The notes below the pieces were generated by a model, which saw nothing but the letters and a program-made list of their open reading frames with translations, was not told the origin of the DNA and ran no database searches. A stretch of 64,000 nt of DNA. Source: Photorhabdus laumondii subsp. laumondii (GTDB lineage Bacteria > Pseudomonadota > Gammaproteobacteria > Enterobacterales > Enterobacteriaceae). Positions 1-64,000 of the stretch are shown here, in pieces. Both the position numbers and the translations under genes were made by a program. The stretch spans positions 3,038,001 to 3,102,000 of the forward strand of contig NZ_CP024901.1 in NCBI RefSeq assembly GCF_003343245.1, read 5' to 3'. Numbering within the stretch: position 1 is the first letter of the stretch; each line of letters opens with the position of its first letter.

Positions 1-609
1 GCTATGTTCTTTAGTCACTAATAGCATTTCAAAACGATCAGTCCGATAACCCGCGCGACTAAGGTGTTTAACCAGTACAATATCCGGCCCTTTATCACAT
101 AGTGTCCGAGCAGCCATAACAGCCTGTTCTACATTAGTCACTTTCTGCATACTGAGTGTTTCAAGCTCCAGCAAATTTGGCGCAATGATATCACTTACAG
201 GAAGTGCATCTTTACACAAAAATTCAGCCACCCCAGGCACAACAATACAACCTTTTTCTGGGTGCCCCATAACGGGATCACAGAAATACCAAGCATCGGG
301 ATTCACCGCTTTTACCCGTTTTACTATGTCGATAATATGGCCCCCTTGCTCCGCTGAACCGATATATCCACTCAGTACTGCATGACAAGATTTGAGCTGT
401 TCAATTTCTTCAATGCCCTGAACGATTTCAGTAAGATGGTTAGCCGGCATAACACACCCTTTCCATTGAGCATATTGGGTGTGATTTGAAAACTGTACTG
501 TGTTCAACGGCCATACGTTTACCCCCATCCGACGCATAGGGAATTCCGCAGCGCTGTTACCAGCGTGACCAAAAACAACATGAGATTGAATTGAAAGAAT
601 ATTTTTCAC
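1..609 (-). CDS. pdxY: Pyridoxal kinase PdxY, 3' end cut by window edge
   Basis: Salvage kinase that phosphorylates pyridoxal to pyridoxal 5'-phosphate with ATP in the cytosol. The 203 visible codons match enterobacterial PdxY closely, including the [14 protein letters not shown] segment near the N terminus, [11 protein letters not shown] in the middle and [10 protein letters not shown] near the break. The family is about 287 residues, so roughly 84 residues, including the ATP-binding GVGD region, lie outside the window. The start is GTG at 609; the codon before it is ATT and no in-frame ATG is nearby. It precedes tyrS in the same orientation, as in E. coli, but two ERIC repeats separate them. 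pdxH, the other PLP salvage gene, is just upstream, so B6 metabolism is clustered here. Confidence 0.95.
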
Positions 610-668
610 AATGACGGCCTATATTTTTATTTTGGTTTCTATTTATAAGATTAAAGTCACAGTAAGAA

Positions 669-794
669 TATACCCGTCATCTTTCAAGTTGCCTCTTTGT
701 TGACTGCACTCACCCACCCCGGTCACATAGTTTTCTATGCTCCCGGGGATTCGCTCCCTTGCCGCCGCGATGCATCTTGAAATCAATAGGGTAT
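669..794. repeat. ERIC-type repeat, copy 1 (full length)
   Basis: A 126-bp imperfect palindrome with TATACCC/GGGTAT termini and the ERIC core (CCCCGGTCACATAG and CTCCCGGGGATTC). It sits downstream of tyrS and upstream of pdxY, in transcribed intergenic DNA. Confidence 0.9.
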
Positions 795-828
795 GTAAGA
801 AAATGGGCAACATTATTGTTGCCCCATC

Positions 829-909
829 ATACCCGTTATCCTTCAAGTTGCCTCTTTATTAGATCCACGCCCTTGCTGTCGCGATGCATCTTGAAATCTA
901 TAGGGTATA
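829..909. repeat. ERIC-type repeat, copy 2 (centre deleted)
   Basis: An 81-bp derivative that keeps both termini but lacks the central core palindrome. The ends join directly around the CTTTATTAGATCCACGCCC stretch. It lies about 35 bp from copy 1, just beyond the tyrS stop codon. Confidence 0.8.
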
Positions 910-922
910 TATGCAACCTTGG

Positions 923-2197
923 TTATTTCCAGCAGATCAAACAATCGTGTTTTTTACCACGACGCAGCAGGGTGTAACGATCAAACAGACGGTTACTGTC
1001 AGTAAACAGATATTCAGGTTCAGATTGTTTTTCACCATTAATTGCAACAGCGTTGGAACTGATCATCGTACGCGCCTGACCACGAGAAGGTACCAACCCG
1101 GCATTAACCAAAGCTTGTTGCAAATCTGCACCTTTTTCCAACTCAATTACCGGCATACCATCCTGTGCCAATTGAGCAAAATCCGCTTCGGTCAAATCAG
1201 CAGCAGCGCCAGAGAATAAACTTTCTGTAATCCGTTTAGCGGCTGCTAACCCCTCTTCACCATGCACCATACCAGTGACTTGTTCTGCCAACACGTACTG
1301 AGCACGAGGAGCTTTACCGCTATTTTTATCCTCTTCTTCCAAAGCATCAATATCTTCAAGATTCATAAAAGTAAAGAATTTCAGGAAGCGATAAACATCC
1401 GCATCCGCAGTGTTAATCCAGAATTGATAGAATTTGTATGGACTGGTTTTCTTCGGATCTAACCAAACAGCGCCACCTTCTGTCTTACCAAATTTAGTGC
1501 CATCAGATTTCGTGATCAGTGGAACGGTCATACCAAATACTTGTTTCTGGGTGATACGACGAGTTAAATCAATACCAGAAGTAATATTCCCCCACTGGTC
1601 AGAACCACCAATCTGTAACTCAACACCATGGACTTCATTCAGGCGAGCAAAGTCATAGGATTGCAGGAGATTGTAAGAAAATTCAGTGAAAGAGATACCC
1701 ACATCATCACGGTTCAAACGCTGTTTAACCGCCTCTTTATTAATCATTTGATTAACTGAGAAATGTTTGCCGATATCACGCAGGAAAGCCAGAACATCCA
1801 TGTTGCCAAACCAATCATAATTATTGGCTGTTTTAGCGCTATTTTCGCCACAATCAAAATCGAGGAAAGGTGAAACCTGTCTACGAATTTTCTCCACCCA
1901 CTCTTTAACGGTAGCTTCAGTATTCAATTTACGTTCAGTGGCTTTAAAACTTGGATCACCAATCAGCCCCGTAGCTCCACCAACTAACGCCACGGGTTTA
2001 TGCCCGGCTAGCTGGAATCGTTTTAAACACAGCAAGGGAACCAGATGCCCCAAATGCAAGCTGTCAGCGGTCGGATCGAAACCACAATAGAGGGAGACAG
2101 GGCCCTGCGCCAGTCTCTCCGCTAACGCATTCTCATCCGTCACCTGGGCAATGAGGCCCCGCTCTTGCAGTTGTTTTATCAGGTTATTGCTAGACAT
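923..2197 (-). CDS. tyrS: Tyrosyl-tRNA synthetase TyrS
   Basis: Class I aminoacyl-tRNA synthetase charging tRNA-Tyr. From the ATG at 2197 the product is 424 residues, the E. coli length. The HIGH-type signature is HLGH (residues 48-51) and the KMSKS-type loop is KFGKT (235-239). An S4-like RNA-binding domain occupies roughly residues 355-424. Upstream in-frame TTG and ATG codons exist at 2212 and 2209, but only the 2197 start has GGAG at proper spacing and matches family length. The gene lies in the conserved pdxH-tyrS-pdxY run, with about 120 bp to pdxH. Confidence 0.97.
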
Positions 2198-2317
2198 TAA
2201 TGACTCCATCAATTTGTGTATTTTGTCTGTTGTATAAGTCGCTACTTATAAAAGAGTGCGGCATAGGATAAAACGCCAATACTATAAGTGCTAGTATTAA
2301 AAATGATAATCCACGAT

Positions 2318-2971
2318 TTATGGTGCAAGCCTGTCAACATGCCAGCTATCGCCTTGCCGTTGATAAATAAAACGATCATGGAGCCGGTTTGCACCACCTT
2401 GCCAAAACTCAACAGAATCAAAGGTCACTTTGAATCCTCCCCAGAAGCTAGGTAAAGGCACTTCACCATTCAAGAATTTCTGTTTCAATTCAAGGAACTT
2501 CCCTTCTAAAACACCACGTGCGGAAATACGGGAAGATTGTTGTGATGCCCATGCAGCAATCTGGCTATCCCTAGGACGACTATGGAAATATTTCACCACT
2601 TCAACAGGAGAAAGACGTTCCGCTTTACCAAGAAAAGAGACTTGCCTTTCCAGAGGATACCAAGGGAAATGGAGGCTGATTTTGTTATTGTGCGCCAAAT
2701 GTTTTGCTTTCCGGCTGCCTAAATTTGTATAAAAAATCAGACTATTTGAATCAAAATGCTTCAATAACACAATACGTTGATACGGTTGACCATTCTCATC
2801 GACCGTCGCTATAGACATTGCCGTTGGATCACTCAACTTAGCGTTACATGCTTGATTGAGCCAACGCTCAAAAAGCTCGATGGGTTCTTCAGTCAAATCC
2901 TTACGTCTTAACCCACCACGAATATATTCACGGCGTAATTCTGCAACATCAAATTCGTTATGTTCTGACAT
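2318..2971 (-). CDS. pdxH: Pyridoxine/pyridoxamine 5'-phosphate oxidase PdxH
   Basis: FMN-dependent oxidase that converts pyridoxine or pyridoxamine 5'-phosphate to PLP, the last step of vitamin B6 synthesis and salvage. The product is 217 residues (E. coli 218). It has the N-terminal MRREY-type segment ([13 protein letters not shown]), the FMN-binding [10 protein letters not shown] and [12 protein letters not shown] stretches, and the C-terminal [10 protein letters not shown] and W-H-V-x-RLAP tail. It starts at ATG 2971 and ends at the RLAP terminus seen across the family. It lies 49 bp downstream of anmK in the same direction. Confidence 0.97.
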
Positions 2972-3020
2972 TAACGTAGCTCTGTTTATGACTCACTAAA
3001 TACCCGATAGCTTATCATTG

Positions 3021-4139
3021 TTATTGATTAATAACAGGATAAATCGCCCCTAAAATAGTTTCAGTACTCGCACCAGTAACAGAGGGTAAATTCCCTGGCG
3101 CACCTGACATTGTACGGAATGCTAACCAAGCAAATGCCAGTGCTTCCATATCATCACCGCTTAGGCCATATTTATCTGTCGGGCAAACCTCCGTCCCCGG
3201 TAATAAGGCAGAAAGTCGGCTCATTATCTGCGGGTTATGTGCGCCACCACCACAAACCAGCAGACGTTCACATCCACCACTCAACATAATTTGCTGTGAT
3301 ACAGACGCTGCTGTCAGCTCGGCCAGCGTTGCCTGAACATCGACAGGTGGTATGTCAGGAAAATTAACTAATTGCGCCTCCAACCAACTCATATTGAAAT
3401 ACTCGCGGCCTGTGCTTTTAGGAGCTGGTCGTGAAAAATAGTGATCAGAAAGCATTTGCCCAAGCAATTTGTTATTAACAACACCTTCTCGCGCCCATTG
3501 CGCATCTTTATCATAAGGTTTTTTCTGATGACGCCATACCCAACTATCCATCAGCATATTACCCGGACCTGTGTCATACCCTTTGACAGGTGATCCAGGT
3601 AATAGCGTCGTTATATTGGCAATACCACCGATATTGAGAATTATCCTTCGTTCTGTCAGATGGCCTAATACGGCGAAATGAAAAGCTGGAACTAATGGCG
3701 CGCCCTGCCCACCATATGCCATATCCCTCCGACGAAAATCACCAACCACAGTTATCCCAGTCAAAGCGGCAATACGGTTATTGTCGCCAAGTTGCATCGT
3801 GAAAGGCGTATGACTATTTGGCTCATGCCAAACGGTTTGCCCATGACATCCCACAGCAGTAATGTCACTCGCGGTTAACCCTGTTTTAATCAGTAAGCCT
3901 TGTACAGCTTCAGCGAATAAAGAACCAAGTTCATAATCCAACCGACCGATTGCCGATAATGTCGTTTGCTGCCCTTGACAGACTGCGAGAATTTTCTGTT
4001 TTAATTCGTATGGGAATGGATGCGAATAACTGGCTTGCTGAGCAACAACTTTATCATTGATTGCGGCAAGCACCACATCAACGCCATCCAGACTTGTACC
4101 CGACATTACACCAATATAACGACCTGACTTCATAACCAT
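3021..4139 (-). CDS. anmK: Anhydro-N-acetylmuramic acid kinase AnmK
   Basis: Cytosolic sugar kinase of cell-wall recycling. It cleaves the 1,6-anhydro bond of anhydroMurNAc and phosphorylates it to MurNAc-6-P. The actin/hexokinase-fold signatures are present: [11 protein letters not shown] near the N terminus, [37 protein letters not shown] and CGGGAHNP. There are two in-frame ATGs: 4139 (372 aa), which has AGGAAGG about 8 nt upstream, and 4133 (370 aa), which matches the E. coli MKSGR start. I report the former because of the ribosome-binding site. It is followed by pdxH and faces away from slyB. Confidence 0.95.
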
Positions 4140-4330
4140 TTAATTTGCCTTCCTGCTTAGAATCTGTCTCGATAAAATCAGAAACCATGCCAATAACTAT
4201 AAAGCGCAGTAGTTTTGGCTGTATATGACTAATAGACAAACGAAGGAATAAAACCTGATTTTTGGAAACAACTTCACAAAAAATGCTGAATTTTTCATTA
4301 ATAGCTATTTCTTTTAAAAATCTCTATTGA

Positions 4331-4372
4331 CGTTTAATATACGTTTAGCACTAGATTGCTAATGTACTGATA
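4331..4372 (+). promoter_or_regulatory. slyB promoter with PhoP box
   Basis: Two direct CGTTTA hexamers (4331-4336 and 4342-4347) are separated by exactly five bases, the known PhoP-box layout. A TAATGT -10 follows at 4360-4365, 12 nt after the box. slyB is a known PhoP/PhoQ target in enterics, so the position fits. Confidence 0.72.
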
Positions 4373-4480
4373 TTCTATTTGAATAAACTTTTTATTACTT
4401 ATTGCCAATGCCGGTTGTTAGCCTGATTGCCCAGTGAGCTATCAGATTTCCGCAGTCAGGCATCGAAATTAGGAGTTACT

Positions 4481-4951
4481 ATGTTTAAGCACTTTTTAGT
4501 TAGCGCGGTTGCCGTTGCTTCATTATCAGGCTGTGTCAACACCGATTCTCTTTCTGGTGATACCTACACTGCTGGACAAGCTAAGCAGGTCCAAACCGTC
4601 TCTTACGGCACAGTTGTTTCTGTTCGTCCTATCAATATTCAGGCGGGCAGCAATGAGAATGTATTAGGCGCGATTGGTGGTGCAGTTCTAGGAGGACTTG
4701 TTGGTAATACTATTGGTGGTGGCAGTGGCAACACATTAGCCACTGCCGCTGGTGCAATTGCCGGTGGTGTCGCGGGCCAAAATGTTCAGGGAGCTCTTAA
4801 CACAACTAAAGGTGTAGAACTCGAAATTCGTCGTGACAGTGGTGAAAGCATCATTGTTGTTCAAAAACAAGGCAAAACAGCCTTTCATAAAGGCCAACGT
4901 GTAAGAATCGCAGGCCAAGGTAGTAATATTACTGTTTCACCTCGACAATAA
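4481..4951 (+). CDS. slyB: Outer-membrane lipoprotein SlyB
   Basis: Glycine-zipper lipoprotein of the outer membrane, part of the PhoPQ stress regulon. The 156-residue product has a lipoprotein signal peptide ending in a lipobox (LSGC, Cys near residue 18), a glycine-rich 2TM/zipper segment (GAIGGAVLGGLVGNTIGGG ... AGAIAGGVAGQ) and a conserved C-terminal domain (VELEIRRDSGESIIVVQKQG). An upstream in-frame TTG (4427) is rejected: the ATG at 4481 follows AGGAG and yields the correct signal peptide. It is convergent with slyA, with a hairpin terminator between them. Confidence 0.96.
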   Translation: MFKHFLVSAVAVASLSGCVNTDSLSGDTYTAGQAKQVQTVSYGTVVSVRPINIQAGSNENVLGAIGGAVLGGLVGNTIGGGSGNTLATAAGAIAGGVAGQNVQGALNTTKGVELEIRRDSGESIIVVQKQGKTAFHKGQRVRIAGQGSNITVSPRQ

Positions 4952-4961
4952 GATATAGATA

Positions 4962-5001
4962 AGAAAACCGTGACTTCATTCTAGTAAGTCGCGGTCTTCT
5001 T
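4962..5001 (+). terminator. Terminator hairpin between slyB and slyA
   Basis: A stem pairs CCGTGACTT with AAGTCGCGG, with AGAA/TTCT extension and then CTTCTTTC. It can serve slyB and, being flanked by A-rich sequence on the other side, partly slyA. Confidence 0.65.
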
Positions 5002-5035
5002 TCATCCGGTTAGCATTTCATGGATATCGTAATTA

Positions 5036-5467
5036 CTATCTACTTTGTAATTGGATAATATTTTGCTCTAACTTCTGAACTAAAGTGGAAAGAAAAGCAA
5101 GTTCCTCGCGTGAAATACCTCCCAGAATCTCATTTCTTGTGGATTCAATAACACCATCTAACTCCCTAATAACCGATGCAGAATCTTCAGTTAGCTTGAT
5201 TCTCTTTGCACGACGATCATTGGCACAAGTATGCCGGGTGATAAGTTTTTTTTCCTCAAGCTGATCTAATGTCCTGACTAAAGATGGTTGCTCGATACCG
5301 ATAGCTTTCGCCAACTGTATCTGAGATTGCTCCTGAGGTAACCGGCTAATATTGTATAACGTTACCCAATGAGTCTGAGTTAATTCTAACGGCTTTAAAC
5401 GGTAGTCAATTAAAGCACGCCAAATACGAACTAACCGTGCCAGATCTGATCCCAATGTAGATTCCAA
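5036..5467 (-). CDS. slyA: MarR-family transcriptional regulator SlyA
   Basis: Winged-helix dimeric regulator that typically counter-silences H-NS-bound virulence and envelope genes. The 143-residue product is nearly identical to SlyA through [20 protein letters not shown], the [11 protein letters not shown] helix, the recognition helix region [17 protein letters not shown] and the wing [13 protein letters not shown]. The start is a TTG at 5467 preceded by a strong AAGGAGG at 5-6 nt; the E. coli/Salmonella gene is also known to use TTG. No nearby in-frame ATG would preserve the conserved N terminus. It is convergent with slyB. In Photorhabdus a role in host-associated or secondary-metabolite genes is plausible but is not shown here. 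Confidence 0.95.
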
Positions 5468-6027
5468 TTGTCCCTCCTTAAATAACTAGCCTACTAAACA
5501 TAACAGCCAAATTTTTCTAAATCAGGCTAAAACTAGCCTTAAAAAAGTATATATAACTTCTGTATAATCACAGTAAATTCTTAGTAACTAACTAATTCAG
5601 GTAACTATAACCAAGAACAACTAAACTTAATTTAAACTCAGAACAAAACAATTAACATACAATATTTTTACCATAAAAACTATCAGAACTATGAATACAA
5701 GCAAGCAGAAACCAATAAATATCATTCAATACTTTATTCAAAGTACTATAAGAATAGCTGTCATCTAAATGCTAAGCTATCTATTTTTACATTAATGTTG
5801 TTTTTATTTTACATTTATCACGCAATCAAGCTTAAAATTCCATTTAAAACATAAGGTTATAAAGAAATTCAAATAAGCTCACTTAGCCTTTCCGTTAATC
5901 AAAAAATAAAAAAATAACAAACAAAATACTTAAAATTATAGTAGAACATTTATAATTTTGCCAAAAATATAACCCTATATAAGTAAATCATTGGATTGTT
6001 AATTCCAATAACCTCAAAAATCGATAA
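5468..6027. other. AT-rich gap upstream of slyA, no gene seen
   Basis: About 560 bp of very AT-rich DNA. E. coli carries ydhIJK, sodC, ydhF and others between slyA and ydhL, and all are absent here. I see no open frame with a ribosome-binding site, and no ERIC copy. It should contain the slyA promoter (candidate -10 elements near 5550-5575). Confidence 0.6.
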
Positions 6028-6267
6028 TTAAAACAGTGATGGCTGTTCAGGTGGTTCTTCATCTGTCTGATTTTCTGCTCTCAATACACGTAAATATCTT
6101 TGCCGGCACAGTCGCAATACTTCACGCTTTTGCCCATCTGACATTTTCATCCAATTAAATCTTTCTTCCCGGCTGCGATAACACCCCAGACAAAAGCCCC
6201 GCTCATTCGCCTGACAAATTCCTCGACAAGGGCTAGGAATAGCAAAAAATTCGAGTTGCTCAGCCAT
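6028..6267 (-). CDS. ydhL: DUF1289 small protein YdhL
   Basis: A 79-residue cytosolic protein of unknown function. The DUF1289 cysteine pattern CRGICQ...GFCLGCYRSREER suggests a small metal-binding module. It continues with the W-x-KMSD-x-QKREVLRLCRQR helix and ends in EQPSLF exactly like E. coli YdhL. The start is the ATG at 6267 (MAEQLEFF). The frame remains open to 6288, but that extension is not conserved. It lies upstream of and divergent from gloA, as in enterics once nemA is removed. Confidence 0.92.
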   Translation of the reverse strand: MAEQLEFFAIPSPCRGICQANERGFCLGCYRSREERFNWMKMSDGQKREVLRLCRQRYLRVLRAENQTDEEPPEQPSLF

Positions 6268-6439
6268 CACATCCCGTTTCCTATACAATCCACATACTAT
6301 ATTTAATTATAAACCTAGATAAGAATAAATTATAATTATGGACAAATTGAACTGTAACCGTAAGACACGTTATAGTTAGTGGTTTTTGTGCGATCTGCCG
6401 CACAAAAATATTGGTAAAACCATTAAATTAGAGGTAATT

Positions 6440-6853
6440 ATGCGTTTACTCCATACCATGATCCGTGTTGGTGATCTACAACGCTCCATTAATTTTTACA
6501 CTGAAGTGTTAGGCATGCGCCTGTTGCGCACCAGTGAAAACACCGAATATAAATACTCACTCGCCTTCGTTGGCTACGCTGATGAAAGCGAAGGAGCAGT
6601 AATCGAGTTGACCTATAATTGGGGAGTTGACCATTATGAAATGGGGAATGCCTTTGGTCACATCGCATTAGGTGTTGATGATGTCGCAGCCACTTGCGAA
6701 TCTATTCACAAAGCAGGTGGTAGCATTACCCGTGAAGCGGGTCCTGTAAAAGGCGGAACAACCATTATTGCTTTCGTTGAAGATCCAGATGGCTACAAAA
6801 TTGAACTTATTGAAAACAAAAATGCCAGCAACGCTCTGGGTAACTCAATCTGA
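6440..6853 (+). CDS. gloA: Lactoylglutathione lyase (glyoxalase I) GloA
   Basis: Isomerises the methylglyoxal-glutathione hemithioacetal to S-lactoylglutathione. The 137-residue protein has all four metal ligands of the Ni-type enzyme at E. coli positions: His5, Glu56, His74 and Glu122. The ATG at 6440 follows GAGG; an upstream in-frame extension from 6386 is not conserved. The stop codon overlaps the start of rnt (TGATG), so the two genes are translationally coupled. Confidence 0.97.
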
Positions 6854-7506
6854 TGTCTGACAAAAAAGCGCCAAACGTCCTTAGTGGACGTTTTAGAGGT
6901 TATTACCCTGTTGTTATTGATGTTGAAACTGGCGGTTTTAATGCCAAAACAGATGCATTACTTGAAATTGCCGCCGTTACACTGGAAATGGATGGTGAAG
7001 GTTGGCTTACGCCTGGCGAATCACTTCACTTCCATATTGAGCCATTTGAAGGAGCCAACCTTGAACCAGCAGCCCTGGAATTCACCGGCATTGATCCATT
7101 AAATCCGCTACGTGGAGCGGTGAGCGAATATGAAGCTCTGCACGCTATTTTTAAAATGGTTCGTAAAGGGATAAAAAATAATCATTGTAATCGGGCAATT
7201 ATCGTTGCTCACAATGCTAACTTCGATCACAGCTTTGTTATGGCTGCCACAGAACGCACCGGACTAAAACGAAATCCGTTTCATCCGTTTGCAACTTTTG
7301 ACACCGCTGCTTTAGGTGGTCTGGTATTAGGACAAACAATCTTAGCAAAAGCCTGCATCACAGCCGGTATCCCATTCGATAATAATCAGGCTCACAGCGC
7401 GTTATATGATACTGATCGTACCGCTGAATTATTCTGTGAAATGGTCAACCGTTGGAAACAACTTGGTGGCTGGCCATTAACAACAACAGCAGAAAAAACT
7501 GGATAA
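6853..7506 (+). CDS. rnt: Ribonuclease T
   Basis: DEDDh 3'-5' exonuclease that trims the CCA end of tRNAs and the 3' ends of 5S/23S rRNA and also acts on DNA. Catalytic residues Asp23, Glu25 (DVETGG), Asp125 (HNANFD), His181 and Asp186 (HSALYDTD) are all present at E. coli numbering. The length is 217 residues. Translation starts inside the gloA stop codon. A 12-bp GC-rich hairpin (7549-7578) follows before an ERIC copy. Confidence 0.97.
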
Positions 7507-7548
7507 ATAGCTGAACGGCTAGATTAATATAATCAAATCTAAACAATA

Positions 7549-7578
7549 ATCCCCCCATATATCAACATATGGGGGGAT
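7549..7578 (+). terminator. Hairpin downstream of rnt
   Basis: A perfect 12-bp stem (ATCCCCCCATAT/ATATGGGGGGAT) with a 6-nt loop, without a strong T-run. It is probably a terminator or 3'-end stabiliser for gloA-rnt. Confidence 0.55.
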
Positions 7579-7585
7579 AGCATAA

Positions 7586-7712
7586 TATACCCGTTATCCT
7601 TCAAGTTGCCTCTTTGTTGGCTGCGCTCGCTCACCCCGGTCACATAGTTTGCTATGCTCCCGGGGATTCACTCTCTTGCCGTCGCGATGCATCTTGAAAT
7701 CCATTGGGTATA
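7586..7712. repeat. ERIC-type repeat, copy 3
   Basis: Full-length 127-bp copy with TATACCC/GGGTATA ends, between convergent rnt and grxD. Confidence 0.9.
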
Positions 7713-7732
7713 ATCTGTAAGTAATTAAAAAA

Positions 7733-8083
7733 TTACTCTGTCGCGTTTTCGCCCTGAGAACGACATTTATCAGCAGTTTCTTTGATTAATGTTTGTAGCT
7801 CACCACGCTGATACATTTCAATGATAATATCGCATCCACCTATCAACTCACCTTCCACCCAAAGCTGAGGAAAAGTTGGCCAATTAGCATATTTTGGCAA
7901 CTCTGCACGAATATCTGGATTTTGCAAAATATCTACGTAAGCAAAACGTTCACCACACGCAGATAAAGCCTGAACCGCCTGCGCAGAAAAGCCACAATTT
8001 GGCAATTTAGGAGAACCTTTCATATACAATAAAATCGGGTTTTCTTTAATTTGGCGCTCAATCTTCTCAATAGTAGTCGTCAT
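7733..8083 (-). CDS. grxD: Monothiol glutaredoxin GrxD
   Basis: CGFS-type monothiol glutaredoxin that binds a [2Fe-2S] cluster with BolA partners and traffics Fe-S clusters. The 116-residue product has the active-site PKLPNCGFS (Cys30), the WPTFPQLW cis-Pro segment and GGCDI glutathione-binding motif. The ATG at 8083 (MTTTIEK) is preceded by AAGGAAA. The frame extends to 8212, but the extension is unlike any Grx. Its presence in the same window as the suf operon is coincidental to the conserved backbone. Confidence 0.96.
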   Translation of the reverse strand: MTTTIEKIERQIKENPILLYMKGSPKLPNCGFSAQAVQALSACGERFAYVDILQNPDIRAELPKYANWPTFPQLWVEGELIGGCDIIIEMYQRGELQTLIKETADKCRSQGENATE

Positions 8084-8314
8084 TTTTATTTCCTTTAAAC
8101 CAACAGCCCGTTGATAACCAACATCGTCACGATATTGCGGAGAATACCATTTTCTCTCACTAATATGTATCCTGATCTCTTCGTATCCTGACACAGATGA
8201 CATCATTTTCACGGTTATTTATCGTAGAGGTTGTTAAAAGCGGTGGCAGAAAGACAAAGAGCAGATAAAGAAACTATCTGCCCAATTTTTAAATCATCTA
8301 GCCCGTTCAAAACA

Positions 8315-8407
8315 TCAGGCAAAGATCAAGCAAAGAGCGGCAAAAATGGCAATCATCACCAACGTGCTGACAGCAGTAAATAAACCAAGCTTCAAATCGG
8401 TATTCAT
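8315..8407 (-). CDS. ynhF: Small membrane protein YnhF
   Basis: A 30-residue single-span membrane peptide. It starts MNTDLKLGLFT, has a hydrophobic helix through residues 8-29, and is preceded by a strong GAGGAGG ribosome-binding site 5-6 nt before the ATG. The beginning matches E. coli YnhF (MSTDLKFSL...), whose gene sits near purR. The family is described as a stress-induced inner-membrane peptide of unknown mechanism. It is too short for ordinary ORF cut-offs. Recognition rests on the N-terminal match, size, hydrophobicity and location. Confidence 0.8.
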   Translation of the reverse strand: MNTDLKLGLFTAVSTLVMIAIFAALCLIFA

Positions 8408-8605
8408 AGAGCCTCCTCAGAATAAAAAGTTTATAGTGACAAAAACCAATCTATTGAGATGGTTAATTGCCCTTACATAAGGAAAAGCATAAATAGCGAT
8501 TACCACCCATTTTATAACACTGATTATTGCTTTCACTTTTGAGCCAGATCAGACAAAATCCAGAATTTATCGCTAACTTATTGCTAGCCCCTTGATGTAA
8601 AGGGT

Positions 8606-8621
8606 TAGCAAGCGATTAACA
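8606..8621 (+). promoter_or_regulatory. Probable PurR operator upstream of purR
   Basis: The 16-mer TAGCAAGCGATTAACA carries the conserved GCAAnCGnTT core of the PUR box, 45 bp before purR. Autorepression of purR is known in E. coli. Confidence 0.5.
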
Positions 8622-8665
8622 AAGCGTTTTAAATTTAGACCAAAAGGTCAGGAGTCTTTCACCTC

Positions 8666-9691
8666 ATGGCAACGATCAAAGATGTGGCTAAGCACGCTGG
8701 CGTCTCAACCACTACTGTATCCCATGTTATTAATAAAACCCGCTTCGTCGCTGAAGATACTAAAGCTGCTGTTTGGGCTGCTATTAAGGCACTGAATTAT
8801 TCACCCAGTGCCGTTGCTCGCAGTCTGAAAGTTAACCACACAAAATCGATCGGATTACTGGCAACGTCCAGTGAAGCCCCCTATTTTGCTGAAATCATTG
8901 AGTCTGTTGAAAACAGTTGTTATAGCAAAGGCTATACGCTGATTTTATGTAACTCACACAATAACATTGATAAACAGAAAGCCTATCTCGCCATGCTGGC
9001 CCAAAAACGTGTGGATGGACTGCTAATTATGTGTTCAGAATACCCGGAACAGCTATTGGGAATGTTGGAAGATTATCGCAATATTCCAATGGTCGTCATG
9101 GATTGGGGACAGGCCAGAAGTGATTTCACCGATACGATTATTGATAATGCATTCCACGGCGGTTATCTGGCTGGTCGTTATCTTATCGAACGTGGTCATC
9201 GTGATATTGGTGCGATCCCCGGCCCTCTGGCACGAAATACCGGCGGTGGCCGTCATCAAGGATTCTTAAAGGCGTTAAAAGAAGCCAACATTCCGATCAA
9301 AGAAGAGTGGGTTATTCAGGGGGATTTTGAACCAGAATCGGGCTATAAAGCCATGCATCAAATCTTGAATCAAAAACAGCGCCCGACTGCGGTTTTCTGC
9401 GGCGGAGATGTTATGGCTATGGGGGCGATTTGTGCTGCTGATGAATTAGGACTGCGCGTCCCACAGGATATTTCTGTCATCGGTTATGACAATATACGCA
9501 ACGCTCGTTATTTCTCTCCGGCATTGACCACCATTCATCAGCCAAAAGAACGACTGGGGCAGATGGCGTTTTCCATGTTACTGGACAGAATAATCAATAA
9601 ACGTGAAGATGCACAAACTATTGAAGTACATCCACGCTTGGTTGAGCGACGTTCTGTCGTGGATGGTCCATTTGTCGACTATCGTCGTTAA
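8666..9691 (+). CDS. purR: Purine repressor PurR
   Basis: LacI-family repressor of purine and some pyrimidine nucleotide genes, with hypoxanthine or guanine as corepressor. The length is 341 residues, identical to E. coli. It has an N-terminal HTH ([19 protein letters not shown]), a hinge helix ([14 protein letters not shown]) and a periplasmic-binding-protein-like effector domain (GLLATSS ... MVVMDWG ... [21 protein letters not shown]). The ATG at 8666 follows CAGGAG. It is convergent with punR only 6 bp beyond its stop. Confidence 0.97.
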
Positions 9692-9697
9692 TCCGTT

Positions 9698-10606
9698 TTA
9701 TTCATCTTGAAGCCATTCAGCATTAAGAGTTTCACTATCGCCAAGATAGTCAAGCAGCCAACTTAATGCTGGAGAATGGCTGTTTTGAACCCATGCCAAA
9801 CAACATGGACTGTCTGGTAAAGGCTGTTCCAATTCCAGCACGGCGAGTTTATTCTGCCGAATAAGCGGCATTGCCCTATGTTTAGGCACCATTCCCACAC
9901 ATAATCCCTCGTTTAGACAAGACAAACCGGATTCCCAATCAGGAACCACCAACCGGCGCTGATTATCCAGATTCCAGGTGTCACGCTTCGGTAAATTACG
10001 GGATGTATCTTCAAGGCACAAACTGGGATAAGGCCGCATTTGGTCATCAGATAACAGACCCGGCAACTGAGTCAGCGCATGGTCAGCGCTAACCACACAT
10101 AGCCAAGGCATAAACCCCATATCTCGGAAACTATACCTTTCCCCGACTGGAGCTACCCGGGTTGCACCAATTGCAACATCAACTCGACTATTCACCAGCG
10201 CGTCCCACACACCATTAAACACTTCCTGATGAATAAAAAGTTCTATATCAGGAAAATGGTGGTAGAAATCAAGAATAAGCTGGCGACTACGCTCTGGTTT
10301 GACAACGAGATCAATAGCAATACTAAATTGCCCTCTCCAGCCGTTTGCAATTTGTTGACACTGATGACGAGTATCAATCATTTTTTTGATAACAGAGCGA
10401 GCCTCCTTGATAAACATAGCGCCTGCCTCAGTTAATTCTACATCCCGATGACGACGCTCAAACAACGAAACAGCAAGCCACTCTTCCAGTTGTCTTACGG
10501 TATAACTGATCGCAGAAGGGACACGATGAAGCTCCAATGCAGCCGCACTAAAACTGCCTGTTCTGGCAACCGCATCCACAACTTCAAGTGAATATTCTGA
10601 CCACAT
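9698..10606 (-). CDS. punR: LysR-type regulator PunR (YdhB)
   Basis: LTTR that in E. coli activates the adjacent purine nucleoside exporter gene punC. From the ATG at 10606 (MWSEYSLEVVDAVAR) the product is 302 residues. It has an N-terminal HTH (GSFSAAALELHRVPSAISYTVRQLE) and a substrate-binding-protein-like C-terminal domain. The frame is open to 10621, but the conserved start is MWSEYS. It is divergent from punC with 271 bp between them, now containing an ERIC copy inside the regulatory interval. Confidence 0.94.
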   Translation of the reverse strand: MWSEYSLEVVDAVARTGSFSAAALELHRVPSAISYTVRQLEEWLAVSLFERRHRDVELTEAGAMFIKEARSVIKKMIDTRHQCQQIANGWRGQFSIAIDLVVKPERSRQLILDFYHHFPDIELFIHQEVFNGVWDALVNSRVDVAIGATRVAPVGERYSFRDMGFMPWLCVVSADHALTQLPGLLSDDQMRPYPSLCLEDTSRNLPKRDTWNLDNQRRLVVPDWESGLSCLNEGLCVGMVPKHRAMPLIRQNKLAVLELEQPLPDSPCCLAWVQNSHSPALSWLLDYLGDSETLNAEWLQDE

Positions 10607-10706
10607 AATTTTACCTTTCAATTTTTTTCACAGCACTATGCAAATATTACCATTTCACAAGTAAAAATCACGACATATAGAATATGTGTCAATATTGTTA
10701 TCTACC

Positions 10707-10832
10707 TATACCCTATGGATTTCAAGGTGCATCGCGACGGCAAGGGAGCAAATCCCCGGGAGCATAGCAAACTATGTGACCGGGGTGAGCGAGTGCAGCC
10801 AACAAAGAGACAACTTGAAAGAAACGGGTATA
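10707..10832. repeat. ERIC-type repeat, copy 4
   Basis: Full-length copy in the punR/punC divergent promoter interval, ending 45 bp before the punC start. It creates a spurious in-frame extension upstream of punC. Confidence 0.9.
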
Positions 10833-10877
10833 TCACTGCAAATTATTTCAATCATGATATTCAAAGAGAGTAATCAA

Positions 10878-12074
10878 ATGAAAAACTCAAGTCAGTTCAT
10901 GTTCTACCTTGCAGGCTTGAGTATGCTAGGTTATCTGGCCATTGATATGTATCTGCCAGCATTCGGCACTATGCAACAAGAATTAGCGACATCGGCAGAA
11001 GCAATCAGTGCCAGCCTAAGCATCTTTCTTGCAGGTTTCGCCTTCGCTCAACTTTTGTGGGGACCTCTTTCAGATCGCTTTGGCCGAAAGCCGATTATCA
11101 TCACCGGGCTATCCCTGTTTTCTATTGGCTGTCTGGGTATGATGTGGGTAACAGACGCCACCCAACTTTTAGTTTTGCGTTTTATCCAAGCCGTAGGTGT
11201 TTGTTCAGCCGCCGTCTCATGGCAAGCATTAGTTATTGATCGTTATGAAGCCAATCGTACCAAACGTGTTTTTGCAACGATTATGCCTCTGGTTGCGCTC
11301 TCCCCTGCCTTGGCACCTTTGATGGGAGCCTGGCTGTTACAACATGGCGGCTGGCGCATAATTTTCCTAGTCTTACTGGCAATTACATTATTACTGTTGT
11401 TTTTTACTCTGTTCTTGCAAGAAAATCGCAACAACCGTGAAACTCAAGTGCAAACAAATAATGTCTCTTTCCTTACGCTATTAAAATCACCGCTATTTAG
11501 TGGCAATGTTCTGATATTTGCATCATGCAGCGCCGGCTTTTTTGCCTGGTTAACAGGCTCACCTTCAATTCTCGGTGAGATGGGATATACCCCGGACGAC
11601 ATTGGTCTGAGTTATATTCCTCAAACGCTAGCCTTTATCGTTGGAGGTTATGGATGCCGCAGTATTTTAGCCAAAATAAAAAGTGATATTATTTTCCCTT
11701 ATCTGTTAATTGGCTATGCTATCAGTATGATTGTGCTCTATTTAATTGCAAAATTTGACGAGCCAACGCTATTCACTATTCTGGTACCTTTTTGCTTTAT
11801 GGCTGCAATGAATGGCGCGTTATACCCAATTGCAGTAGCAAACGCTTTATCCGCTTATCCACAAGACAGTGGAAAAGCCACTGCATTACAAAACACGCTT
11901 CAATTAGGACTCTGTTTTATTGCCAGTCTGATTGTATCAGCATTTATCAACAATCCACTTATATCCACAACCACTGTTATGGTTTCTACCGTTGTTCCAA
12001 TGGCATTAGGATATTTTATACAGTGGAAAAAAAACGCTGATCGCTGCATTCAAACAGTTGAACAAAATTCCTGA
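10878..12074 (+). CDS. punC: MFS purine nucleoside exporter PunC (YdhC)
   Basis: Bcr/CflA-subfamily (DHA1) drug:H+ antiporter-like inner-membrane protein with 12 predicted TM helices. E. coli PunC exports purine ribonucleosides. The 398-residue product has motif A (GPLSDRFGRKP), LDMYLPA-type (AIDMYLPAF) in TM1 and the GFFAWLTGSPSIL segment. The ATG at 10878 follows AGAGAG. The longer frame beginning at 10686 reads through the ERIC repeat and is rejected. A hairpin terminator follows. Confidence 0.93.
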   Translation: MKNSSQFMFYLAGLSMLGYLAIDMYLPAFGTMQQELATSAEAISASLSIFLAGFAFAQLLWGPLSDRFGRKPIIITGLSLFSIGCLGMMWVTDATQLLVLRFIQAVGVCSAAVSWQALVIDRYEANRTKRVFATIMPLVALSPALAPLMGAWLLQHGGWRIIFLVLLAITLLLLFFTLFLQENRNNRETQVQTNNVSFLTLLKSPLFSGNVLIFASCSAGFFAWLTGSPSILGEMGYTPDDIGLSYIPQTLAFIVGGYGCRSILAKIKSDIIFPYLLIGYAISMIVLYLIAKFDEPTLFTILVPFCFMAAMNGALYPIAVANALSAYPQDSGKATALQNTLQLGLCFIASLIVSAFINNPLISTTTVMVSTVVPMALGYFIQWKKNADRCIQTVEQNS

Positions 12075-12096
12075 TATTAATCAGATTATTATCTCA

Positions 12097-12140
12097 ATAA
12101 AGGCTGCTAATTATCAATTAATCGCAGCCTTTATTTATTA
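12097..12140 (+). terminator. punC terminator
   Basis: An AAAGGCTGC/GCAGCCTTT stem (12099-12107 with 12124-12132), then TATTTATT. Confidence 0.7.
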
Positions 12141-12191
12141 ATTGATAAAACAATTTTACGCTTTTATACTCAATACATTCCCTATTATAAA

Positions 12192-12318
12192 TATACCCGT
12201 CATCTTTCAAGTTGCCTCTTTGTTGGCTGCACTCACTCACCCCGGTCACATAGTTACCTATGCTCCCGGGGATTCGCTCCCTTGCCGTCGCGATGCATCT
12301 TGAAATCTATAAGGTATA
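12192..12318. repeat. ERIC-type repeat, copy 5
   Basis: Full-length 127-bp copy between punC and cfa. Confidence 0.9.
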
Positions 12319-12494
12319 ACCTGGAATTTGAGGTTTTCAGGAGCAATGACTGCCCCATTAAACTCATGGATTAGTCATCTTTAAGGTTTTTTACTTTGAT
12401 TCTTTGTTATTTTTTGCATTTTGCGTCTTAGCATCCTGCTTTGCTAGCTAAAACGAGCTCCTCAGTATTCCATCACCCTAACGTTGGAGAGTAT

Positions 12495-13646
12495 ATGAGT
12501 TCATCTTGTATTAAAAACCCGAAAACAGCCATTAACTCCTGGCAGAGAATGACCAATGAGATGCTAGAAGAAGCAGGTGTTCAAATTAATGGTCACAACC
12601 CTTATGATATCCAGATAAAAAACGCTAATTTCTATAAAAGAGTTTTACAACAAGGTTCGATGGGATTAGGTGAAAGTTATATGGATGGCTGGTGGGATTG
12701 TGAACGGTTGGATATTTTCTTTTATCGCGTTTTACGCGCCGGATTAGAAAATAAAATGCCCAATAATCTCAAAGATATAGTGAGAATCGCAATAACCCGC
12801 TTACGTAATCTGCAAACGCCAAAACGATCATGGATTGTCGGTCATCAACATTATGATTTAGGCAATGATCTTTTTACCCATATGCTTGACCCTTATATGC
12901 AATATTCCTGCGGATACTGGAAACAAGCTAAAACACTGGAACAGGCTCAGCTTGATAAGTTGAAACTCATCTGTGAGAAATTGGCGCTTTCTCCAGGTAT
13001 GACTCTGTTGGATATTGGCTGTGGTTGGGGTGGGCTATCAGCTTATGCGGCTAAAAATTATGGTGTTTCCGTCACAGGTATCACTATTTCAGCCGAACAA
13101 CAGAAATATGCACAGAAACAATGTACAAATCTGGATGTAAAAATCATTCTGAAAGATTATCGGGATTTACATGAACAGTTCGACAAAATTGTTTCTGTCG
13201 GTATGTTTGAACACGTTGGACCTAAAAATTATGCGACTTACTTCGACGTTGTTCAACGAAACCTGAAACCTGATGGCTTATTCCTGCTACATACCGCTGG
13301 TTCCAACAAAACTAAAACCAGTGCTGACCCGTGGATCAGCAAATATATTTTTCCTAATGGCTGCCTGCCTTCTATTGAGCAAATAGCCCACACCAGTAAA
13401 AGCCGTTTTGTTATGGAAGATTGGCATAACTTTAGCGCAGATTATGACCGCACATTGATGGCCTGGCATGAAAGATTTATTACCTGCTGGCCTGAAATAG
13501 AAAATAACTATAGTCCAACATTTAAACGCATGTTTAGCTATTATCTGAACGCCTGTGCAGGTGCATTTCGTGCTCGCGATATCCAATTGTGGCAAATTAT
13601 ATTCAGTCTAAAAGGTATTGAAGGTGGGTTACGAGTAGCCCGATAA
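12495..13646 (+). CDS. cfa: Cyclopropane-fatty-acyl-phospholipid synthase
   Basis: SAM-dependent methyltransferase that adds a methylene bridge to unsaturated acyl chains of membrane phospholipids, typically in stationary phase and acid stress. The 383-residue product carries the SAM-binding LLDIGCGWGG (residues 171-180), an N-terminal lipid-interacting domain ending in YDLGNDLF, the MQYSCGYW motif and the active-site region MFEHVGPKNY. The ATG at 12495 follows GGAGAG and matches the E. coli MSSSCI start. The frame extends to 12441 without conservation. The ~175 bp leader after ERIC copy 5 presumably holds the promoter; no specific site is assigned. Confidence 0.97.
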   Translation: MSSSCIKNPKTAINSWQRMTNEMLEEAGVQINGHNPYDIQIKNANFYKRVLQQGSMGLGESYMDGWWDCERLDIFFYRVLRAGLENKMPNNLKDIVRIAITRLRNLQTPKRSWIVGHQHYDLGNDLFTHMLDPYMQYSCGYWKQAKTLEQAQLDKLKLICEKLALSPGMTLLDIGCGWGGLSAYAAKNYGVSVTGITISAEQQKYAQKQCTNLDVKIILKDYRDLHEQFDKIVSVGMFEHVGPKNYATYFDVVQRNLKPDGLFLLHTAGSNKTKTSADPWISKYIFPNGCLPSIEQIAHTSKSRFVMEDWHNFSADYDRTLMAWHERFITCWPEIENNYSPTFKRMFSYYLNACAGAFRARDIQLWQIIFSLKGIEGGLRVAR

Positions 13647-13651
13647 TTAAC

Positions 13652-13778
13652 TATACCCGTCATCTTTCAAGTTACCTCTTTGTTGGCTGCACTCACTCAC
13701 CCCGGTCACATAGTTCTCTATGCTCCCGGGGATTCGCTCCCTTGCCGTCGCGATGCATCTTGAAATCCATAGGGTATA
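13652..13778. repeat. ERIC-type repeat, copy 6
   Basis: Full-length copy starting 6 bp after the cfa stop. It abuts and shares its terminal TA with copy 7. Confidence 0.9.
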
Positions 13779-13859
13779 TATCCGTCATCTTTCAAGTTAC
13801 CTCTTTTGTTGGCTACACTCCCTTGCCGTCGCGATCCATCTTGAAATCCATAGGGTATA
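13777..13859. repeat. ERIC-type repeat, copy 7 (centre deleted, tandem)
   Basis: An 83-bp head-to-tail neighbour of copy 6. It keeps both ends but lacks the core palindrome, like copy 2. Confidence 0.85.
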
Positions 13860-13887
13860 AAAGCTACAGGTTTCCACTGTAGCTTTT
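13859..13887. terminator. Bidirectional terminator between cfa and the minus-strand peptidase-like gene
   Basis: A perfect 11-bp stem (AAAAGCTACAG/CTGTAGCTTTT) with a 7-nt loop. The stem itself supplies U-runs in both directions. Confidence 0.8.
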
Positions 13888-13949
13888 AGTCAATACAACA
13901 AACATATCCATGTTTAACTCTAATTTTAAAAAGATCGCTCTGTTTTCCA

Positions 13950-14927
13950 CTAACGGAAATCATTCACATAACCATTATCAAAGAAGACCGTTTGATCAAA
14001 TGCTATTTTTCCACCAGAAAATATCAAATCTAAATGATGACTCCCTTTTACACCACCACCCAAACCAAGATGTAAACCAGGATGTCGTTCTTCAAAACCA
14101 GCATTTCTGCCATAAAGCGCTTTCACACCCCTGTTAGTCCCAATACCAAACTCTTCAACAATTCGGTTTCCGTGATTATGGTTTAGGTATAAATTAAAAT
14201 CCCGACTAAATTCATCATGTTCACAATCAAATCCAATAATTTCACCCTCTTTTATATTTATAGTCATCATATCATTGACAACCCCATACTTTATGGCAAA
14301 GGGTGCCGTACTCAAAAAAGTGCCACTAAAGCTGACACTACCGTTAAGGCGCTTTATATGGCTTGCTATTTCCCCAGGAATAACATCAAGATTTCCACTG
14401 CCATCAATGGAAGTCCACTTATGGTCTTTTTCTAAATAACCTACAATTGAGTTCCCTTTATTATCTGTATATTGAATCTTCTGTGATCGATTTGATAATT
14501 CAATAAGTTTTTTGTTCCTTTCTGTTATTGATGCTGGTGGCTCGCTAAATGCTTCAATGAAATGTGGGCCATAATCTTTAAACAATACAGATTTCTTCCA
14601 TGATTCAGTAATAAAGCTTCTTATTTTGGTTAGATATTCTGGCCCTTGTGGAGATGCATTCTTTAATGTTGATGATGCGTAAAGAAAAATAAACAAATCA
14701 CAATCAGATATTTTTTGTTTTATATCGTCCGGTGATGTTTTTTCTAAAAAAGCAAAATCAGACTTTACATCGAAATTCTTCTTATACATATACATCTTCT
14801 GCGCAATATCGCTATGCTCAGTATCAGATCCGATAAATATTTTTATACATTCACCATTTCTTACTTTATCCGAAATTGCGGGATGATGTGATAAACAACA
14901 ATACATATTTTCAAGACTTTTATCCAT
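13950..14927 (-). CDS. M29/NicX-like metallopeptidase-family protein (putative peptide-processing enzyme)
   Basis: A 325-residue cytosolic protein without a signal peptide. The C-terminal half has the ordered features of aminopeptidase-T (M29)/NicX-like metal-dependent hydrolases: PGE (Glu185), EEFGIGTN (Glu258/259), HLGLG (His286) and HHLD (His298, Asp300). These residues match the spacing of metal ligands in that family. The N-terminal 150 residues are variable (IFIGSDTEHSDIAQKMY...). Start ATG 14927 has AGGA 8 nt upstream. It lies 84 bp downstream of a 37-codon peptide gene on the same strand, with a strong hairpin between them, in an insertion between cfa and riboflavin synthase. Context suggests it cleaves or modifies that peptide. 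This is inference; a stand-alone aminopeptidase or a ring-cleaving enzyme is also possible. Confidence 0.6.
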   Translation of the reverse strand: MDKSLENMYCCLSHHPAISDKVRNGECIKIFIGSDTEHSDIAQKMYMYKKNFDVKSDFAFLEKTSPDDIKQKISDCDLFIFLYASSTLKNASPQGPEYLTKIRSFITESWKKSVLFKDYGPHFIEAFSEPPASITERNKKLIELSNRSQKIQYTDNKGNSIVGYLEKDHKWTSIDGSGNLDVIPGEIASHIKRLNGSVSFSGTFLSTAPFAIKYGVVNDMMTINIKEGEIIGFDCEHDEFSRDFNLYLNHNHGNRIVEEFGIGTNRGVKALYGRNAGFEERHPGLHLGLGGGVKGSHHLDLIFSGGKIAFDQTVFFDNGYVNDFR

Positions 14928-14948
14928 GAGGACAATCCTGTTTATTTT

Positions 14949-14975
14949 TAAGTAAGGGGTGACTCCCCTTACTTA
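14949..14975 (-). promoter_or_regulatory. Intercistronic hairpin between peptide gene and peptidase-like gene
   Basis: A perfect 11-bp stem: TAAGTAAGGGG pairs with CCCCTTACTTA around a TGACT loop. No T-run follows in the minus direction (AAAAATAAA), so it looks like an mRNA-stabilising or partial-termination hairpin that sets precursor:enzyme ratio. Confidence 0.6.
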
Positions 14976-15011
14976 TATAGTATTATAAAGAACCTTAATT
15001 ATAAAAAACCG

Positions 15012-15125
15012 TTAAGGCCAAAGTGCGGTACCAAAAGGTACGACAGCTTGTGCATTCATCATTTCAACAGCATCATCATGTGTAGGTTCTTCAAGCCATT
15101 CATCTAACTCAATCGGGTTTTCCAT
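15012..15125 (-). CDS. 37-residue acidic peptide, candidate RiPP precursor
   Basis: A short frame with ATG at 15125 preceded by AGAGG. The product begins MENPIELDEWLEEP, continues acidic through THDDAVEMM, and ends in a hydrophobic, uncharged tail AVVPFGTALWP followed by the stop. An acidic leader-like N terminus with a short distinct C terminus, a gene immediately upstream of a peptidase-family enzyme, and an intercistronic hairpin are typical of ribosomally made, modified peptide operons. I do not recognise the sequence. It could instead be a regulatory or antitoxin-like peptide. The predicted promoter lies in the AT-rich 15126-15255 interval. Confidence 0.55.
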   Translation of the reverse strand: MENPIELDEWLEEPTHDDAVEMMNAQAVVPFGTALWP

Positions 15126-15255
15126 AAAAAAGTAACCTCTAAAAATATCATCACGGGGATTAACCTGCGCTTTACGAGAAAACGCATTAACACAATAATA
15201 ACAATATTAACTATATTAGTTAACATTACATGCAAAACACTGCAATATAAATCAC

Positions 15256-15290
15256 AAAAAGGAGCATCGATGGGTTCAATGCTCCCTTTT
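15256..15290 (-). terminator. Terminator downstream of riboflavin synthase
   Basis: A GGAGCAT/ATGCTCC stem (15261-15267 with 15279-15285) followed on the minus strand by TTTTTG. It separates the riboflavin synthase gene from the downstream peptide gene. Confidence 0.8.
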
Positions 15291-15333
15291 AGCACACGGT
15301 TAATTCTGTTCGAAAGCGAAAATCGGGGTCCCC

Positions 15334-16011
15334 CTATCGCTCCTCATTTATTGCGCATTCTTCCATCAATGTCTCCGGTTGCTGAGAGGCAACCCGTTCC
15401 CGCTCTTTCTGAGCAAGAACACGCTCCACAGTATCAACAATCGCTTGAGTTTGTGAATCAATCTCGATATTAACCCTCTGACCAAGACGTTTTTTACCTA
15501 ATGTCGTACGTTCCAGTGTTTCAGGAATAAGGTGAACGCAAAAACGATTATTAACAACATCGCCAATTGTCAGGCTGATTCCGTCGATGCCGATAAATCC
15601 TTTATGTAAGATATATTTCATTAATTGCTTATCATGGATACGGAACCATATTTGATGATTATTTTCTGAAGTGAAAATTTTAGCTATCTCAGCAACCGTG
15701 ATGATATGACCGGACATCAAATGTCCACCAATTTCATCCCCAAATTTAGCCGCCCGCTCCAGGTTCACATAATCCCCTAGCTGTAAATCACCAAGATTAG
15801 TCAGACGTAGAGTCTCTTTCATCAAGTCGAAACTAATCTCATCGCCTTCTATTTTGGTTACCGTCAGACAACAACCGTTATTGGCAACTGACGCCCCTGT
15901 TTCAATACCTGGCAATAATTCAGCCGGGAATTTAACAACATGAGTCCGAAAATTACTTTTTTCATCAATAGCAACCAAGGGTGCTTTTCCCTGAACAATG
16001 CCCGTGAACAT
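15334..16011 (-). CDS. ribE: Riboflavin synthase, alpha subunit
   Basis: Dismutates two 6,7-dimethyl-8-ribityllumazine molecules into riboflavin plus pyrimidinedione, as a cytosolic homotrimer. The gene is called ribC or ribE in E. coli. The product is 225 residues. It has two lumazine-binding half-repeats: N-terminal MFTGIVQG with NGCCLTV and GGHLMSGHI, and a second with IDGISLTIG and [11 protein letters not shown]. It starts at ATG 16011. I see no FMN riboswitch in the 226 bp to mdtK. The C-terminal ~20 residues ([20 protein letters not shown] region) are lineage-specific. It is divergent from mdtK. Confidence 0.96.
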
Positions 16012-16237
16012 AGAAGAACCTCTTAATGATTGTGTATAATTATTAATTAGTTTATATCAAGTTGTCATTGATAAATACCACCTGATCATTTGAATATAAA
16101 CTCAGCATTATTGTTGTAATATGGTATTAAATAGATACAATACTCCGGTTAGTAAGCGGTTGATTTTTCAAAAATCGTTTCTTATATACAGATATCTTTC
16201 TTAATATTTTCTACTTTCAATAAAAAAGGTGTAATGC

Positions 16238-17611
16238 GTGCAGAAGTATTTAAAAGAAGCGCGTAGTTTGCTCGCTCTGGGGATTCCCGTCATTATTGCT
16301 CAATTTTCACAAACTGCAATGGGGGTTGTGGACACCGTTATGGCGGGTAGCGTCAGTGCAACAGATATGTCCGCGGTTGCTGTTGGCACCTCGATCTGGC
16401 TGCCAGTTATCTTATTTGGTTACGGCTTACTATTAGCTTTAACCCCCATTATTGCGCAAATGAACGGTTCTGGTCGCAGGAATCTCATTGCTAGCCAAAC
16501 TCAGCAAGGGTTCTGGCTAGCGATTTTTCTCTCCATTATCATTATTGCTATTCTATACAACAGCAAGTTCCTGATTGACAGGCAACACAATATAGATCCA
16601 ATTTTGGCAGAAAAAGCCGTTGGATTTATCCACGCAATAATGTGGGGTGCGCCGGGCTATCTGTTTTATCAGGTACTGCGTAATCAATGTGAAGGTTTAT
16701 CGAAAACCAAACCAGGCATGGTGATTAGTTTTTTAGGATTATTGATTAATATTCCGATTAACTACATATTCATTTATGGTAAATTTGGCGCGCCCGCTTT
16801 AGGTGGTGTCGGCTGTGGTGTTGCTACCGCCAGCGTTTACTGGGTCATGTTCCTGCTAATGCGTTGGTATGTGAAACGTGCATCATCACAGAGGGATATC
16901 CGCCCTAAACATCGCTTTGCCGCACCAGAATGGCATATTTTGAAACGCATTTCAGCCCTCGGCTTGCCTATTGCGATGGCGGTATTTTTCGAAATTACGT
17001 TATTTGCCATAGTGGCATTATTGATCTCTCCTTTAGGCGTTACTGCTGTTGCAGGGCACCAAATTGCCCAAAATTTTAGTTCATTAATGTTTATGTTCCC
17101 AATATCTTTGGCCGCAGCAACCACTATTCGTGTTGGCTATAATTTAGGGAAAAAATCTATCGAGAATGCCCGGATATCAGCCTATACCGGAATTATGGTT
17201 GGTTTGGTATTTGCTTGTTTAACCGCAACCTTTTCTATTATTCTGCGAGAGCCGATCGCCTTGATGTATAACGACAATCCTGAAGTTATCACCATGGCAT
17301 CACATCTGATGCTATTTGCCGCGCTTTACCAATTATCTGATGCCATACAAGTGGTAGGGGCTGGCGTTTTACGTGGATATAAAGATACGCGTTCTATCTT
17401 TTATATCACTTTTATCGCTTTCTGGATTCTGGGGCTACCAAGCGGTTATATCCTGGGATTAACCGACTATATTGTACCCGCGATGGGGCCACAAGGGTTC
17501 TGGATCGGCTTTATTATTGGCCTGACTGCATCAGCAGTGATGATATTTGCTCGTATTTCATGGACACAAAAACAACCAGATGAGGTAATTTTACAACATT
17601 CAACCCACTAA
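16238..17611 (+). CDS. mdtK: MATE multidrug efflux pump MdtK (NorM)
   Basis: Cation-coupled multidrug exporter of the inner membrane (MATE family, 12 TM). At 457 residues it has exactly the E. coli length. Signatures are [13 protein letters not shown] in TM1-2, [24 protein letters not shown] and the second-half [16 protein letters not shown]. The start is GTG at 16238 (MQKYLKEA), preceded by AAAAAAGGTG. It is divergent from riboflavin synthase, as in E. coli. Confidence 0.96.
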
Positions 17612-17721
17612 TTTACTTTACTCTAAAGCCGGGGATGAATACTTAACTGGTGGAATAAACGACAAACTCACTGTAACAGATGCAAATACGAACAGTTGAA
17701 CAATAATTTGTGTTATTCCCC

Positions 17722-17757
17722 TTGCCAGAAGGCTAACTCGCCGTTAATATTCGTCCC
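17722..17757 (+). promoter_or_regulatory. Promoter of the tRNA-Val pair
   Basis: TTGCCA (17722-17727), a 17-bp spacer and TAATAT (17745-17750), then a GC-rich discriminator (CGTCCCCG), as expected for a stringently controlled stable-RNA promoter. Confidence 0.75.
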
Positions 17758-17782
17758 CGTTGTCACCAATGCAATTTAGATT

Positions 17783-17859
17783 GCGTCCGTAGCTCAGTTG
17801 GTTAGAGCACCACCTTGACATGGTGGGGGTCGGTGGTTCGAGTCCACTCGGACGCACCA
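17783..17859 (+). tRNA. valV: tRNA-Val (anticodon GAC)
   Basis: A 77-nt cloverleaf with an encoded CCA end. The acceptor GCGTCCG pairs with CGGACGC, the anticodon loop is CCTTGACATGG giving GAC, and the T-loop is GGTTCGAGTCC. It is near-identical to E. coli valV/valW and in the same position after mdtK. Confidence 0.98.
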
Positions 17860-17907
17860 ATTGCATAGTGATTACACCGGTTTGTATTGATTACACCGGG
17901 TTATAGT

Positions 17908-17984
17908 GCGTCCGTAGCTCAGTTGGTTAGAGCACCACCTTGACATGGTGGGGGTCGGTGGTTCGAGTCCACTCGGACGCACCA
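17908..17984 (+). tRNA. valW: tRNA-Val (anticodon GAC), second copy
   Basis: Identical 77-nt sequence to the first tRNA, 48 bp downstream and co-transcribed. It also encodes CCA. Confidence 0.98.
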
Positions 17985-18172
17985 AGTCTACAAATAAATC
18001 TTCCTGTTTTTATTATCTTTTCTCTTGGTTGTGCTTAATTTATTTCCCACGTCAAAATAGACTGTTGTTTGTTTACAAACAGTTTGCGCAATGAGCAATA
18101 ACTCTCCTCTGTTAAGATCTGCGTCATTTTTCCAGTTTACCGTTATAATTAATTCATATAATCATTTTTCGA

Positions 18173-18232
18173 TTCATTTCACAGAAATAAGTCTCTATAA
18201 TACGGCGAAATTTAGGGTTGAATGGTTTCAGC
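18173..18232 (+). promoter_or_regulatory. pykF promoter with Cra-like operator
   Basis: TATAAT (18196-18201) lies 17 bp after TTCATT. GTTGAATGGTTTCAGC (18217-18232) differs from the Cra core TGAATCGTTTCA at one position and sits just downstream of the expected start site, where Cra repression of glycolytic pykF would act. Confidence 0.55.
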
Positions 18233-18276
18233 TTATTGATTTGCCGAACACTGAAAAGTTACAGATTAATCGTATG

Positions 18277-18389
18277 TATACCCTATGGATTTCAAGATGC
18301 ATCGCGAATCCCCGGTCACATAGGTAACTATGTGACCGAGGTGAGTGAGTACAGCCAACAAAGAGGCAACTTGAAAGATAACGGGTATA
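18277..18389. repeat. ERIC-type repeat, copy 8 (rearranged core)
   Basis: A 113-bp copy in the pykF 5' leader. About 14 bp of the usual left arm is missing, and the centre is a perfect CGGTCACATAG-GTAA-CTATGTGACCG palindrome. Confidence 0.85.
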
Positions 18390-18559
18390 TAAGCTCGCAT
18401 AATTACATGTGCCTAACCTCACACGAAAAGCACCGCATGTCTTCCACGCCACTTGTCCTTAATGATGTTGCGCAACGTTCAACACCACATGGTATCTGCG
18501 CAAACCATAAAGTTGGCGACTCACTATTTTATCCAATTAAAACCTGTAGATAGATTGTC

Positions 18560-19969
18560 ATGAAAAAAACCAAAATTGTTTGTACTATCGGACCAAAAAC
18601 AGAATCCGAAGAAAAACTGGCCGAACTGTTGAATGCCGGCATGAATGTTATGCGCCTCAACTTTTCACACGGAGACTATGAAGAGCACGGCCAGCGTATT
18701 CAAAATATCCATTCAGTTATGACTAAGACAGGTAAACAAGCCGCTATTTTGCTGGATACTAAAGGCCCTGAAATTCGAACTATGAAGCTGGAAGGCGGTA
18801 ACGATGTCTCTCTAACCGCAGGTCAGACCTTCACTTTTACCACTGACACTTCCGTTATCGGTAATAAAGACCGTGTTGCTGTCACTTACCGCGGTTTCCC
18901 CGCGGATCTGGCTCCCGGTAATACCGTGCTAGTTGATGACGGCTTGATCGGCATGACAGTTAAAGAAGTCACTAAGTCAGAGGTTATTTGCCAAGTTTTG
19001 AATAACGGTGATTTGGGGGAAAATAAAGGTGTTAATCTGCCGGGTATTTCCATCAGCCTGCCTGCCCTGGCTGAAAAAGATAAGCAAGATTTGATCTTTG
19101 GTTGCCAACAAGGTGTTGATTTCGTCGCCGCTTCTTTTATCCGCAAGCGCTCCGATGTTCTGGAAATCCGTGAACATCTGAAAGCGCACGGCGGTGAAAA
19201 CATTCAAATCATCTCTAAGATTGAAAATCAGGAAGGTCTGAACAATTTTGATGAAATTCTGGAAGCTTCTGACGGGATCATGGTTGCTCGTGGTGATCTT
19301 GGCGTTGAAATTCCGGTTGAAGAAGTGATCTTCGCCCAGAAGATGATGATTCAAAAATGTAATATCGCTCGCAAAGTTGTTATCACTGCAACTCAAATGC
19401 TCGATTCTATGATTAAAAACCCGCGCCCTACCCGTGCGGAAGCCGGTGACGTCGCTAACGCTATTTTGGATGGTACTGATGCAGTTATGCTTTCTGGCGA
19501 AAGTGCAAAAGGCAAATATCCAATAGAAGCAGTGACTATCATGGCAACGATTTGTGAACGTACAGACCGCGTTATGCCAAGCCGTATCGAAGCCGTCCAT
19601 TGCCGTAACCTGCGCGTGACCGAAGCGGTGTGTCGTGGTGCCGTTGAAACAGCAGAAAAACTGGAAGCCCCTCTGATTGTGGTCGCAACCTATGGCGGTA
19701 AATCTGCCAAATCCATTCGTAAGTATTTCCCTGACGCGCCCATTCTGGCATTAACGACTAATGAAGTGACTGCCCGCCAATTACTGCTTGTTAAGGGTGT
19801 TTTTACCCAAATTGTTAAAGAAATCGCCTCTACCGACGATTTCTACCGCATTGGTAAAGAAGCGGCGCTAGCAAGTGGCCTAGCGAAGAAAGGTGAAATC
19901 GTGGTTATGGTATCTGGTGCCCTGGTTCCAAGCGGCACAACCAACACGTCGTCTGTTCACGTCCTTTAA
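18560..19969 (+). CDS. pykF: Pyruvate kinase I (type I)
   Basis: Converts phosphoenolpyruvate and ADP to pyruvate and ATP, the fructose-1,6-bisphosphate-activated glycolytic isozyme. The product is 469 residues (E. coli 470). It starts [20 protein letters not shown], with catalytic segments [48 protein letters not shown] and [20 protein letters not shown], plus the C-terminal FBP-binding domain. ATG 18560 lacks a strong Shine-Dalgarno. The leader is unusually long (~350 nt from the predicted promoter) because an ERIC element lies in it. Confidence 0.97.
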
Positions 19970-19989
19970 TTTAATAAGTCGCTTTATTT

Positions 19990-20022
19990 CTGAAACACCG
20001 TAAATATGGCGGTGTTTCAGGA
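19990..20022 (+). terminator. Hairpin after pykF
   Basis: A perfect 11-bp stem (CTGAAACACCG/CGGTGTTTCAG) with a 9-nt loop, 20 bp after the stop codon. The T-run is weak. Confidence 0.6.
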
Positions 20023-20221
20023 TATTGAATATCTGGTTTTCTCCGCCAATACCAAATTACTTTCCCAATCGTCATATTATACCCGTTAAGATTAATAATA
20101 ATGCCATTCTCTGTTTTCTCGCGGTCAGAAAATGGCTTAACTCTCAACAATGATGGCATTTTCCAGCACTACATTATTTGTGGAGAATCCACTTTACATA
20201 TCATCAATATCTTTGTCTTAA

Positions 20222-21073
20222 TCATGGCTCATCGAAAGCTTTACCGACTTCACTTAAATTTTGGAACTCACTTTTTGTTCCGGTCGCTTTCGCTTGAATC
20301 GAGCACAGGATATCTTGACGGCTAAAAATCGAAGCTTGCAAAAGTGCTATTTGTTGCAATGATTCGTAAACACCATGATCACGGCTGTAAAGCATGGCTC
20401 GTTTAACCCCGTTAATAGCAATTGGTGGCCGATCAGCAATACGCCGGGCAGTCGCGAGAGCACCTTCGATTAGTGTTTCCGTAGAAGGGAACACTTTTAC
20501 CACCAGCCCCAAATCATGAGCCTGAACCGCACTCAACGTATCCCCAGTTAGCGCGAGATAGCGAGCTATACCACTTGGGATCAAATGTTGCAAACGTTGA
20601 AGAATACCTAAGTCAGCCATCATACCAATATTGGTTTCTTCTATACGAAACTTCGCATTTTCAGCAGCAAAACAAAAATCGCACGCAGCAATTAAATCAA
20701 AACCTGCACCAAGACAAGCGCCTTGTACTGCGGCAATAATGGGGAATCGGGCATGTTCCAATACGCTTATCGCCTCTTGCATTTGCAATAAGCTGAACTG
20801 CATCGCTTCCCGCTCATTAGGATTAGCCGTATTAGCCTCTTTGCTAGAGGCAAAGATTTGCAAGTCAAGCCCACCACAAAATGTGTTTCCCTGTGCAGAT
20901 ATCACCATTGCCCGCACTTCACCTGAACGACTGAGTTGTTCTACTGTTTCAGGAAACCGTTTCCAAAACCCAAGCGCCAAACTATTTGCCTTTTCGGGAC
21001 GACTGAGTTGTAAATGAGCGACTCCGTTGTCAATGCTGATGTTAAAATATTCGTTAGATTGATCACTTAACAT
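20222..21073 (-). CDS. Enoyl-CoA hydratase/isomerase family protein
   Basis: Crotonase-fold protein, 283 residues, acting on acyl-CoA thioesters. The oxyanion-hole signatures are present: FCGGLDL near residue 65, and PIIAAVQGACLGAGFDLIAACDFCFAAENAKF. Glu in RIEETNIGMMADLG and the downstream Asp correspond to catalytic positions of dienoyl-CoA isomerase-like members, so isomerase activity is possible. Start ATG 21073 has GAGG upstream. It has no counterpart at this place in E. coli, and there is no operon partner: pykF is convergent and lpp divergent. The exact substrate cannot be told from sequence. Confidence 0.85.
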   Translation of the reverse strand: MLSDQSNEYFNISIDNGVAHLQLSRPEKANSLALGFWKRFPETVEQLSRSGEVRAMVISAQGNTFCGGLDLQIFASSKEANTANPNEREAMQFSLLQMQEAISVLEHARFPIIAAVQGACLGAGFDLIAACDFCFAAENAKFRIEETNIGMMADLGILQRLQHLIPSGIARYLALTGDTLSAVQAHDLGLVVKVFPSTETLIEGALATARRIADRPPIAINGVKRAMLYSRDHGVYESLQQIALLQASIFSRQDILCSIQAKATGTKSEFQNLSEVGKAFDEP

Positions 21074-21439
21074 AACAAACTCCTCTTACCAGTTTGAATT
21101 TGAGCCTAGGATTCAACCTGAACATTGTCAAGTTATTCATCTACAATAAGATTTACTTAACAAATTTGTTTTAAGAGAAACCCTAAATTTATGTATAAAA
21201 AAATAGCTTCATAAATGAGATACTCCGATAGTTCAATAGAGGTAAGATGACCTGGATGTTGTATTTCTTATTTATAAGAATTTTTAACTAAAATTATTTC
21301 GAAGAATATCATTCCCTCATGGAATAGGCTTTTTTTGATTAAAATGTTACTCAACGGTTTTGTTTTTTTACATTTAGATGAAAATTATCCGCTCACTAAA
21401 GAGAAAAATTGAAATAATTGGTTTTCATGATAAAAATTT

Positions 21440-21478
21440 ATTCTCTTTCTAAAAAACTTTGTGTAATACTTACATGGC
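21440..21478 (+). promoter_or_regulatory. lpp promoter
   Basis: The AAAAAACTTTGTGTAATACT block is nearly identical to the strong E. coli lpp promoter, with -10 TAATACT at 21464-21470 and a conserved leader (GGAGATTAACTT, TCTAGAGGGTATTA) before the ATG. Confidence 0.85.
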
Positions 21479-21514
21479 TACTTGGAGATTAACTTAAATC
21501 TAGAGGGTATTATA

Positions 21515-21751
21515 ATGAATCGTACTAAAATTGTACTGGGTGCAGTAGTTCTGGCTTCTACTCTGTTGGCTGGTTGTTCAAGCACTGCTAAGGTTGACCA
21601 ACTGACTTCTGATATTCAGACTCTGAATGCAAAAGTTGATCAACTGAGCAATGACGTGAACGCAGTACATACTGACGTTCAAGCCGCTAAAGACGATGCA
21701 GCTCGTGCGAATCAGCGTCTGGATAATCAAGTTCGTTCCTACAAAAAATAA
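21515..21751 (+). CDS. lpp: Murein (Braun) lipoprotein Lpp
   Basis: Abundant trimeric coiled-coil lipoprotein that tethers the outer membrane to peptidoglycan. The length is 78 residues as in E. coli. It has a signal peptide with lipobox LLAGC (mature N-terminal Cys21), heptad repeats ([18 protein letters not shown]) and a C-terminal Lys for covalent linkage by an L,D-transpeptidase. ATG 21515 follows AGAGGG. A strong terminator follows. ldtE, an L,D-transpeptidase gene, is the convergent neighbour. Confidence 0.98.
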
Positions 21752-21770
21752 TTTTTTGTAATTATGTACA

Positions 21771-21806
21771 AAAATGGCACACAGTCCATCTGTGTGCCAT
21801 TTTTTT
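21771..21806 (+). terminator. lpp intrinsic terminator
   Basis: A 14-bp stem AAAATGGCACACAG/CTGTGTGCCATTTT with a 5-nt loop and then TTT. The A-rich 5' arm also serves the opposite strand. Confidence 0.92.
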
Positions 21807-21861
21807 ATCATCAGATTCTGTCAGGTAAATATTCGCTGACTTCCTTGTCCGCAATAAAATA

Positions 21862-22944
21862 TTAATTTTCCCGATAGATTGGCCCAGGCTGATATAACGG
21901 CGGTAATTTAAACGATTCAGATACATCGTTATTCACTGCCTGTTCTGCACCTTTAACATCATCTTCCATCGGCACGATATTCTCTTCTGGATTCTCTTCT
22001 GGTAAATCCTGTTGTGTTTCAGGCTCTATACCTTTACTTACCAGCACTGGCATACCAGAACGACGTACCATCGCTTGTTCAACAATATTCTTATCTGTCT
22101 TGTTATTATCAATGAACTTGTTCAAATCGGCTGAGCGGACAATAGGTAATGTCTGTGGATTATCATCCTCTTTTTTAGACAATGGCTGATGTACTTCAAT
22201 ATAACGCTTACCACTTGGTTCTACAGAATACTTAACCGCTTCATTGATAATCTGTACTCGTGTTCCACGAGGAACGGCGTTGAATAACGTTTCAATATCA
22301 TCAGGACGTAAACGGATACAACCGGAACTCACCCGCATACCGATACCAAAATCAGCATTCGTGCCGTGGATCAAGTATTCTCCACGCCCGGCTGCTAAGC
22401 GCAACGCAAATGCGCCCATTGGGTTTTCCGGACCAGCAGGAACAACCGCAGGTAAAATAACCCCCTGTTCAGCATAATGTTTACGGATATTCTTAGTCGG
22501 CGTCCAAGTTGGATCTTTAATTAGCTGACTCACAGATGTTGTCATCACTGGCGTATTACGACCGAGTTGCCCAATACCAATGGGATACACGATGACGTTG
22601 TTTTTTCCTTTAGGAAAATAGTAGAGTCTAAGTTCTGCAAGGTTAATCACAATTCCCTGCCTCGGTGTATCAGGCAACAACATTTGTGATGGAATAATCA
22701 GTTCAGAACCCTGAGCAGGCAAATAAGGGTCGGTACCTGGATTAGCTTCCAGCATTGCCAGTAAACCAATTTTATATTCAGCAGCAATGGCCTCTAAAGA
22801 ACGTCCATCATCGGGTACAACCAATGTCGTATTTTCGCCAATTAAACGACTATTGGCCGCTGGCAAAGTATATTCTGTGGCACTGACTGTGTTAGTTAGC
22901 CCACTGAACAATAACACGCCAATAAACGTTAAAACTCGTTTCAT
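21862..22944 (-). CDS. ldtE: L,D-transpeptidase, LdtE (YnhG)-like
   Basis: Periplasmic YkuD-fold enzyme. E. coli LdtE forms 3-3 (mDAP-mDAP) cross-links in peptidoglycan. The 360-residue product has a signal peptide (MKRVLTFIGVLLFSG...SATE), a LysM-like segment around residues 40-85 and the catalytic domain with HGTN (His193) and SSGCIR (Cys209). The C-terminal ~80 residues are acidic and proline-rich and longer than in E. coli (334 aa). ATG 22944 with AGGAAG fits; the frame extends to 22998 without conservation. Confidence 0.93.
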   Translation of the reverse strand: MKRVLTFIGVLLFSGLTNTVSATEYTLPAANSRLIGENTTLVVPDDGRSLEAIAAEYKIGLLAMLEANPGTDPYLPAQGSELIIPSQMLLPDTPRQGIVINLAELRLYYFPKGKNNVIVYPIGIGQLGRNTPVMTTSVSQLIKDPTWTPTKNIRKHYAEQGVILPAVVPAGPENPMGAFALRLAAGRGEYLIHGTNADFGIGMRVSSGCIRLRPDDIETLFNAVPRGTRVQIINEAVKYSVEPSGKRYIEVHQPLSKKEDDNPQTLPIVRSADLNKFIDNNKTDKNIVEQAMVRRSGMPVLVSKGIEPETQQDLPEENPEENIVPMEDDVKGAEQAVNNDVSESFKLPPLYQPGPIYREN

Positions 22945-22986
22945 GCTTGCTTCCTGGAATGACTTCTGAATGTTATTGAATAAATT

Positions 22987-23022
22987 TATACCCGTCATCT
23001 TTCAAGTTGCCTCTTTGTTGGC
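22987..23022. repeat. ERIC fragment, copy 9
   Basis: Only the first ~36 bp of an ERIC end remain between ldtE and sufE. Confidence 0.75.
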
Positions 23023-23065
23023 CGTACATATTATCAGTAGCTGAAGAAACGCGTAAGACTGGCAA

Positions 23066-23482
23066 CTAAACCATTTTACTTGTCCTATTTCGGATGGCAT
23101 GTATCATCGCGTGCAGCCCCTGCGTGCGTGAGGGTGTCAGATGTTGCTCCAAAGACAATTTTCCAAAATATTCAGTCACATCCAAATCCAGAATCTCCTG
23201 GGTTGTTTTACCTTGAAACAGAATAAAGACAATCGCAACCAATCCTTTAACAATCGCAGCATCACTATCACCAATAAATTCCACTTTGTTTTGGTGATTC
23301 ATTCTCAGTAATATCCACACCTGGCTCTGGCAACCTGCGATTAAGTTCTCAGGTTGGCGTTGTTCGTCAGTAAGAGGAGGCAACTTCGCCCCCAGTTCAA
23401 TCATATAGAGATATCTTTCTTCCCAATTCCGGCAACGGGAAAAATTACGTAACAACTTATTTGTGTCGGGCAAACTTGCCAT
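23066..23482 (-). CDS. sufE: Cysteine desulfuration protein SufE
   Basis: Accepts persulfide sulfur from SufS and passes it to the SufBCD scaffold. It has 138 residues as in E. coli, with acceptor Cys51 in AGCQSQVW. It is the last gene of sufABCDSE, starting 37 bp after sufS. Confidence 0.97.
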
Positions 23483-23519
23483 GACTTTTTCCTTATCACT
23501 CTTTCGAGCTATACCTTAC

Positions 23520-24758
23520 TCAACCCAGTAACTGTTCTATTCGTTGCAATGCAACAACAAGTGCATCAATATCTTCTTGCGTAGTATAAATCGCCAATGA
23601 GGCCCTACACATACTGGAAACGTGATAATGTTCCATCACAGGAAGGGCACAATGATGCCCGGTACGGATCGCTATCCCATATTGGTCGAGGAAACTTCCC
23701 ACATCATAAGCATGATGTCGGCCAAGGTTGAAAGCAATAACCCCCTGACGTTGCTCAGGACCATACAATTTCAGGGTTTTGACCTCTTTCAGCCGTGCCA
23801 TTGCATAATCCATCAGTGCCTGTTCATGCTGCTGAATTTCATCCAGCCCAAGTGAAGTGACATAATCGACAGCAGCACCAAGCCCAATAATTCCCGTAAT
23901 ATTTGGGGTTCCCGCCTCAAATCGCCACGGTGGTTCTGCATAGGTTATCCCCTTTTGCAGGCTGACCTGTTTTATCATCGCGCCACCCCCTTCCCAAGGT
24001 GGCATAGCATCCAGCAGGGATTTGCGCCCATAAAGCACACCAATGCCTGTTGGGCCATATAATTTGTGACTGGAAAAAACATAGAAATCGCAATCCAGAT
24101 CCTGCACATCAATTTGCTTATGCATAATGGCCTGAGCGCCATCGACCAGAATATGTAACCGCCCTTCCTGCTCATCAGCCAGTTTTCTTGCCTGTTTTAT
24201 GATTTGACGTACAGGATTCACGGTGCCAAGCACATTAGAGAGATGAGTAAAAGAAAGCAATTTAGTCCGTGAATCAATCAAAGAAGCTAAAATTGCTTGA
24301 TCCAATTCGCCATTCTCATTCAATGGCCATACTCTAATTTCAAACCCAATCTGTTCTGCCAGCATATACCACGGAACGATATTGGCGTGATGTTCCATTT
24401 CAGTAATAACAATATTATCGCCATTATTGATAAACTTGCGGCCATAACTGTTAGCAATCAGGTTAATCCCTTCCGTCGTACCTTTGACGAAGACAATTTC
24501 TTCATGACTTTGAGCATGAATAAATTGCGCTATCTGGTAGCGCACATTTTCAACCATTCGAGTAGCCGCAGAGCTCAGGGTATGAATTCCCCGGTGCACT
24601 GCCGCATACTGGTGCAAACAAAATTCACTTTCTCGTTCAATAACCGAAACCGGCTTCTGAGCACTAGCAGCACTATCAAGATAAACCAGTGGATGCCCAT
24701 TAACCTGTTGAGTTAATACCGGGAAATCTTGCCGCACCTTTTTTACAGAAAAAGTCAT
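23520..24758 (-). CDS. sufS: Cysteine desulfurase SufS
   Basis: PLP enzyme (group II) that removes sulfur from cysteine for Fe-S cluster assembly under iron limitation or oxidative stress. The 412-residue product has PLP lysine Lys232 in [10 protein letters not shown] and active-site Cys370 in [10 protein letters not shown]. Its ATG overlaps the sufD stop codon (ATGA), so translation is coupled. Its partner SufE follows immediately. Confidence 0.97.
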
Positions 24759-26071
24759 CTTTCCACTCTCGCTAAACGGTGCTTAATGTGGTTCATAACA
24801 ATAGCCTTCAGGGATTCATCTTCAATAGATTCAGTCAGCTCCGCAGCAAAAGCAAATACCATCATATGCTCTGCATCGCGTCGGCTGATACCGCGTGATT
24901 GCAGATAAAACAGTTGCTCTTCATCTATCCGACCAACAGTCGCACCATGACTGCATTTCACATCATCAGCGTAAATTTCCAGTTGGGGTTTGGTATCCAC
25001 TTCTGCTTGTTTGCCTAACAACAAATTGTTATTGGTCATTTGTCCGTCGGTTTTCAATGCGTGAGGAGCCACTTTAATCATGCCGTTAAATACCGCTTTG
25101 CTCTGATCCATCACAATGGTTTTATGCAACTGACGGCTTTCACAATGTCCCTTATGATGTTCCAAATAAGTACGCGTATCGGCAACCTCTTTTCCTTGCG
25201 GCAACAGTAAGCTGTTCAACGACAAATTGGCCCCTTCGCCATTCAACTTAACGCTGGTATTGTGTCGGCCAAGCCCTGAGCCTAATAAAAAGCTGGTACT
25301 TTTTACTTGAGCATCACGACCAATCACAATATCGTTATGGGCAAAGTGATAGCTTGCGCTGTTCTCAACCCCCAGTTTTATATGGGTGAAATGAGCATTA
25401 TCCCCCACTTCCGCGGTTAATCGGCCTCCTGTCATATGAGGTTGTTGCCCATCAATACTGACGAAATGTTCAATCACGCTGGCGCTCGCATTCGTGCCTA
25501 CAGCAATGTGGTAGCGGTAATGACTGCTATTCAACGCTTCACTACAGTGACTACTGGTTATATTCAGCAGGTAAAGGGGCTTTTCTGCCACTTGCCCAGC
25601 CTTTAACGTAATAACCAAAGGCTGTTGGGCCAAACTCTCTGTCAAATGCAGAAAAATCTCACCCTGTTGTATCGGTGCAGGAAGCCCACTTTTGTTATCC
25701 AGTAAACTGAGCTGATATGGCCCAAATTCACAGGAACTCAGTAACGGTGAAAAACAACCATTCACCATCACGACACGCCAACAATCCATTGAAATCGCTA
25801 GCTGTTCACATTGTGCTACTGTCAATTCCCAAGTTTTGCTGCTGTATTGCTGATTTAACAATTTATCCAGCGGCGTATAACGCCAATCTTCATGTCTGAA
25901 TTGAGGAAAACCGGTTTTAATGGCTGTCTGCCAATGCAAACTGGCATGAAATGAATCCTCACCATGACGGCAGTGGTACAAATCAGCAAAACGTGCTAAT
26001 GCTTGCTGGTTACGTTCTGCAACTTGCCGCACCTTTTCAGTTCGTTCACTGTTGGTCAATAAGCCAGCCAT
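24755..26071 (-). CDS. sufD: Fe-S scaffold protein SufD
   Basis: Right-handed beta-helix partner of SufB in the SufBC2D scaffold. From ATG 26071 ([13 protein letters not shown] upstream) the product is 438 residues. The C-terminal half is strongly conserved ([49 protein letters not shown]). The N-terminal ~90 residues diverge. The start lies inside sufC (26 nt overlap). The in-frame extension to 26110 is rejected for lack of conservation. Confidence 0.95.
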
Positions 26072-26792
26072 AACCTTGCTCCTCCAACTTTTTCGCCAGA
26101 CTGAAATCACCGGATTTAATTATTCTTCCCTGATAAAGCACATGCACAAAATCAGGTTTCACATAATCCAAAATACGTTGGTAATGGGTCACAATAATGA
26201 ATGAACGATTTGGATCACGTAGAGAATTCACACCATTAGCCACAATTTTCAATGCATCAATATCCAGCCCTGAATCTGTTTCATCCAGAATACAAAGTGT
26301 CGGCTCCAGCGCGGCCATTTGTAGAATATCATTACGTTTTTTCTCACCACCGGAAAAACCAACATTAACTGAACGTGTCAGCAAATCCGGTGGCATATCT
26401 AACAATTCAATTTTTTCTTCGATAAAATCGGCAAAATCAAAGCGATCCAGCGGCTCCTGATGGCGATATTGGCGGACAGCGTTCACTGCGGTTTGCAGGA
26501 AAAATTGATTACTGACACCCGGAATTTCCACCGGATATTGAAACGCCAGGAAAATCCCCTCACCAGCTCGCTCCTCTGGCTCAAATCCAAGTAAATTTTT
26601 TCCTTTAAAAGTGATTTCACCATCATCGATTTCATACTCTTCACGGCCAGCTAACGTTGCTGATAATGTACTTTTACCGGAACCGTTCGGCCCCATAATG
26701 GCATGAATTTCACCCGGTTTAACGTCAAGATTTAATCCTTTTAGGATTTCATTACCTTCAACACTGACTCGTAAGTTTTTAATACTTAACAT
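26046..26792 (-). CDS. sufC: Fe-S assembly ATPase SufC
   Basis: ABC-type ATPase of the SufBC2D scaffold; soluble rather than a transporter. The length is 248 residues as in E. coli. It has Walker A GPNGSGKST, Q-loop FLAFQYP, signature SGGEKKR, Walker B LCILDETDSGLD and H-loop VTHY. It lies between sufB (57 bp upstream) and sufD (26 nt overlap). Confidence 0.97.
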   Translation of the reverse strand: MLSIKNLRVSVEGNEILKGLNLDVKPGEIHAIMGPNGSGKSTLSATLAGREEYEIDDGEITFKGKNLLGFEPEERAGEGIFLAFQYPVEIPGVSNQFFLQTAVNAVRQYRHQEPLDRFDFADFIEEKIELLDMPPDLLTRSVNVGFSGGEKKRNDILQMAALEPTLCILDETDSGLDIDALKIVANGVNSLRDPNRSFIIVTHYQRILDYVKPDFVHVLYQGRIIKSGDFSLAKKLEEQGYGWLIDQQ

Positions 26793-26849
26793 ATTACATG
26801 CCTTCGAACGACTTAACGTTCTGTCATAAAAAAGGGAAACAGGGAAAAC

Positions 26850-28346
26850 TCATCCGACACTGTGTTCAAGGCTGATCGCCAGCAATTTTTGTGCCTCAAC
26901 GGCAAATTCAAGGGGAAGTTCAGAGAACACATCCTTACAGAACCCATTAACAATCATAGAAATAGCATCATCTTCACTGATGCCACGTTGCAAACAATAG
27001 AACAATTGATCCTCACCAATGCGGGAGGTTGTCGCTTCATGCTCCAGTTGCGCCGTATTGTTCTGTACTTCCACATAAGGGAATGTATGTGCACCACATT
27101 CTGTACCAATCAACATGGAGTCACATTGGGTATAGTTACGGGCGTTTTCTGCTCCCGGTAATATTTTGACCAACCCACGATAACTGTTCTGACTACGGCC
27201 AGCAGAAATGCCTTTTGAAATGATGGTCGATTTGGTATTACGGCCAATGTGGATCATTTTGGTACCGGTATCTGCCTGCTGAGTACCGTTAGTCAAAGCC
27301 ACGGAGAAAAATTCGCCAATCGAATTATCCCCTTTCAAGATCACACTGGGATATTTCCAAGTAATTGCGGAACCTGTTTCCGATTGAGTCCAAGACATTT
27401 TGGCATTTTCGCCTTCACATAATGCCCTTTTAGTGACAAAGTTGAGAATTCCCCCAGCACTGTCACCACCGGAAAACCAGTTCTGGACAGTGGAATATTT
27501 CACTTCGGCATCTTTATGGATAATCACTTCGACAACAGCAGCATGAAGCTGATAGCTATCACGCACCGGTGCAGAACACCCTTCTATATAGCTGACATAA
27601 CTGCCTTCATCAGCAATCAGGATAGTACGCTCAAATTGGCCCGTTTTCGCCGCGTTGATACGAAAATAGGTGGACAGTTCCATTGGACATCGGACGCCTT
27701 TTGGCACATAAACAAAAGTACCATCAGAAGCCACTGCGGCATTCAACGCGGCAAAAAAATTATCGTGGCTTGCAACCACACTGCCGAGGTATTTACGGAC
27801 CAATCCGGGATATTCCTGTATCGCTTCACTAAATGAACAGAAAATAATCCCTTCTTTCGCTAACTTATCCCGATAGGTCGTTGAAACAGAGACGGAGTCA
27901 AAAATAGCATCTACCGCAACAGCTTCACCTTCCCGTACAGGAACACCCAACTTATCAAATGTTTCTTCAATTTCCGCGGTTAAATAGCTATTAGCTTGCT
28001 CCGACCCTGTCCCTTGAACAGCACCAGATTGTGAATTGCAACTATCACTACAAGCACCGCATGAAGGTGCTGAATAGTAACTGTAGTCCTGGTAATCAAG
28101 ATTAGGATAATTCGCTTTCAACCAATGGGGTTCTTCCATTCCTAACCAATGGCGATAAGCCTCCAACCGAAATTCAAGCATCCATTCGGGCTCATTGCGT
28201 TTTGCGGAAATAGCCCGCACAACATCTTCACTCAAACCTTTAGCTAGCTCATCCGTCGCTACCTGAGTAAAGAAGCCTTCTTTATAGCGATGATCGCTGA
28301 GCCAAGTCTGCACATCATCACTGATTTCTACATTGCTCTGAGACAT
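26850..28346 (-). CDS. sufB: Fe-S scaffold protein SufB
   Basis: Core scaffold where the cluster is assembled. The product is 498 residues (E. coli 495). It has [15 protein letters not shown] near residue 95, conserved [32 protein letters not shown] and the C-terminal QCDSMLIG...[10 protein letters not shown] block. There are two start options. ATG 28346 ([12 protein letters not shown]) matches family length; GTG at 28358 directly abuts the sufA stop and would add four residues. Neither has a strong Shine-Dalgarno, suggesting coupling to sufA translation. Confidence 0.96.
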
Positions 28347-28358
28347 ATATTGGTACAC

Positions 28359-28727
28359 TTATATACCAAAGCTTTCACCACACCCACAGGCATGTTGTGC
28401 TTTTGGATTATTGAATTTAAATATCTGATTTAAACCTTCACGAACGAAATCCACTTCCGTACCATCAATAAATGGCATTGCTTTCAGAGGGACATATAAA
28501 CATGCACCTTCATTTTCATACCTCAGATCATCAGGTGCGGGATCGTTAACCATCTCAAACACATAGCCAAAGCCGGCACATCCCGATTGCTTAACCCCCA
28601 GATATAACCCTTTGCTTTGTGGGTTTTGCTGCATCAACTTTAAGATCTGCGCTGCGGCTCTCGCGGTGATGGTGATTCCTTGCCATGCGGTTTCATTCAG
28701 AGAAAAGGTTTCAACACTGTTTGTCAT
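28359..28727 (-). CDS. sufA: A-type Fe-S carrier SufA
   Basis: Carries assembled clusters to apo-targets and is the first gene of the suf operon. The length is 122 residues as in E. coli. Cluster ligands are Cys50 (KQSGCAGFGY), Cys114 and Cys116 (CGCGESFGI). ATG 28727 has GAGGT upstream; the frame to 28739 is not conserved. A Fur-type box lies ~70 bp upstream. Confidence 0.96.
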   Translation of the reverse strand: MTNSVETFSLNETAWQGITITARAAAQILKLMQQNPQSKGLYLGVKQSGCAGFGYVFEMVNDPAPDDLRYENEGACLYVPLKAMPFIDGTEVDFVREGLNQIFKFNNPKAQHACGCGESFGI

Positions 28728-28795
28728 AGTTGACCTCACATTTATTCTATAGCTATTCTTGCCGCCGTTATCGGAGTGCTCTCCTCCTGTATAAT

Positions 28796-28815
28796 GGTAA
28801 TGATAACCTTTATCA
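28796..28815 (-). promoter_or_regulatory. Fur box upstream of sufA
   Basis: TGATAACCTTTATCA (28801-28815) matches the 7-1-7 Fur consensus TGATAAT-N-ATTATCA at 12 of 14 positions, and the overlapping GGTAATGATAAC extends it leftward. suf operons are Fur-repressed in enterics. Confidence 0.75.
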
Positions 28816-28920
28816 CTTCAACCATTTGTTTTAAGAGGATATACCTTGATCAGCCCAAATTTTATACAAATACGATGATTTATGTTCATTTCACATGAAG
28901 GTATATCTTTAATTTATTGT

Positions 28921-28998
28921 TTTATCTATAAATTATTAGTTTGATCAATTGTGCTATATTTTACTTATTAGCGTAAAATAAAAGCACAAAAAGTTCAT
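28921..28998. repeat. 78-bp direct repeat, left copy
   Basis: Identical over 78 bp to 30935-31012. It marks the downstream boundary of a DUF262-type gene tail in both places. Beyond it the two flanks stay recognisably similar and both hold a hairpin. Confidence 0.85.
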
Positions 28999-29182
28999 CA
29001 GAAACACTATTTGATGTGAACTTTCAGATATACGGGAAAATAGTTCCTTTCCCAGTATGAAAATAGCAGCCAACCAGATAAAATTGACATAGTTAGCCGA
29101 AGATGCAAAATAGAGATTGTCATTATGATCATAATATATAGAAATAGAATTTCTATTTAATCGAGACAATTAATTAAACGCA

Positions 29183-29388
29183 TTAAGAAACAATTTTATC
29201 TATATATACCCTATGGATTTCAAGTTGCATCGCGACGACAAGGGAACGAATCCCCGGGAGCATAGATAACGATGTGACCGGGGTGAGTGAGTGCAGCCAA
29301 CAAAGAGGCAGCTTGAAAGATGACGGGTATATTCCATTTTCAACACGCCTTCCTTTCTTTATTAATAGCTTTATTAGCTGGTTAATTT
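29183..29388 (-). pseudogene. Decayed 3' fragment of a DUF262 gene, interrupted by ERIC
   Basis: With the ERIC insert removed, the minus strand reads KLTS, stop codons, RKEG...MEYIDKIVS-stop. This aligns with the C terminus of the intact DUF262 protein encoded at 31131-32213 (KLAAS...KKER...VYIDKIVS). Several in-frame stops are present. The ERIC element lies inside the YIDK codons. Confidence 0.75.
29205..29331. repeat. ERIC-type repeat, copy 10
   Basis: Full-length copy. The paralogous unit at 30012-30020 shows the corresponding uninterrupted target, giving a net insertion of 125 bp at a TATATA site. Confidence 0.92.
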
Positions 29389-29495
29389 AATTCGAAGGTA
29401 TTACATGACAATAATAAATATTTTCAAGATCTTGCATCTTATATGAATAAAAGTATACTGCCTCCGGGTGCTTGAGACTTTCTGTCTTAAGCATT

Positions 29496-29615
29496 ATGTT
29501 TCAGGCAGAAAGAGAAAAGCCCCATCCGACTATAAATCGAAATGAGGCTACCCCTATGCCTAGCAACGTAAGGCTAGCCTCTTACCTGATAAAAAGCAAG
29601 GAGAGAAGGCTATGA
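29496..29615 (+). CDS. mok-type leader frame, copy 1
   Basis: A 39-codon frame starting MFQAEREKPHPTINRN. Its TGA overlaps the hok ATG (ATGA at 29612-29615). In hok/sok systems, translation of mok is needed for hok translation and is the target of the antisense RNA. Here mok and hok are in different frames, unlike copy 2, because of a one-base difference near 29565. Confidence 0.55.
   Translation: MFQAEREKPHPTINRNEATPMPSNVRLASYLIKSKERRL
29506..29572 (-). ncRNA. Putative Sok-type antisense RNA, copy 1
   Basis: On the minus strand a hairpin (AGCCTCAT/ATGGGGCT, one mismatch, 29518-29549) followed by TTTTCTCTTTC could terminate an RNA of about 65 nt complementary to the mok start region, as Sok RNAs are. 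Ends are approximate. The promoter is only weakly supported (TTGCTT, 17 bp, TAGCCT). Confidence 0.4.
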
Positions 29616-29770
29616 AGCCGCAAAAAATCGCAATATTTAGTTTGATCATTATTTGTGTGACATTACTCATATTCACGTGGATAACAAGGGGTTCAATCTG
29701 TAAACTCCATATCAAACGAGGTAATACAGAGGTTGCGGCAATCATGGCTTACGAATCCAGCGACAGGTAA
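29612..29770 (+). CDS. Hok/Gef-family type I toxin, copy 1
   Basis: A 52-residue membrane toxin: MKPQKIAIFSLIIICVT, a single TM helix, then the TRGSICKLHIKRGNTEVA domain and the conserved AYES C-terminal motif. The Cys and TEVAxxxAYE pattern is diagnostic of Hok/Gef. Hok depolarises the inner membrane when its unstable antisense RNA is lost. GGAGAGAAGG precedes the ATG. The protein is identical to copy 2. It is followed by a strong terminator at 29781. Confidence 0.9.
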   Translation: MKPQKIAIFSLIIICVTLLIFTWITRGSICKLHIKRGNTEVAAIMAYESSDR

Positions 29771-29780
29771 GGCAACCTTA

Positions 29781-29809
29781 GGCGGGAGGTTTTTACTCCC
29801 GCCCTTTTA
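29781..29809 (+). terminator. hok copy 1 terminator
   Basis: A GGCGGGAG/CTCCCGCC stem with a 7-nt loop, then CTTTTAG. In hok mRNAs the 3' end also folds back on the leader. Confidence 0.85.
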
Positions 29810-29993
29810 GATGTTGTTATGACTTGGTTCTCAGGCACCCTTCATATTTAAGCGGAATTAAGCATAAATTAAAGCTACTGAAACTCTGGCATTCTTGGAT
29901 TCACATAATAAGTGCAACATCGTTAACCGGAGATGTAAAATAGAGGTTGTTATTATATATTTTCTATTTAATCAACTCAATTAATCAAACGCA

Positions 29994-30074
29994 TTAAGAA
30001 ACCATTTTATCTATATATTCCATCATCAACATTCTTTCCTTTCTTTATTAATAGCTATACTGGCTGGTTAATTT
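29994..30074 (-). pseudogene. Decayed 3' fragment of a DUF262 gene, copy 2
   Basis: 27 codons read KLTSQYSY, two stops, RKERMLMMEYIDKMVS, stop. An ungapped alignment with the intact DUF262 C terminus (KLAASEAV-ND-KKERQLRAVYIDKIVS) gives 13 identities in 26 positions. Confidence 0.75.
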
Positions 30075-30199
30075 AATTAGAAGGTATTACGTGACTATAA
30101 TAAATATTTTCAATATCTTGCATCTTAGATGAATAAAAGTATACTGCCTCCGGGTGCTTGAGACTTTCTGTCTTGAGCATTATGTTCTAAGCAAGAATT

Positions 30200-30475
30200 A
30201 TGTTTCAAGCAGAAAGAGAAAAGCCCCATCCGACTATAAATCGAAATGAGGCTACTCCTATGTATCAGCAACATAAGGCTAGCCTCTTACCTGACAAAAA
30301 GCAAGGAGAGAAGGCTATGAAGCCGCAAAAAATCGCAATATTTAGTTTGATCATTATTTGTGTGACATTACTCATATTCACGTGGATAACAAGGGGTTCA
30401 ATCTGTAAACTCCATATCAAACGAGGTAATACAGAGGTTGCGGCAATCATGGCTTACGAATCCAGCGACAGGTAA
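30200..30475 (+). CDS. mok-hok fused frame, copy 2
   Basis: A 91-codon frame beginning MFQAEREKPHPTINRN that runs in frame through the Hok coding region, as MokC does with HokC in E. coli. Compared with copy 1, one extra base after the second ATG region keeps the frame open, and an ~18-bp insertion precedes its ATG. Confidence 0.5.
   Translation: MFQAEREKPHPTINRNEATPMYQQHKASLLPDKKQGEKAMKPQKIAIFSLIIICVTLLIFTWITRGSICKLHIKRGNTEVAAIMAYESSDR
30210..30277 (-). ncRNA. Putative Sok-type antisense RNA, copy 2
   Basis: The same antisense hairpin and U-rich tail as in copy 1, over the mok start. Ends are approximate. Confidence 0.35.
30317..30475 (+). CDS. Hok/Gef-family type I toxin, copy 2
   Basis: The 52-residue product is identical to copy 1 (TM helix, central Cys, TEVA...AYES). 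The same ribosome-binding site and terminator are present. Presence in duplicate within 700 bp suggests recent tandem duplication. Confidence 0.9.
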   Translation: MKPQKIAIFSLIIICVTLLIFTWITRGSICKLHIKRGNTEVAAIMAYESSDR

Positions 30476-30485
30476 GGCAACCTTA

Positions 30486-30514
30486 GGCGGGAGGTTTTTA
30501 CTCCCGCCCTTTTA
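30486..30514 (+). terminator. hok copy 2 terminator
   Basis: The same GGCGGGAG/CTCCCGCC hairpin and T-run as copy 1. Confidence 0.85.
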
Positions 30515-30605
30515 GATGTTGTTATGACTTGGTTCTCAGGCACCCTTCATATTTAATCGGAATTAAACATAATTACAGTCACTGAAACTTTAGCATTAAT
30601 TGATA

Positions 30606-30732
30606 TATACCCAATGGATTTCAAGATGCATCGCGACGGCAAAGGAGCGAATCCCCTGGAGCATCGATAACGATGTGACCGGGGTGAGTGAGCGCAGCCA
30701 ACAAAGAGGCAACTTGAAGGATAACGGGTATA
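30606..30732. repeat. ERIC-type repeat, copy 11
   Basis: Full-length 127-bp copy just after the right 0.68-kb unit. Confidence 0.9.
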
Positions 30733-30934
30733 TCAGCATTTATAGATTTTAGTAAGAATTTTCAATTAGATCTTTCCCTATTACAGTATTAATTCTTTTA
30801 AGATAATTCACCATTTCTATTCATCAGACATATACAATCAAACAACCCATAATATTATAAAAACACCCACAAGCTCCATAAATATACTTCTTAAAGGTTA
30901 TCATAACTCAATTCAATTACCGCAAAAGGTAACT
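30733..30934. other. AT-rich spacer, nothing recognised
   Basis: 200 bp between ERIC copy 11 and the right 78-bp repeat. There is no frame with a start signal and no hairpin of note. Confidence 0.5.
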
Positions 30935-31012
30935 TTTATCTATAAATTATTAGTTTGATCAATTGTGCTATATTTTACTTATTAGCGTAAAATAAAAGCA
31001 CAAAAAGTTCAT
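30935..31012. repeat. 78-bp direct repeat, right copy
   Basis: Identical to 28921-28998. It lies downstream of the intact DUF262 gene, beyond its terminator. Confidence 0.85.
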
Positions 31013-31037
31013 AAAGAGGCATGATTTAAGATAGGGT

Positions 31038-31070
31038 TTAAAATATACCGGAGAATAATTTATCCTCCGG
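31038..31070 (-). terminator. DUF262 operon terminator
   Basis: A CCGGAG/CTCCGG stem (31048-31053 with 31065-31070), followed on the minus strand by TATATTTT. The equivalent place near the left 78-bp repeat has a different stem (GGGAAA/TTTCCC) that also pairs, so the structure is maintained. Confidence 0.7.
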
Positions 31071-31130
31071 ATTAAAATAACAATCAGCCAAATAATAATT
31101 AGGAAGCCTTGCCGCTTTAAAAAAAATAGT

Positions 31131-32213
31131 TCAAAGCTGACAGCTAACACATTCAGAAACTATTTTATCTATATATACAGCCCTTAACTGTCTTTCTTTT
31201 TTATCATTAACAGCCTCACTAGCCGCCAATTTATAATCATCAGGAAGATGATCTGAAAAATAATTCAGTTTTTCCTTAAGTAAGGATATATTTATAATAT
31301 TTTTATTTCTAACATTACTTACAATAGACAAGAATAAAGTAAAAAAATTAGCTTTATTCAACCAATAGGATTTACTAGTAAATTTCATTTTTAATATAAT
31401 ATAAGCTGTTTTTTCAAAATTATCAATAAGCTCGTCTTTTTCTTCAAACACATAAGAATAACTATTCAAATAATCATATGTTTTTTCATTCCTATGAAAA
31501 AATGAATATAAATACGTTGACATAATATTCAATATATGAATTAAATGTACTTTTCTAATAAAATCGCTTGATGTATAAATACCTTTCTCTAAAATTAATT
31601 TTCTAAAATTATTAACTTCCTTAGTTTTTGCCCAAGAATAGAATTCTACAGGAATATTTGGATCTTCTTTGAACATAGCTTCCCCATCTTCTATCCAAGA
31701 TATATCGATCTGATCAGTCAATAATTTCGCAACAAGCATATAATCTGATGTAGAATATTGAGATGCTAATTTTTCTATATTTGTCAAAGAATTTGATGTT
31801 CTATTAATTCTCTGAAATATATCATTAACCTTAGGATCGTCATTTTCAAGATCAAGCTCAATGACTGCTATCTCATACTTTAGAAAATTAGCCTTCTCAT
31901 CACCATCTAATTCATTAAAATATTTATTCCTAACAGGAAACTTATCATCAATAAATTCCATTATCGCATTTGTTCTTTGCTGTCCATCAACAATACAAGA
32001 AACTGTTATCATTCTATCCACATCAATTTTCCCTTTCGATATAAATATCTGAGGGAAAGGATAACCAGACAATATTGTATCAATAAAATCTACTTTATGT
32101 TTTTCTCGCCAAACCAAATTTCTTTGAAAATATGCGTCAGGTATTAATTTTTTACTACGAATATCATTCACTAAATTTAGTAAAGAAACTGAGCGAACTC
32201 TATAATCTATCAT
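31131..32213 (-). CDS. DUF262 (ParB/GmrS-like) domain protein
   Basis: A 360-residue cytosolic protein. The N-terminal DUF262 domain is clear: AYFQRNLVWREKHKVDFIDTILSGYPFPQIFI (residues 28-58), catalytic-type motif DGQQR (76-80) and FQRIN near 130. DUF262 is the NTP-hydrolysing domain of GmrSD-type modification-dependent restriction enzymes and several other phage-defence proteins. Here no C-terminal DUF1524 HNH nuclease motif is seen; the C-terminal ~200 residues are helical and unrecognised. Its ATG overlaps the stop of the upstream nucleotidyltransferase gene (ATGA), so the two are co-translated. Strongly AT-rich, it looks horizontally acquired. A defence role is inferred from family and context only. 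Confidence 0.8.
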   Translation of the reverse strand: MIDYRVRSVSLLNLVNDIRSKKLIPDAYFQRNLVWREKHKVDFIDTILSGYPFPQIFISKGKIDVDRMITVSCIVDGQQRTNAIMEFIDDKFPVRNKYFNELDGDEKANFLKYEIAVIELDLENDDPKVNDIFQRINRTSNSLTNIEKLASQYSTSDYMLVAKLLTDQIDISWIEDGEAMFKEDPNIPVEFYSWAKTKEVNNFRKLILEKGIYTSSDFIRKVHLIHILNIMSTYLYSFFHRNEKTYDYLNSYSYVFEEKDELIDNFEKTAYIILKMKFTSKSYWLNKANFFTLFLSIVSNVRNKNIINISLLKEKLNYFSDHLPDDYKLAASEAVNDKKERQLRAVYIDKIVSECVSCQL

Positions 32214-32818
32214 ATTACCCCCTCTCTATATTTTTCAATTATATCAGATTGTTTAATTTCAAAAAAGCATTGTGATTGATATATACCAGCATTTATAGAT
32301 TTAAATAAGCATCTATAACTTTGAGACAACTTGTTAAAAAATGAGAACCAATCTTCTTTTTCAGGGCAATACGGCATTAAATCCGGCCTAAATATTCCTT
32401 TAGAAATACAATTTTTATATTGTGCAAATTTACTTCTATTATTCTCTCTATCTTGAGGAAAGTCTCTTATATCTTGAAATCCTTTTGTTTTATAAAAAAC
32501 AATTTCCGAGTACCTAATAAATAACTCATTACTAATAATCGCAATATCTAAATCAGAATCTCCTGGAGAGAACGTAGAAGATTTATATATGCTTTGACCA
32601 ATTTTTGCAGATCCAACAACATGTATTGACGAAAATGGTATGCAAAATTTAGAGCTAATCTGATTAAATATTTCATATTGTAGCTCTTCATTATTATGAA
32701 AAACATGTGTTGGATAGCATAAATATATTTTCCTCACTATTTCATGATGTGGAATATTATTATCTATACCAACATCAATCCCCCTCATATAATCTGCCAT
32801 TTCTGTTCCAGTTAACAT
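32210..32818 (-). CDS. Nucleotidyltransferase-fold protein, partner of DUF262 protein
   Basis: A 202-residue protein with a Pol-beta-type nucleotidyltransferase signature: VVGSAKIGQS (Gly69-Ser70) followed by GDSDLDIAI with Asp87/Asp89/Asp91. Such proteins transfer NMP to a protein, RNA or small molecule. No helical substrate domain of aminoglycoside type is recognised, and it is short compared with CBASS cyclases. The start is ATG 32818, without a clear Shine-Dalgarno; ATG 32800 has GGAA upstream and is an alternative. It is the first gene of a two-gene operon with the DUF262 gene, inserted between sufA and menI. The function is unknown; toxin-antitoxin or anti-phage activity is plausible. 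Confidence 0.7.
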   Translation of the reverse strand: MLTGTEMADYMRGIDVGIDNNIPHHEIVRKIYLCYPTHVFHNNEELQYEIFNQISSKFCIPFSSIHVVGSAKIGQSIYKSSTFSPGDSDLDIAIISNELFIRYSEIVFYKTKGFQDIRDFPQDRENNRSKFAQYKNCISKGIFRPDLMPYCPEKEDWFSFFNKLSQSYRCLFKSINAGIYQSQCFFEIKQSDIIEKYREGVI

Positions 32819-32998
32819 TTAATTTTATAAGATATATGAAAACACAATTTGTACAAATAATAATATTATAAAAACATCAATAATATCTATAAAAAATCTA
32901 TTTCTTGGAGGATTATCACAATTAAATTTAATACGTAAATAAATAACCATTTCACTTAATAAGTAGGTTATTTTTCTATTAAATAACCTACCTTCATT

Positions 32999-33415
32999 TT
33001 ATCCAGGCAAAACTGATGTGGTTAACCGAGAGGTACAGCACAAATGTTGCCGCTCATCAAAAATATCAATTCGCCACACCTGGTGATTGCGGCCAATATG
33101 AAGAGGTTTACATACGCCTTTCACTTCACCACTACGAACCGACCGAATATGGTTAGCATTGATTTCCAGCCCAACAACTTTTTTCTCACCTTCGGAACAG
33201 AGATACCCAGCTAAAGAACCGAGTGATTCTGCCAGCACAACAGATGCCCCGCCATGCAATAAACCAAATGGTTGACGCGTGCGATAATCAACCGGCATTG
33301 TGCCTTCGATATAGTCATCACCGATATGCGTGATTTTTATGCCCAGATGGCCCATCATACATTGGCTATTTACTTGATTCAGGCTATCCAGTCCAATATC
33401 ACGTTTCCAAATCAT
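32999..33415 (-). CDS. menI: 1,4-dihydroxy-2-naphthoyl-CoA hydrolase MenI (YdiI)
   Basis: Hotdog-fold thioesterase releasing DHNA in menaquinone synthesis; it also hydrolyses other aroyl-CoAs. The product is 138 residues, with catalytic Glu in GLLHGGASVVLAESLGSLA and conserved GLEINANHIRSVRSG. Its start overlaps the ydiJ stop (ATGA), as expected for the conserved ydiJ-ydiI pair. Confidence 0.94.
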   Translation of the reverse strand: MIWKRDIGLDSLNQVNSQCMMGHLGIKITHIGDDYIEGTMPVDYRTRQPFGLLHGGASVVLAESLGSLAGYLCSEGEKKVVGLEINANHIRSVRSGEVKGVCKPLHIGRNHQVWRIDIFDERQHLCCTSRLTTSVLPG

Positions 33416-36400
33416 GGGATTATCTCCAATAAAGCTTGCAACGGATGCTTAAGTACTTGCCCTTCTATCCGCTTAACCTGACTTCGGCAGGAATAACCGG
33501 AGCTTAAACAACGCTCCAATGGTAATTTCTGCAAGGCAGGTTGCCAGGATAACTTATAGATACCAATAGAGTGTTCTATGTTTTTGTTTTCATGACCATA
33601 GGTTCCGGCCATGCCACAGCAGCCTACACTGATATTATCCAGCTTGCTACCCAACCGATGGAAAATTTTTCCCCATTGTTGACTACTGCCCGGTAGCATA
33701 GTCACTTCGGTACAATGTCCAAATAGATACCATTTATCACCGGATTTTTCTTCATGGTCACTTTTCTCCGGTAAGGTATTAATCAACCATTCATGAACAA
33801 GCTGAACCTCAAACTTTCCACGCTGTTCTCCCAAAATTTCTTTATATTCGTCCCGGTAGCACAGCACCAGCGCTGGATCAACACCCACCATTGGAATACC
33901 CAACTCCGCAACCCGGTTCAGAAAGTCTGACGTCTTTTTGGCCGTTTTAGTAAAACGGGATAAGAAGCCTTTGATATGTTGTGCTTTACCGTTTGGAGAA
34001 AATGGCAGCAATACGGGTTTATATCCCAATTTTTCTACCAAATAGGCAAAATCAGCCACAACTTTAGCATCGTAATAGCTCGTGAACGGGTCCTGAACAA
34101 TCAACACATGTTCGTCACGATGAGCCTGTTCCATTTTTTCAAGCTGTTCCAGTGTGGTCGAAAGTGCATAATGACCCGCCAGTTGTTGGGGCAGCGTCGG
34201 GCTGGATAACAAGGGTAAATCCACCATGCCGATAGTCCGGCGACTCAATTCTTGTATCCACGGTTGTTTCAGGAAGAAATTGAAGACCCGAGGGACCTTA
34301 GCCATTAATGGTGTACTGCTTTCCGCACTCGCCACAATATGATCACGTAAAGGGCGAAAATAGCGGCCATGATATAACTCAAGAAAACGTGCACGAAATG
34401 ACGGAACATCAATTTTAATCGGGCACTGCGTTGAGCAAGCTTTGCATGCCAGACAACCCGACATTGCCTCTTTCACTTCGTGAGAAAAGTCATACTCCCC
34501 ACGCCATGCCTGCCAACTATTGTGAGTCTTCTCAATCAACCCACGCAAACTTGGTCGTTTTTGTTCTAATCCCTGTTTCAGTAACGTCGGATCTACCCCC
34601 TGTTCAGTTAAAAGACGCAGCCATTCACGCACCAGTGTCGCGCGTCCTTTCGGTGAATGGATACGTTGCTGACTCACTTTCATTGATGGACACATCGGGC
34701 TTTTTACATCGAAATTAAAACAGAGCCCATTCCCATTACACTCCATAGCACCACGGAATGTATTCCTGACATTTATCGGAATTGTCCGATCATACGTTCC
34801 TCGCTTAACAGCATCGACTTTCATCATAGGGGCATCAACCCCCATCGGCGGACAAATTTTGCCCGGATTCAAACGGTTATCCGGGTCAAAGGCAGCCTTA
34901 ATTCGGCGTAATTCTTCATACAAGATGCTACCGAAAAATGCCGGGCTGTATTCAGCTCGAAATCCTTTACCATGCTCTCCCCACAACAAACCACCATAAC
35001 GTGCGGTGAGACTGACAATTTCATCAGAAATCTGTTTCATCAGTATCTCTTGCTGAGGATCACACATATCCAGCGCCGGCCGAACATGCAGCACCCCCGC
35101 ATCCACATGACCAAACATACCGTAATTAAGATGATGGCTATCCAATAGCTGCCGGAATTCCACAATATAATCAGCGAGATACTGTGGCGGTACACACGTA
35201 TCTTCTACAAAAGGAATGGGTTTCGCCGCACCTTTACTGTTACCCAACAAGCCAACTGCTTTCTTGCGCATTGCATAAATACGCTCAATATCAGCTAACT
35301 CTCGGCAAATTTGATAACCAATAATCCCAGCTTGATTGCCATCCATCAGTTCATCAAGGCGCTGGCAAAGTGTTTCTACTTGCCGGTCTATCAAAGGCTG
35401 ATCATCGCCACTGAATTCAACAATATTCAACCCCTGCATATCTTTGTTAGGAATATCCGTTATCAATTCCTTAACTGAGTGCCAGACGATATCCTCACGC
35501 GCCAAATTCAGCACTTTGGAATCCACGGTCTCAACCGATAATGCCTTTGCCTCCACCATAAAAGGAGCATTACGCAGTGCAGAATCAAATGAATCATATT
35601 TCACATTCACCAATCGCCTGACTTTTGGCAACGGGGTAATATCCAAAACCGCTTCGGTAATAAAAGCTAGCGTTCCTTCTGAACCAGTTAAGATACGACC
35701 TAAATCAAATTTCCGCATGTCATCACTGAACACATGGCGCAAATCATAACCGGTCAAAAAGCGATTAAGTTTGGGGAATTTTTCAACGATAAGTTCACGT
35801 TGTTCACGGCAGCGGCTAAGCACCGTGTTATAAATGCGACCGGTAACCGAATCCTCTTGCGCAATCGATTCCGCCTGGACTATATCCATAGCGCGGGTGT
35901 CAAGTAATTCCCCCCCTAATAGAACTGCCCGTAGGCTAAGAACATGATCAGAAGTTTTACCATAGACTAATGAACCCTGACCGGATGCGTCAGTATTAAT
36001 CATGCCGCCCAATGTTGCACGGTTACTGGTTGAAAGCTCCGGTGAAAAGAAATAACCATATGGACGCAAATATTGATTCAGTTGGTCTTTAATCACCCCC
36101 GCCTCAACTCTGACCCAACCTTGCGCCGGGTTAATCTCAAGAATGCGATTCATATAACGGGACATATCCACCACAATGCCGTCATTAAGCGCCTGGCCGT
36201 TTGTGCCTGTACCGCCACCGCGTGGCGTAAATGTCAAATTCTGATACTCTTTTTCACCTGCGACACGAGCCAGTAAAACCACATCTGCACTGGATCGAGG
36301 GAAAACGATAGCCTGTGGTAAGAGTTGATAGATACTGTTATCTGTCGCCATTGTCAGACGATCGGCATAACTACTGGCAACATCTCCGGTAAATCCTTGT

Positions 36401-36471
36401 TCCTTCAATGTATCCAAGAACTTCTGCGCCACCTCACTGACGTGCGGTGCTTGTGATATGCGTGGGATCAT
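33412..36471 (-). CDS. ydiJ: FAD/Fe-S oxidoreductase YdiJ (D-2-hydroxyglutarate dehydrogenase type)
   Basis: A 1,019-residue flavoprotein with an N-terminal FAD-binding type 4 domain (FTPRGGGTGTNGQALNDG), a FAD-oxidase C-terminal domain (GHVDAGVLHVRPALD), a ferredoxin-like cluster motif (CLACKACSTQCP) and a C-terminal CCG-type domain (GCCGMAGTYGHE). YdiJ homologues oxidise D-2-hydroxyglutarate to 2-oxoglutarate. ATG 36471 (MIPRIS) matches E. coli; the frame to 36504 is not conserved. It is co-transcribed with menI. Confidence 0.95.
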   Translation of the reverse strand: MIPRISQAPHVSEVAQKFLDTLKEQGFTGDVASSYADRLTMATDNSIYQLLPQAIVFPRSSADVVLLARVAGEKEYQNLTFTPRGGGTGTNGQALNDGIVVDMSRYMNRILEINPAQGWVRVEAGVIKDQLNQYLRPYGYFFSPELSTSNRATLGGMINTDASGQGSLVYGKTSDHVLSLRAVLLGGELLDTRAMDIVQAESIAQEDSVTGRIYNTVLSRCREQRELIVEKFPKLNRFLTGYDLRHVFSDDMRKFDLGRILTGSEGTLAFITEAVLDITPLPKVRRLVNVKYDSFDSALRNAPFMVEAKALSVETVDSKVLNLAREDIVWHSVKELITDIPNKDMQGLNIVEFSGDDQPLIDRQVETLCQRLDELMDGNQAGIIGYQICRELADIERIYAMRKKAVGLLGNSKGAAKPIPFVEDTCVPPQYLADYIVEFRQLLDSHHLNYGMFGHVDAGVLHVRPALDMCDPQQEILMKQISDEIVSLTARYGGLLWGEHGKGFRAEYSPAFFGSILYEELRRIKAAFDPDNRLNPGKICPPMGVDAPMMKVDAVKRGTYDRTIPINVRNTFRGAMECNGNGLCFNFDVKSPMCPSMKVSQQRIHSPKGRATLVREWLRLLTEQGVDPTLLKQGLEQKRPSLRGLIEKTHNSWQAWRGEYDFSHEVKEAMSGCLACKACSTQCPIKIDVPSFRARFLELYHGRYFRPLRDHIVASAESSTPLMAKVPRVFNFFLKQPWIQELSRRTIGMVDLPLLSSPTLPQQLAGHYALSTTLEQLEKMEQAHRDEHVLIVQDPFTSYYDAKVVADFAYLVEKLGYKPVLLPFSPNGKAQHIKGFLSRFTKTAKKTSDFLNRVAELGIPMVGVDPALVLCYRDEYKEILGEQRGKFEVQLVHEWLINTLPEKSDHEEKSGDKWYLFGHCTEVTMLPGSSQQWGKIFHRLGSKLDNISVGCCGMAGTYGHENKNIEHSIGIYKLSWQPALQKLPLERCLSSGYSCRSQVKRIEGQVLKHPLQALLEIIP

Positions 36472-36632
36472 TATCGTTTTGACCCTTTTAAAATGAGTGT
36501 CCACATTGCTCCATTTATACTATCTTTGAATCAATGCCTTAATCAGCCGTAACCATTTACTACCGTTAACTGATTTGTCTGATAAGGCAAGCGTTTACCT
36601 TATCATAATATTCACCTATTTTGAGTAACCTA

Positions 36633-36759
36633 TATACCCAATGGATTTCAAGATGCATCGCGACGGCAAGGGAGTGAATCCCCGGGAGCATAGCAAACGA
36701 TGTGACCGGGGTGAGCGAGTGCAGCCAACAAAGAGGCAACTTGAAAGATAACAGGTATA
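36633..36759. repeat. ERIC-type repeat, copy 12
   Basis: Full-length copy in the ydiJ/ydiK divergent interval, ending 68 bp before ydiK. The rest of this 356-bp interval holds only promoter-type AT-rich DNA. Confidence 0.9.
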
Positions 36760-36827
36760 GATAACATCCTATTTATTCATTATCTTTAGCACCTTAGCGC
36801 CACTAACTCCCTGAGAGAAATTAACTT

Positions 36828-37937
36828 ATGGACAAATCTCAACCGTATTATGACCTGCCAAAACTATTATTTACTTTAATTTTCCTGTCACTGTTAATTG
36901 TTACCAGCTTTTGGGTGATAAAACCCTTTATCTTCGGTTTTGTCTGGGCCGGCATGGTTGTTATCGCCACCTGGCCATTATTAGAAAAACTACAGGACAG
37001 CTTGTGGGGTAAACGCTGGATTGCGGTCTCCATCATGACGCTACTGCTAATTCTATTATTCGTGATCCCTATCGCATTACTGGTTAGTAGCTTATTGGAA
37101 AACAGCGCGCCATTAATCCAGTGGACTAAATCCCCCTCTCATTTTCAAATACCGACAATGACCTGGCTGAATAGTATCCCTCTGGTTGGCGATAAACTTT
37201 ACAGCGCTTGGAACTCACTTATTACTGACGGTGGCAATGTTCTGATAGCTAAAGTCCAGCCTTATGTTGGAGAAGCAGCAACCTGGTTCTTTACTCAAGC
37301 GGCAAATGCCGGGCGTTTTGTATTCCATCTCTGTTTGATGGTGCTATTCAGCGTGCTCTTATATCTAAAAGGCGAACAGGTGACGATGAGTATTCGCCAT
37401 TTTGCCATTCGCCTGGCAAATAAACGCGGAGATGCCGCCATCCTGTTGGCAGCACAATCCATCCGTGCCGTCGCGCTCGGCGTGGTGGTTACCGCATTGG
37501 TCCAAGCCATTATCGGTGGTCTTGGCTTGGCTGTTTCGGGCATTCCTTATGCTACGTTGTTGACAGTACTCATGTTTGTCTGTTGCGTCGCTCAACTCGG
37601 CCCATTACTGATTTTAGTTCCCGCTGTTGCCTGGCTTTATTGGACAGGTGATACAACCTGGGGAACCGTGCTACTGGTCTGGAGCTGTATCGTAACGACA
37701 ATGGATGGATTTCTTCGCCCATTTTTAATCCGTCTGGGCGCAGATTTACCTATGGCGCTGATATTAATAGGCGTTATTGGTGGAATACTCTCATTTGGCA
37801 TGATTGGCTTATTTATCGGCCCCGTTGTATTAGCCGTTGCTTACCGTTTATTAATCGCATGGATGAATGAAGTCCCAGAACCTGAAAATGATTTAGCCGA
37901 AACTGAAAAATATCTGGAACAGAAATTTTCAGAATAA
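36828..37937 (+). CDS. ydiK: AI-2E/PerM-family membrane protein YdiK
   Basis: A 369-residue inner-membrane protein with about 8 TM helices: N-terminal hairpins, a central amphipathic region and a C-terminal four-helix block with FLRPFLIRLGADLPMALILIGVIGG. E. coli YdiK is uncharacterised; the family is named for the putative AI-2 exporter TqsA, but substrates are unproven. ATG 36828 has GAGAG upstream. A perfect 10-bp hairpin follows (37968-37993). Confidence 0.93.
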   Translation: MDKSQPYYDLPKLLFTLIFLSLLIVTSFWVIKPFIFGFVWAGMVVIATWPLLEKLQDSLWGKRWIAVSIMTLLLILLFVIPIALLVSSLLENSAPLIQWTKSPSHFQIPTMTWLNSIPLVGDKLYSAWNSLITDGGNVLIAKVQPYVGEAATWFFTQAANAGRFVFHLCLMVLFSVLLYLKGEQVTMSIRHFAIRLANKRGDAAILLAAQSIRAVALGVVVTALVQAIIGGLGLAVSGIPYATLLTVLMFVCCVAQLGPLLILVPAVAWLYWTGDTTWGTVLLVWSCIVTTMDGFLRPFLIRLGADLPMALILIGVIGGILSFGMIGLFIGPVVLAVAYRLLIAWMNEVPEPENDLAETEKYLEQKFSE

Positions 37938-37967
37938 ATTTTTATGATAATGAATTCTGACTTATAT

Positions 37968-37993
37968 AGCGAAAGAGTGTTAGCTCTTTCGCT
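37968..37993 (+). terminator. Hairpin after ydiK
   Basis: AGCGAAAGAG/CTCTTTCGCT with a 6-nt loop, 30 bp after the stop. There is no long T-run. Confidence 0.55.
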
Positions 37994-38118
37994 AAAGCAT
38001 AATTTTAATAAAACTTCTCACTTTTCTGAGGTGCTGATTTATTAAATATCATTATTGTGAATAAATTGTTAAAAAATAGTTAAATTTGGCTCATTTTAGC
38101 CGTAAATAATACTGAAAT

Positions 38119-38161
38119 TAGGACAATTCTTAATGAATAAACTATTTAACTAAATTAATAT
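38119..38161 (+). promoter_or_regulatory. RcsB box and promoter of rprA
   Basis: TAGGACAATTCTTA (38119-38132) matches the RcsB box TAGGAATATTCTTA at 12 of 14 positions and ends just before the -35 region of a promoter with -10 TAATAT (38156-38161). RcsB activation of rprA is established in E. coli. Confidence 0.75.
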
Positions 38162-38167
38162 AAGTGG

Positions 38168-38274
38168 GCTATGAACGAGACGTTTATTTCTCCTTTTGAT
38201 GGTTCTACTTGTTAGAAACGCCTATATTGCTGTGTGTAGTCCTTGCCTATCACGCCCATGATAGGCTTTTTTTT
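38168..38274 (+). ncRNA. rprA: Regulatory sRNA RprA
   Basis: About 107 nt. The 3' half, ATTGCTGTGTGTAGTCCTTG followed by a GCCTATCA/TGATAGGC terminator stem and nine Ts, is near-identical to E. coli RprA. It lies at the same locus downstream of ydiK. RprA binds Hfq and activates rpoS translation while repressing csgD and others. The 5' half is diverged. The start is set from the -10 element and by matching the E. coli RNA length. Confidence 0.88.
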
Positions 38275-38325
38275 TCGCTATTTTTATACTTTCCCGTAGA
38301 ACTATAATTAACGACTCAAGTTGTT

Positions 38326-38358
38326 AAAAAGCCCGCCATTATTTTGACGAGCCTTTAG
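38326..38358 (-). terminator. ppsA terminator
   Basis: On the minus strand an AAAGGCTCG/CGGGCTTT stem (one G-U pair) followed by TTTTT. Confidence 0.75.
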
Positions 38359-38381
38359 TTTCAATCGAGTATTATTCTCAA

Positions 38382-40760
38382 TTAACTCACTTTCGCTAAT
38401 CCTAACCAAGTTTTTACAACGGTATCTGGATTTAATGACAGGCTATCAATCCCTTCTTCCATCAACCAATGAGCAAAATCCTGATGGTCTGAAGGCCCCT
38501 GACCACAAATTCCTACATACTTGTTTTGACGCTTAGCCGCTTGGATAGCCAATGAGAGCAGAGCTTTGACCGCATCATTACGTTCATCAAATAGTTCAGA
38601 TACCACCCCAGAATCCCGATCCAAACCAAGCGTCAGTTGAGTCATATCATTAGAACCAATAGAGAAACCATCAAAATGTTCAAGGAACTGTTCTGCCAGA
38701 ATTGCGTTGGACGGAATCTCGCACATCATAATGACTTTCAATCCGTTTTCACCGCGCTTCAACCCTTGGGATGCCAGTTCAGCAATCACTGCTTCAGCCT
38801 GCGCTACCGTACGAACGAACGGGATCATAATTTCAACGTTGGTCAACCCCATATCATTACGTACACGTTTAACGGCTTCGCACTCTAATGCAAAACAGCG
38901 ACGGAAACTGTCAGAAACATAACGCCCTGCACCACGGAAACCTAGCATAGGGTTCTCTTCATCAGGTTCATAAATGTCACCCCCCACCAGATTGGCATAT
39001 TCATTGGATTTAAAATCAGACAAACGGACAATCACCCGTTTCGGCCAGAATGCAGCCGCCAGAGTGGCAATCCCCTCCGTCAAACGCCCAACATAGAACT
39101 CAACCGGGTTGTCATAACCAGCCATCAGCGATTTTATCTCTTGCTGCAACTCAGGAGTTTGCTGATCAAACTCCAGTAATGCACGGGGATGTACACCAAT
39201 CATCCGATTAATAATAAACTCCAAACGAGCAAGACCTACGCCATCATTCGGCAAACGGGCAAAATCAAATGCACGATCTGGATTACCGACGTTGAGCATA
39301 ATTTTTACATCAAGTTCAGGTAACTGATCGACTTGGGAACTTTGTACAGTAAAATTCAGTTGATTCTGATAAACAAAACCCGTATCACCTTCCGCACAGG
39401 AAACTGTCACCGACTGATTCTCTTGCAAACGTTCCGTTGCATCACCGCATCCAACAACCGCGGGAATGCCCAATTCACGGGCAATAATCGCTGCGTGACA
39501 GGTCCGGCCACCGCGATTAGTTACAATCGCAGCCGCTTTTTTCATAATAGGCTCCCAATCCGGATCAGTCATATCAGTGACCAAAACATCACCCGGTTGG
39601 ATGCGATCCATTTCATTCAAGTTGTGAATAACTTTTACTCGACCTGCACCAATACGATGGCCTATGGCACGTCCTTCCACCAATACCTGACCTTGTTCAT
39701 TCAGTTGGTAACGCTCCATAACTTGCTGGTTTGAGCGGACAGTCTCAGGACGCGCCTGAACAATGTATAACTTGCCATTATGACCATCTTTAGCCCATTC
39801 AATATCCATTGGTCGGCCATAATGTTTTTCAATTAATAACGCCTGACGCGCCAATGCCTCAACTTCTTCATCAGCTAAAGAGAAACGATTGCGTTGTGAT
39901 GCTGGTACATCTTCGATACGTACCTGCTTGCCATGTTCTTTATTGTCAGCATAGGTCATATGCAGTTTTTTAGAACCCAGATTGCGTCGCACGATTGCTG
40001 GTTTACCCTTATTCAGAGTTGATTTATGAACATAGAACTCATCCGGATTCACAGCGCCTTGAACAACCATCTCGCCCAATCCGTAAGCAGAGGTAATAAA
40101 AACAACCTGATCAAACCCTGATTCAGTATCAATAGTGAACATCACACCGGAAGAAGCGAGATCAGAACGCACCATACGTTGTACACCCGCTGATAGTGCA
40201 ACTCCTCGATGGTCATATCCCTGATGGACACGATAGGAAATAGCGCGATCATTAAACAATGAAGCAAACACATGCTTGATGGCAACCATCACAGCATCAA
40301 TGCCTTGCACGTTTAGAAAAGTTTCCTGCTGCCCGGCAAAAGAGGCATCAGGCATATCTTCAGCCGTTGCCGAAGAACGTACAGCAAAAGAGGCTTCAGG
40401 CTCTCCTTCAGACAACTGTTGATAAGCATCCTGAATATCTTTTTCCAGTTGTGACGTAAATGGCGTATCAATCACCCATTGGCGAATTTGTGCACCTGCT
40501 TTAGCCAGTTGATTGACATCATCAACATCCGTTTCATCCAGCAAGTCATAAATACGCTGATTGACACCACTTTGTTCCAAGAAATCATTAAATGCCTGTG
40601 CTGTCGTGGCGAAACCATTCGGGACAGAAACCCCCAACTCTGACAGGTGAGTGATCATTTCTCCCAGGGAGGCGTTTTTACCACCAACCCGGTCAATATC
40701 ATGCATACCTAATTGGTTATACCAAAGCACATTACGCGGGGTGAGGTCATTATTGGGCAT
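38382..40760 (-). CDS. ppsA: Phosphoenolpyruvate synthase PpsA
   Basis: Makes PEP from pyruvate with ATP for gluconeogenesis. From ATG 40760 (AGGA 8 nt upstream) the product is 792 residues, exactly the E. coli length. It has an N-terminal ATP-grasp-like domain ([33 protein letters not shown]), the swivelling phosphohistidine domain with [14 protein letters not shown] (His near 421), and a C-terminal PEP-utiliser TIM barrel ([25 protein letters not shown]). It is divergent from its regulator gene ppsR. Confidence 0.97.
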
Positions 40761-40858
40761 TAAAACAATCCTTTTAGCATTTGGGTACAAATCGGGAAAT
40801 TAGCACTGCATAGAGCAGTCACAAATAGACTAACACAATGTTTTCGCACACATAGAAA

Positions 40859-40874
40859 GGTGAATCGATCAACC
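40859..40874. promoter_or_regulatory. Candidate Cra (FruR) site in ppsA-ppsR interval
   Basis: GGTGAATCGATCAACC fits the TGAATCG half of the Cra consensus well and the other half partly. Cra activates ppsA in E. coli. Confidence 0.5.
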
Positions 40875-40972
40875 CAACACATTATTTTTTTCTTAGGTAT
40901 ACTTTGCAGAAAATCGACTCTCGGTTTCATTTAACTAAACGATTGGAAAGATAAAAGGTCACTGTAAATATC

Positions 40973-41854
40973 ATGGCAAAATTCAGATTAGAAACATCAG
41001 CAGAACGTAATGGTCGTAATAGTGTTGAAGGCGTTGAACGCACTGTCTTTTTTATTTCAGATGGTACGGCAATTACCGCAGAAGTATTGGGCCATGCTGT
41101 CTTATCACAATTTCCCATCAAAATAACTTCTTATACTCTTCCTTTCGTTGCCAGTGAAACCCGCGCAGAAGAAATAAAGCAACAAATAAATCAGATATAT
41201 CAGGATACGCGGATAAGACCTTTAGTTTTCTATTCTATTATCTCTTCTGGAGTGAAAAATATTATTACCAGTAGCGAAGGATTTTGTCAGGACATTGTAC
41301 AAACACTGGTCGCCCCATTACAGCAAGAAACCGGGTTAGAGCCAAAACCCGAACTTAATCGCACTCACGGTCTGACTGAAAAGAATCTCAGCCAGTACGA
41401 TGCACGTATAGCAGCTATTGATTATGCCCTGGCACATGATGATGGTATCTCTTTACGTAACCTTGACCAGGCACAGGTTATCTTATTGGGCGTATCCCGC
41501 TGTGGGAAAACACCCACCAGCCTCTATTTAGCCATGCAATTTGGTATTCAGGCTGCAAATTATCCTTTTACTGCGGATGATATGGACAATTTACAATTAC
41601 CTGCGACATTAAAACAATTTCAACATAAGTTATTCGGTTTAACTATAAGCCCTGAACGGCTGGCAGCTATTAGGGAAGAACGTCGAGAAAATAGCCGTTA
41701 TGCATCATTGAGGCAATGTAGAATAGAAATTTCCGAAGTTGAAGCTTTATTCCGTAAGAATAAGATTAATTATCTTAACACCACCAATTATTCTGTTGAA
41801 GAAATCTCAACCAAAATAATCGACATGATGAAGCTAAACCGCCGAATGTTTTAA
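40973..41854 (+). CDS. ppsR: PEP synthase regulatory protein PpsR (YdiA, DUF299)
   Basis: Bifunctional ADP-dependent kinase/Pi-dependent phosphorylase that inactivates and reactivates PpsA by threonine phosphorylation. The product is 293 residues, with [23 protein letters not shown] at the N terminus and P-loop GVSRCGKT (173-180). It is ~16 residues longer at the N terminus than E. coli (277 aa). The extra segment [20 protein letters not shown] has no obvious function, and no better internal start was found. Confidence 0.95.
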
Positions 41855-41995
41855 AAATATATCAATAGGAATAATGGAAAAAAATTTATCATATGACTAA
41901 TTATATCATTTGTTTAACTTAGCCGTTTTCGTTTATTGTAATTTCCATTATCTATAGATATGCCTGCTAATGTGAAACGAACTTTGAGAAAATAT

Positions 41996-43042
41996 ATGTA
42001 CAAAACAGATGGTTTAAGGACTCACCGTGTCGATAGTTTAGTCACACCTCAAACTCTTGCAATTCAATTTCCTGTATCCGAAAAAATCGTCAATAATGTG
42101 ACAGCGTCACGGAAACGTATTGCCGATATTCTCAGCGGGAATGATCCACGGCTTATGGTAATCATCGGTCCTTGTTCTATTCATGATATTGATGCTGCTT
42201 TAGATTATGCTCAGCGACTGAACAGGTTACGTGAAAAATACCAGCACAGACTGGAAATTATTATGCGCACCTATTTTGAGAAACCACGCACAGTGGTGGG
42301 CTGGAAAGGTTTAATTTCAGACCCCTATCTCGACGGTTCTTGCCAGGTAAATCGGGGTATTACTTTGGCCCGGAAATTATTGGTTGATGTCAATGAGTTG
42401 GGTTTACCCACAGCAACCGAATTTCTGGATATGGTGACCGGCCAATATATTGCCGATCTGATCAGTTGGGGCGCGATCGGAGCCAGAACAACAGAAAGCC
42501 AGATTCACCGAGAAATGGCATCTGCCCTCTCCTGTCCAGTTGGCTTTAAAAATGGAACGGATGGCAACATCCGTATCGCCATAGATGCAATCCGCGCAGC
42601 CGGGGTCTGTCACACATTCCTCTCGCCGGATAAGCGCGGTCAGATGACCATCTATCAAACCGAAGGCAACCCATACGGCCACATTATTATGCGTGGAGGC
42701 AAACAGCCTAATTACAGTGCCAAAGATATTGCTACAGCTTGTACTCAACTACGTGAATTTAATTTACCAGAACATTTAGTTATCGATTTCAGTCATGGTA
42801 ATTGTCAAAAAATTCATAAACGCCAACTGACTATAGCAAAAGAGGTGGGTCACCAGATTCAAGAGGGTTCTACCGCTATTGTCGGTGTAATGGTTGAAAG
42901 TTTTCTGGTTGAAGGCACCCAGCAAGTCATTCAGGGACAACCGCTAAATTACGGTCAATCGATCACCGATCCTTGTCTAAACTGGCAAGATACAGAACAG
43001 CTTATTGACATTCTCGCCGAAGCAGTAAGTTACCGTTTCTGA
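41996..43042 (+). CDS. aroH: DAHP synthase, Trp-sensitive type AroH
   Basis: First step of the shikimate pathway: PEP + erythrose-4-phosphate to DAHP. The ATG at 41996 (MYKTDGLRTHRV) gives 348 residues, as in E. coli AroH. Signatures are IIGPCSIHD, MRTYFEKPRTVVGWKGLI, WGAIGARTTESQ, GFKNGTDG, HIIMRGG and DFSHGNCQK. The in-frame extension to 41960 is rejected. I see no clear TrpR operator upstream. Two hairpins follow (43055-43086 and 43089-43120). Confidence 0.95.
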   Translation: MYKTDGLRTHRVDSLVTPQTLAIQFPVSEKIVNNVTASRKRIADILSGNDPRLMVIIGPCSIHDIDAALDYAQRLNRLREKYQHRLEIIMRTYFEKPRTVVGWKGLISDPYLDGSCQVNRGITLARKLLVDVNELGLPTATEFLDMVTGQYIADLISWGAIGARTTESQIHREMASALSCPVGFKNGTDGNIRIAIDAIRAAGVCHTFLSPDKRGQMTIYQTEGNPYGHIIMRGGKQPNYSAKDIATACTQLREFNLPEHLVIDFSHGNCQKIHKRQLTIAKEVGHQIQEGSTAIVGVMVESFLVEGTQQVIQGQPLNYGQSITDPCLNWQDTEQLIDILAEAVSYRF

Positions 43043-43054
43043 ATCCTTATTCCG

Positions 43055-43120
43055 AGTTAGCCTTTTTCATTCATAAGAGGCTAACTGACAACACATTAAT
43101 TAAATTTCATTAATGTGTTG
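43055..43120 (+). terminator. Two hairpins after aroH
   Basis: AGTTAGCC/GGCTAACT, then a perfect 12-bp stem CAACACATTAAT/ATTAATGTGTTG with an 8-nt loop. Neither has a long T-run. Confidence 0.5.
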
Positions 43121-43165
43121 CTCCTGACCACCAAAAATATTGCTTGAAGTCACCTCTTTATATAA

Positions 43166-43198
43166 CGATAATAATTCTCACTATGATAATAGTTAGTA
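43166..43198 (+). promoter_or_regulatory. Fur boxes upstream of hemP
   Basis: CGATAATAATTCTCA (43166-43180) matches the Fur 7-1-7 consensus at nearly all positions, and a second, weaker TGATAATAGTTAGTA overlaps the expected promoter. Both lie within 50 bp of hemP. Confidence 0.75.
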
Positions 43199-43214
43199 TT
43201 CGCAAAGTGGTTTT

Positions 43215-43412
43215 ATGACTAAAATATGTCACCAACATTCTTGCATTGCACTTAAAAAACAATGCAACACTTATCCTGCTGAAATTGTAGAAATTGACTA
43301 CATTGACAGTAAACAACTATTAGGTGAGCTAGGAATTACCAGAATTCTTCACCAAGGAGAATTCTACCAATTGCGCCAAACTAAAGCCGGTAAGCTGATA
43401 CTAACTAAATAA
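43215..43412 (+). CDS. hemP: Haem uptake small protein HemP
   Basis: A 65-residue HemP/HmuP-family protein, always at the head of haem-uptake operons. The C-terminal half has the family pattern (DSKQLLGELGITRILHQGEFYQLRQTKAGKLILTK). HmuP-type proteins influence expression of the haem receptor gene. ATG 43215 follows AAAGTGG weakly. A Fur-controlled promoter lies immediately upstream; hemR follows after 89 bp. Confidence 0.9.
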   Translation: MTKICHQHSCIALKKQCNTYPAEIVEIDYIDSKQLLGELGITRILHQGEFYQLRQTKAGKLILTK

Positions 43413-43501
43413 AATAATAACTCAGCCAGCCACCCAGATCACGTATCGGGGCAGCCAGCTATATCCATAACTCATAAAATATTATTATGGAGATTCGCCT
43501 G

Positions 43502-45523
43502 ATGTCTCAATCTGCAAGATCAACACTCAAATTATCAGCATTAAGCTTGGCAATTATCAGTAACATTCCGGCTGTTTATGCAGCAACAAAATCGCCCGAT
43601 GCTAACAGTGATAAATCATCCCGCGAGGTGATAACGGTTTATGCCACAGGCAATGAAAGGGACAGTTTCGAAGCTCCCATGATGGTAACGGTGATAAATA
43701 GTCAGTCACCACAAAGTCAGACAGCCGGTAATGCTAACGATCTCATCAAAAAAATACCCGGCATTAATATAGCCGGTATAAACCGTGCTAATGGGCAAGA
43801 TGTTAGTCTGCGTGGTTACGGTCCAAAAGGTGTTTTGACGTTGATTGACGGTATTCGCCAAGGTACCGATACCGGCCATATCAATGGTACGTTCCTGGAC
43901 CCAGCACTCATTAAACAAGTCGAAGTTGTACGCGGCCCTTCTGCCCTACTCTACGGCAGTGGTGCCTTAGGCGGTGTGATCGCTTATCAAACTGTCGATG
44001 CCGCAGACCTTTTGCAAGCGGGTCAAGATCACGGATTCCGCGTTTTTGCTCGCGGTGCAACAGGTGACCATAGTATGGGTTTTGGTGGTGCAACTTTTGC
44101 AAAATCGGAATCCCTGGATGGTGTATTTGCCTTCAGTACCCGTGATTCAGGTAACATCCGTCACGGTGGTGGTGTGGTTGGCGATAATGATGAATTTATC
44201 AGTAACTTAATGGCAAAAGGCAGTTGGAAAATTGATGACAACCAGTCCCTGAGCAGTCAATTACGCTATTACCGTAATGAGGCTAATCAACCTAAAAATC
44301 CACAAACACTCACCGGAAAAAATAAAAATCCTAGCACTTGGACTGACCGCACGACAACTCAACGTGATGCCCAACTCAGCTACCAATTAAATCCAGCAGA
44401 ATATGATTGGTTAAATGCCAAAACTGACCTCTATTATTCCGATATCACTATTAATGCTCGTACTAAGGCGAAGGGTTTCGAAGGCCGTAAACAGAAAACC
44501 TATGGCGTAAAATTGGAAAACCGCTCCCGCCTGTGGACAGACAGCCCGCTGGCACATCAATTTACTTACGGTGGTGAAACTTACAAACAGAAACAGACCC
44601 CAGATGGTAATACAGATAGCTTTCCTGACGCGGATATCCGCTTTTATTCCGGCTGGTTACAAGATGAGATAACGCTGCGCGACCTGCCAGTCTCTATTGT
44701 CGCGGGTACGCGCTATGACAACTATAAAGGAAACAATTCTAAAGATGAGGCTGTCAGCGCCGATAAATGGTCTTCCAAAGGGGCTATCAGTATCACACCA
44801 ACTGACTGGTCGATGCTGTTTACCTCTTACGCTCAAGCTTTCCGTGCACCGACAATGGGAGAAATGTATAACGATTCTATGCACTATCCTGGAAACTTCT
44901 GGACCCCTAATCCAAATCTCCGCCCAGAAAGCAACGAAACGTGGGAGTCTGGTTTTGGATTACGTTTCAATGATCTACTAGCAGATAACGACGAGCTGAA
45001 ATTTAAAGCGAGTTACTTTGATACTAAAGCCAAAGATTATATTAAGTCAGATATAGTCAACCGAGGAAGGAACACAACATCTGTTAATATATCCAGCGCC
45101 AAGATCTGGGGATGGGATGCTTCTATAAACTATGAATCCAATCTGTTCTCTTGGGAACTGGCTTACAACCGCACAGAAGGTAAAGATGAAAAAAGCGGTG
45201 GATCTCTTGATAACCTCAGCCCAGATACTATCACTAGCATACTGGAAATCCCTATTGCACAAACCGGTTTCTCTGTCGGCTGGGTAGGTCAATTCACCAA
45301 TCATACTGACTTCAAAGGTAAAGATGCTAGAGGTAGAGATCCTAAACAACAGGCAGGTTATGGCGTTAATGATTTCTATGTCAGCTATCAAGGTGAAGGA
45401 ATGCTCAAAGGTGTGACTACTACGGCAGTTTTAGGTAATGCTTTTGATAAAGAATACTACTCACCACAGGGAACACCGCAGGATGGCCGCAATGCCAAAC
45501 TGTTCGTCAGTTACCAGTGGTAA
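43502..45523 (+). CDS. hemR: TonB-dependent haem receptor HemR
   Basis: Outer-membrane haemin/haemoprotein receptor. The 673-residue product has a signal peptide (to ~AVYA), a TonB box region (EVITVYATG), a plug domain (SLRGYGPKGVLTLIDGIRQGTD, VEVVRGPSALLYGSGALGGVI) and a 22-strand barrel ending in aromatic W. The haem-receptor FRAP and NPNL boxes are present with the intervening His (FRAPTMGEMYNDSMHYP ... NPNLRPES). ATG 43502 has GGAG 9 nt upstream; the in-frame extension to 43487 is not needed. Confidence 0.96.
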   Translation: MSQSARSTLKLSALSLAIISNIPAVYAATKSPDANSDKSSREVITVYATGNERDSFEAPMMVTVINSQSPQSQTAGNANDLIKKIPGINIAGINRANGQDVSLRGYGPKGVLTLIDGIRQGTDTGHINGTFLDPALIKQVEVVRGPSALLYGSGALGGVIAYQTVDAADLLQAGQDHGFRVFARGATGDHSMGFGGATFAKSESLDGVFAFSTRDSGNIRHGGGVVGDNDEFISNLMAKGSWKIDDNQSLSSQLRYYRNEANQPKNPQTLTGKNKNPSTWTDRTTTQRDAQLSYQLNPAEYDWLNAKTDLYYSDITINARTKAKGFEGRKQKTYGVKLENRSRLWTDSPLAHQFTYGGETYKQKQTPDGNTDSFPDADIRFYSGWLQDEITLRDLPVSIVAGTRYDNYKGNNSKDEAVSADKWSSKGAISITPTDWSMLFTSYAQAFRAPTMGEMYNDSMHYPGNFWTPNPNLRPESNETWESGFGLRFNDLLADNDELKFKASYFDTKAKDYIKSDIVNRGRNTTSVNISSAKIWGWDASINYESNLFSWELAYNRTEGKDEKSGGSLDNLSPDTITSILEIPIAQTGFSVGWVGQFTNHTDFKGKDARGRDPKQQAGYGVNDFYVSYQGEGMLKGVTTTAVLGNAFDKEYYSPQGTPQDGRNAKLFVSYQW

Positions 45524-45553
45524 TTAAATAAATGTATTTCAAGGAGTTAAATT

Positions 45554-46627
45554 GTGAATTCTTCACTTTATGAACGTTATCTACAAGCCAAATCTGATAA
45601 CAAAGCCAAATATGCCCGTGATCTGGCAGCCTATCTGAATGTCAGTGAAGGCGAATTATTACATAGCCGCGTTGGTATCGATGCCAAACGCCTCAATGTT
45701 GACGCCCCAACTTTACTGGAAGAGTTAGCTGTTGTTGGTGAAATTAAAGCGATCACCCGCAATGATTTTGCTGTTCATGAACATATTGGCCGGTATGTAA
45801 ATACCCATTTCAGCAGCCACGCAGGGCTGGTCTTGAACCCTCGTGAACTCGACTTGCGGATATTCTTTGGACACTGGAGTAGTGTATTTTATCTGGTTGA
45901 ACCCGCAAAAAATGGTATGCGCCACAGCATTCAATTTTTTGATCATCAGGGTGACGCATTGCATAAAGTTTATGCAACAGGTAATACTGATATGACAGCC
46001 TGGGAAGCACTGATCGAAAAATATCAGACAGAAGACAACCCCGCACTGGTCATCAAACCTATAGAAGAAATCACCTATTCAACTCTAACAAATGAACTGA
46101 AAGCACAGCTTGATGAAGAATGGCGAGCAATGACTAACGTTCATCAATTCTTCACGTTACTTAAAAACCATAATCTGAGCCGTCAACAGGTTTTCAACGC
46201 GGTACATGATGATCTGGCTTACAAGGTGGAAAATTCCGCACTGAATGAACTTATCAACACCGCTTATAACGATCAGAATGAAATCATGATCTTCGTCAGC
46301 AATCATGGTTGCGTACAAATTTTCACCGGAAAGCTGGAACGCCTGATGCCCCATCAGGAAGAAAACTCAGATCAGAAATGGATTAATATCTTTAACCGCA
46401 ATTTCACACTACATTTAATAGAGAGTGCTATTGCTGAAAGCTGGGTAACCCGTAAACCAACAGAGGATGGTTTTGTCACCAGCCTTGAGCTATTTGATGC
46501 TAATGGCGATCAAATTGCGCAACTGTTTGGTCAGCGTACAGAAGGCACTCCTGAACAAACTCAGTGGCGTGAGCAAGTGGCTGCTCTGCCAAAACTGCAA
46601 TCAATACAGGAAGAGCGTGTAGCATGA
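45554..46627 (+). CDS. hemS: Haem chaperone/degradation protein HemS
   Basis: Cytosolic haem-binding protein (HemS/HmuS/ChuS family), 357 residues, made of two structurally similar halves. It traffics or breaks down imported haem. The family's conserved segments [25 protein letters not shown] and [19 protein letters not shown] are present. The start is GTG at 45554 with AAGGAG upstream. Its stop overlaps the hemT start (ATGA). Confidence 0.95.
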
Positions 46628-47442
46628 AACAATGGCTTCTAACATTTGCCCTTGCGGTATCGTTCAGTGCTTTCTCCACCGAACGGATCGTCACTATCGG
46701 TGGCGATGTATCTGAAATTGTTTTTGCACTTGGTGAAGGTGATAAAGTTGTCGCCAGAGACAGCACCAGCCAGAAACCAACCGAATTGCTTACCTTACCC
46801 GATGTCGGCTATATGAGAATGCTTAACCCTGAAGGTATTCTCTCTATGAATCCGACACTGGTGCTAACCAGTGAATTGGCAAAGCCTTCACTGGCACTTA
46901 AGCAGCTCCAGGATTCTGGTGTAGAAGTGATTCAGATAACCGGAAAAGCAGCGTTAGAAGCCGTTCCTGAAAAAATTAAGACCGTCGCTAAGGCGGTCAA
47001 TCAGGCTGAACGTGGTGCACAACTGATTCAACAATATCAAAAAGCACTGGCAGAAATACCAACAACCACCTTGCCGACCCGTATTCTGTTTGTGATGAGT
47101 CACGGCGGTATCATGCCAATGGCTGCCGGCCAAAAAACCGCAGCGGACAAAATGATTCGCGCTGTTGGTGCCACTAATGCCATGCAAGGTTTCAACAATT
47201 ACCGCCCACTTTCCCAGGAAGGTGTTATTGCCAGCGCACCCGATCTGTTATTGGTGACGGAGGATGGTATTAAATCAATGGGCGGTTTGGATAAAATCTG
47301 GCAATTACCCGGATTGAAACACACCCCTGCCGGCCAAAAACAACGGGTTTTAATTGTAGATGATATGGGGCTACTCGGTTTTGGCCTCGAAACCCCCTCA
47401 GTGATGAAACAACTCAGACAGGCGGCGGAGAAGACTCAATGA
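46624..47442 (+). CDS. hemT: Periplasmic haem-binding protein HemT
   Basis: Substrate-binding protein of the haem ABC importer, 272 residues. It has a signal peptide ([18 protein letters not shown]), class III binding-protein fold segments ([47 protein letters not shown]) and the [18 protein letters not shown] block ([20 protein letters not shown]) seen in ShuT/HmuT. It is coupled at both ends by ATGA overlaps. Confidence 0.95.
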
Positions 47443-48440
47443 GCCGTATGAAGTCTCCGGGTTTGGGCTTGGCGTTTCTTTGTTTGTTACTGTCCGGGTT
47501 GGCTATTGGTTCTGCTAATCTTGGCGCATTATCATTATCTTTCAAGACATTATGGGAATCTTCCATTAGTGAACCCCAGTGGCAAATCTGGCTGAATATC
47601 AGATTACCAAGGGTGCTATTAGCCATACTGGTTGGCTGTGCTTTAGCAACTTCCGGGGCTGTAATGCAAGGGTTATTTCGCAATCCACTCGCTGATCCTG
47701 GCCTACTCGGTATTAGCAGTGGAGCTGCATTGATGGTGGCAATGGCAATTGTTCTGCCCGTTAGCCTGCCATCTGTCATTACTGTGTACGGACATATTAT
47801 CGCCGCTTTTATTGGCAGCCTGTTAATTTCATTACTGATTTTTTCACTCAATAAATATAACTACGGAAATCTGGCCCGCTTATTACTCGCCGGGATTGCT
47901 ATCAATGCCCTTTGTATGTCTGCTATTGGTCTCCTGAGCTATATCAGTGACGATCAACAGTTACGACAATTCTCCTTATGGATGATGGGTTCACTCAGCC
48001 AGATAGAGTGGCCGACGTTGGCAATTACAGCTTCTTTAATTATTCCCACTATTATCCTAACGTTCAGCCAAGCCCGTAAACTGAATCTGCTGCAATTAGG
48101 AGATGAAGAAGCCCACTATCTTGGTATAAATGTCCAACGTACTAAATTCCAGTTATTACTACTCAGCGCCCTGCTGATTGGCAGCGCTGTTGCATTAAGC
48201 GGTGTTATTGGATTTATTGGGCTAGTTGTCCCACATTTGATCAGAATGCGATTTGGTGGTGATCATAATTGGCTACTTCCCGGCGCGGCTTTAGGCGGAG
48301 CTTCTCTCCTGCTTACCGCAGATACACTGGCAAGAACATTAGTCTCACCAGCAGAAATACCCGTTGGCCTAATTACTGGTTTAATCGGCGGTCCATATTT
48401 TCTATGGTTGATACTCAAACAACCAGGGAGCCGCACATAA
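47439..48440 (+). CDS. hemU: Haem ABC permease HemU
   Basis: FecCD-family inner-membrane permease with about 9-10 TM helices, 333 residues. Signatures are [39 protein letters not shown], and [19 protein letters not shown] near the coupling helix. The start overlaps the hemT stop (ATGA), and the stop overlaps the hemV start (TAATG). Confidence 0.96.
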
Positions 48441-49234
48441 TGAATGCCATAAAAAATAATATTTCTCTGCAAGCGCAGAATTTAAGCTATTCAATTGGCA
48501 ACCAGAAAATTATTGATAATGTTTCGCTCTCGGTAAATAAAGGTGAGATTGTCGCCATTATTGGGCCAAATGGCGCGGGGAAATCCACATTATTGCGGCT
48601 ATTAACGGGATATATAAAACCTGAGCATGGGCAATGTGATTTACACGGCACACCTATTGAGCAATGGCCTGCTGAACAATTAGCCCGCACTCGTGCCGTC
48701 ATGCGTCAACATAGCTCACTCTCCTTCCCTTTCAGTGTGGAAGAAGTGGTCGCTATGGGGCGCTCTCCTCATGGTATTCATCATAAACAAACAGCAATTG
48801 ATACCGTTATTGAACAAACGGATTGCCAAGCGTTACGTCACCGCGACTACCGGCAACTCTCCGGTGGTGAGCAGCAAAGAGTACAACTCGCTCGTGTCCT
48901 TGCCCAACTTTGGCATCCAACACCAATAGAATGCTGTTTGTTTCTTGACGAACCCACATCAGCCTTGGATCTCTATCATCAGCAACACACTTTGCGTCTG
49001 CTTTACCGACTGACACGGGAGCAACCTATGGCTATGTGTTGCGTTCTACATGATTTAAATCTTGCTGCTCTCTATGCAGATAAAATCTTTCTATTACATA
49101 AAGGGAAGTTAGTCGCTGCGGGTACACCAGAAGAAGTACTGAATGATCATACTCTGAGAAAATGGTATCAAGCAGATCTTGGCATTACCCGCCATCCTGA
49201 GACTCAACAGCCTCAGATTTATTTGAGGCAGTAA
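48440..49234 (+). CDS. hemV: Haem ABC ATPase HemV
   Basis: ATPase of the haem importer, 264 residues from ATG 48440 (MNAIKNNIS). It has Walker [10 protein letters not shown], signature LSGGEQQR, Walker [14 protein letters not shown] and H-loop CVLHDLN. A longer frame starting within hemU is a spurious extension. It is the last gene of hemPRSTUV. Confidence 0.96.
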
Positions 49235-49283
49235 CAGTAAATTTGACAGGCAAATTATTTCAATCGCTTGCCTGTCTTACTCT

Positions 49284-49898
49284 TTACTTACGAAGTTTTA
49301 TTGCATCAGGCAAATACCAAAAAGTTGAAATCAGGCACAAGCAATAACCCAGAAGTTCACACCCTTCCTCAACCATATTTTTTGCTGTTCGATCAAAATG
49401 TTCGAGCATCAAACCTTTCCATAATTCTCCCATACCAAACAAACGGGAAAAAACGAGTACACATAAAATACCTGCAACCATCATGCTGTAACTTTGATGG
49501 CGCGTAAAATGAACAAGCCCAGCCAACGTATCCCTGCCTTTATAAGCAGAATAAAAAATACAAATTAGTGCTAACGGAATAGCAATCCACGCCCAAGCAC
49601 CATGAAATATTTCATCAAATATAGCATCCAGCTCTCTTATCAATAAACAAGCAAAAAAACCTGATATCAAGACTAATGCAGGACGTAATTGACTATTCTT
49701 TTTTGCTTCCAGCAGAAATACAGCAGAAATAACAAACAGTATACTCTCCTGAGCAATTTCAGTTAATGAGTTCTCCTTCACTGCATTCTGCAAATAGATA
49801 ACATCAATAAAGAGTAAACCTATAACCGTGGCTAAAATCAGAGCATAAAGTACAAAAAATGCCAACTTTTTAGTTAAAAAAGCCAAGTCCGATTGCAT
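49284..49898 (-). CDS. Fur-associated integral membrane protein, unknown function
   Basis: A 204-residue protein with about 5-6 hydrophobic segments: LAFFVLYALILATVIGLLFI, SILFVISAVFLLE, RPALVLISGFFACLLI, AWIAIPLALICIFYSAY, SMMVAGILCVLVFSRLFG and a C-terminal one. I do not recognise a family. ATG 49898 follows GGAGG by 5 nt; the frame to 49910 is an extension. It converges on hemV with a 49-bp gap. A perfect Fur palindrome lies ~105 bp upstream, shared with the divergent AraC-type regulator, so an iron- or haem-related role is plausible. Confidence 0.75.
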   Translation of the reverse strand: MQSDLAFLTKKLAFFVLYALILATVIGLLFIDVIYLQNAVKENSLTEIAQESILFVISAVFLLEAKKNSQLRPALVLISGFFACLLIRELDAIFDEIFHGAWAWIAIPLALICIFYSAYKGRDTLAGLVHFTRHQSYSMMVAGILCVLVFSRLFGMGELWKGLMLEHFDRTAKNMVEEGCELLGYCLCLISTFWYLPDAIKLRK

Positions 49899-50003
49899 TA
49901 CAACCTCCATTAAATTAAACGACGAACGATGATACTGTTTTAAGTAAATTAGTGAAGATCATTTGATGCTACTTATTATTAAAACAAAGGAAATTTGCAT
50001 AAA

Positions 50004-50018
50004 TGATAATAATTATCA
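50004..50018. promoter_or_regulatory. Perfect Fur 7-1-7 box
   Basis: TGATAATAATTATCA is the exact palindromic Fur consensus, placed between two divergent genes (starts at 49898 and 50162). Confidence 0.8.
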
Positions 50019-50161
50019 ATTATAAATAGCATTTTTTGCCTATAGATATCCCGGATTTATTTTAAAATACACTCATTAATAACTACCGTTATTATCTTTA
50101 TGAAAATAACTAACGAAATCTAATATTTTAGCAACTAGCCCACCATCAGTGGGAGGTGAAA

Positions 50162-50527
50162 ATGTCAGAAAGTGTAGTAAATGATATTGTCAGATGGCTC
50201 GAAACTCAGCTTCAACGTAACGAAGGTATAAAAATAGCGACCATTGCTGACAGAAGCGGTTATTCAAAGTGGCATCTACAAAGAGTGTTTAAAGAAGTGA
50301 AAGGCTATACCTTGGGTGAATATGTTCGTAAGCGGCGTTTACACGAAGCAGCAAGATCTCTGTGTGAAGAAAACCTACCAATCCTTGATATCGCCTTACA
50401 GTATGGTTTCAGTTCTCAGGCAACATTTACCCGGATCTTCAAAAAACACTTTGATACCACGCCTGCTAGATTTAGAGAAAATGGTAATCTACCTGAATTA
50501 AAGTACTTCTTAGGGCATAAGCAATAA
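50162..50527 (+). CDS. MarA/SoxS/RamA-type AraC-family regulator
   Basis: A 121-residue protein consisting only of the two-HTH AraC DNA-binding domain: KIATIADRSGYSKWHLQRVFKEVKGYTLGEYVRKRRL and ILDIALQYGFSSQATFTRIFKKHFDTTPARFR. It lacks an effector domain, so it is likely controlled at expression level, as MarA, SoxS and RamA are. ATG 50162 has GGAGG at 5 nt; GTG 50156 is too close to the Shine-Dalgarno. The shared Fur box suggests iron control. Targets may include efflux and stress genes; the exact orthologue cannot be fixed. Confidence 0.85.
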   Translation: MSESVVNDIVRWLETQLQRNEGIKIATIADRSGYSKWHLQRVFKEVKGYTLGEYVRKRRLHEAARSLCEENLPILDIALQYGFSSQATFTRIFKKHFDTTPARFRENGNLPELKYFLGHKQ

Positions 50528-50623
50528 CCGAGTTCCTAATAACCTTATTGATGGTATTCCCTAATGGTCAATATTTTATTGACCATTTAACTCTTATACT
50601 ATTTTAATTCGCTAACATCCTAA

Positions 50624-50750
50624 TATACCTGTTATCTTTCAAGTTGCCTCTTTGTTGGCTGCACTCGCTCACCCCGGTCACATCGTTTGCTATGCTCCCG
50701 CGGATTCACTCCCTTGCCGTCGCGATACATCTTGAAATCCATAGGGTATA
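50624..50750. repeat. ERIC-type repeat, copy 13
   Basis: Full-length copy (TATACCT/GGGTATA ends) downstream of the AraC-type regulator. Confidence 0.9.
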
Positions 50751-51138
50751 GATCAAAAAACCAAATAAGAATTTTCCAGATAACTATTGGCTAGCCTCGT
50801 TTTATTTACTAAAAATAAAGAACAAATCCCCATAAGTCTTCTAGAACAATTACCACATATACCAGAATAAGTGATTTCGGATAATAACTTTATTAAATGA
50901 CAATAAAACCCATTAAATTACATTAACGCACGATAAACAAACTGATTAATATAATTAAAAAATAAAAATATTTTCATATAAATCATAACTATAATATATA
51001 GTATTCTTTATTCAATCATCAGGATCATTTTCACTGTCAACAAGTAAATAAAAAACACTAAAAAACACTAAAAAATCCGATCAGAAATATTAAAACACTG
51101 CTCCTAAAATTTAGTTTATATTCAGTCATTAAAAAGTA
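50751..51138. other. AT-rich gap without genes
   Basis: No supported frame. There is a short direct repeat AAAAAACACTAAAAAACACTAA near 51050. Otherwise nothing is recognised. Confidence 0.5.
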
Positions 51139-51168
51139 AAAACCCTGAAAATTAAATATCAGGGTTTT
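51139..51168. terminator. Isolated hairpin downstream of the Gly-rich protein gene
   Basis: AAAACCCTGA/TCAGGGTTTT with a 10-nt loop, 190 bp beyond the 51356 stop codon. On the minus strand it is followed by TACTTTTT. Confidence 0.6.
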
Positions 51169-51355
51169 CATTTATAATTAATTACAATTCACTACTTACC
51201 TAATAGACGTTATTTTACAAAAATCTTGAACACTACCAAAATTTAAAATAGCAAATAAAATAACATAATGGGATAAACTTTTAATACCTTTAACGTAAAT
51301 AATAGCGAATAATATTTTCTATAAGAATTCTCATTCCTAATTTCTACCGTCCTTA

Positions 51356-51829
51356 TCATCCCCCGCTTCCACCTCCTGCACTACCTTTTGCACCGCCACC
51401 TGTTCCACCTCCTGCACCGCCTCCTGTTCCACCGCCTGTTCCACCACCTGTTCCACCACCTGTTCCACCACCTGTTCCGCCACCTGTTCCACCGCCTGTT
51501 CCACCGCCTGTTCCACCACCTCCCTTATCCTCCTTAATTAATACGCCGTTGATATATCCATGTTTATTATATTCATATCCGGTAGTTCTAATAGTGACTT
51601 TTTTTGAATTAAGATGTGCAAGAATCAAAGCTATTAAACTACCACTCCCTTGATAACCACCATCAGAGTTATCTAAAAGAAAATCCCGTGGAGCACCTTT
51701 GTCATCAACAATGATTACATGAACATTGTCTCTGGCTATTTCCGGAGCAATTTGAATGGAGGACACAGTTACATCAGAAATCGTTACATTAGGGGTAACT
51801 ATATTATTAGAATTGTTTTGATCAATCAT
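51356..51829 (-). CDS. Protein with small beta-type domain and (GGGT)n tail
   Basis: A 157-residue protein without a signal peptide. Residues 1-103 form a domain (VTVSSIQIAPEIARDNVHVI, GSGSLIALILAHLNSKKVTIRTTG, GYINGVLI). Its layout, with a helix of alternating A/L ending in KKV.I and a final short strand, resembles B-subunit/OB-type domains of AB5 toxins, but I cannot confirm this. Residues 104-157 are almost pure Gly with eight GGGT units followed by GGGA/GGGT variants, coded by a 12-bp tandem repeat (GGTGGTGGAACA-type). The start ATG 51829 has a weak AAGGA. No operon partner is apparent. Length is probably polymorphic between strains. Confidence 0.6.
   Translation of the reverse strand: MIDQNNSNNIVTPNVTISDVTVSSIQIAPEIARDNVHVIIVDDKGAPRDFLLDNSDGGYQGSGSLIALILAHLNSKKVTIRTTGYEYNKHGYINGVLIKEDKGGGGTGGGTGGGTGGGTGGGTGGGTGGGTGGGTGGGAGGGTGGGAKGSAGGGSGG
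51400..51518 (-). repeat. 12-bp coding tandem repeat ((GGGT)n)
   Basis: Imperfect units of CCACCTGTTCCA (plus strand) occur about ten times. All are in-frame, so copy-number change alters tail length but not frame. Confidence 0.8.
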
Positions 51830-52497
51830 AATATATTATTCCTTACAAGGTTAAATTCACACCAAATTATAAACATAGAAATTCACATTATACCGAAAAA
51901 CTCAACTAATTTACTGAACATCCATATTCAACTATCATAATCCATAAACTTATAAAAAATTAAAACACTTTCCAACTTTAAAAATAGTGTAGAACCAATA
52001 GTGCGTCAATAAAAGACCAAAGAAAATCAAAACTAAAAAAAATAAACATTCAGCATTAATTTATAATAATAAATTAAATTACCGTATGTTTTTTTATTTT
52101 TAACCTAGTGCTAACATGTTGCATATATTTCGTTATTTACACCAAACATACAATAAATAAAAAACCAGCCTAATAGTAGTGGTTAGTAATTATATAACCA
52201 ACAGAAAATTCAAGACAAAAAATATAACGGACAGATAATCTAAAATTCATATGCAATGCATATAGTATTTAATTGAATTTAATTGAATATCAATTCACTA
52301 GACAGAATTAGTCATGAGATGTTTACTTAAAAGCAACGTGATATCTGCGATTATATAGCCGATACAATAGATAACGAGGGAATTCTATTTCGCATTGAAA
52401 TCCGATCGGCCATTAAAAATCACAATAGCCAGTTGAATTACAATCACTACATCAGAAAAAAATGATAAAAAACAAGATGAGCCAGATCTATCTCTTA
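51830..52497. other. AT-rich gap without genes
   Basis: About 670 bp with no frame that has start signals. Poly-A/T tracts suggest curved, H-NS-type DNA. It may hold the promoter of the Gly-rich protein gene. Confidence 0.5.
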
Positions 52498-52624
52498 TAT
52501 ACCCTATGGATTTCAAGATACACCGCGACGGCAAGGGAGCGAATCCCCGGGAGCATAGGTAACTATGTGACCGGGGTGAGTGAGTGCAGCCAACAAAGAG
52601 GCAACTTGAAAGATAACGGGTATA
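52498..52624. repeat. ERIC-type repeat, copy 14
   Basis: Full-length 127-bp copy 22 bp beyond the stop of the secreted-protein gene. It could act as its 3' hairpin. Confidence 0.9.
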
Positions 52625-52646
52625 GAATAATCTGACTCAGTGTTCA

Positions 52647-53102
52647 CTACTTCATCGTAAATTCAACTGACCATGCGTAGGTAAAATAATTAGTATAGGT
52701 GATGGTTGCATTACAAACAGCACCACCACTCGGCGTTGCTCCTTTATTCCATTTCGGAATTTTAACGCCATTAACATATCCGTTCACAAAAGTGGTCATA
52801 AATTCGCAGGTTTTACCCCCTATTTTATATCGCACCATTGCATAATTTACGTCAGGTGAAAGCGGGCTTTGAACCTGATAACTATTGACTCCTCCTGGCG
52901 CTACACTTGCACTAGGTTTAGGTGTTGCATTGGCATAGGTACCGGATTCATTATTAGTAATGATGGTATAAACAGCATCTGCGCTACCAGACGCACCAAG
53001 ATGCTTAAATGTAACCGTTACAGGCGGACCTGCATAAGCGATACCCGCGGCAGTTAGGGAAGTAGTTGCAAACAGGGCCAACAACGATTTACGTACTAAC
53101 AT
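52647..53102 (-). CDS. Small secreted protein of unknown function
   Basis: A 151-residue precursor. A clear Sec signal peptide (MLVRKSLLALFATTSLTAAGIAYA, cleavage after AYA) gives a ~127-residue mature protein predicted rich in beta strands, with two Cys (GGKTCEF and GAVCNAT) that could form a disulfide. It contains VNGYVNGVKIPKWNKG, which shares a GY(I/V)NGV(L/K)I motif with the Gly-rich protein encoded 0.8 kb away. ATG 53102 has AAGGAG 10 nt upstream. I do not recognise the family; a secreted host-interaction factor is plausible for this organism. Confidence 0.75.
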   Translation of the reverse strand: MLVRKSLLALFATTSLTAAGIAYAGPPVTVTFKHLGASGSADAVYTIITNNESGTYANATPKPSASVAPGGVNSYQVQSPLSPDVNYAMVRYKIGGKTCEFMTTFVNGYVNGVKIPKWNKGATPSGGAVCNATITYTNYFTYAWSVEFTMK

Positions 53103-53258
53103 GTTAGATACTCTCCTTTATGTTATTTAGGATGGCTTACTGCGTTTTAATACAACTTTTTTTTCTATAATTTATTTTTACGTACAATATATGCTCAACC
53201 TCATAAAGTAAATTTCCACTTTATGTCTCTATAATATAGACCACTTTGCAGAATTTAT

Positions 53259-54146
53259 TTAAGAAGGTAAGAGGTTCTCCGCCATAAAATCTACAAATAC
53301 CCTGACCTTAGGGGATAAATGACGGCTTGATGGCCAAAGTATACGAAAAATTGTGGAACTTTCGTTATATTTATCCAAAATAGTGACCAAAGAACCTTCT
53401 TTCAACTGTCGGTAAACAGCGATATTCGGCACACAAGCTATCCCAAGACCATGCTCGGCAAAACAGACTTGCGGTTCTAAACTATCCGTTACCATATTAC
53501 ACGGTAAGTTAAGCTCAATTTTCTTACCATCACGATTCAAAGGCCATACGTTTAATTTCCCATTTGTTGGAAAGCGATATAATAAGCACGGATGGCTAAC
53601 AAGATCTTCGGGCTCTTCTGGAAAACCTGCGGCCGCAAAATAGGCAGGAGAGCCGACAATAACCTGGCGGTAAGAACCAAGCATCCTAGACATTAATCTA
53701 GAATCACGTGGATCACCGGTTCGGAGTACAGCATCAAATCCCTCTTCAATAACATCCACTATTCGATCGGAACAACTTATATCAAGTTTAATCTCTGGAT
53801 AAAGGCGAGTAAAAGCAGCAAATTTCGGCATAAACAGCATACCAACTGACGGTAGGCTAATTTTTAGCTTTCCACTTGGCATTTTCTGCATCTGGGATAG
53901 TTCAGTTTCAGCAGCCTCAACCTCATCAAGGATTCGCTTGCACCGCTCAAAGAATAATGTCCCTTCAAGCGTTAATGTGACGGTTCGCGTAGATCGATGG
54001 AAAAGGCGTATTCCCAGACGCTCTTCTAACCGAACAATAGCCTTACTAACCGCCGACGAAGAGATGCCAAGTTGTTGACCTGCAACTGTGAAGCTACGGG
54101 CATCCGCAGCCCGAACGAACACGTTCAATGATCCCAAACTATCCAT
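53259..54146 (-). CDS. LysR-family transcriptional regulator
   Basis: A 295-residue LTTR. The N-terminal HTH is MDSLGSLNVFVRAADARSFTVAGQQLGISSSAVSKAIVRLEERLG, with the typical RLFHRSTRTVTLTLEG turn. The effector domain is substrate-binding-protein type, with GFDAVLRTGDPRDSRLMSRMLGSYRQVIVGSPAYFAAAG. This layout is close to the CrgA/DmlR-like subgroup. It is divergent from the A-PCP-TE synthetase gene across a 427-bp interval, so it is a good candidate regulator of that locus. Confidence 0.88.
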   Translation of the reverse strand: MDSLGSLNVFVRAADARSFTVAGQQLGISSSAVSKAIVRLEERLGIRLFHRSTRTVTLTLEGTLFFERCKRILDEVEAAETELSQMQKMPSGKLKISLPSVGMLFMPKFAAFTRLYPEIKLDISCSDRIVDVIEEGFDAVLRTGDPRDSRLMSRMLGSYRQVIVGSPAYFAAAGFPEEPEDLVSHPCLLYRFPTNGKLNVWPLNRDGKKIELNLPCNMVTDSLEPQVCFAEHGLGIACVPNIAVYRQLKEGSLVTILDKYNESSTIFRILWPSSRHLSPKVRVFVDFMAENLLPS

Positions 54147-54573
54147 ATTTCCCCCATTGCTGACAGATTGGTCATAAGTGTTTTGAACATCATCCTACTG
54201 TTCACTAGTCTATGGTAGCAAGTAGTATAGGCGTTAGGAGAAATTATCTTATATCTACATATTTATTAATAAAAAAAACAGATAACTCAGGTTTGCTAAA
54301 TACAAGAATCATCAAGTCGATAGAGATAATTTATCCCAGGTATTTAATAAATAAACGTCAGAGTGGAAAAAGAGCAAACATGATAGTTAATAATATTGAA
54401 TTACCGCAATTTATTGAATAGCCCCTTCCTAAAGGAAGGATTTATAAGACCAGGAAATGATTTTTCTAAGTTGGAATATTTTAATTTTATTCCACAGAAA
54501 TATCAGCTAGTTAAAGAAGAAGCCGATACGCTCTCCTTTTGGCTTCTCTCCTTAAATAAAGGTATAAAATAAG
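54147..54573 (+). promoter_or_regulatory. Divergent regulatory interval before the peptide synthetase gene
   Basis: 427 bp between the LysR gene and the synthetase. A 69-codon frame at 54212 has no start signal and is not accepted. A CCTTCCT/AGGAAGG hairpin at ~54423-54440 and an AGAAGCC/GGCTTCT hairpin (54518-54547) directly upstream of the synthetase could attenuate it. Confidence 0.4.
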
Positions 54574-57324
54574 ATGCAATCAACTCTCCCAATAATAAAA
54601 TGGCGCAATATATTAAAAACAGGACAGTATCGAAAATACGATATCTCCAGCGCTCAACCGGCAAATGAAAATTGGATAACGTTAAACAACATTAAGTTAC
54701 CAGCGAGTTTTCAACGAAAAGAGTGCCTACCGGGATTACTCTTTTCACACGTCAGATCAACTCCCTGGGCTACAGCAGTCATTCACGGTGAAGAGCAACT
54801 CAGTTATTTGGAAATGGCAATTGGCAGTGTACATCTGGCCTGCTATCTGCAAAACCTGGGATGTTTAGCGGGTGATTGCGTCGGTATATTTGTTGAACCG
54901 TCGATTGAGCAGATGATCGGAGTTTGGGGAACTCTTTTTGCCGGTGGTGCATATCTGCCATTGTCTCATGATTATCCAGAGGAACGACTTCGTTACATGA
55001 TCCACGATAGCAATCTGAAAATGATATTTACCCAAGAAAAATTAAAGGAAAAATTGGTCAGGTTGGTTGCAGAAAATATCCATATCGTGACTCTTGAAGA
55101 CGTAGAGAAATCATTTGAATCCAGTGCCATTACCAACAACACCCTCCATGACTACCTTAGCCCAGATAACTTGGCTTATGTCATTTATACCTCTGGAAGT
55201 ACAGGGAAACCGAAAGGTGTAATGATTGAGCACCGCAGTATCGTTAACCAAATGTGTTGGTTAAATGAAAAATGCGATTTAAATATTGAAAAAACAATTA
55301 TTCAGAAAACGCCCATCAGCTTTGATGCTGCTCAATGGGAAATATTATCAGTCAGTTGTGGTAGTCGGGTTGTTATTAGCTCATCTGGAACACACAGGAA
55401 TATTCCCCAACTCATTGACCTGATTATTCGCCACAATGTGACCACGTTACAGTGTGTTCCCACGCTATTACAAGCACTGATCGATAATCATCAATTCCGG
55501 GAATGCCACACCCTTCGGCAAATATTCATCGGAGCAGAGAGCCTATCAAGAAAACTCGCCACTCAATGTATCCATACACTACCAAACTGTCTACTGATTA
55601 ATATGTATGGCCCGGCGGAATGTACAATTAATGCTTCAGTTTTCCTTGTTAATCACTACCCAATATCTGACGAAGTTAATTCAGTCCCTATTGGTAAGCC
55701 GGTATCCAATACGGAATTTTTTATTCTCGATCACCACTATCAGCTCGCCTCAGAATATGAAATTGGAGAGATTTATATTGCGGGCACTCAAGTCGCAAGA
55801 GGATATCTGAATCGTCAGGATCTCACAGAAAAGCACTTTCTTGAAATTGCAATACCACCAAATACGCAAAAAATCCGGCTTTATAGAACCGGAGACCTGG
55901 CTTATTGGGATAAAGAGGGTAATGCCCACTTTGCTGGTCGGAAAGATAATCAAATTAAAGTGAGAGGGATGCGGGTCGAATTAGAAGAAATAAAAAATGC
56001 AATAGAGGTTATCGATCAAGTGAAACACGCTGCAATTTTGGCAGAAAAAGACCCTCAACACCGTTCGACACGATTAACCGCCTGTATTGAATTAGCCGAT
56101 GAAACAATACGCCAGCAAGCAAAGTATGACATTACTTCAATTCTGCGGAGTGAACTTAGCAAAACATTACCGGACTATATGTTACCTGACAGATTTTTGT
56201 TCCTGGATACCATGCCGCTAACTTCCAGTGGAAAAATCGATTTCGACACATTACAAGTACTGGTCAGCACAGTATCACACAGTCCACAGGTACTCCCAAG
56301 CACCTCGACAGAAACACAGATCGTAAAGATATGGGAAGAAGTGCTAACGCGAGAAAGCATATCTACCGAAGATGACTTCTTTGCTTTAGGTGGCAATTCT
56401 CTGATAGCCGTCCATCTGATACAACGTTTAAATGAAGAATTTGCGTTATCGCTACCTCTCCATACTCTATTTGAGGCCGCAACGGTTAAACAATTGGCAA
56501 AAATCGTTGAAGGTGAAGTAACCAGATTATCTTCACGATTGGCCTGTTTACAGGAAAAAGATGCTGGATTACCTGTCTTTTGCTGGCCAGGATTGGGTGG
56601 ATACCCAATGAATTTACACCTGCTGGCTACACAGATCTGCACTGATCGATCATTTTATGGCATCCAAGCTTACGGAATTAATGAAGGAGAGGTTCCATAC
56701 TCCACCATAGCCGAAATGGTGATTCAAGACATAACAGAAATCAAAAAATTACAACCTACTGGCCCATACACGCTATGGGGATATTCTTTTGGCTCTGTAT
56801 TGGCTTTCGAAGCGGCTTACCAATTAGAACGAGCCGGAGAACATGTCGAAAAGGTGGTTCTAATCGCTCCAGGGCTCTCGAAGATAAAATATCACGTTAA
56901 TTCCACGGGAACAGAAAACGGGTCTACTTACCAAAACAATGAGTTGATATCACTATTATTCTCTGTATTTGCGGGCACTTCTCACAGTTCAGCGTTGAAT
57001 GAATGCCTGGCTAACGTTATCGATGAGCAAAGCTTTGTCTCTTTTGTTCATAAGCACTACCCAACTCTGGCCCCTACGTTAATTGTTCGAATTGCCAGGA
57101 TAGTTATTCAAACCTACGGACAGAAATATTCAGCAACAGAACTGCAAGAACGAATAATCAAGGCGCCAATTACGGTGTTTAATGCACGTGACGATGCCGT
57201 TTCTTTTATCGAAGAAGCAACACCCTACCTAAAACATCCCCCAGAAAATATCAATCTTAACGTTGATCATTTCGAGGTACTTAAGGAATCAGGTGTTAAC
57301 GAATTAGCTCGATTCTTGAGTTGA
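54574..57324 (+). CDS. Single-module NRPS: adenylation - PCP - thioesterase
   Basis: A 916-residue peptide synthetase without a condensation domain. The adenylation domain spans ~50-560: A3 TSGSTGKPKG (207-216), A4 SFDAAQWE, A5 NMYGPAEC, A7 YRTGD, A8 GRKDNQIKVRG, and A10 SSGK with Lys554. The PCP has LGGNSL (Ser609). The thioesterase has GYSFGS (Ser738) and a C-terminal VDHF His899. Aligning to GrsA by eye gives specificity residues D251 A252 W255 Q293 F318 G320 M344 I352 N353 K554, close to the remembered glutamine code DAWQFGLIDK. It lacks the oxidase insertion of indigoidine synthetase. It probably releases or cyclises an activated Gln-like unit. It is followed by an exporter gene after 45 bp. 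Confidence 0.85.
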   Translation: MQSTLPIIKWRNILKTGQYRKYDISSAQPANENWITLNNIKLPASFQRKECLPGLLFSHVRSTPWATAVIHGEEQLSYLEMAIGSVHLACYLQNLGCLAGDCVGIFVEPSIEQMIGVWGTLFAGGAYLPLSHDYPEERLRYMIHDSNLKMIFTQEKLKEKLVRLVAENIHIVTLEDVEKSFESSAITNNTLHDYLSPDNLAYVIYTSGSTGKPKGVMIEHRSIVNQMCWLNEKCDLNIEKTIIQKTPISFDAAQWEILSVSCGSRVVISSSGTHRNIPQLIDLIIRHNVTTLQCVPTLLQALIDNHQFRECHTLRQIFIGAESLSRKLATQCIHTLPNCLLINMYGPAECTINASVFLVNHYPISDEVNSVPIGKPVSNTEFFILDHHYQLASEYEIGEIYIAGTQVARGYLNRQDLTEKHFLEIAIPPNTQKIRLYRTGDLAYWDKEGNAHFAGRKDNQIKVRGMRVELEEIKNAIEVIDQVKHAAILAEKDPQHRSTRLTACIELADETIRQQAKYDITSILRSELSKTLPDYMLPDRFLFLDTMPLTSSGKIDFDTLQVLVSTVSHSPQVLPSTSTETQIVKIWEEVLTRESISTEDDFFALGGNSLIAVHLIQRLNEEFALSLPLHTLFEAATVKQLAKIVEGEVTRLSSRLACLQEKDAGLPVFCWPGLGGYPMNLHLLATQICTDRSFYGIQAYGINEGEVPYSTIAEMVIQDITEIKKLQPTGPYTLWGYSFGSVLAFEAAYQLERAGEHVEKVVLIAPGLSKIKYHVNSTGTENGSTYQNNELISLLFSVFAGTSHSSALNECLANVIDEQSFVSFVHKHYPTLAPTLIVRIARIVIQTYGQKYSATELQERIIKAPITVFNARDDAVSFIEEATPYLKHPPENINLNVDHFEVLKESGVNELARFLS

Positions 57325-57369
57325 TTGCTTCTGCAAACAACACAATGAAAATTATTTAAGGGGGGTTCC

Positions 57370-58569
57370 ATGATTAAAGAAAAAACTGCCACTCATGCGG
57401 GCAGTACCAATTTTCCTTTCGTTGCTCTACTCGCGTTAGCAATGACGGGATTCCTTGCACTGCTCACAGAGACATTCCCGGCGGGCATTCTATCCCAAAT
57501 AAGTGACAGCTTGGCCGTTTCTGAAGCATTAGCTGGTCAATTCGTTACACTCTACGCAATTGGCTCACTTGTCGCTGCGATTCCACTGACGACAGCAACA
57601 CAAGGTTGGCGCCGTCGCCGATTACTCTTGATGGCACTTACGGGTTTGTTAGTCTTTAATACGCTCACCGCGTTAACGTCTAACTATATAGTGGCACTTG
57701 CGGCCAGACTTCTTTCAGGCATGGCAGGCGGCTTAATCTGGGGAATGTTGGTTGGCTATGCCCGACGGATGGTACCCGATCATTTAAAAGGACGTGCATT
57801 GGCTGTAGCCGGTGTCGGGGCACCACTGGCACTCTCTCTTGGCGTGCCATTAGGAACATTCATTGGTGGAATTGTTGGCTGGCGTACAACTTTTGGTTTG
57901 ATGTCTATTCTAACATTGGTCGTTATCGCATGGGTCATGTTGAAAGTCCCTGACTACCCAGGACGGACTGCCGAAAAACGTATACCGATCAAAAAAGTTA
58001 TCATGATCCCTGGAGTACGACCGGTATTAAGCGTTCTTGTTTGTTGGGTACTGGCTCACAGTATTCTTTATACCTATGTATTGCCTTTTGTGACACAGGC
58101 GGGGCTTGCTACCAGGATTGATCTTGTGTTGTTAGCCTTTGGTGTGGCGTCGTTGCTTGGAATATGGATGACAGGGCTGTTAATTGACAAGATGTTACGT
58201 TCGTTGGTACTGATAAGTCTTGCCCTATTTACATTCGCCTCTCTCATACTTGGTGTTATCGGTACTCTTCCTGTCTTTGTTTTTCTTGCCGTGATCTTAT
58301 GGGGGCTAACCTTCGGCGGTGCCGCTGCCCTACTTCAAACTGCATTGGCCGAATCTGCCGGGGAAGGTGCAGACGTTGCTCAGTCGATTCTTGTTACCTT
58401 ATGGAATTTAGCCATTGCAGCCGGGGGCATTATTGGCGGGATATTACTTGAAACACTTGGTGCCAGCTCGTTCCCGTGGACCTTACTTGTTCTGTTAGTG
58501 CTAGCTTTGTTGATCGTCTGGAATTCAGGCAACTATGGCTTCCCTCATAAAGGAATCAAAGGTAAGTGA
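57370..58569 (+). CDS. MFS efflux transporter (DHA1 type)
   Basis: A 399-residue inner-membrane protein with 12 predicted TM helices, from the arabinose/drug exporter group (AraJ/YdhP-like). It has TETFPAGILSQISDSLAVSEALAGQFVTLYAIGSL at TM1-2, motif A-like GWRRRRLLL, and antiporter motif C-like GVGAPLALSLGVPLGTFIGG. ATG 57370 follows a strong AAGGGGGG. Between the synthetase and the formyltransferase genes in one direction, it most likely exports the locus product or gives self-resistance. Confidence 0.9.
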   Translation: MIKEKTATHAGSTNFPFVALLALAMTGFLALLTETFPAGILSQISDSLAVSEALAGQFVTLYAIGSLVAAIPLTTATQGWRRRRLLLMALTGLLVFNTLTALTSNYIVALAARLLSGMAGGLIWGMLVGYARRMVPDHLKGRALAVAGVGAPLALSLGVPLGTFIGGIVGWRTTFGLMSILTLVVIAWVMLKVPDYPGRTAEKRIPIKKVIMIPGVRPVLSVLVCWVLAHSILYTYVLPFVTQAGLATRIDLVLLAFGVASLLGIWMTGLLIDKMLRSLVLISLALFTFASLILGVIGTLPVFVFLAVILWGLTFGGAAALLQTALAESAGEGADVAQSILVTLWNLAIAAGGIIGGILLETLGASSFPWTLLVLLVLALLIVWNSGNYGFPHKGIKGK

Positions 58570-58678
58570 GCAATATCGGGGTTTGTCTGTGTTTAAATGC
58601 AGTTCAAGGCAACTAAGCCTATGAACTTTACTTACTCTCAAACAAATCCCTTCACTCAATAACGATAAAGGGGATAAC

Positions 58679-60478
58679 ATGCCCGGCGAATTCACATCTT
58701 CAACGCAAGAGAAAAAAAATAGCACTGATAACACACTAACCGATAACACACTAAAAGTTGAAAAGTGCAAAATTGTAAACCACTCCACTAGAAAAGCTCG
58801 ATCTTGTGTCGTCATCGGTGGTACAACACTTGCGATACGTTGTACCCAACAACTTCAAGCGGCCGGATACATAATTGTGGCTATTTTTCCCACGGAATCT
58901 CTGTTTTTCGAATGGGCAACTTCTCAAAATATACACTGTGTTGAAGCACTAGAAGATCTCTTGACGCTCTCCAAAACTGAGTCAATATGCTGGCTTTTTT
59001 CCATAGTCAATCCAGTTATTCTCCCTACTCTATTAATCAATCAGTTCTCTCAAGGTGCTTTCAACTACCACGACGCCCCTCTACCACGCTATGCCGGCAG
59101 CCATGCCACTTCTTGGGCTATCCTTGCCGGTGAGTCTCAGTATGCTATTACCTGGCATTTAATCGGATCTATGGTCGATAGCGGCGATATTGTTGTGCAA
59201 CGTCATATTGATCTTAAAAATACCGACACCGCACTTTCACTGAATCTTAAATGTTATCAGGCTGCTGCCGAAGGATTTACCGAACTATTAAACAACCTAG
59301 AGAACGGTGATATACCCCGCCGACAACAAGATCCTGATAACCGCAATTTTTTCTCAAGACGTCGCCGGCCAGACGCTGCTGGCTGTCTATTGTGGAATAA
59401 AAAAGCTCAGGAATTGTCATCTTTGGTCAGATCTTTAACTTTCGGAGTTTACTATCCTAATCCACTCACATTACCTAAAGTTCTGCTGAGAGATCGCCTG
59501 GTATCGATAAGCACACTACAAGTGATGTATACACGTTCCGATCATAAACCAGGTACATTGTTGGGTATTAGCGAGGACCATTGGCTAATGACTACAAGTA
59601 GTGAAGATATACGTATTTCGTTTGTTAATAGCCGTGGCAACCCAATAAATGCACTCACCTTAGCCAATCAATGCAAACTTGACATTGGTGATCAACTCCC
59701 CACAATTGAAAGATCAGATATTAAGACGTTAACAGATATACATGAACAACTTACCGAACAAGAGCTATTTTGGCAAAAAAGACTAGAGCGTTTTTCAACA
59801 CTAATGCTGCCTTTTAAATTGCGGGCAACGATAGATAAAATACCGGATTGGCATGTGTCTGAATGGAAAACAGTACTCAATCATAGTTCTTTTATTTCAA
59901 CTGAGCTCGTTCAACATATTATATGCGCTTGGTTTATCTATTTGGCTCACACATCAAATGATACTCAATTTCAAGTCGGATGGGCGCAAGCAGGAGATGC
60001 TGTTCATTCTTCAAAATGGTCCTCCTTTTTCGCCATGATCGTCCCAATGGAGGTCCATATCAATTTACAACAACGTCTTACAGAGATTTTAAATTCAATA
60101 TCGTCTGAACAGCAATTGCTTGAACAACATAGAGTTTATCCCCGCGATATGGTCTCCAGACAGCCAGTATTACGCACAATCAATCTATTACATAACAACC
60201 GTCCGTGGCCGATTGGTATTTCTGTCATCTCTGGTTACAGTAAAGATCTAACGAACAAAAATGCCATACAGGAACATGCAATTGTCGGAGAAATAATGAC
60301 ATTACAGATTGATCAAAATAAAGGAAATTTCCGCTTCATATATAACAGCAAATTAGTTGCAGTAAATAATATTGAACATGTGGCATCTGATCTGGCGCTA
60401 TTGTCGAATGTCATTGCAGACACGAAAAATTTAAATATGACTGCAAATGAACTTCCAATATACGCATTTTCACGGTGA
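58679..60478 (+). CDS. Formyltransferase fused to the C-terminal lobe of a condensation domain
   Basis: A 599-residue protein. After a low-complexity N terminus with a TDNTLTDNTL duplication, residues ~42-330 are an Fmt-type formyltransferase: FNYHDAPLPRYAGSHATSW with Asn129 and His131, and MVDSGDI with Asp167. This keeps the Asn-x-His...36...Asp spacing of the catalytic triad. The segment NFFSRRRRPDAAGCLLW is typical of NRPS-embedded formyltransferases. Residues ~350-595 resemble only the second half of a condensation domain (LTEQELFWQKRL..., then VGWAQAGD...FFAMIVPMEV). No HHxxxDG is present, so condensation activity is unlikely. The usual A-PCP partner is absent from this protein; the A-PCP-TE encoded two genes upstream may supply it. 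ATG 58679 follows AAAGGGGAT. Confidence 0.82.
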   Translation: MPGEFTSSTQEKKNSTDNTLTDNTLKVEKCKIVNHSTRKARSCVVIGGTTLAIRCTQQLQAAGYIIVAIFPTESLFFEWATSQNIHCVEALEDLLTLSKTESICWLFSIVNPVILPTLLINQFSQGAFNYHDAPLPRYAGSHATSWAILAGESQYAITWHLIGSMVDSGDIVVQRHIDLKNTDTALSLNLKCYQAAAEGFTELLNNLENGDIPRRQQDPDNRNFFSRRRRPDAAGCLLWNKKAQELSSLVRSLTFGVYYPNPLTLPKVLLRDRLVSISTLQVMYTRSDHKPGTLLGISEDHWLMTTSSEDIRISFVNSRGNPINALTLANQCKLDIGDQLPTIERSDIKTLTDIHEQLTEQELFWQKRLERFSTLMLPFKLRATIDKIPDWHVSEWKTVLNHSSFISTELVQHIICAWFIYLAHTSNDTQFQVGWAQAGDAVHSSKWSSFFAMIVPMEVHINLQQRLTEILNSISSEQQLLEQHRVYPRDMVSRQPVLRTINLLHNNRPWPIGISVISGYSKDLTNKNAIQEHAIVGEIMTLQIDQNKGNFRFIYNSKLVAVNNIEHVASDLALLSNVIADTKNLNMTANELPIYAFSR

Positions 60479-60513
60479 GATATTGCACCAAAATTAGCAA
60501 AAACTGCCGTAAA

Positions 60514-60532
60514 CCCTCGCTCAATGCGAGGG
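60514..60532. terminator. Hairpin between convergent operons
   Basis: CCCTCGC/GCGAGGG with a 5-nt loop, between the formyltransferase gene and the minus-strand exporter operon. A-rich flanks; the T-run is weak. Confidence 0.5.
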
Positions 60533-60562
60533 TGTCGCAAAAAATCAATGAGGTTGCGTCAG

Positions 60563-61840
60563 TTATTTCCGCGCAGGAACTTCAACATAGCCTGCCTCCA
60601 ACCCGATCACCTCCACACCTTGAAGAACGGCATGCCCCGGTGTCACGACAATCTGCTGGGTTTGTGCGTTTAATTCACGGCGATAAGTGACGAAAGTTCG
60701 TCCATCAGGGCCGGTATGTAATGCCTCGGCTGGCAAGGCCAATCCACGTTCATTGCGATAGGTGACAATAGCCAGTTTCGCACTCATACTCAGCCGGATA
60801 CGCTGCCGCTGTTCGGGAGTAAGAGGATCAATTGCCACTAATAGATCATAGGTTACACCCGCTCCCTGCATCTCCTTTGAACTCCCTTGTACACCAATTG
60901 TCTTAATTTGCCCCCGTAGAGATAGCCCGGCAAAACCATCCCCGGTTATCTCAACCGGCATTCCTTCATACACCTGATAAAGGTCAGCCTCTTCAATACG
61001 CGCTACCGCCTGGATTTGCTCCAAATTGATTACCCCTAACAGAGGTGTTCCCTGAGTGACACGTGTCCCCTTTTGAATAAATACCCCCTTATCTGATTCC
61101 GGTACCTGAGGGCGAATAACAATGCCATCAAAAGGAGAAACCAATTCACGTTGGGCTTGCTGGATCTGAAGCGCCTGATAACGCGATTGAGCATTAGCTA
61201 ATTCCATATCAGCAATCTGGCGATTCTCCCCTGTGCCTTTATCGAGAGCAACACTCAGTTCCGCCTTAGCGGCGGCAAGATCGAGCTGTTGAACTCTGAC
61301 CTGCTGCTCCAGTATATCAACCTCCATACGGGGAACAATGCCACGCTCGAACAAAGCCCGGGTATCGGTTAGCTTACGTTCGGTATCGCTCAAACTTAAC
61401 TGAGCATTCGTTAAAGCTCTACGTACCCTAGCGACATCCTGACTGTTCTCCCACCCCACCAAATCTTGTACGGTTTTTTGGGCTTTCAACAGTTCCGTGA
61501 GCGCCTGCCGCAACTGAATGTCCAATTGTGTCGTATCAAGGCTCAACAGGGGTTGCCCACGCTTAACGCGCTGGCCTTCAGTTACCATCACTTCAGCAAT
61601 AACACCATCAAATGGCGCGGCAATCGTCAAACTGGTTGCCGCCTGAATACGGCCAACTAACCCAAGACGATTTTCGAGTCGTTGAGGTTCAACATGCACC
61701 CACCGTTGCGGTGATGATGTATCAATTGAAGAAGAAAACAAAACATAAGCAATGGTAGCCCCAATGACTAATGCAACAGCAAGTGTCACGAGCCAACGAG
61801 TCTTATATCTGAAACGGGCAAGTCCCCTGATCTTAGTCAT
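60563..61840 (-). CDS. HlyD/MacA-type periplasmic adaptor
   Basis: Membrane-fusion protein, 425 residues from ATG 61840. It has one N-terminal TM anchor (WLVTLAVALVIGATIAYVLF), a biotinyl-lipoyl-like domain (AAPFDGVIAEVMVTEGQRVKRGQPLLSLD), a long coiled-coil hairpin (~95-215), a second lipoyl half (SPFDGIVIRPQ), and beta-barrel and membrane-proximal domains. The start lies 8 nt inside the tolC-like gene; the TTG at 61849 is rejected. It is the last gene of a macB-tolC-macA-like operon. Confidence 0.9.
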   Translation of the reverse strand: MTKIRGLARFRYKTRWLVTLAVALVIGATIAYVLFSSSIDTSSPQRWVHVEPQRLENRLGLVGRIQAATSLTIAAPFDGVIAEVMVTEGQRVKRGQPLLSLDTTQLDIQLRQALTELLKAQKTVQDLVGWENSQDVARVRRALTNAQLSLSDTERKLTDTRALFERGIVPRMEVDILEQQVRVQQLDLAAAKAELSVALDKGTGENRQIADMELANAQSRYQALQIQQAQRELVSPFDGIVIRPQVPESDKGVFIQKGTRVTQGTPLLGVINLEQIQAVARIEEADLYQVYEGMPVEITGDGFAGLSLRGQIKTIGVQGSSKEMQGAGVTYDLLVAIDPLTPEQRQRIRLSMSAKLAIVTYRNERGLALPAEALHTGPDGRTFVTYRRELNAQTQQIVVTPGHAVLQGVEVIGLEAGYVEVPARK

Positions 61841-63311
61841 TAAGTGCAATATCCCAACTCCCTAACGTAGTACCCAACGTTTCGTCCAACTCCGCTTGTG
61901 CATTTAAGTAAGTGATCAACGCATTGAGACGAACATTCTCTGCATTACGCAAATCGGTTTCAAAACTCAAGACTTGAAAGTTACTGGAGCGGCCCACCGT
62001 CAATTTTTCACGTTCAATCTCCAGCTTGCGCAGAGATAGATCCCTGGCACGCTGGGCGATCTCATATTGACGCCAACGCGTACCAATATCGCGTACCGCA
62101 TTACCCACATTACGTTCTAGTGACTGTTTCGCCTCAGCAAGACGAATGTCCTGGTTCTGAACATCAACCCGCGCCCGCACTTCCGCCTGGCGCTGACTCA
62201 AATCGCCAATGGGTATCTCTACCTGAACACCGGCGTAATTTTCCCAATTACGAGAACGGTTTGATCCTGTTCGATCACGTACCTGACTAGCACCACCCAC
62301 TAAAGAGACATCCCATAAACGTTCGTTACGGGCAACGGTCAGGTTAATTGCAGCCTGCTCCGCCGTAATCAATTGAGTGAGATACGATGGCTGTTGCTCT
62401 TGTGCCAAATGTTGCGCTTGGAGCAGGTTAATATCTACGCGCTTAGCTTCCAATCTGTCAGTAGCCTTTACCTGAGTTTGTAAGTCTAAGGCGAGCAATC
62501 GCAGCAATTCTAAACGACTGGTATCCAATTGATTAGCCGCTTCCTCCGCAGCCAGCTCCTGCATTGCAACATCAGCCTCCGTCTGGACAATCTCAAAAGC
62601 TGCCATTCTGCCTGCGGAAATCATAGCCTTGTTAACCTCCAGCAGTTGACGCGAACGTTCAAGAGCATCACGTGCGATTTGTAATTGTTCTTGAGCACGC
62701 AACAATCCACGATAAGCCATAATAACTTGCGTGATAGTCTGGGATACCGTCGCTTTTAGGTTCAAACGATTTGTTTGCTCCATCAATTGAGCAAGACGTA
62801 CAGGTGCTGTGGCCACATCTTTGCCGGCACCACGCAACAAAGGCTGAATAACTGAGAATGAAACACCATCATTACGGCTACGACCTGCATTGTCTGCCCA
62901 TGTCGTCCGATTCGTCCAAGATAGACTGAATCGAGTACCATATTCTCCAAGCAGCGTAGATGTGGGTGTAATCTCGCTCTGGCGATAGCGATCGCTTTGA
63001 TTACGAGCAGCAATATAACGGCTATTAATCAGTAATTTTGGCGTAAAACGATCTTCAGCAACGCGTAAATCGAATTTCTGTGCAATTCGATCCAGATAAG
63101 CACTGCGAATCGAACGATTATTTCGTAACCCTAAATAGATTGCATCGCTGAGTGTCAGACCAATAGTTTTCTGATTAAGCGAAATTGTATCCGTTGCAGG
63201 CATGGTTGCCTGTGATGGATTCAACGGCTCCGCTAACGCTGGTTTGACAGATGCAACTATTATCAAGGCAATGATGATGCCAATAGCACGTTGAAAAACT
63301 TGGCTAATCAT
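61833..63311 (-). CDS. TolC-family outer-membrane channel
   Basis: A 492-residue outer-membrane efflux protein: signal peptide (to about VKPALA), then OEP repeats with two long coiled-coil regions (AYRGLLRAQEQLQIARDALERSRQLLEVNKAMISAGRM...; QRQAEVRARVDVQNQDIRLAEAKQSLERNV). ATG 63311 overlaps the macB-like stop; GTG 63314 is an alternative. A dedicated channel within the operon implies a self-contained exporter not relying on housekeeping TolC. Confidence 0.9.
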   Translation of the reverse strand: MISQVFQRAIGIIIALIIVASVKPALAEPLNPSQATMPATDTISLNQKTIGLTLSDAIYLGLRNNRSIRSAYLDRIAQKFDLRVAEDRFTPKLLINSRYIAARNQSDRYRQSEITPTSTLLGEYGTRFSLSWTNRTTWADNAGRSRNDGVSFSVIQPLLRGAGKDVATAPVRLAQLMEQTNRLNLKATVSQTITQVIMAYRGLLRAQEQLQIARDALERSRQLLEVNKAMISAGRMAAFEIVQTEADVAMQELAAEEAANQLDTSRLELLRLLALDLQTQVKATDRLEAKRVDINLLQAQHLAQEQQPSYLTQLITAEQAAINLTVARNERLWDVSLVGGASQVRDRTGSNRSRNWENYAGVQVEIPIGDLSQRQAEVRARVDVQNQDIRLAEAKQSLERNVGNAVRDIGTRWRQYEIAQRARDLSLRKLEIEREKLTVGRSSNFQVLSFETDLRNAENVRLNALITYLNAQAELDETLGTTLGSWDIALND

Positions 63312-64000
63312 CACGAAGTGCCTCTACAGGTTGTAATCTGGCAGCCGCTAATGCCGGATTGATACCGAAAAATAGACCAATCACTAATGAACTAGCAATA
63401 CCCAGAGGCAAAGAGAATAGGGATAACGTAAATACCCAACCCGAAAATTTTACAAATAGGTATCCCGCCACTACCCCCAATAATGAACCAACCATTGCAC
63501 CAGCAATTGCCAGAATGGCAGCCTCCAACATAAACAGTATACCAATATCCATAGGCCGAGCTCCCAAAGCCATACGAACACCAATTTCACGCCTACGTTC
63601 CGAAACATTCATCAGCATGACATTCATCACGCCCACACCTCCCACCAGCAACGAAATTCCCCCTAAGCCCGCGAGCAAATAGGAAAATGTTCTTGCCTGA
63701 CGCGTCAATCCATCAAGCAATTGTTTCGGGATATCAACTTCAACCTGACGACCTTTTGATAATGAGACAAGATAGTCACGTAACGACACCGCGTCACTGT
63801 TTAGCGTTGTTGTGTCACGTGCTCTGGCAATAACGCTTCCAATTTCTGGCGCAGGCCGCAACCGCCGCATTGCTTCGATAGGCAGTATGACGGAATCATC
63901 AATAGAACCGGGGAGTAAAGGGTTCGGTCCCTGAACAGCGAGAATTCCTATCACTTCAAATAGATATTCCCCAATCTGCAATTGATTACCTATCCGAATA
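63304..64000 (-). CDS. MacB-type ABC exporter subunit, 5' part beyond the window
   Basis: The C-terminal 231 codons of a MacB/FtsX-like permease. The visible part has part of the periplasmic domain (VIGILAVQGPNPLLPGSIDDSVILPIEAM) and three TM helices (LLAGLGGISLLVGGVGVMNVMLMNVSERRREIGVRMALGA; ILAIAGAMVGSLLGVVAGYLF; C-terminal segment ending ARLQPVEALRDD). The frame is open to the window end. The ATPase domain would be further upstream or on a separate gene. It is translationally coupled to the tolC-like gene. Confidence 0.9.
   Translation of the reverse strand, partial: IRIGNQLQIGEYLFEVIGILAVQGPNPLLPGSIDDSVILPIEAMRRLRPAPEIGSVIARARDTTTLNSDAVSLRDYLVSLSKGRQVEVDIPKQLLDGLTRQARTFSYLLAGLGGISLLVGGVGVMNVMLMNVSERRREIGVRMALGARPMDIGILFMLEAAILAIAGAMVGSLLGVVAGYLFVKFSGWVFTLSLFSLPLGIASSLVIGLFFGINPALAAARLQPVEALRDD

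Follow-up and report, generated by a model that had tools for sequence, protein, structure and literature searches.

What does a gene of 37 codons do beside an enzyme gene in the interval between cfa and riboflavin synthase of Photorhabdus laumondii subsp. laumondii? A preliminary description of the window (the whole stretch of 64,000 nucleotides that was analysed) had proposed that the two genes form an unrecognised cassette of RiPP type, in which the enzyme processes the peptide. Both ORFs lie on the minus strand as it had claimed, and their coordinates were confirmed, with the peptide gene upstream and 84 bp between it and the enzyme gene (Table 1).

Table 1. Features of the peptide and enzyme genes and their surroundings, in positions of the window
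Feature	Positions	Strand	Basis or remark
37-aa peptide gene (37 codons)	15012..15125	minus	ORF; translation MENPIELDEWLEEPTHDDAVEMMNAQAVVPFGTALWP
Enzyme gene, 325 aa, of the CgnB/CgnE (crocagin) kind, M29/NicX fold	13950..14927	minus	ORF
Spacer hairpin, 11 bp, between the peptide and enzyme genes	14949..14975	minus	fold
Promoter-like site upstream of the peptide gene, TTAACT-17-TATTAT (second hexamer preceded by TG)	15195..15223	minus	consensus scan only
Terminator-like hairpin after riboflavin synthase	15255..15291	minus	16 pairs, then a T-rich tail
Hairpin downstream of the enzyme	13855..13900	minus	-16.0 kcal/mol; absent from the terminator-scan list

Two genes on each side of the pair were named by Pfam in the window, an MFS transporter and CMAS (cfa) on one side and a lumazine-binding protein (riboflavin synthase) and MatE on the other. 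In E. coli K-12 cfa and ribC adjoin at a distance of 39 bp. The pair is therefore inserted into this interval, which bears out the earlier suggestion. Because a terminator-like hairpin closes riboflavin synthase, the pair is probably a transcription unit of its own. Terminators had been described on both sides; the one on the riboflavin synthase side was matched by the terminator scan, whereas on the enzyme side there is a hairpin only, possibly a terminator common to the enzyme and the convergent cfa. Promoter-like sites numbered 25 in the window, barely above the shuffles (mean 19.4, sd 4.4). The best protein matches were 92% identical in P. luminescens and 89% in P. temperata. The window also holds copies of a repeat of about 130 nt, direct and inverted, at 12188-12318, 13648-13778, 13811-13874 and 18271-18391; two of these copies are 95% alike, and part of the repeat was seen by eye in the spacer of the pair in P. 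heterorhabditis (L024). Two near-identical tRNA-Val genes (anticodon GAC) lie at 17783-17859 and 17908-17984.

The peptide gene is real and under purifying selection. For 13 Photorhabdus sequences (loci L001 and L014-L026 minus L018, which a contig end cuts; the duplicate loci L002-L012 were excluded) the means over 78 pairs were 0.019 for dN and 0.318 for dS, a dN/dS of about 0.06. A Shine-Dalgarno-like site, AGAGG, precedes the peptide ATG in the window, and by eye such a site was found at 23 of 26 peptide starts; for the other three (L023, L072, L095) the start taken was a longer one. Loci L001-L093, 93 in all and several of them from a genome fetched twice, were searched in six frames for the C-terminal motif, and 89 gave exactly one match each, on the enzyme strand and close to the enzyme, far above chance. 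All four misses are cut by a contig end: in L006 and L018 (P. noenieputensis) the contig begins 166 bp before the enzyme and a copy of the peptide lies near the end of another contig, and in L013 and L064 (Xenorhabdus) the contig stops in or just after the enzyme. Among the best 80 of 240 loci the motif was found in 78, with both misses again cut by contig ends. Neither the pair nor its region was matched by Pfam, NCBIfam, PADLOC or Rfam. Database matches to the Pseudomonas relative of the peptide numbered 28; a Pfam domain is absent from all of them, and every one of the 16 with a name is a 'hypothetical protein'. A match of the peptide to YnfS (E 0.28) is weak and was read as chance.

That the short gene would recur with the enzyme in other genomes was borne out in our samples of Pseudomonas, Burkholderiaceae, Xenorhabdus and Photorhabdus. 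Wherever a sampled genome holds a full-length enzyme it holds the peptide too, except for one genome whose contig ends in the enzyme. Both genes are present in all 12 Photorhabdus genomes, with one enzyme match in each, and in Pseudomonas the full-length enzyme occurs in 72 of 199 genomes and the peptide in the same 72 (one genome per species in both samples; Fisher p 3e-54, a value that ignores kinship). The Pseudomonas pairs always share contig and strand, with a gap of 70-105 bp by match ends; one other genome (G823) has a 28-residue enzyme match only and no peptide. Of 150 Burkholderiaceae genomes, 11 together hold 13 full-length enzymes and as many peptides, each pair adjacent. Two of these genomes (G1019 and G1136) carry two pairs each, every peptide beside an enzyme, and Burkholderia sp. 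D-99 has two pairs of different type (L037, L068). Nine of 30 Xenorhabdus genomes have the enzyme and eight the peptide, the ninth enzyme (G023) running off a contig end. The same-class sample of 369 genomes contained, beyond the window's own, a single genome with an intact enzyme (G375), in which the peptide is present. Eight matches were obtained in the phylum sample of 398 genomes; seven are full-length, namely the window's own, G023 and five others, and all five have the peptide. The eighth (G789) is a distant relative without it.

Further distant relatives, with frames of 377-415 aa and no peptide of their own, were found in Pseudomonas (G826, G896) and Burkholderiaceae (G1108, G1126). 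Together with L103, from G789, they make up a distant sister group between the family of the window enzyme and Pfam M29; L103 matches the former at E 4e-19 and the latter at E 5e-4, below the cut-off. Plasmids rarely carry the enzyme (three of 72,556 records, all from Burkholderia and 3.2-3.5 Mb in size). Two damaged copies were also seen. In G084 (L096/L097), from the same-class sample, the enzyme is degraded into two pieces, one with stop codons, and no peptide motif was found beside it. The other is in P. akhurstii DSM 15138, where an insertion (L026:8759-9321) encoding an IS200-like transposase (Pfam Y1_Tnp, E 2e-44) splits the enzyme gene and the peptide gene is intact, which has no bearing on the choice between a substrate and a partner.

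An ORF this short could be a chance one beside an ordinary M29 aminopeptidase, and many public names of the enzyme are indeed leucyl aminopeptidase. This is refuted by the purifying selection, by the co-occurrence and by the missing Pfam M29 match of the enzyme, and we give it practically no credence.

The peptides are 37-56 aa long and acidic, with a net charge of about -5 to -10.5. They have two conserved blocks, with parts of the N-terminal half kept too. Over 21 chosen peptides the invariant columns are W10, M23, P30, T33 and W36 (numbering of the window peptide); the C-terminal AVVPFGTALWP is the densest conserved stretch, and the first residues are the most variable. Variants of this segment are VPVGTAMW in most Xenorhabdus and VIPFATALWA in one clade. 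The peptides end in L/M/F-W-P/A, often with one residue more, and not in Tyr-Trp; the ends seen are WP, WPV, WPL, WPI, WPF, WPH, WA and WAV. In a typical diversified RiPP it is the core that varies, and the peptide here is the reverse: the conserved leader and variable core that had been expected did not appear, as the C-terminal segment is the most conserved part. A variable-core bacteriocin of the typical kind was set aside on account of this nearly invariant core.

In most loci the short ORF lies upstream of the enzyme, its conserved C-terminus is near the stop codon and a hairpin stands between the two genes, an arrangement that would suit a cis-acting leader or ribosome-arrest peptide controlling translation of the enzyme. 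However, the order is reversed in five of the eight Xenorhabdus genomes (G991, G995, G999, G1004 and G1005), where the peptide gene follows the enzyme on the same strand after about 200-300 bp; in the other three it is upstream. The gene is therefore not a cis-acting leader, and the peptide acts in trans. Ribosome arrest depends on the last codons, yet the end of the peptide varies, and the conservation extends to parts of its N-terminal half. Control of the enzyme in cis, largely refuted by the gene order, is thus highly improbable.

The groupings in an enzyme tree of 39 chosen rows, some of whose joins rest on long branches, suggest that the two genes travel together between genera. In this tree Chromobacterium groups with Xenorhabdus and not with Photorhabdus, and a single clade unites Burkholderia, Paraburkholderia, Klebsiella and a further member of the Enterobacterales. 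With labels made up of taxon plus peptide type, the tree requires nine changes, the minimum being eight. The 11-bp hairpin is found in all 12 Photorhabdus spacers, and other genera have hairpins at the same place, with sequences unrelated between genera. For 58 of 72 distinct delimited spacers, at most three of 60 dinucleotide shuffles hold a 46-nt stretch that folds as well; L063, L065, L067 and L091 are without a strong hairpin, and one of the four Chromobacterium spacers passes. The hairpin may serve in transcript processing or as a partial terminator. Hairpins between precursor and enzyme genes are a known means of precursor excess in RiPP operons.

Such a hairpin would also fit the excess of an inhibitor, and much of the same evidence fits the main rival to processing, by which the enzyme has in the peptide not a substrate but a small partner protein (an inhibitor, activator or chaperone, or an antitoxin-like one). 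The C-terminal segment of the peptide would lie in the active-site cleft and switch the enzyme, which would act on another substrate. Conservation of both halves of the peptide, one-to-one pairing even where a genome has two enzymes, and a distribution and tree that point to transfer between distant genera all speak for a partner, and the invariant C-terminus fits processing and partnership alike. Against it, no PADLOC defence model matched, and the related CgnB/E proteins act on a precursor (PMC10070186). We regard a partner as rather unlikely.

What kind of protein is the enzyme? The metal-ligand motifs noted in the preliminary description are present, and the fold was confirmed as of the M29/NicX type, which is common to CgnB and CgnE; the first Glu is residue 186 and not 185. 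With the metal ligands of CgnB taken from PMC10070186, the corresponding positions are, by motif and spacing, E186, E259, E280, H286, H298 and D300. All six are intact in 30 of 31 rows, and a two-metal site is predicted from the sequence. One family member, P0060, has lost four of the six positions (E259S, E280Q, H298P, D300K) and recalls the metal-less CgnE. The window protein gave no match to the Pfam family Peptidase_M29 at E 10, and an hmmsearch of the 31-row enzyme profile against PDB sequences gave no CgnB/E match at E 1. Public labels in UniProt and Pfam name the enzyme family after crocagin CgnE/B, and PF26231 is precomputed on many homologues, including those 83-92% identical to the window protein. 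A charge match between acidic peptide and basic enzyme was sought, and 30 of the 31 enzymes are net negative. In a fused model of peptide and enzyme, read through the stop codons, the peptide shows two helices in its N-terminal part (7-11 and 17-26), in blocks with a pLDDT of 68-77; over residues 32-56, which cover the C-terminal end and much the greater part of the spacer, the value is below 50. The peptide was present in only 7 of 34 rows of the alignment behind this model. The model agrees with a docked N-terminal part of the peptide and is no proof of it.

The neighbours of the pair were compared in 31 of the 80 loci, with ORFs picked by length, a procedure that in GC-rich Burkholderia took ORFs on the wrong strand; from the resulting table the clusters of the enzyme and of the third gene alone were used. 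Genera have no gene outside the pair in common. The exception is the VIPFATALWA clade, in which all five loci (L065, L066, L068, L069, L071) have a protein of about 480 aa directly downstream of the enzyme. It shows weak TPR matches in all five, mostly below cut-offs, and only in L069 is a GT9 match above the cut-off. Apart from crocagin itself, crocagin-like clusters have a predicted glycosyltransferase (PMC10070186). Some further gene clusters, few in number and at scattered places, are common to two or three genera. In Enterobacterales CwR94 a 306-aa protein downstream weakly matches 2OG-Fe(II) oxygenases, at a score that does not reach the Pfam cut-off. This match would suit an enzyme that only binds the peptide and presents it to an unlinked oxygenase or other tailoring enzyme, much as CgnE appears to recruit CgnA to the oxygenase CgnC, seemingly without being catalytic itself (PMC10070186). 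However, CgnE has lost two metal ligands (PMC10070186), whereas nearly all rows here keep the positions, and we consider mere presentation improbable.

We lean, with a little more than even confidence, towards the pair as a minimal RiPP-like cassette of two genes, one for an invariant peptide and the other for a CgnB-type protein that processes it. The 37-aa gene, ribosomally encoded and under selection, would be the precursor, and the protein beside it its enzyme. The acidic N-terminal part, around E-L-x-x-W-x-E-E-x-H ... A-V-E-M-M, would serve in recognition, followed by the nearly invariant segment AVVPFGTALWP, with its Trp and then one or two residues. The 325-aa protein, a single-copy member of the CgnB type, would bind the peptide through the N-terminal part, so bringing the C-terminal segment to the two metals held by the M29 fold, where it would be processed. 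The reaction may be hydrolysis that releases a short C-terminal product, or a metal-assisted elimination or ring closure as proposed for CgnB, and the hairpin after the peptide gene would keep the peptide in excess of the enzyme. As the product would be nearly the same in all species, a signal, a cofactor-like compound or a housekeeping metabolite is likelier than a diversified antibiotic. More tentatively, and with less than even confidence, we propose a new minimal RiPP class that has no peptidase, oxygenase or exporter of its own: one CgnB-type two-metal protein alone would convert the nearly invariant VVPFGTALWP segment into a conserved small molecule (signal or cofactor), in much the same form in Photorhabdus, Xenorhabdus, Pseudomonas, Burkholderia, Chromobacterium and others.

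How new is the pair? The word 'unrecognised' may hold for the peptide, and four variants of the PFGTALW-type motif were not found in the text of 5.39 million open-access papers. It does not hold for the enzyme family, which is already labelled CgnE/B and whose relatives were mined together with candidate precursors in 2023 (PMC10070186). That study found CgnB/E relatives in some 100 genomes from several classes; it reported that the metal site is kept where a genome has a single copy, and it used the single copies to mine putative precursors. Photorhabdus, Xenorhabdus, Burkholderia and Pseudomonas are unnamed in its main text; its supplement lists precursor candidates for single-copy relatives (PMC10070186), and the pair may already be among them. 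The literature matches listed included no further study of CgnB/E relatives. With its presence in 72 of 199 Pseudomonas and 12 of 12 Photorhabdus genomes, the pair offers a two-component system, easy to handle in the laboratory, for learning the role of the metal site in the CgnB/E family. It also suggests that a conserved peptide product has been overlooked in common bacteria associated with plants, soil and insects.

Invariant cores are known among RiPPs, as in PQQ and mycofactocin. Like these, the pair has a short conserved precursor beside its enzyme and would give the same product across species; unlike them, it has no radical-SAM enzyme among the neighbours identified. Compared with the M29 aminopeptidases AmpT, AmpS and PepS, the enzyme is shorter, has no Pfam M29 match and is paired with a peptide gene. 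NicX, a 2,5-dihydroxypyridine dioxygenase, holds one iron bound by H265, S302, H318 and D320, as given in an excerpt of PMC7910607; by motif and spacing, Glu and His appear here at the first two of these ligand positions. Closest is the crocagin system of Chondromyces crocatus, where a short precursor-like gene, its end holding a Trp, likewise stands beside the enzyme. The 21-aa CgnA differs from the 37-56 aa peptides in that their N-terminal part is acidic where that of CgnA is basic, and in a different C-terminus, without the Tyr-Trp end of the crocagin precursor. Among the two genes on each side of the pair in the window there is no CgnC oxygenase, CgnD hydrolase or CgnL methyltransferase. 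The enzyme shares its fold with CgnB and CgnE (PDB 6zsv, 6zsu; PMC10070186), at 12-14% identity in the structural alignment, and has the six ligand positions of CgnB. Where crocagin has two copies of the CgnB/E type, the pair has one, and no second, metal-less copy like CgnE was found in the 12 Photorhabdus genomes; the CgnB/E-type proteins of PMC10070186 work as two copies and with an oxygenase, whereas here a single copy stands with one nearly invariant peptide.
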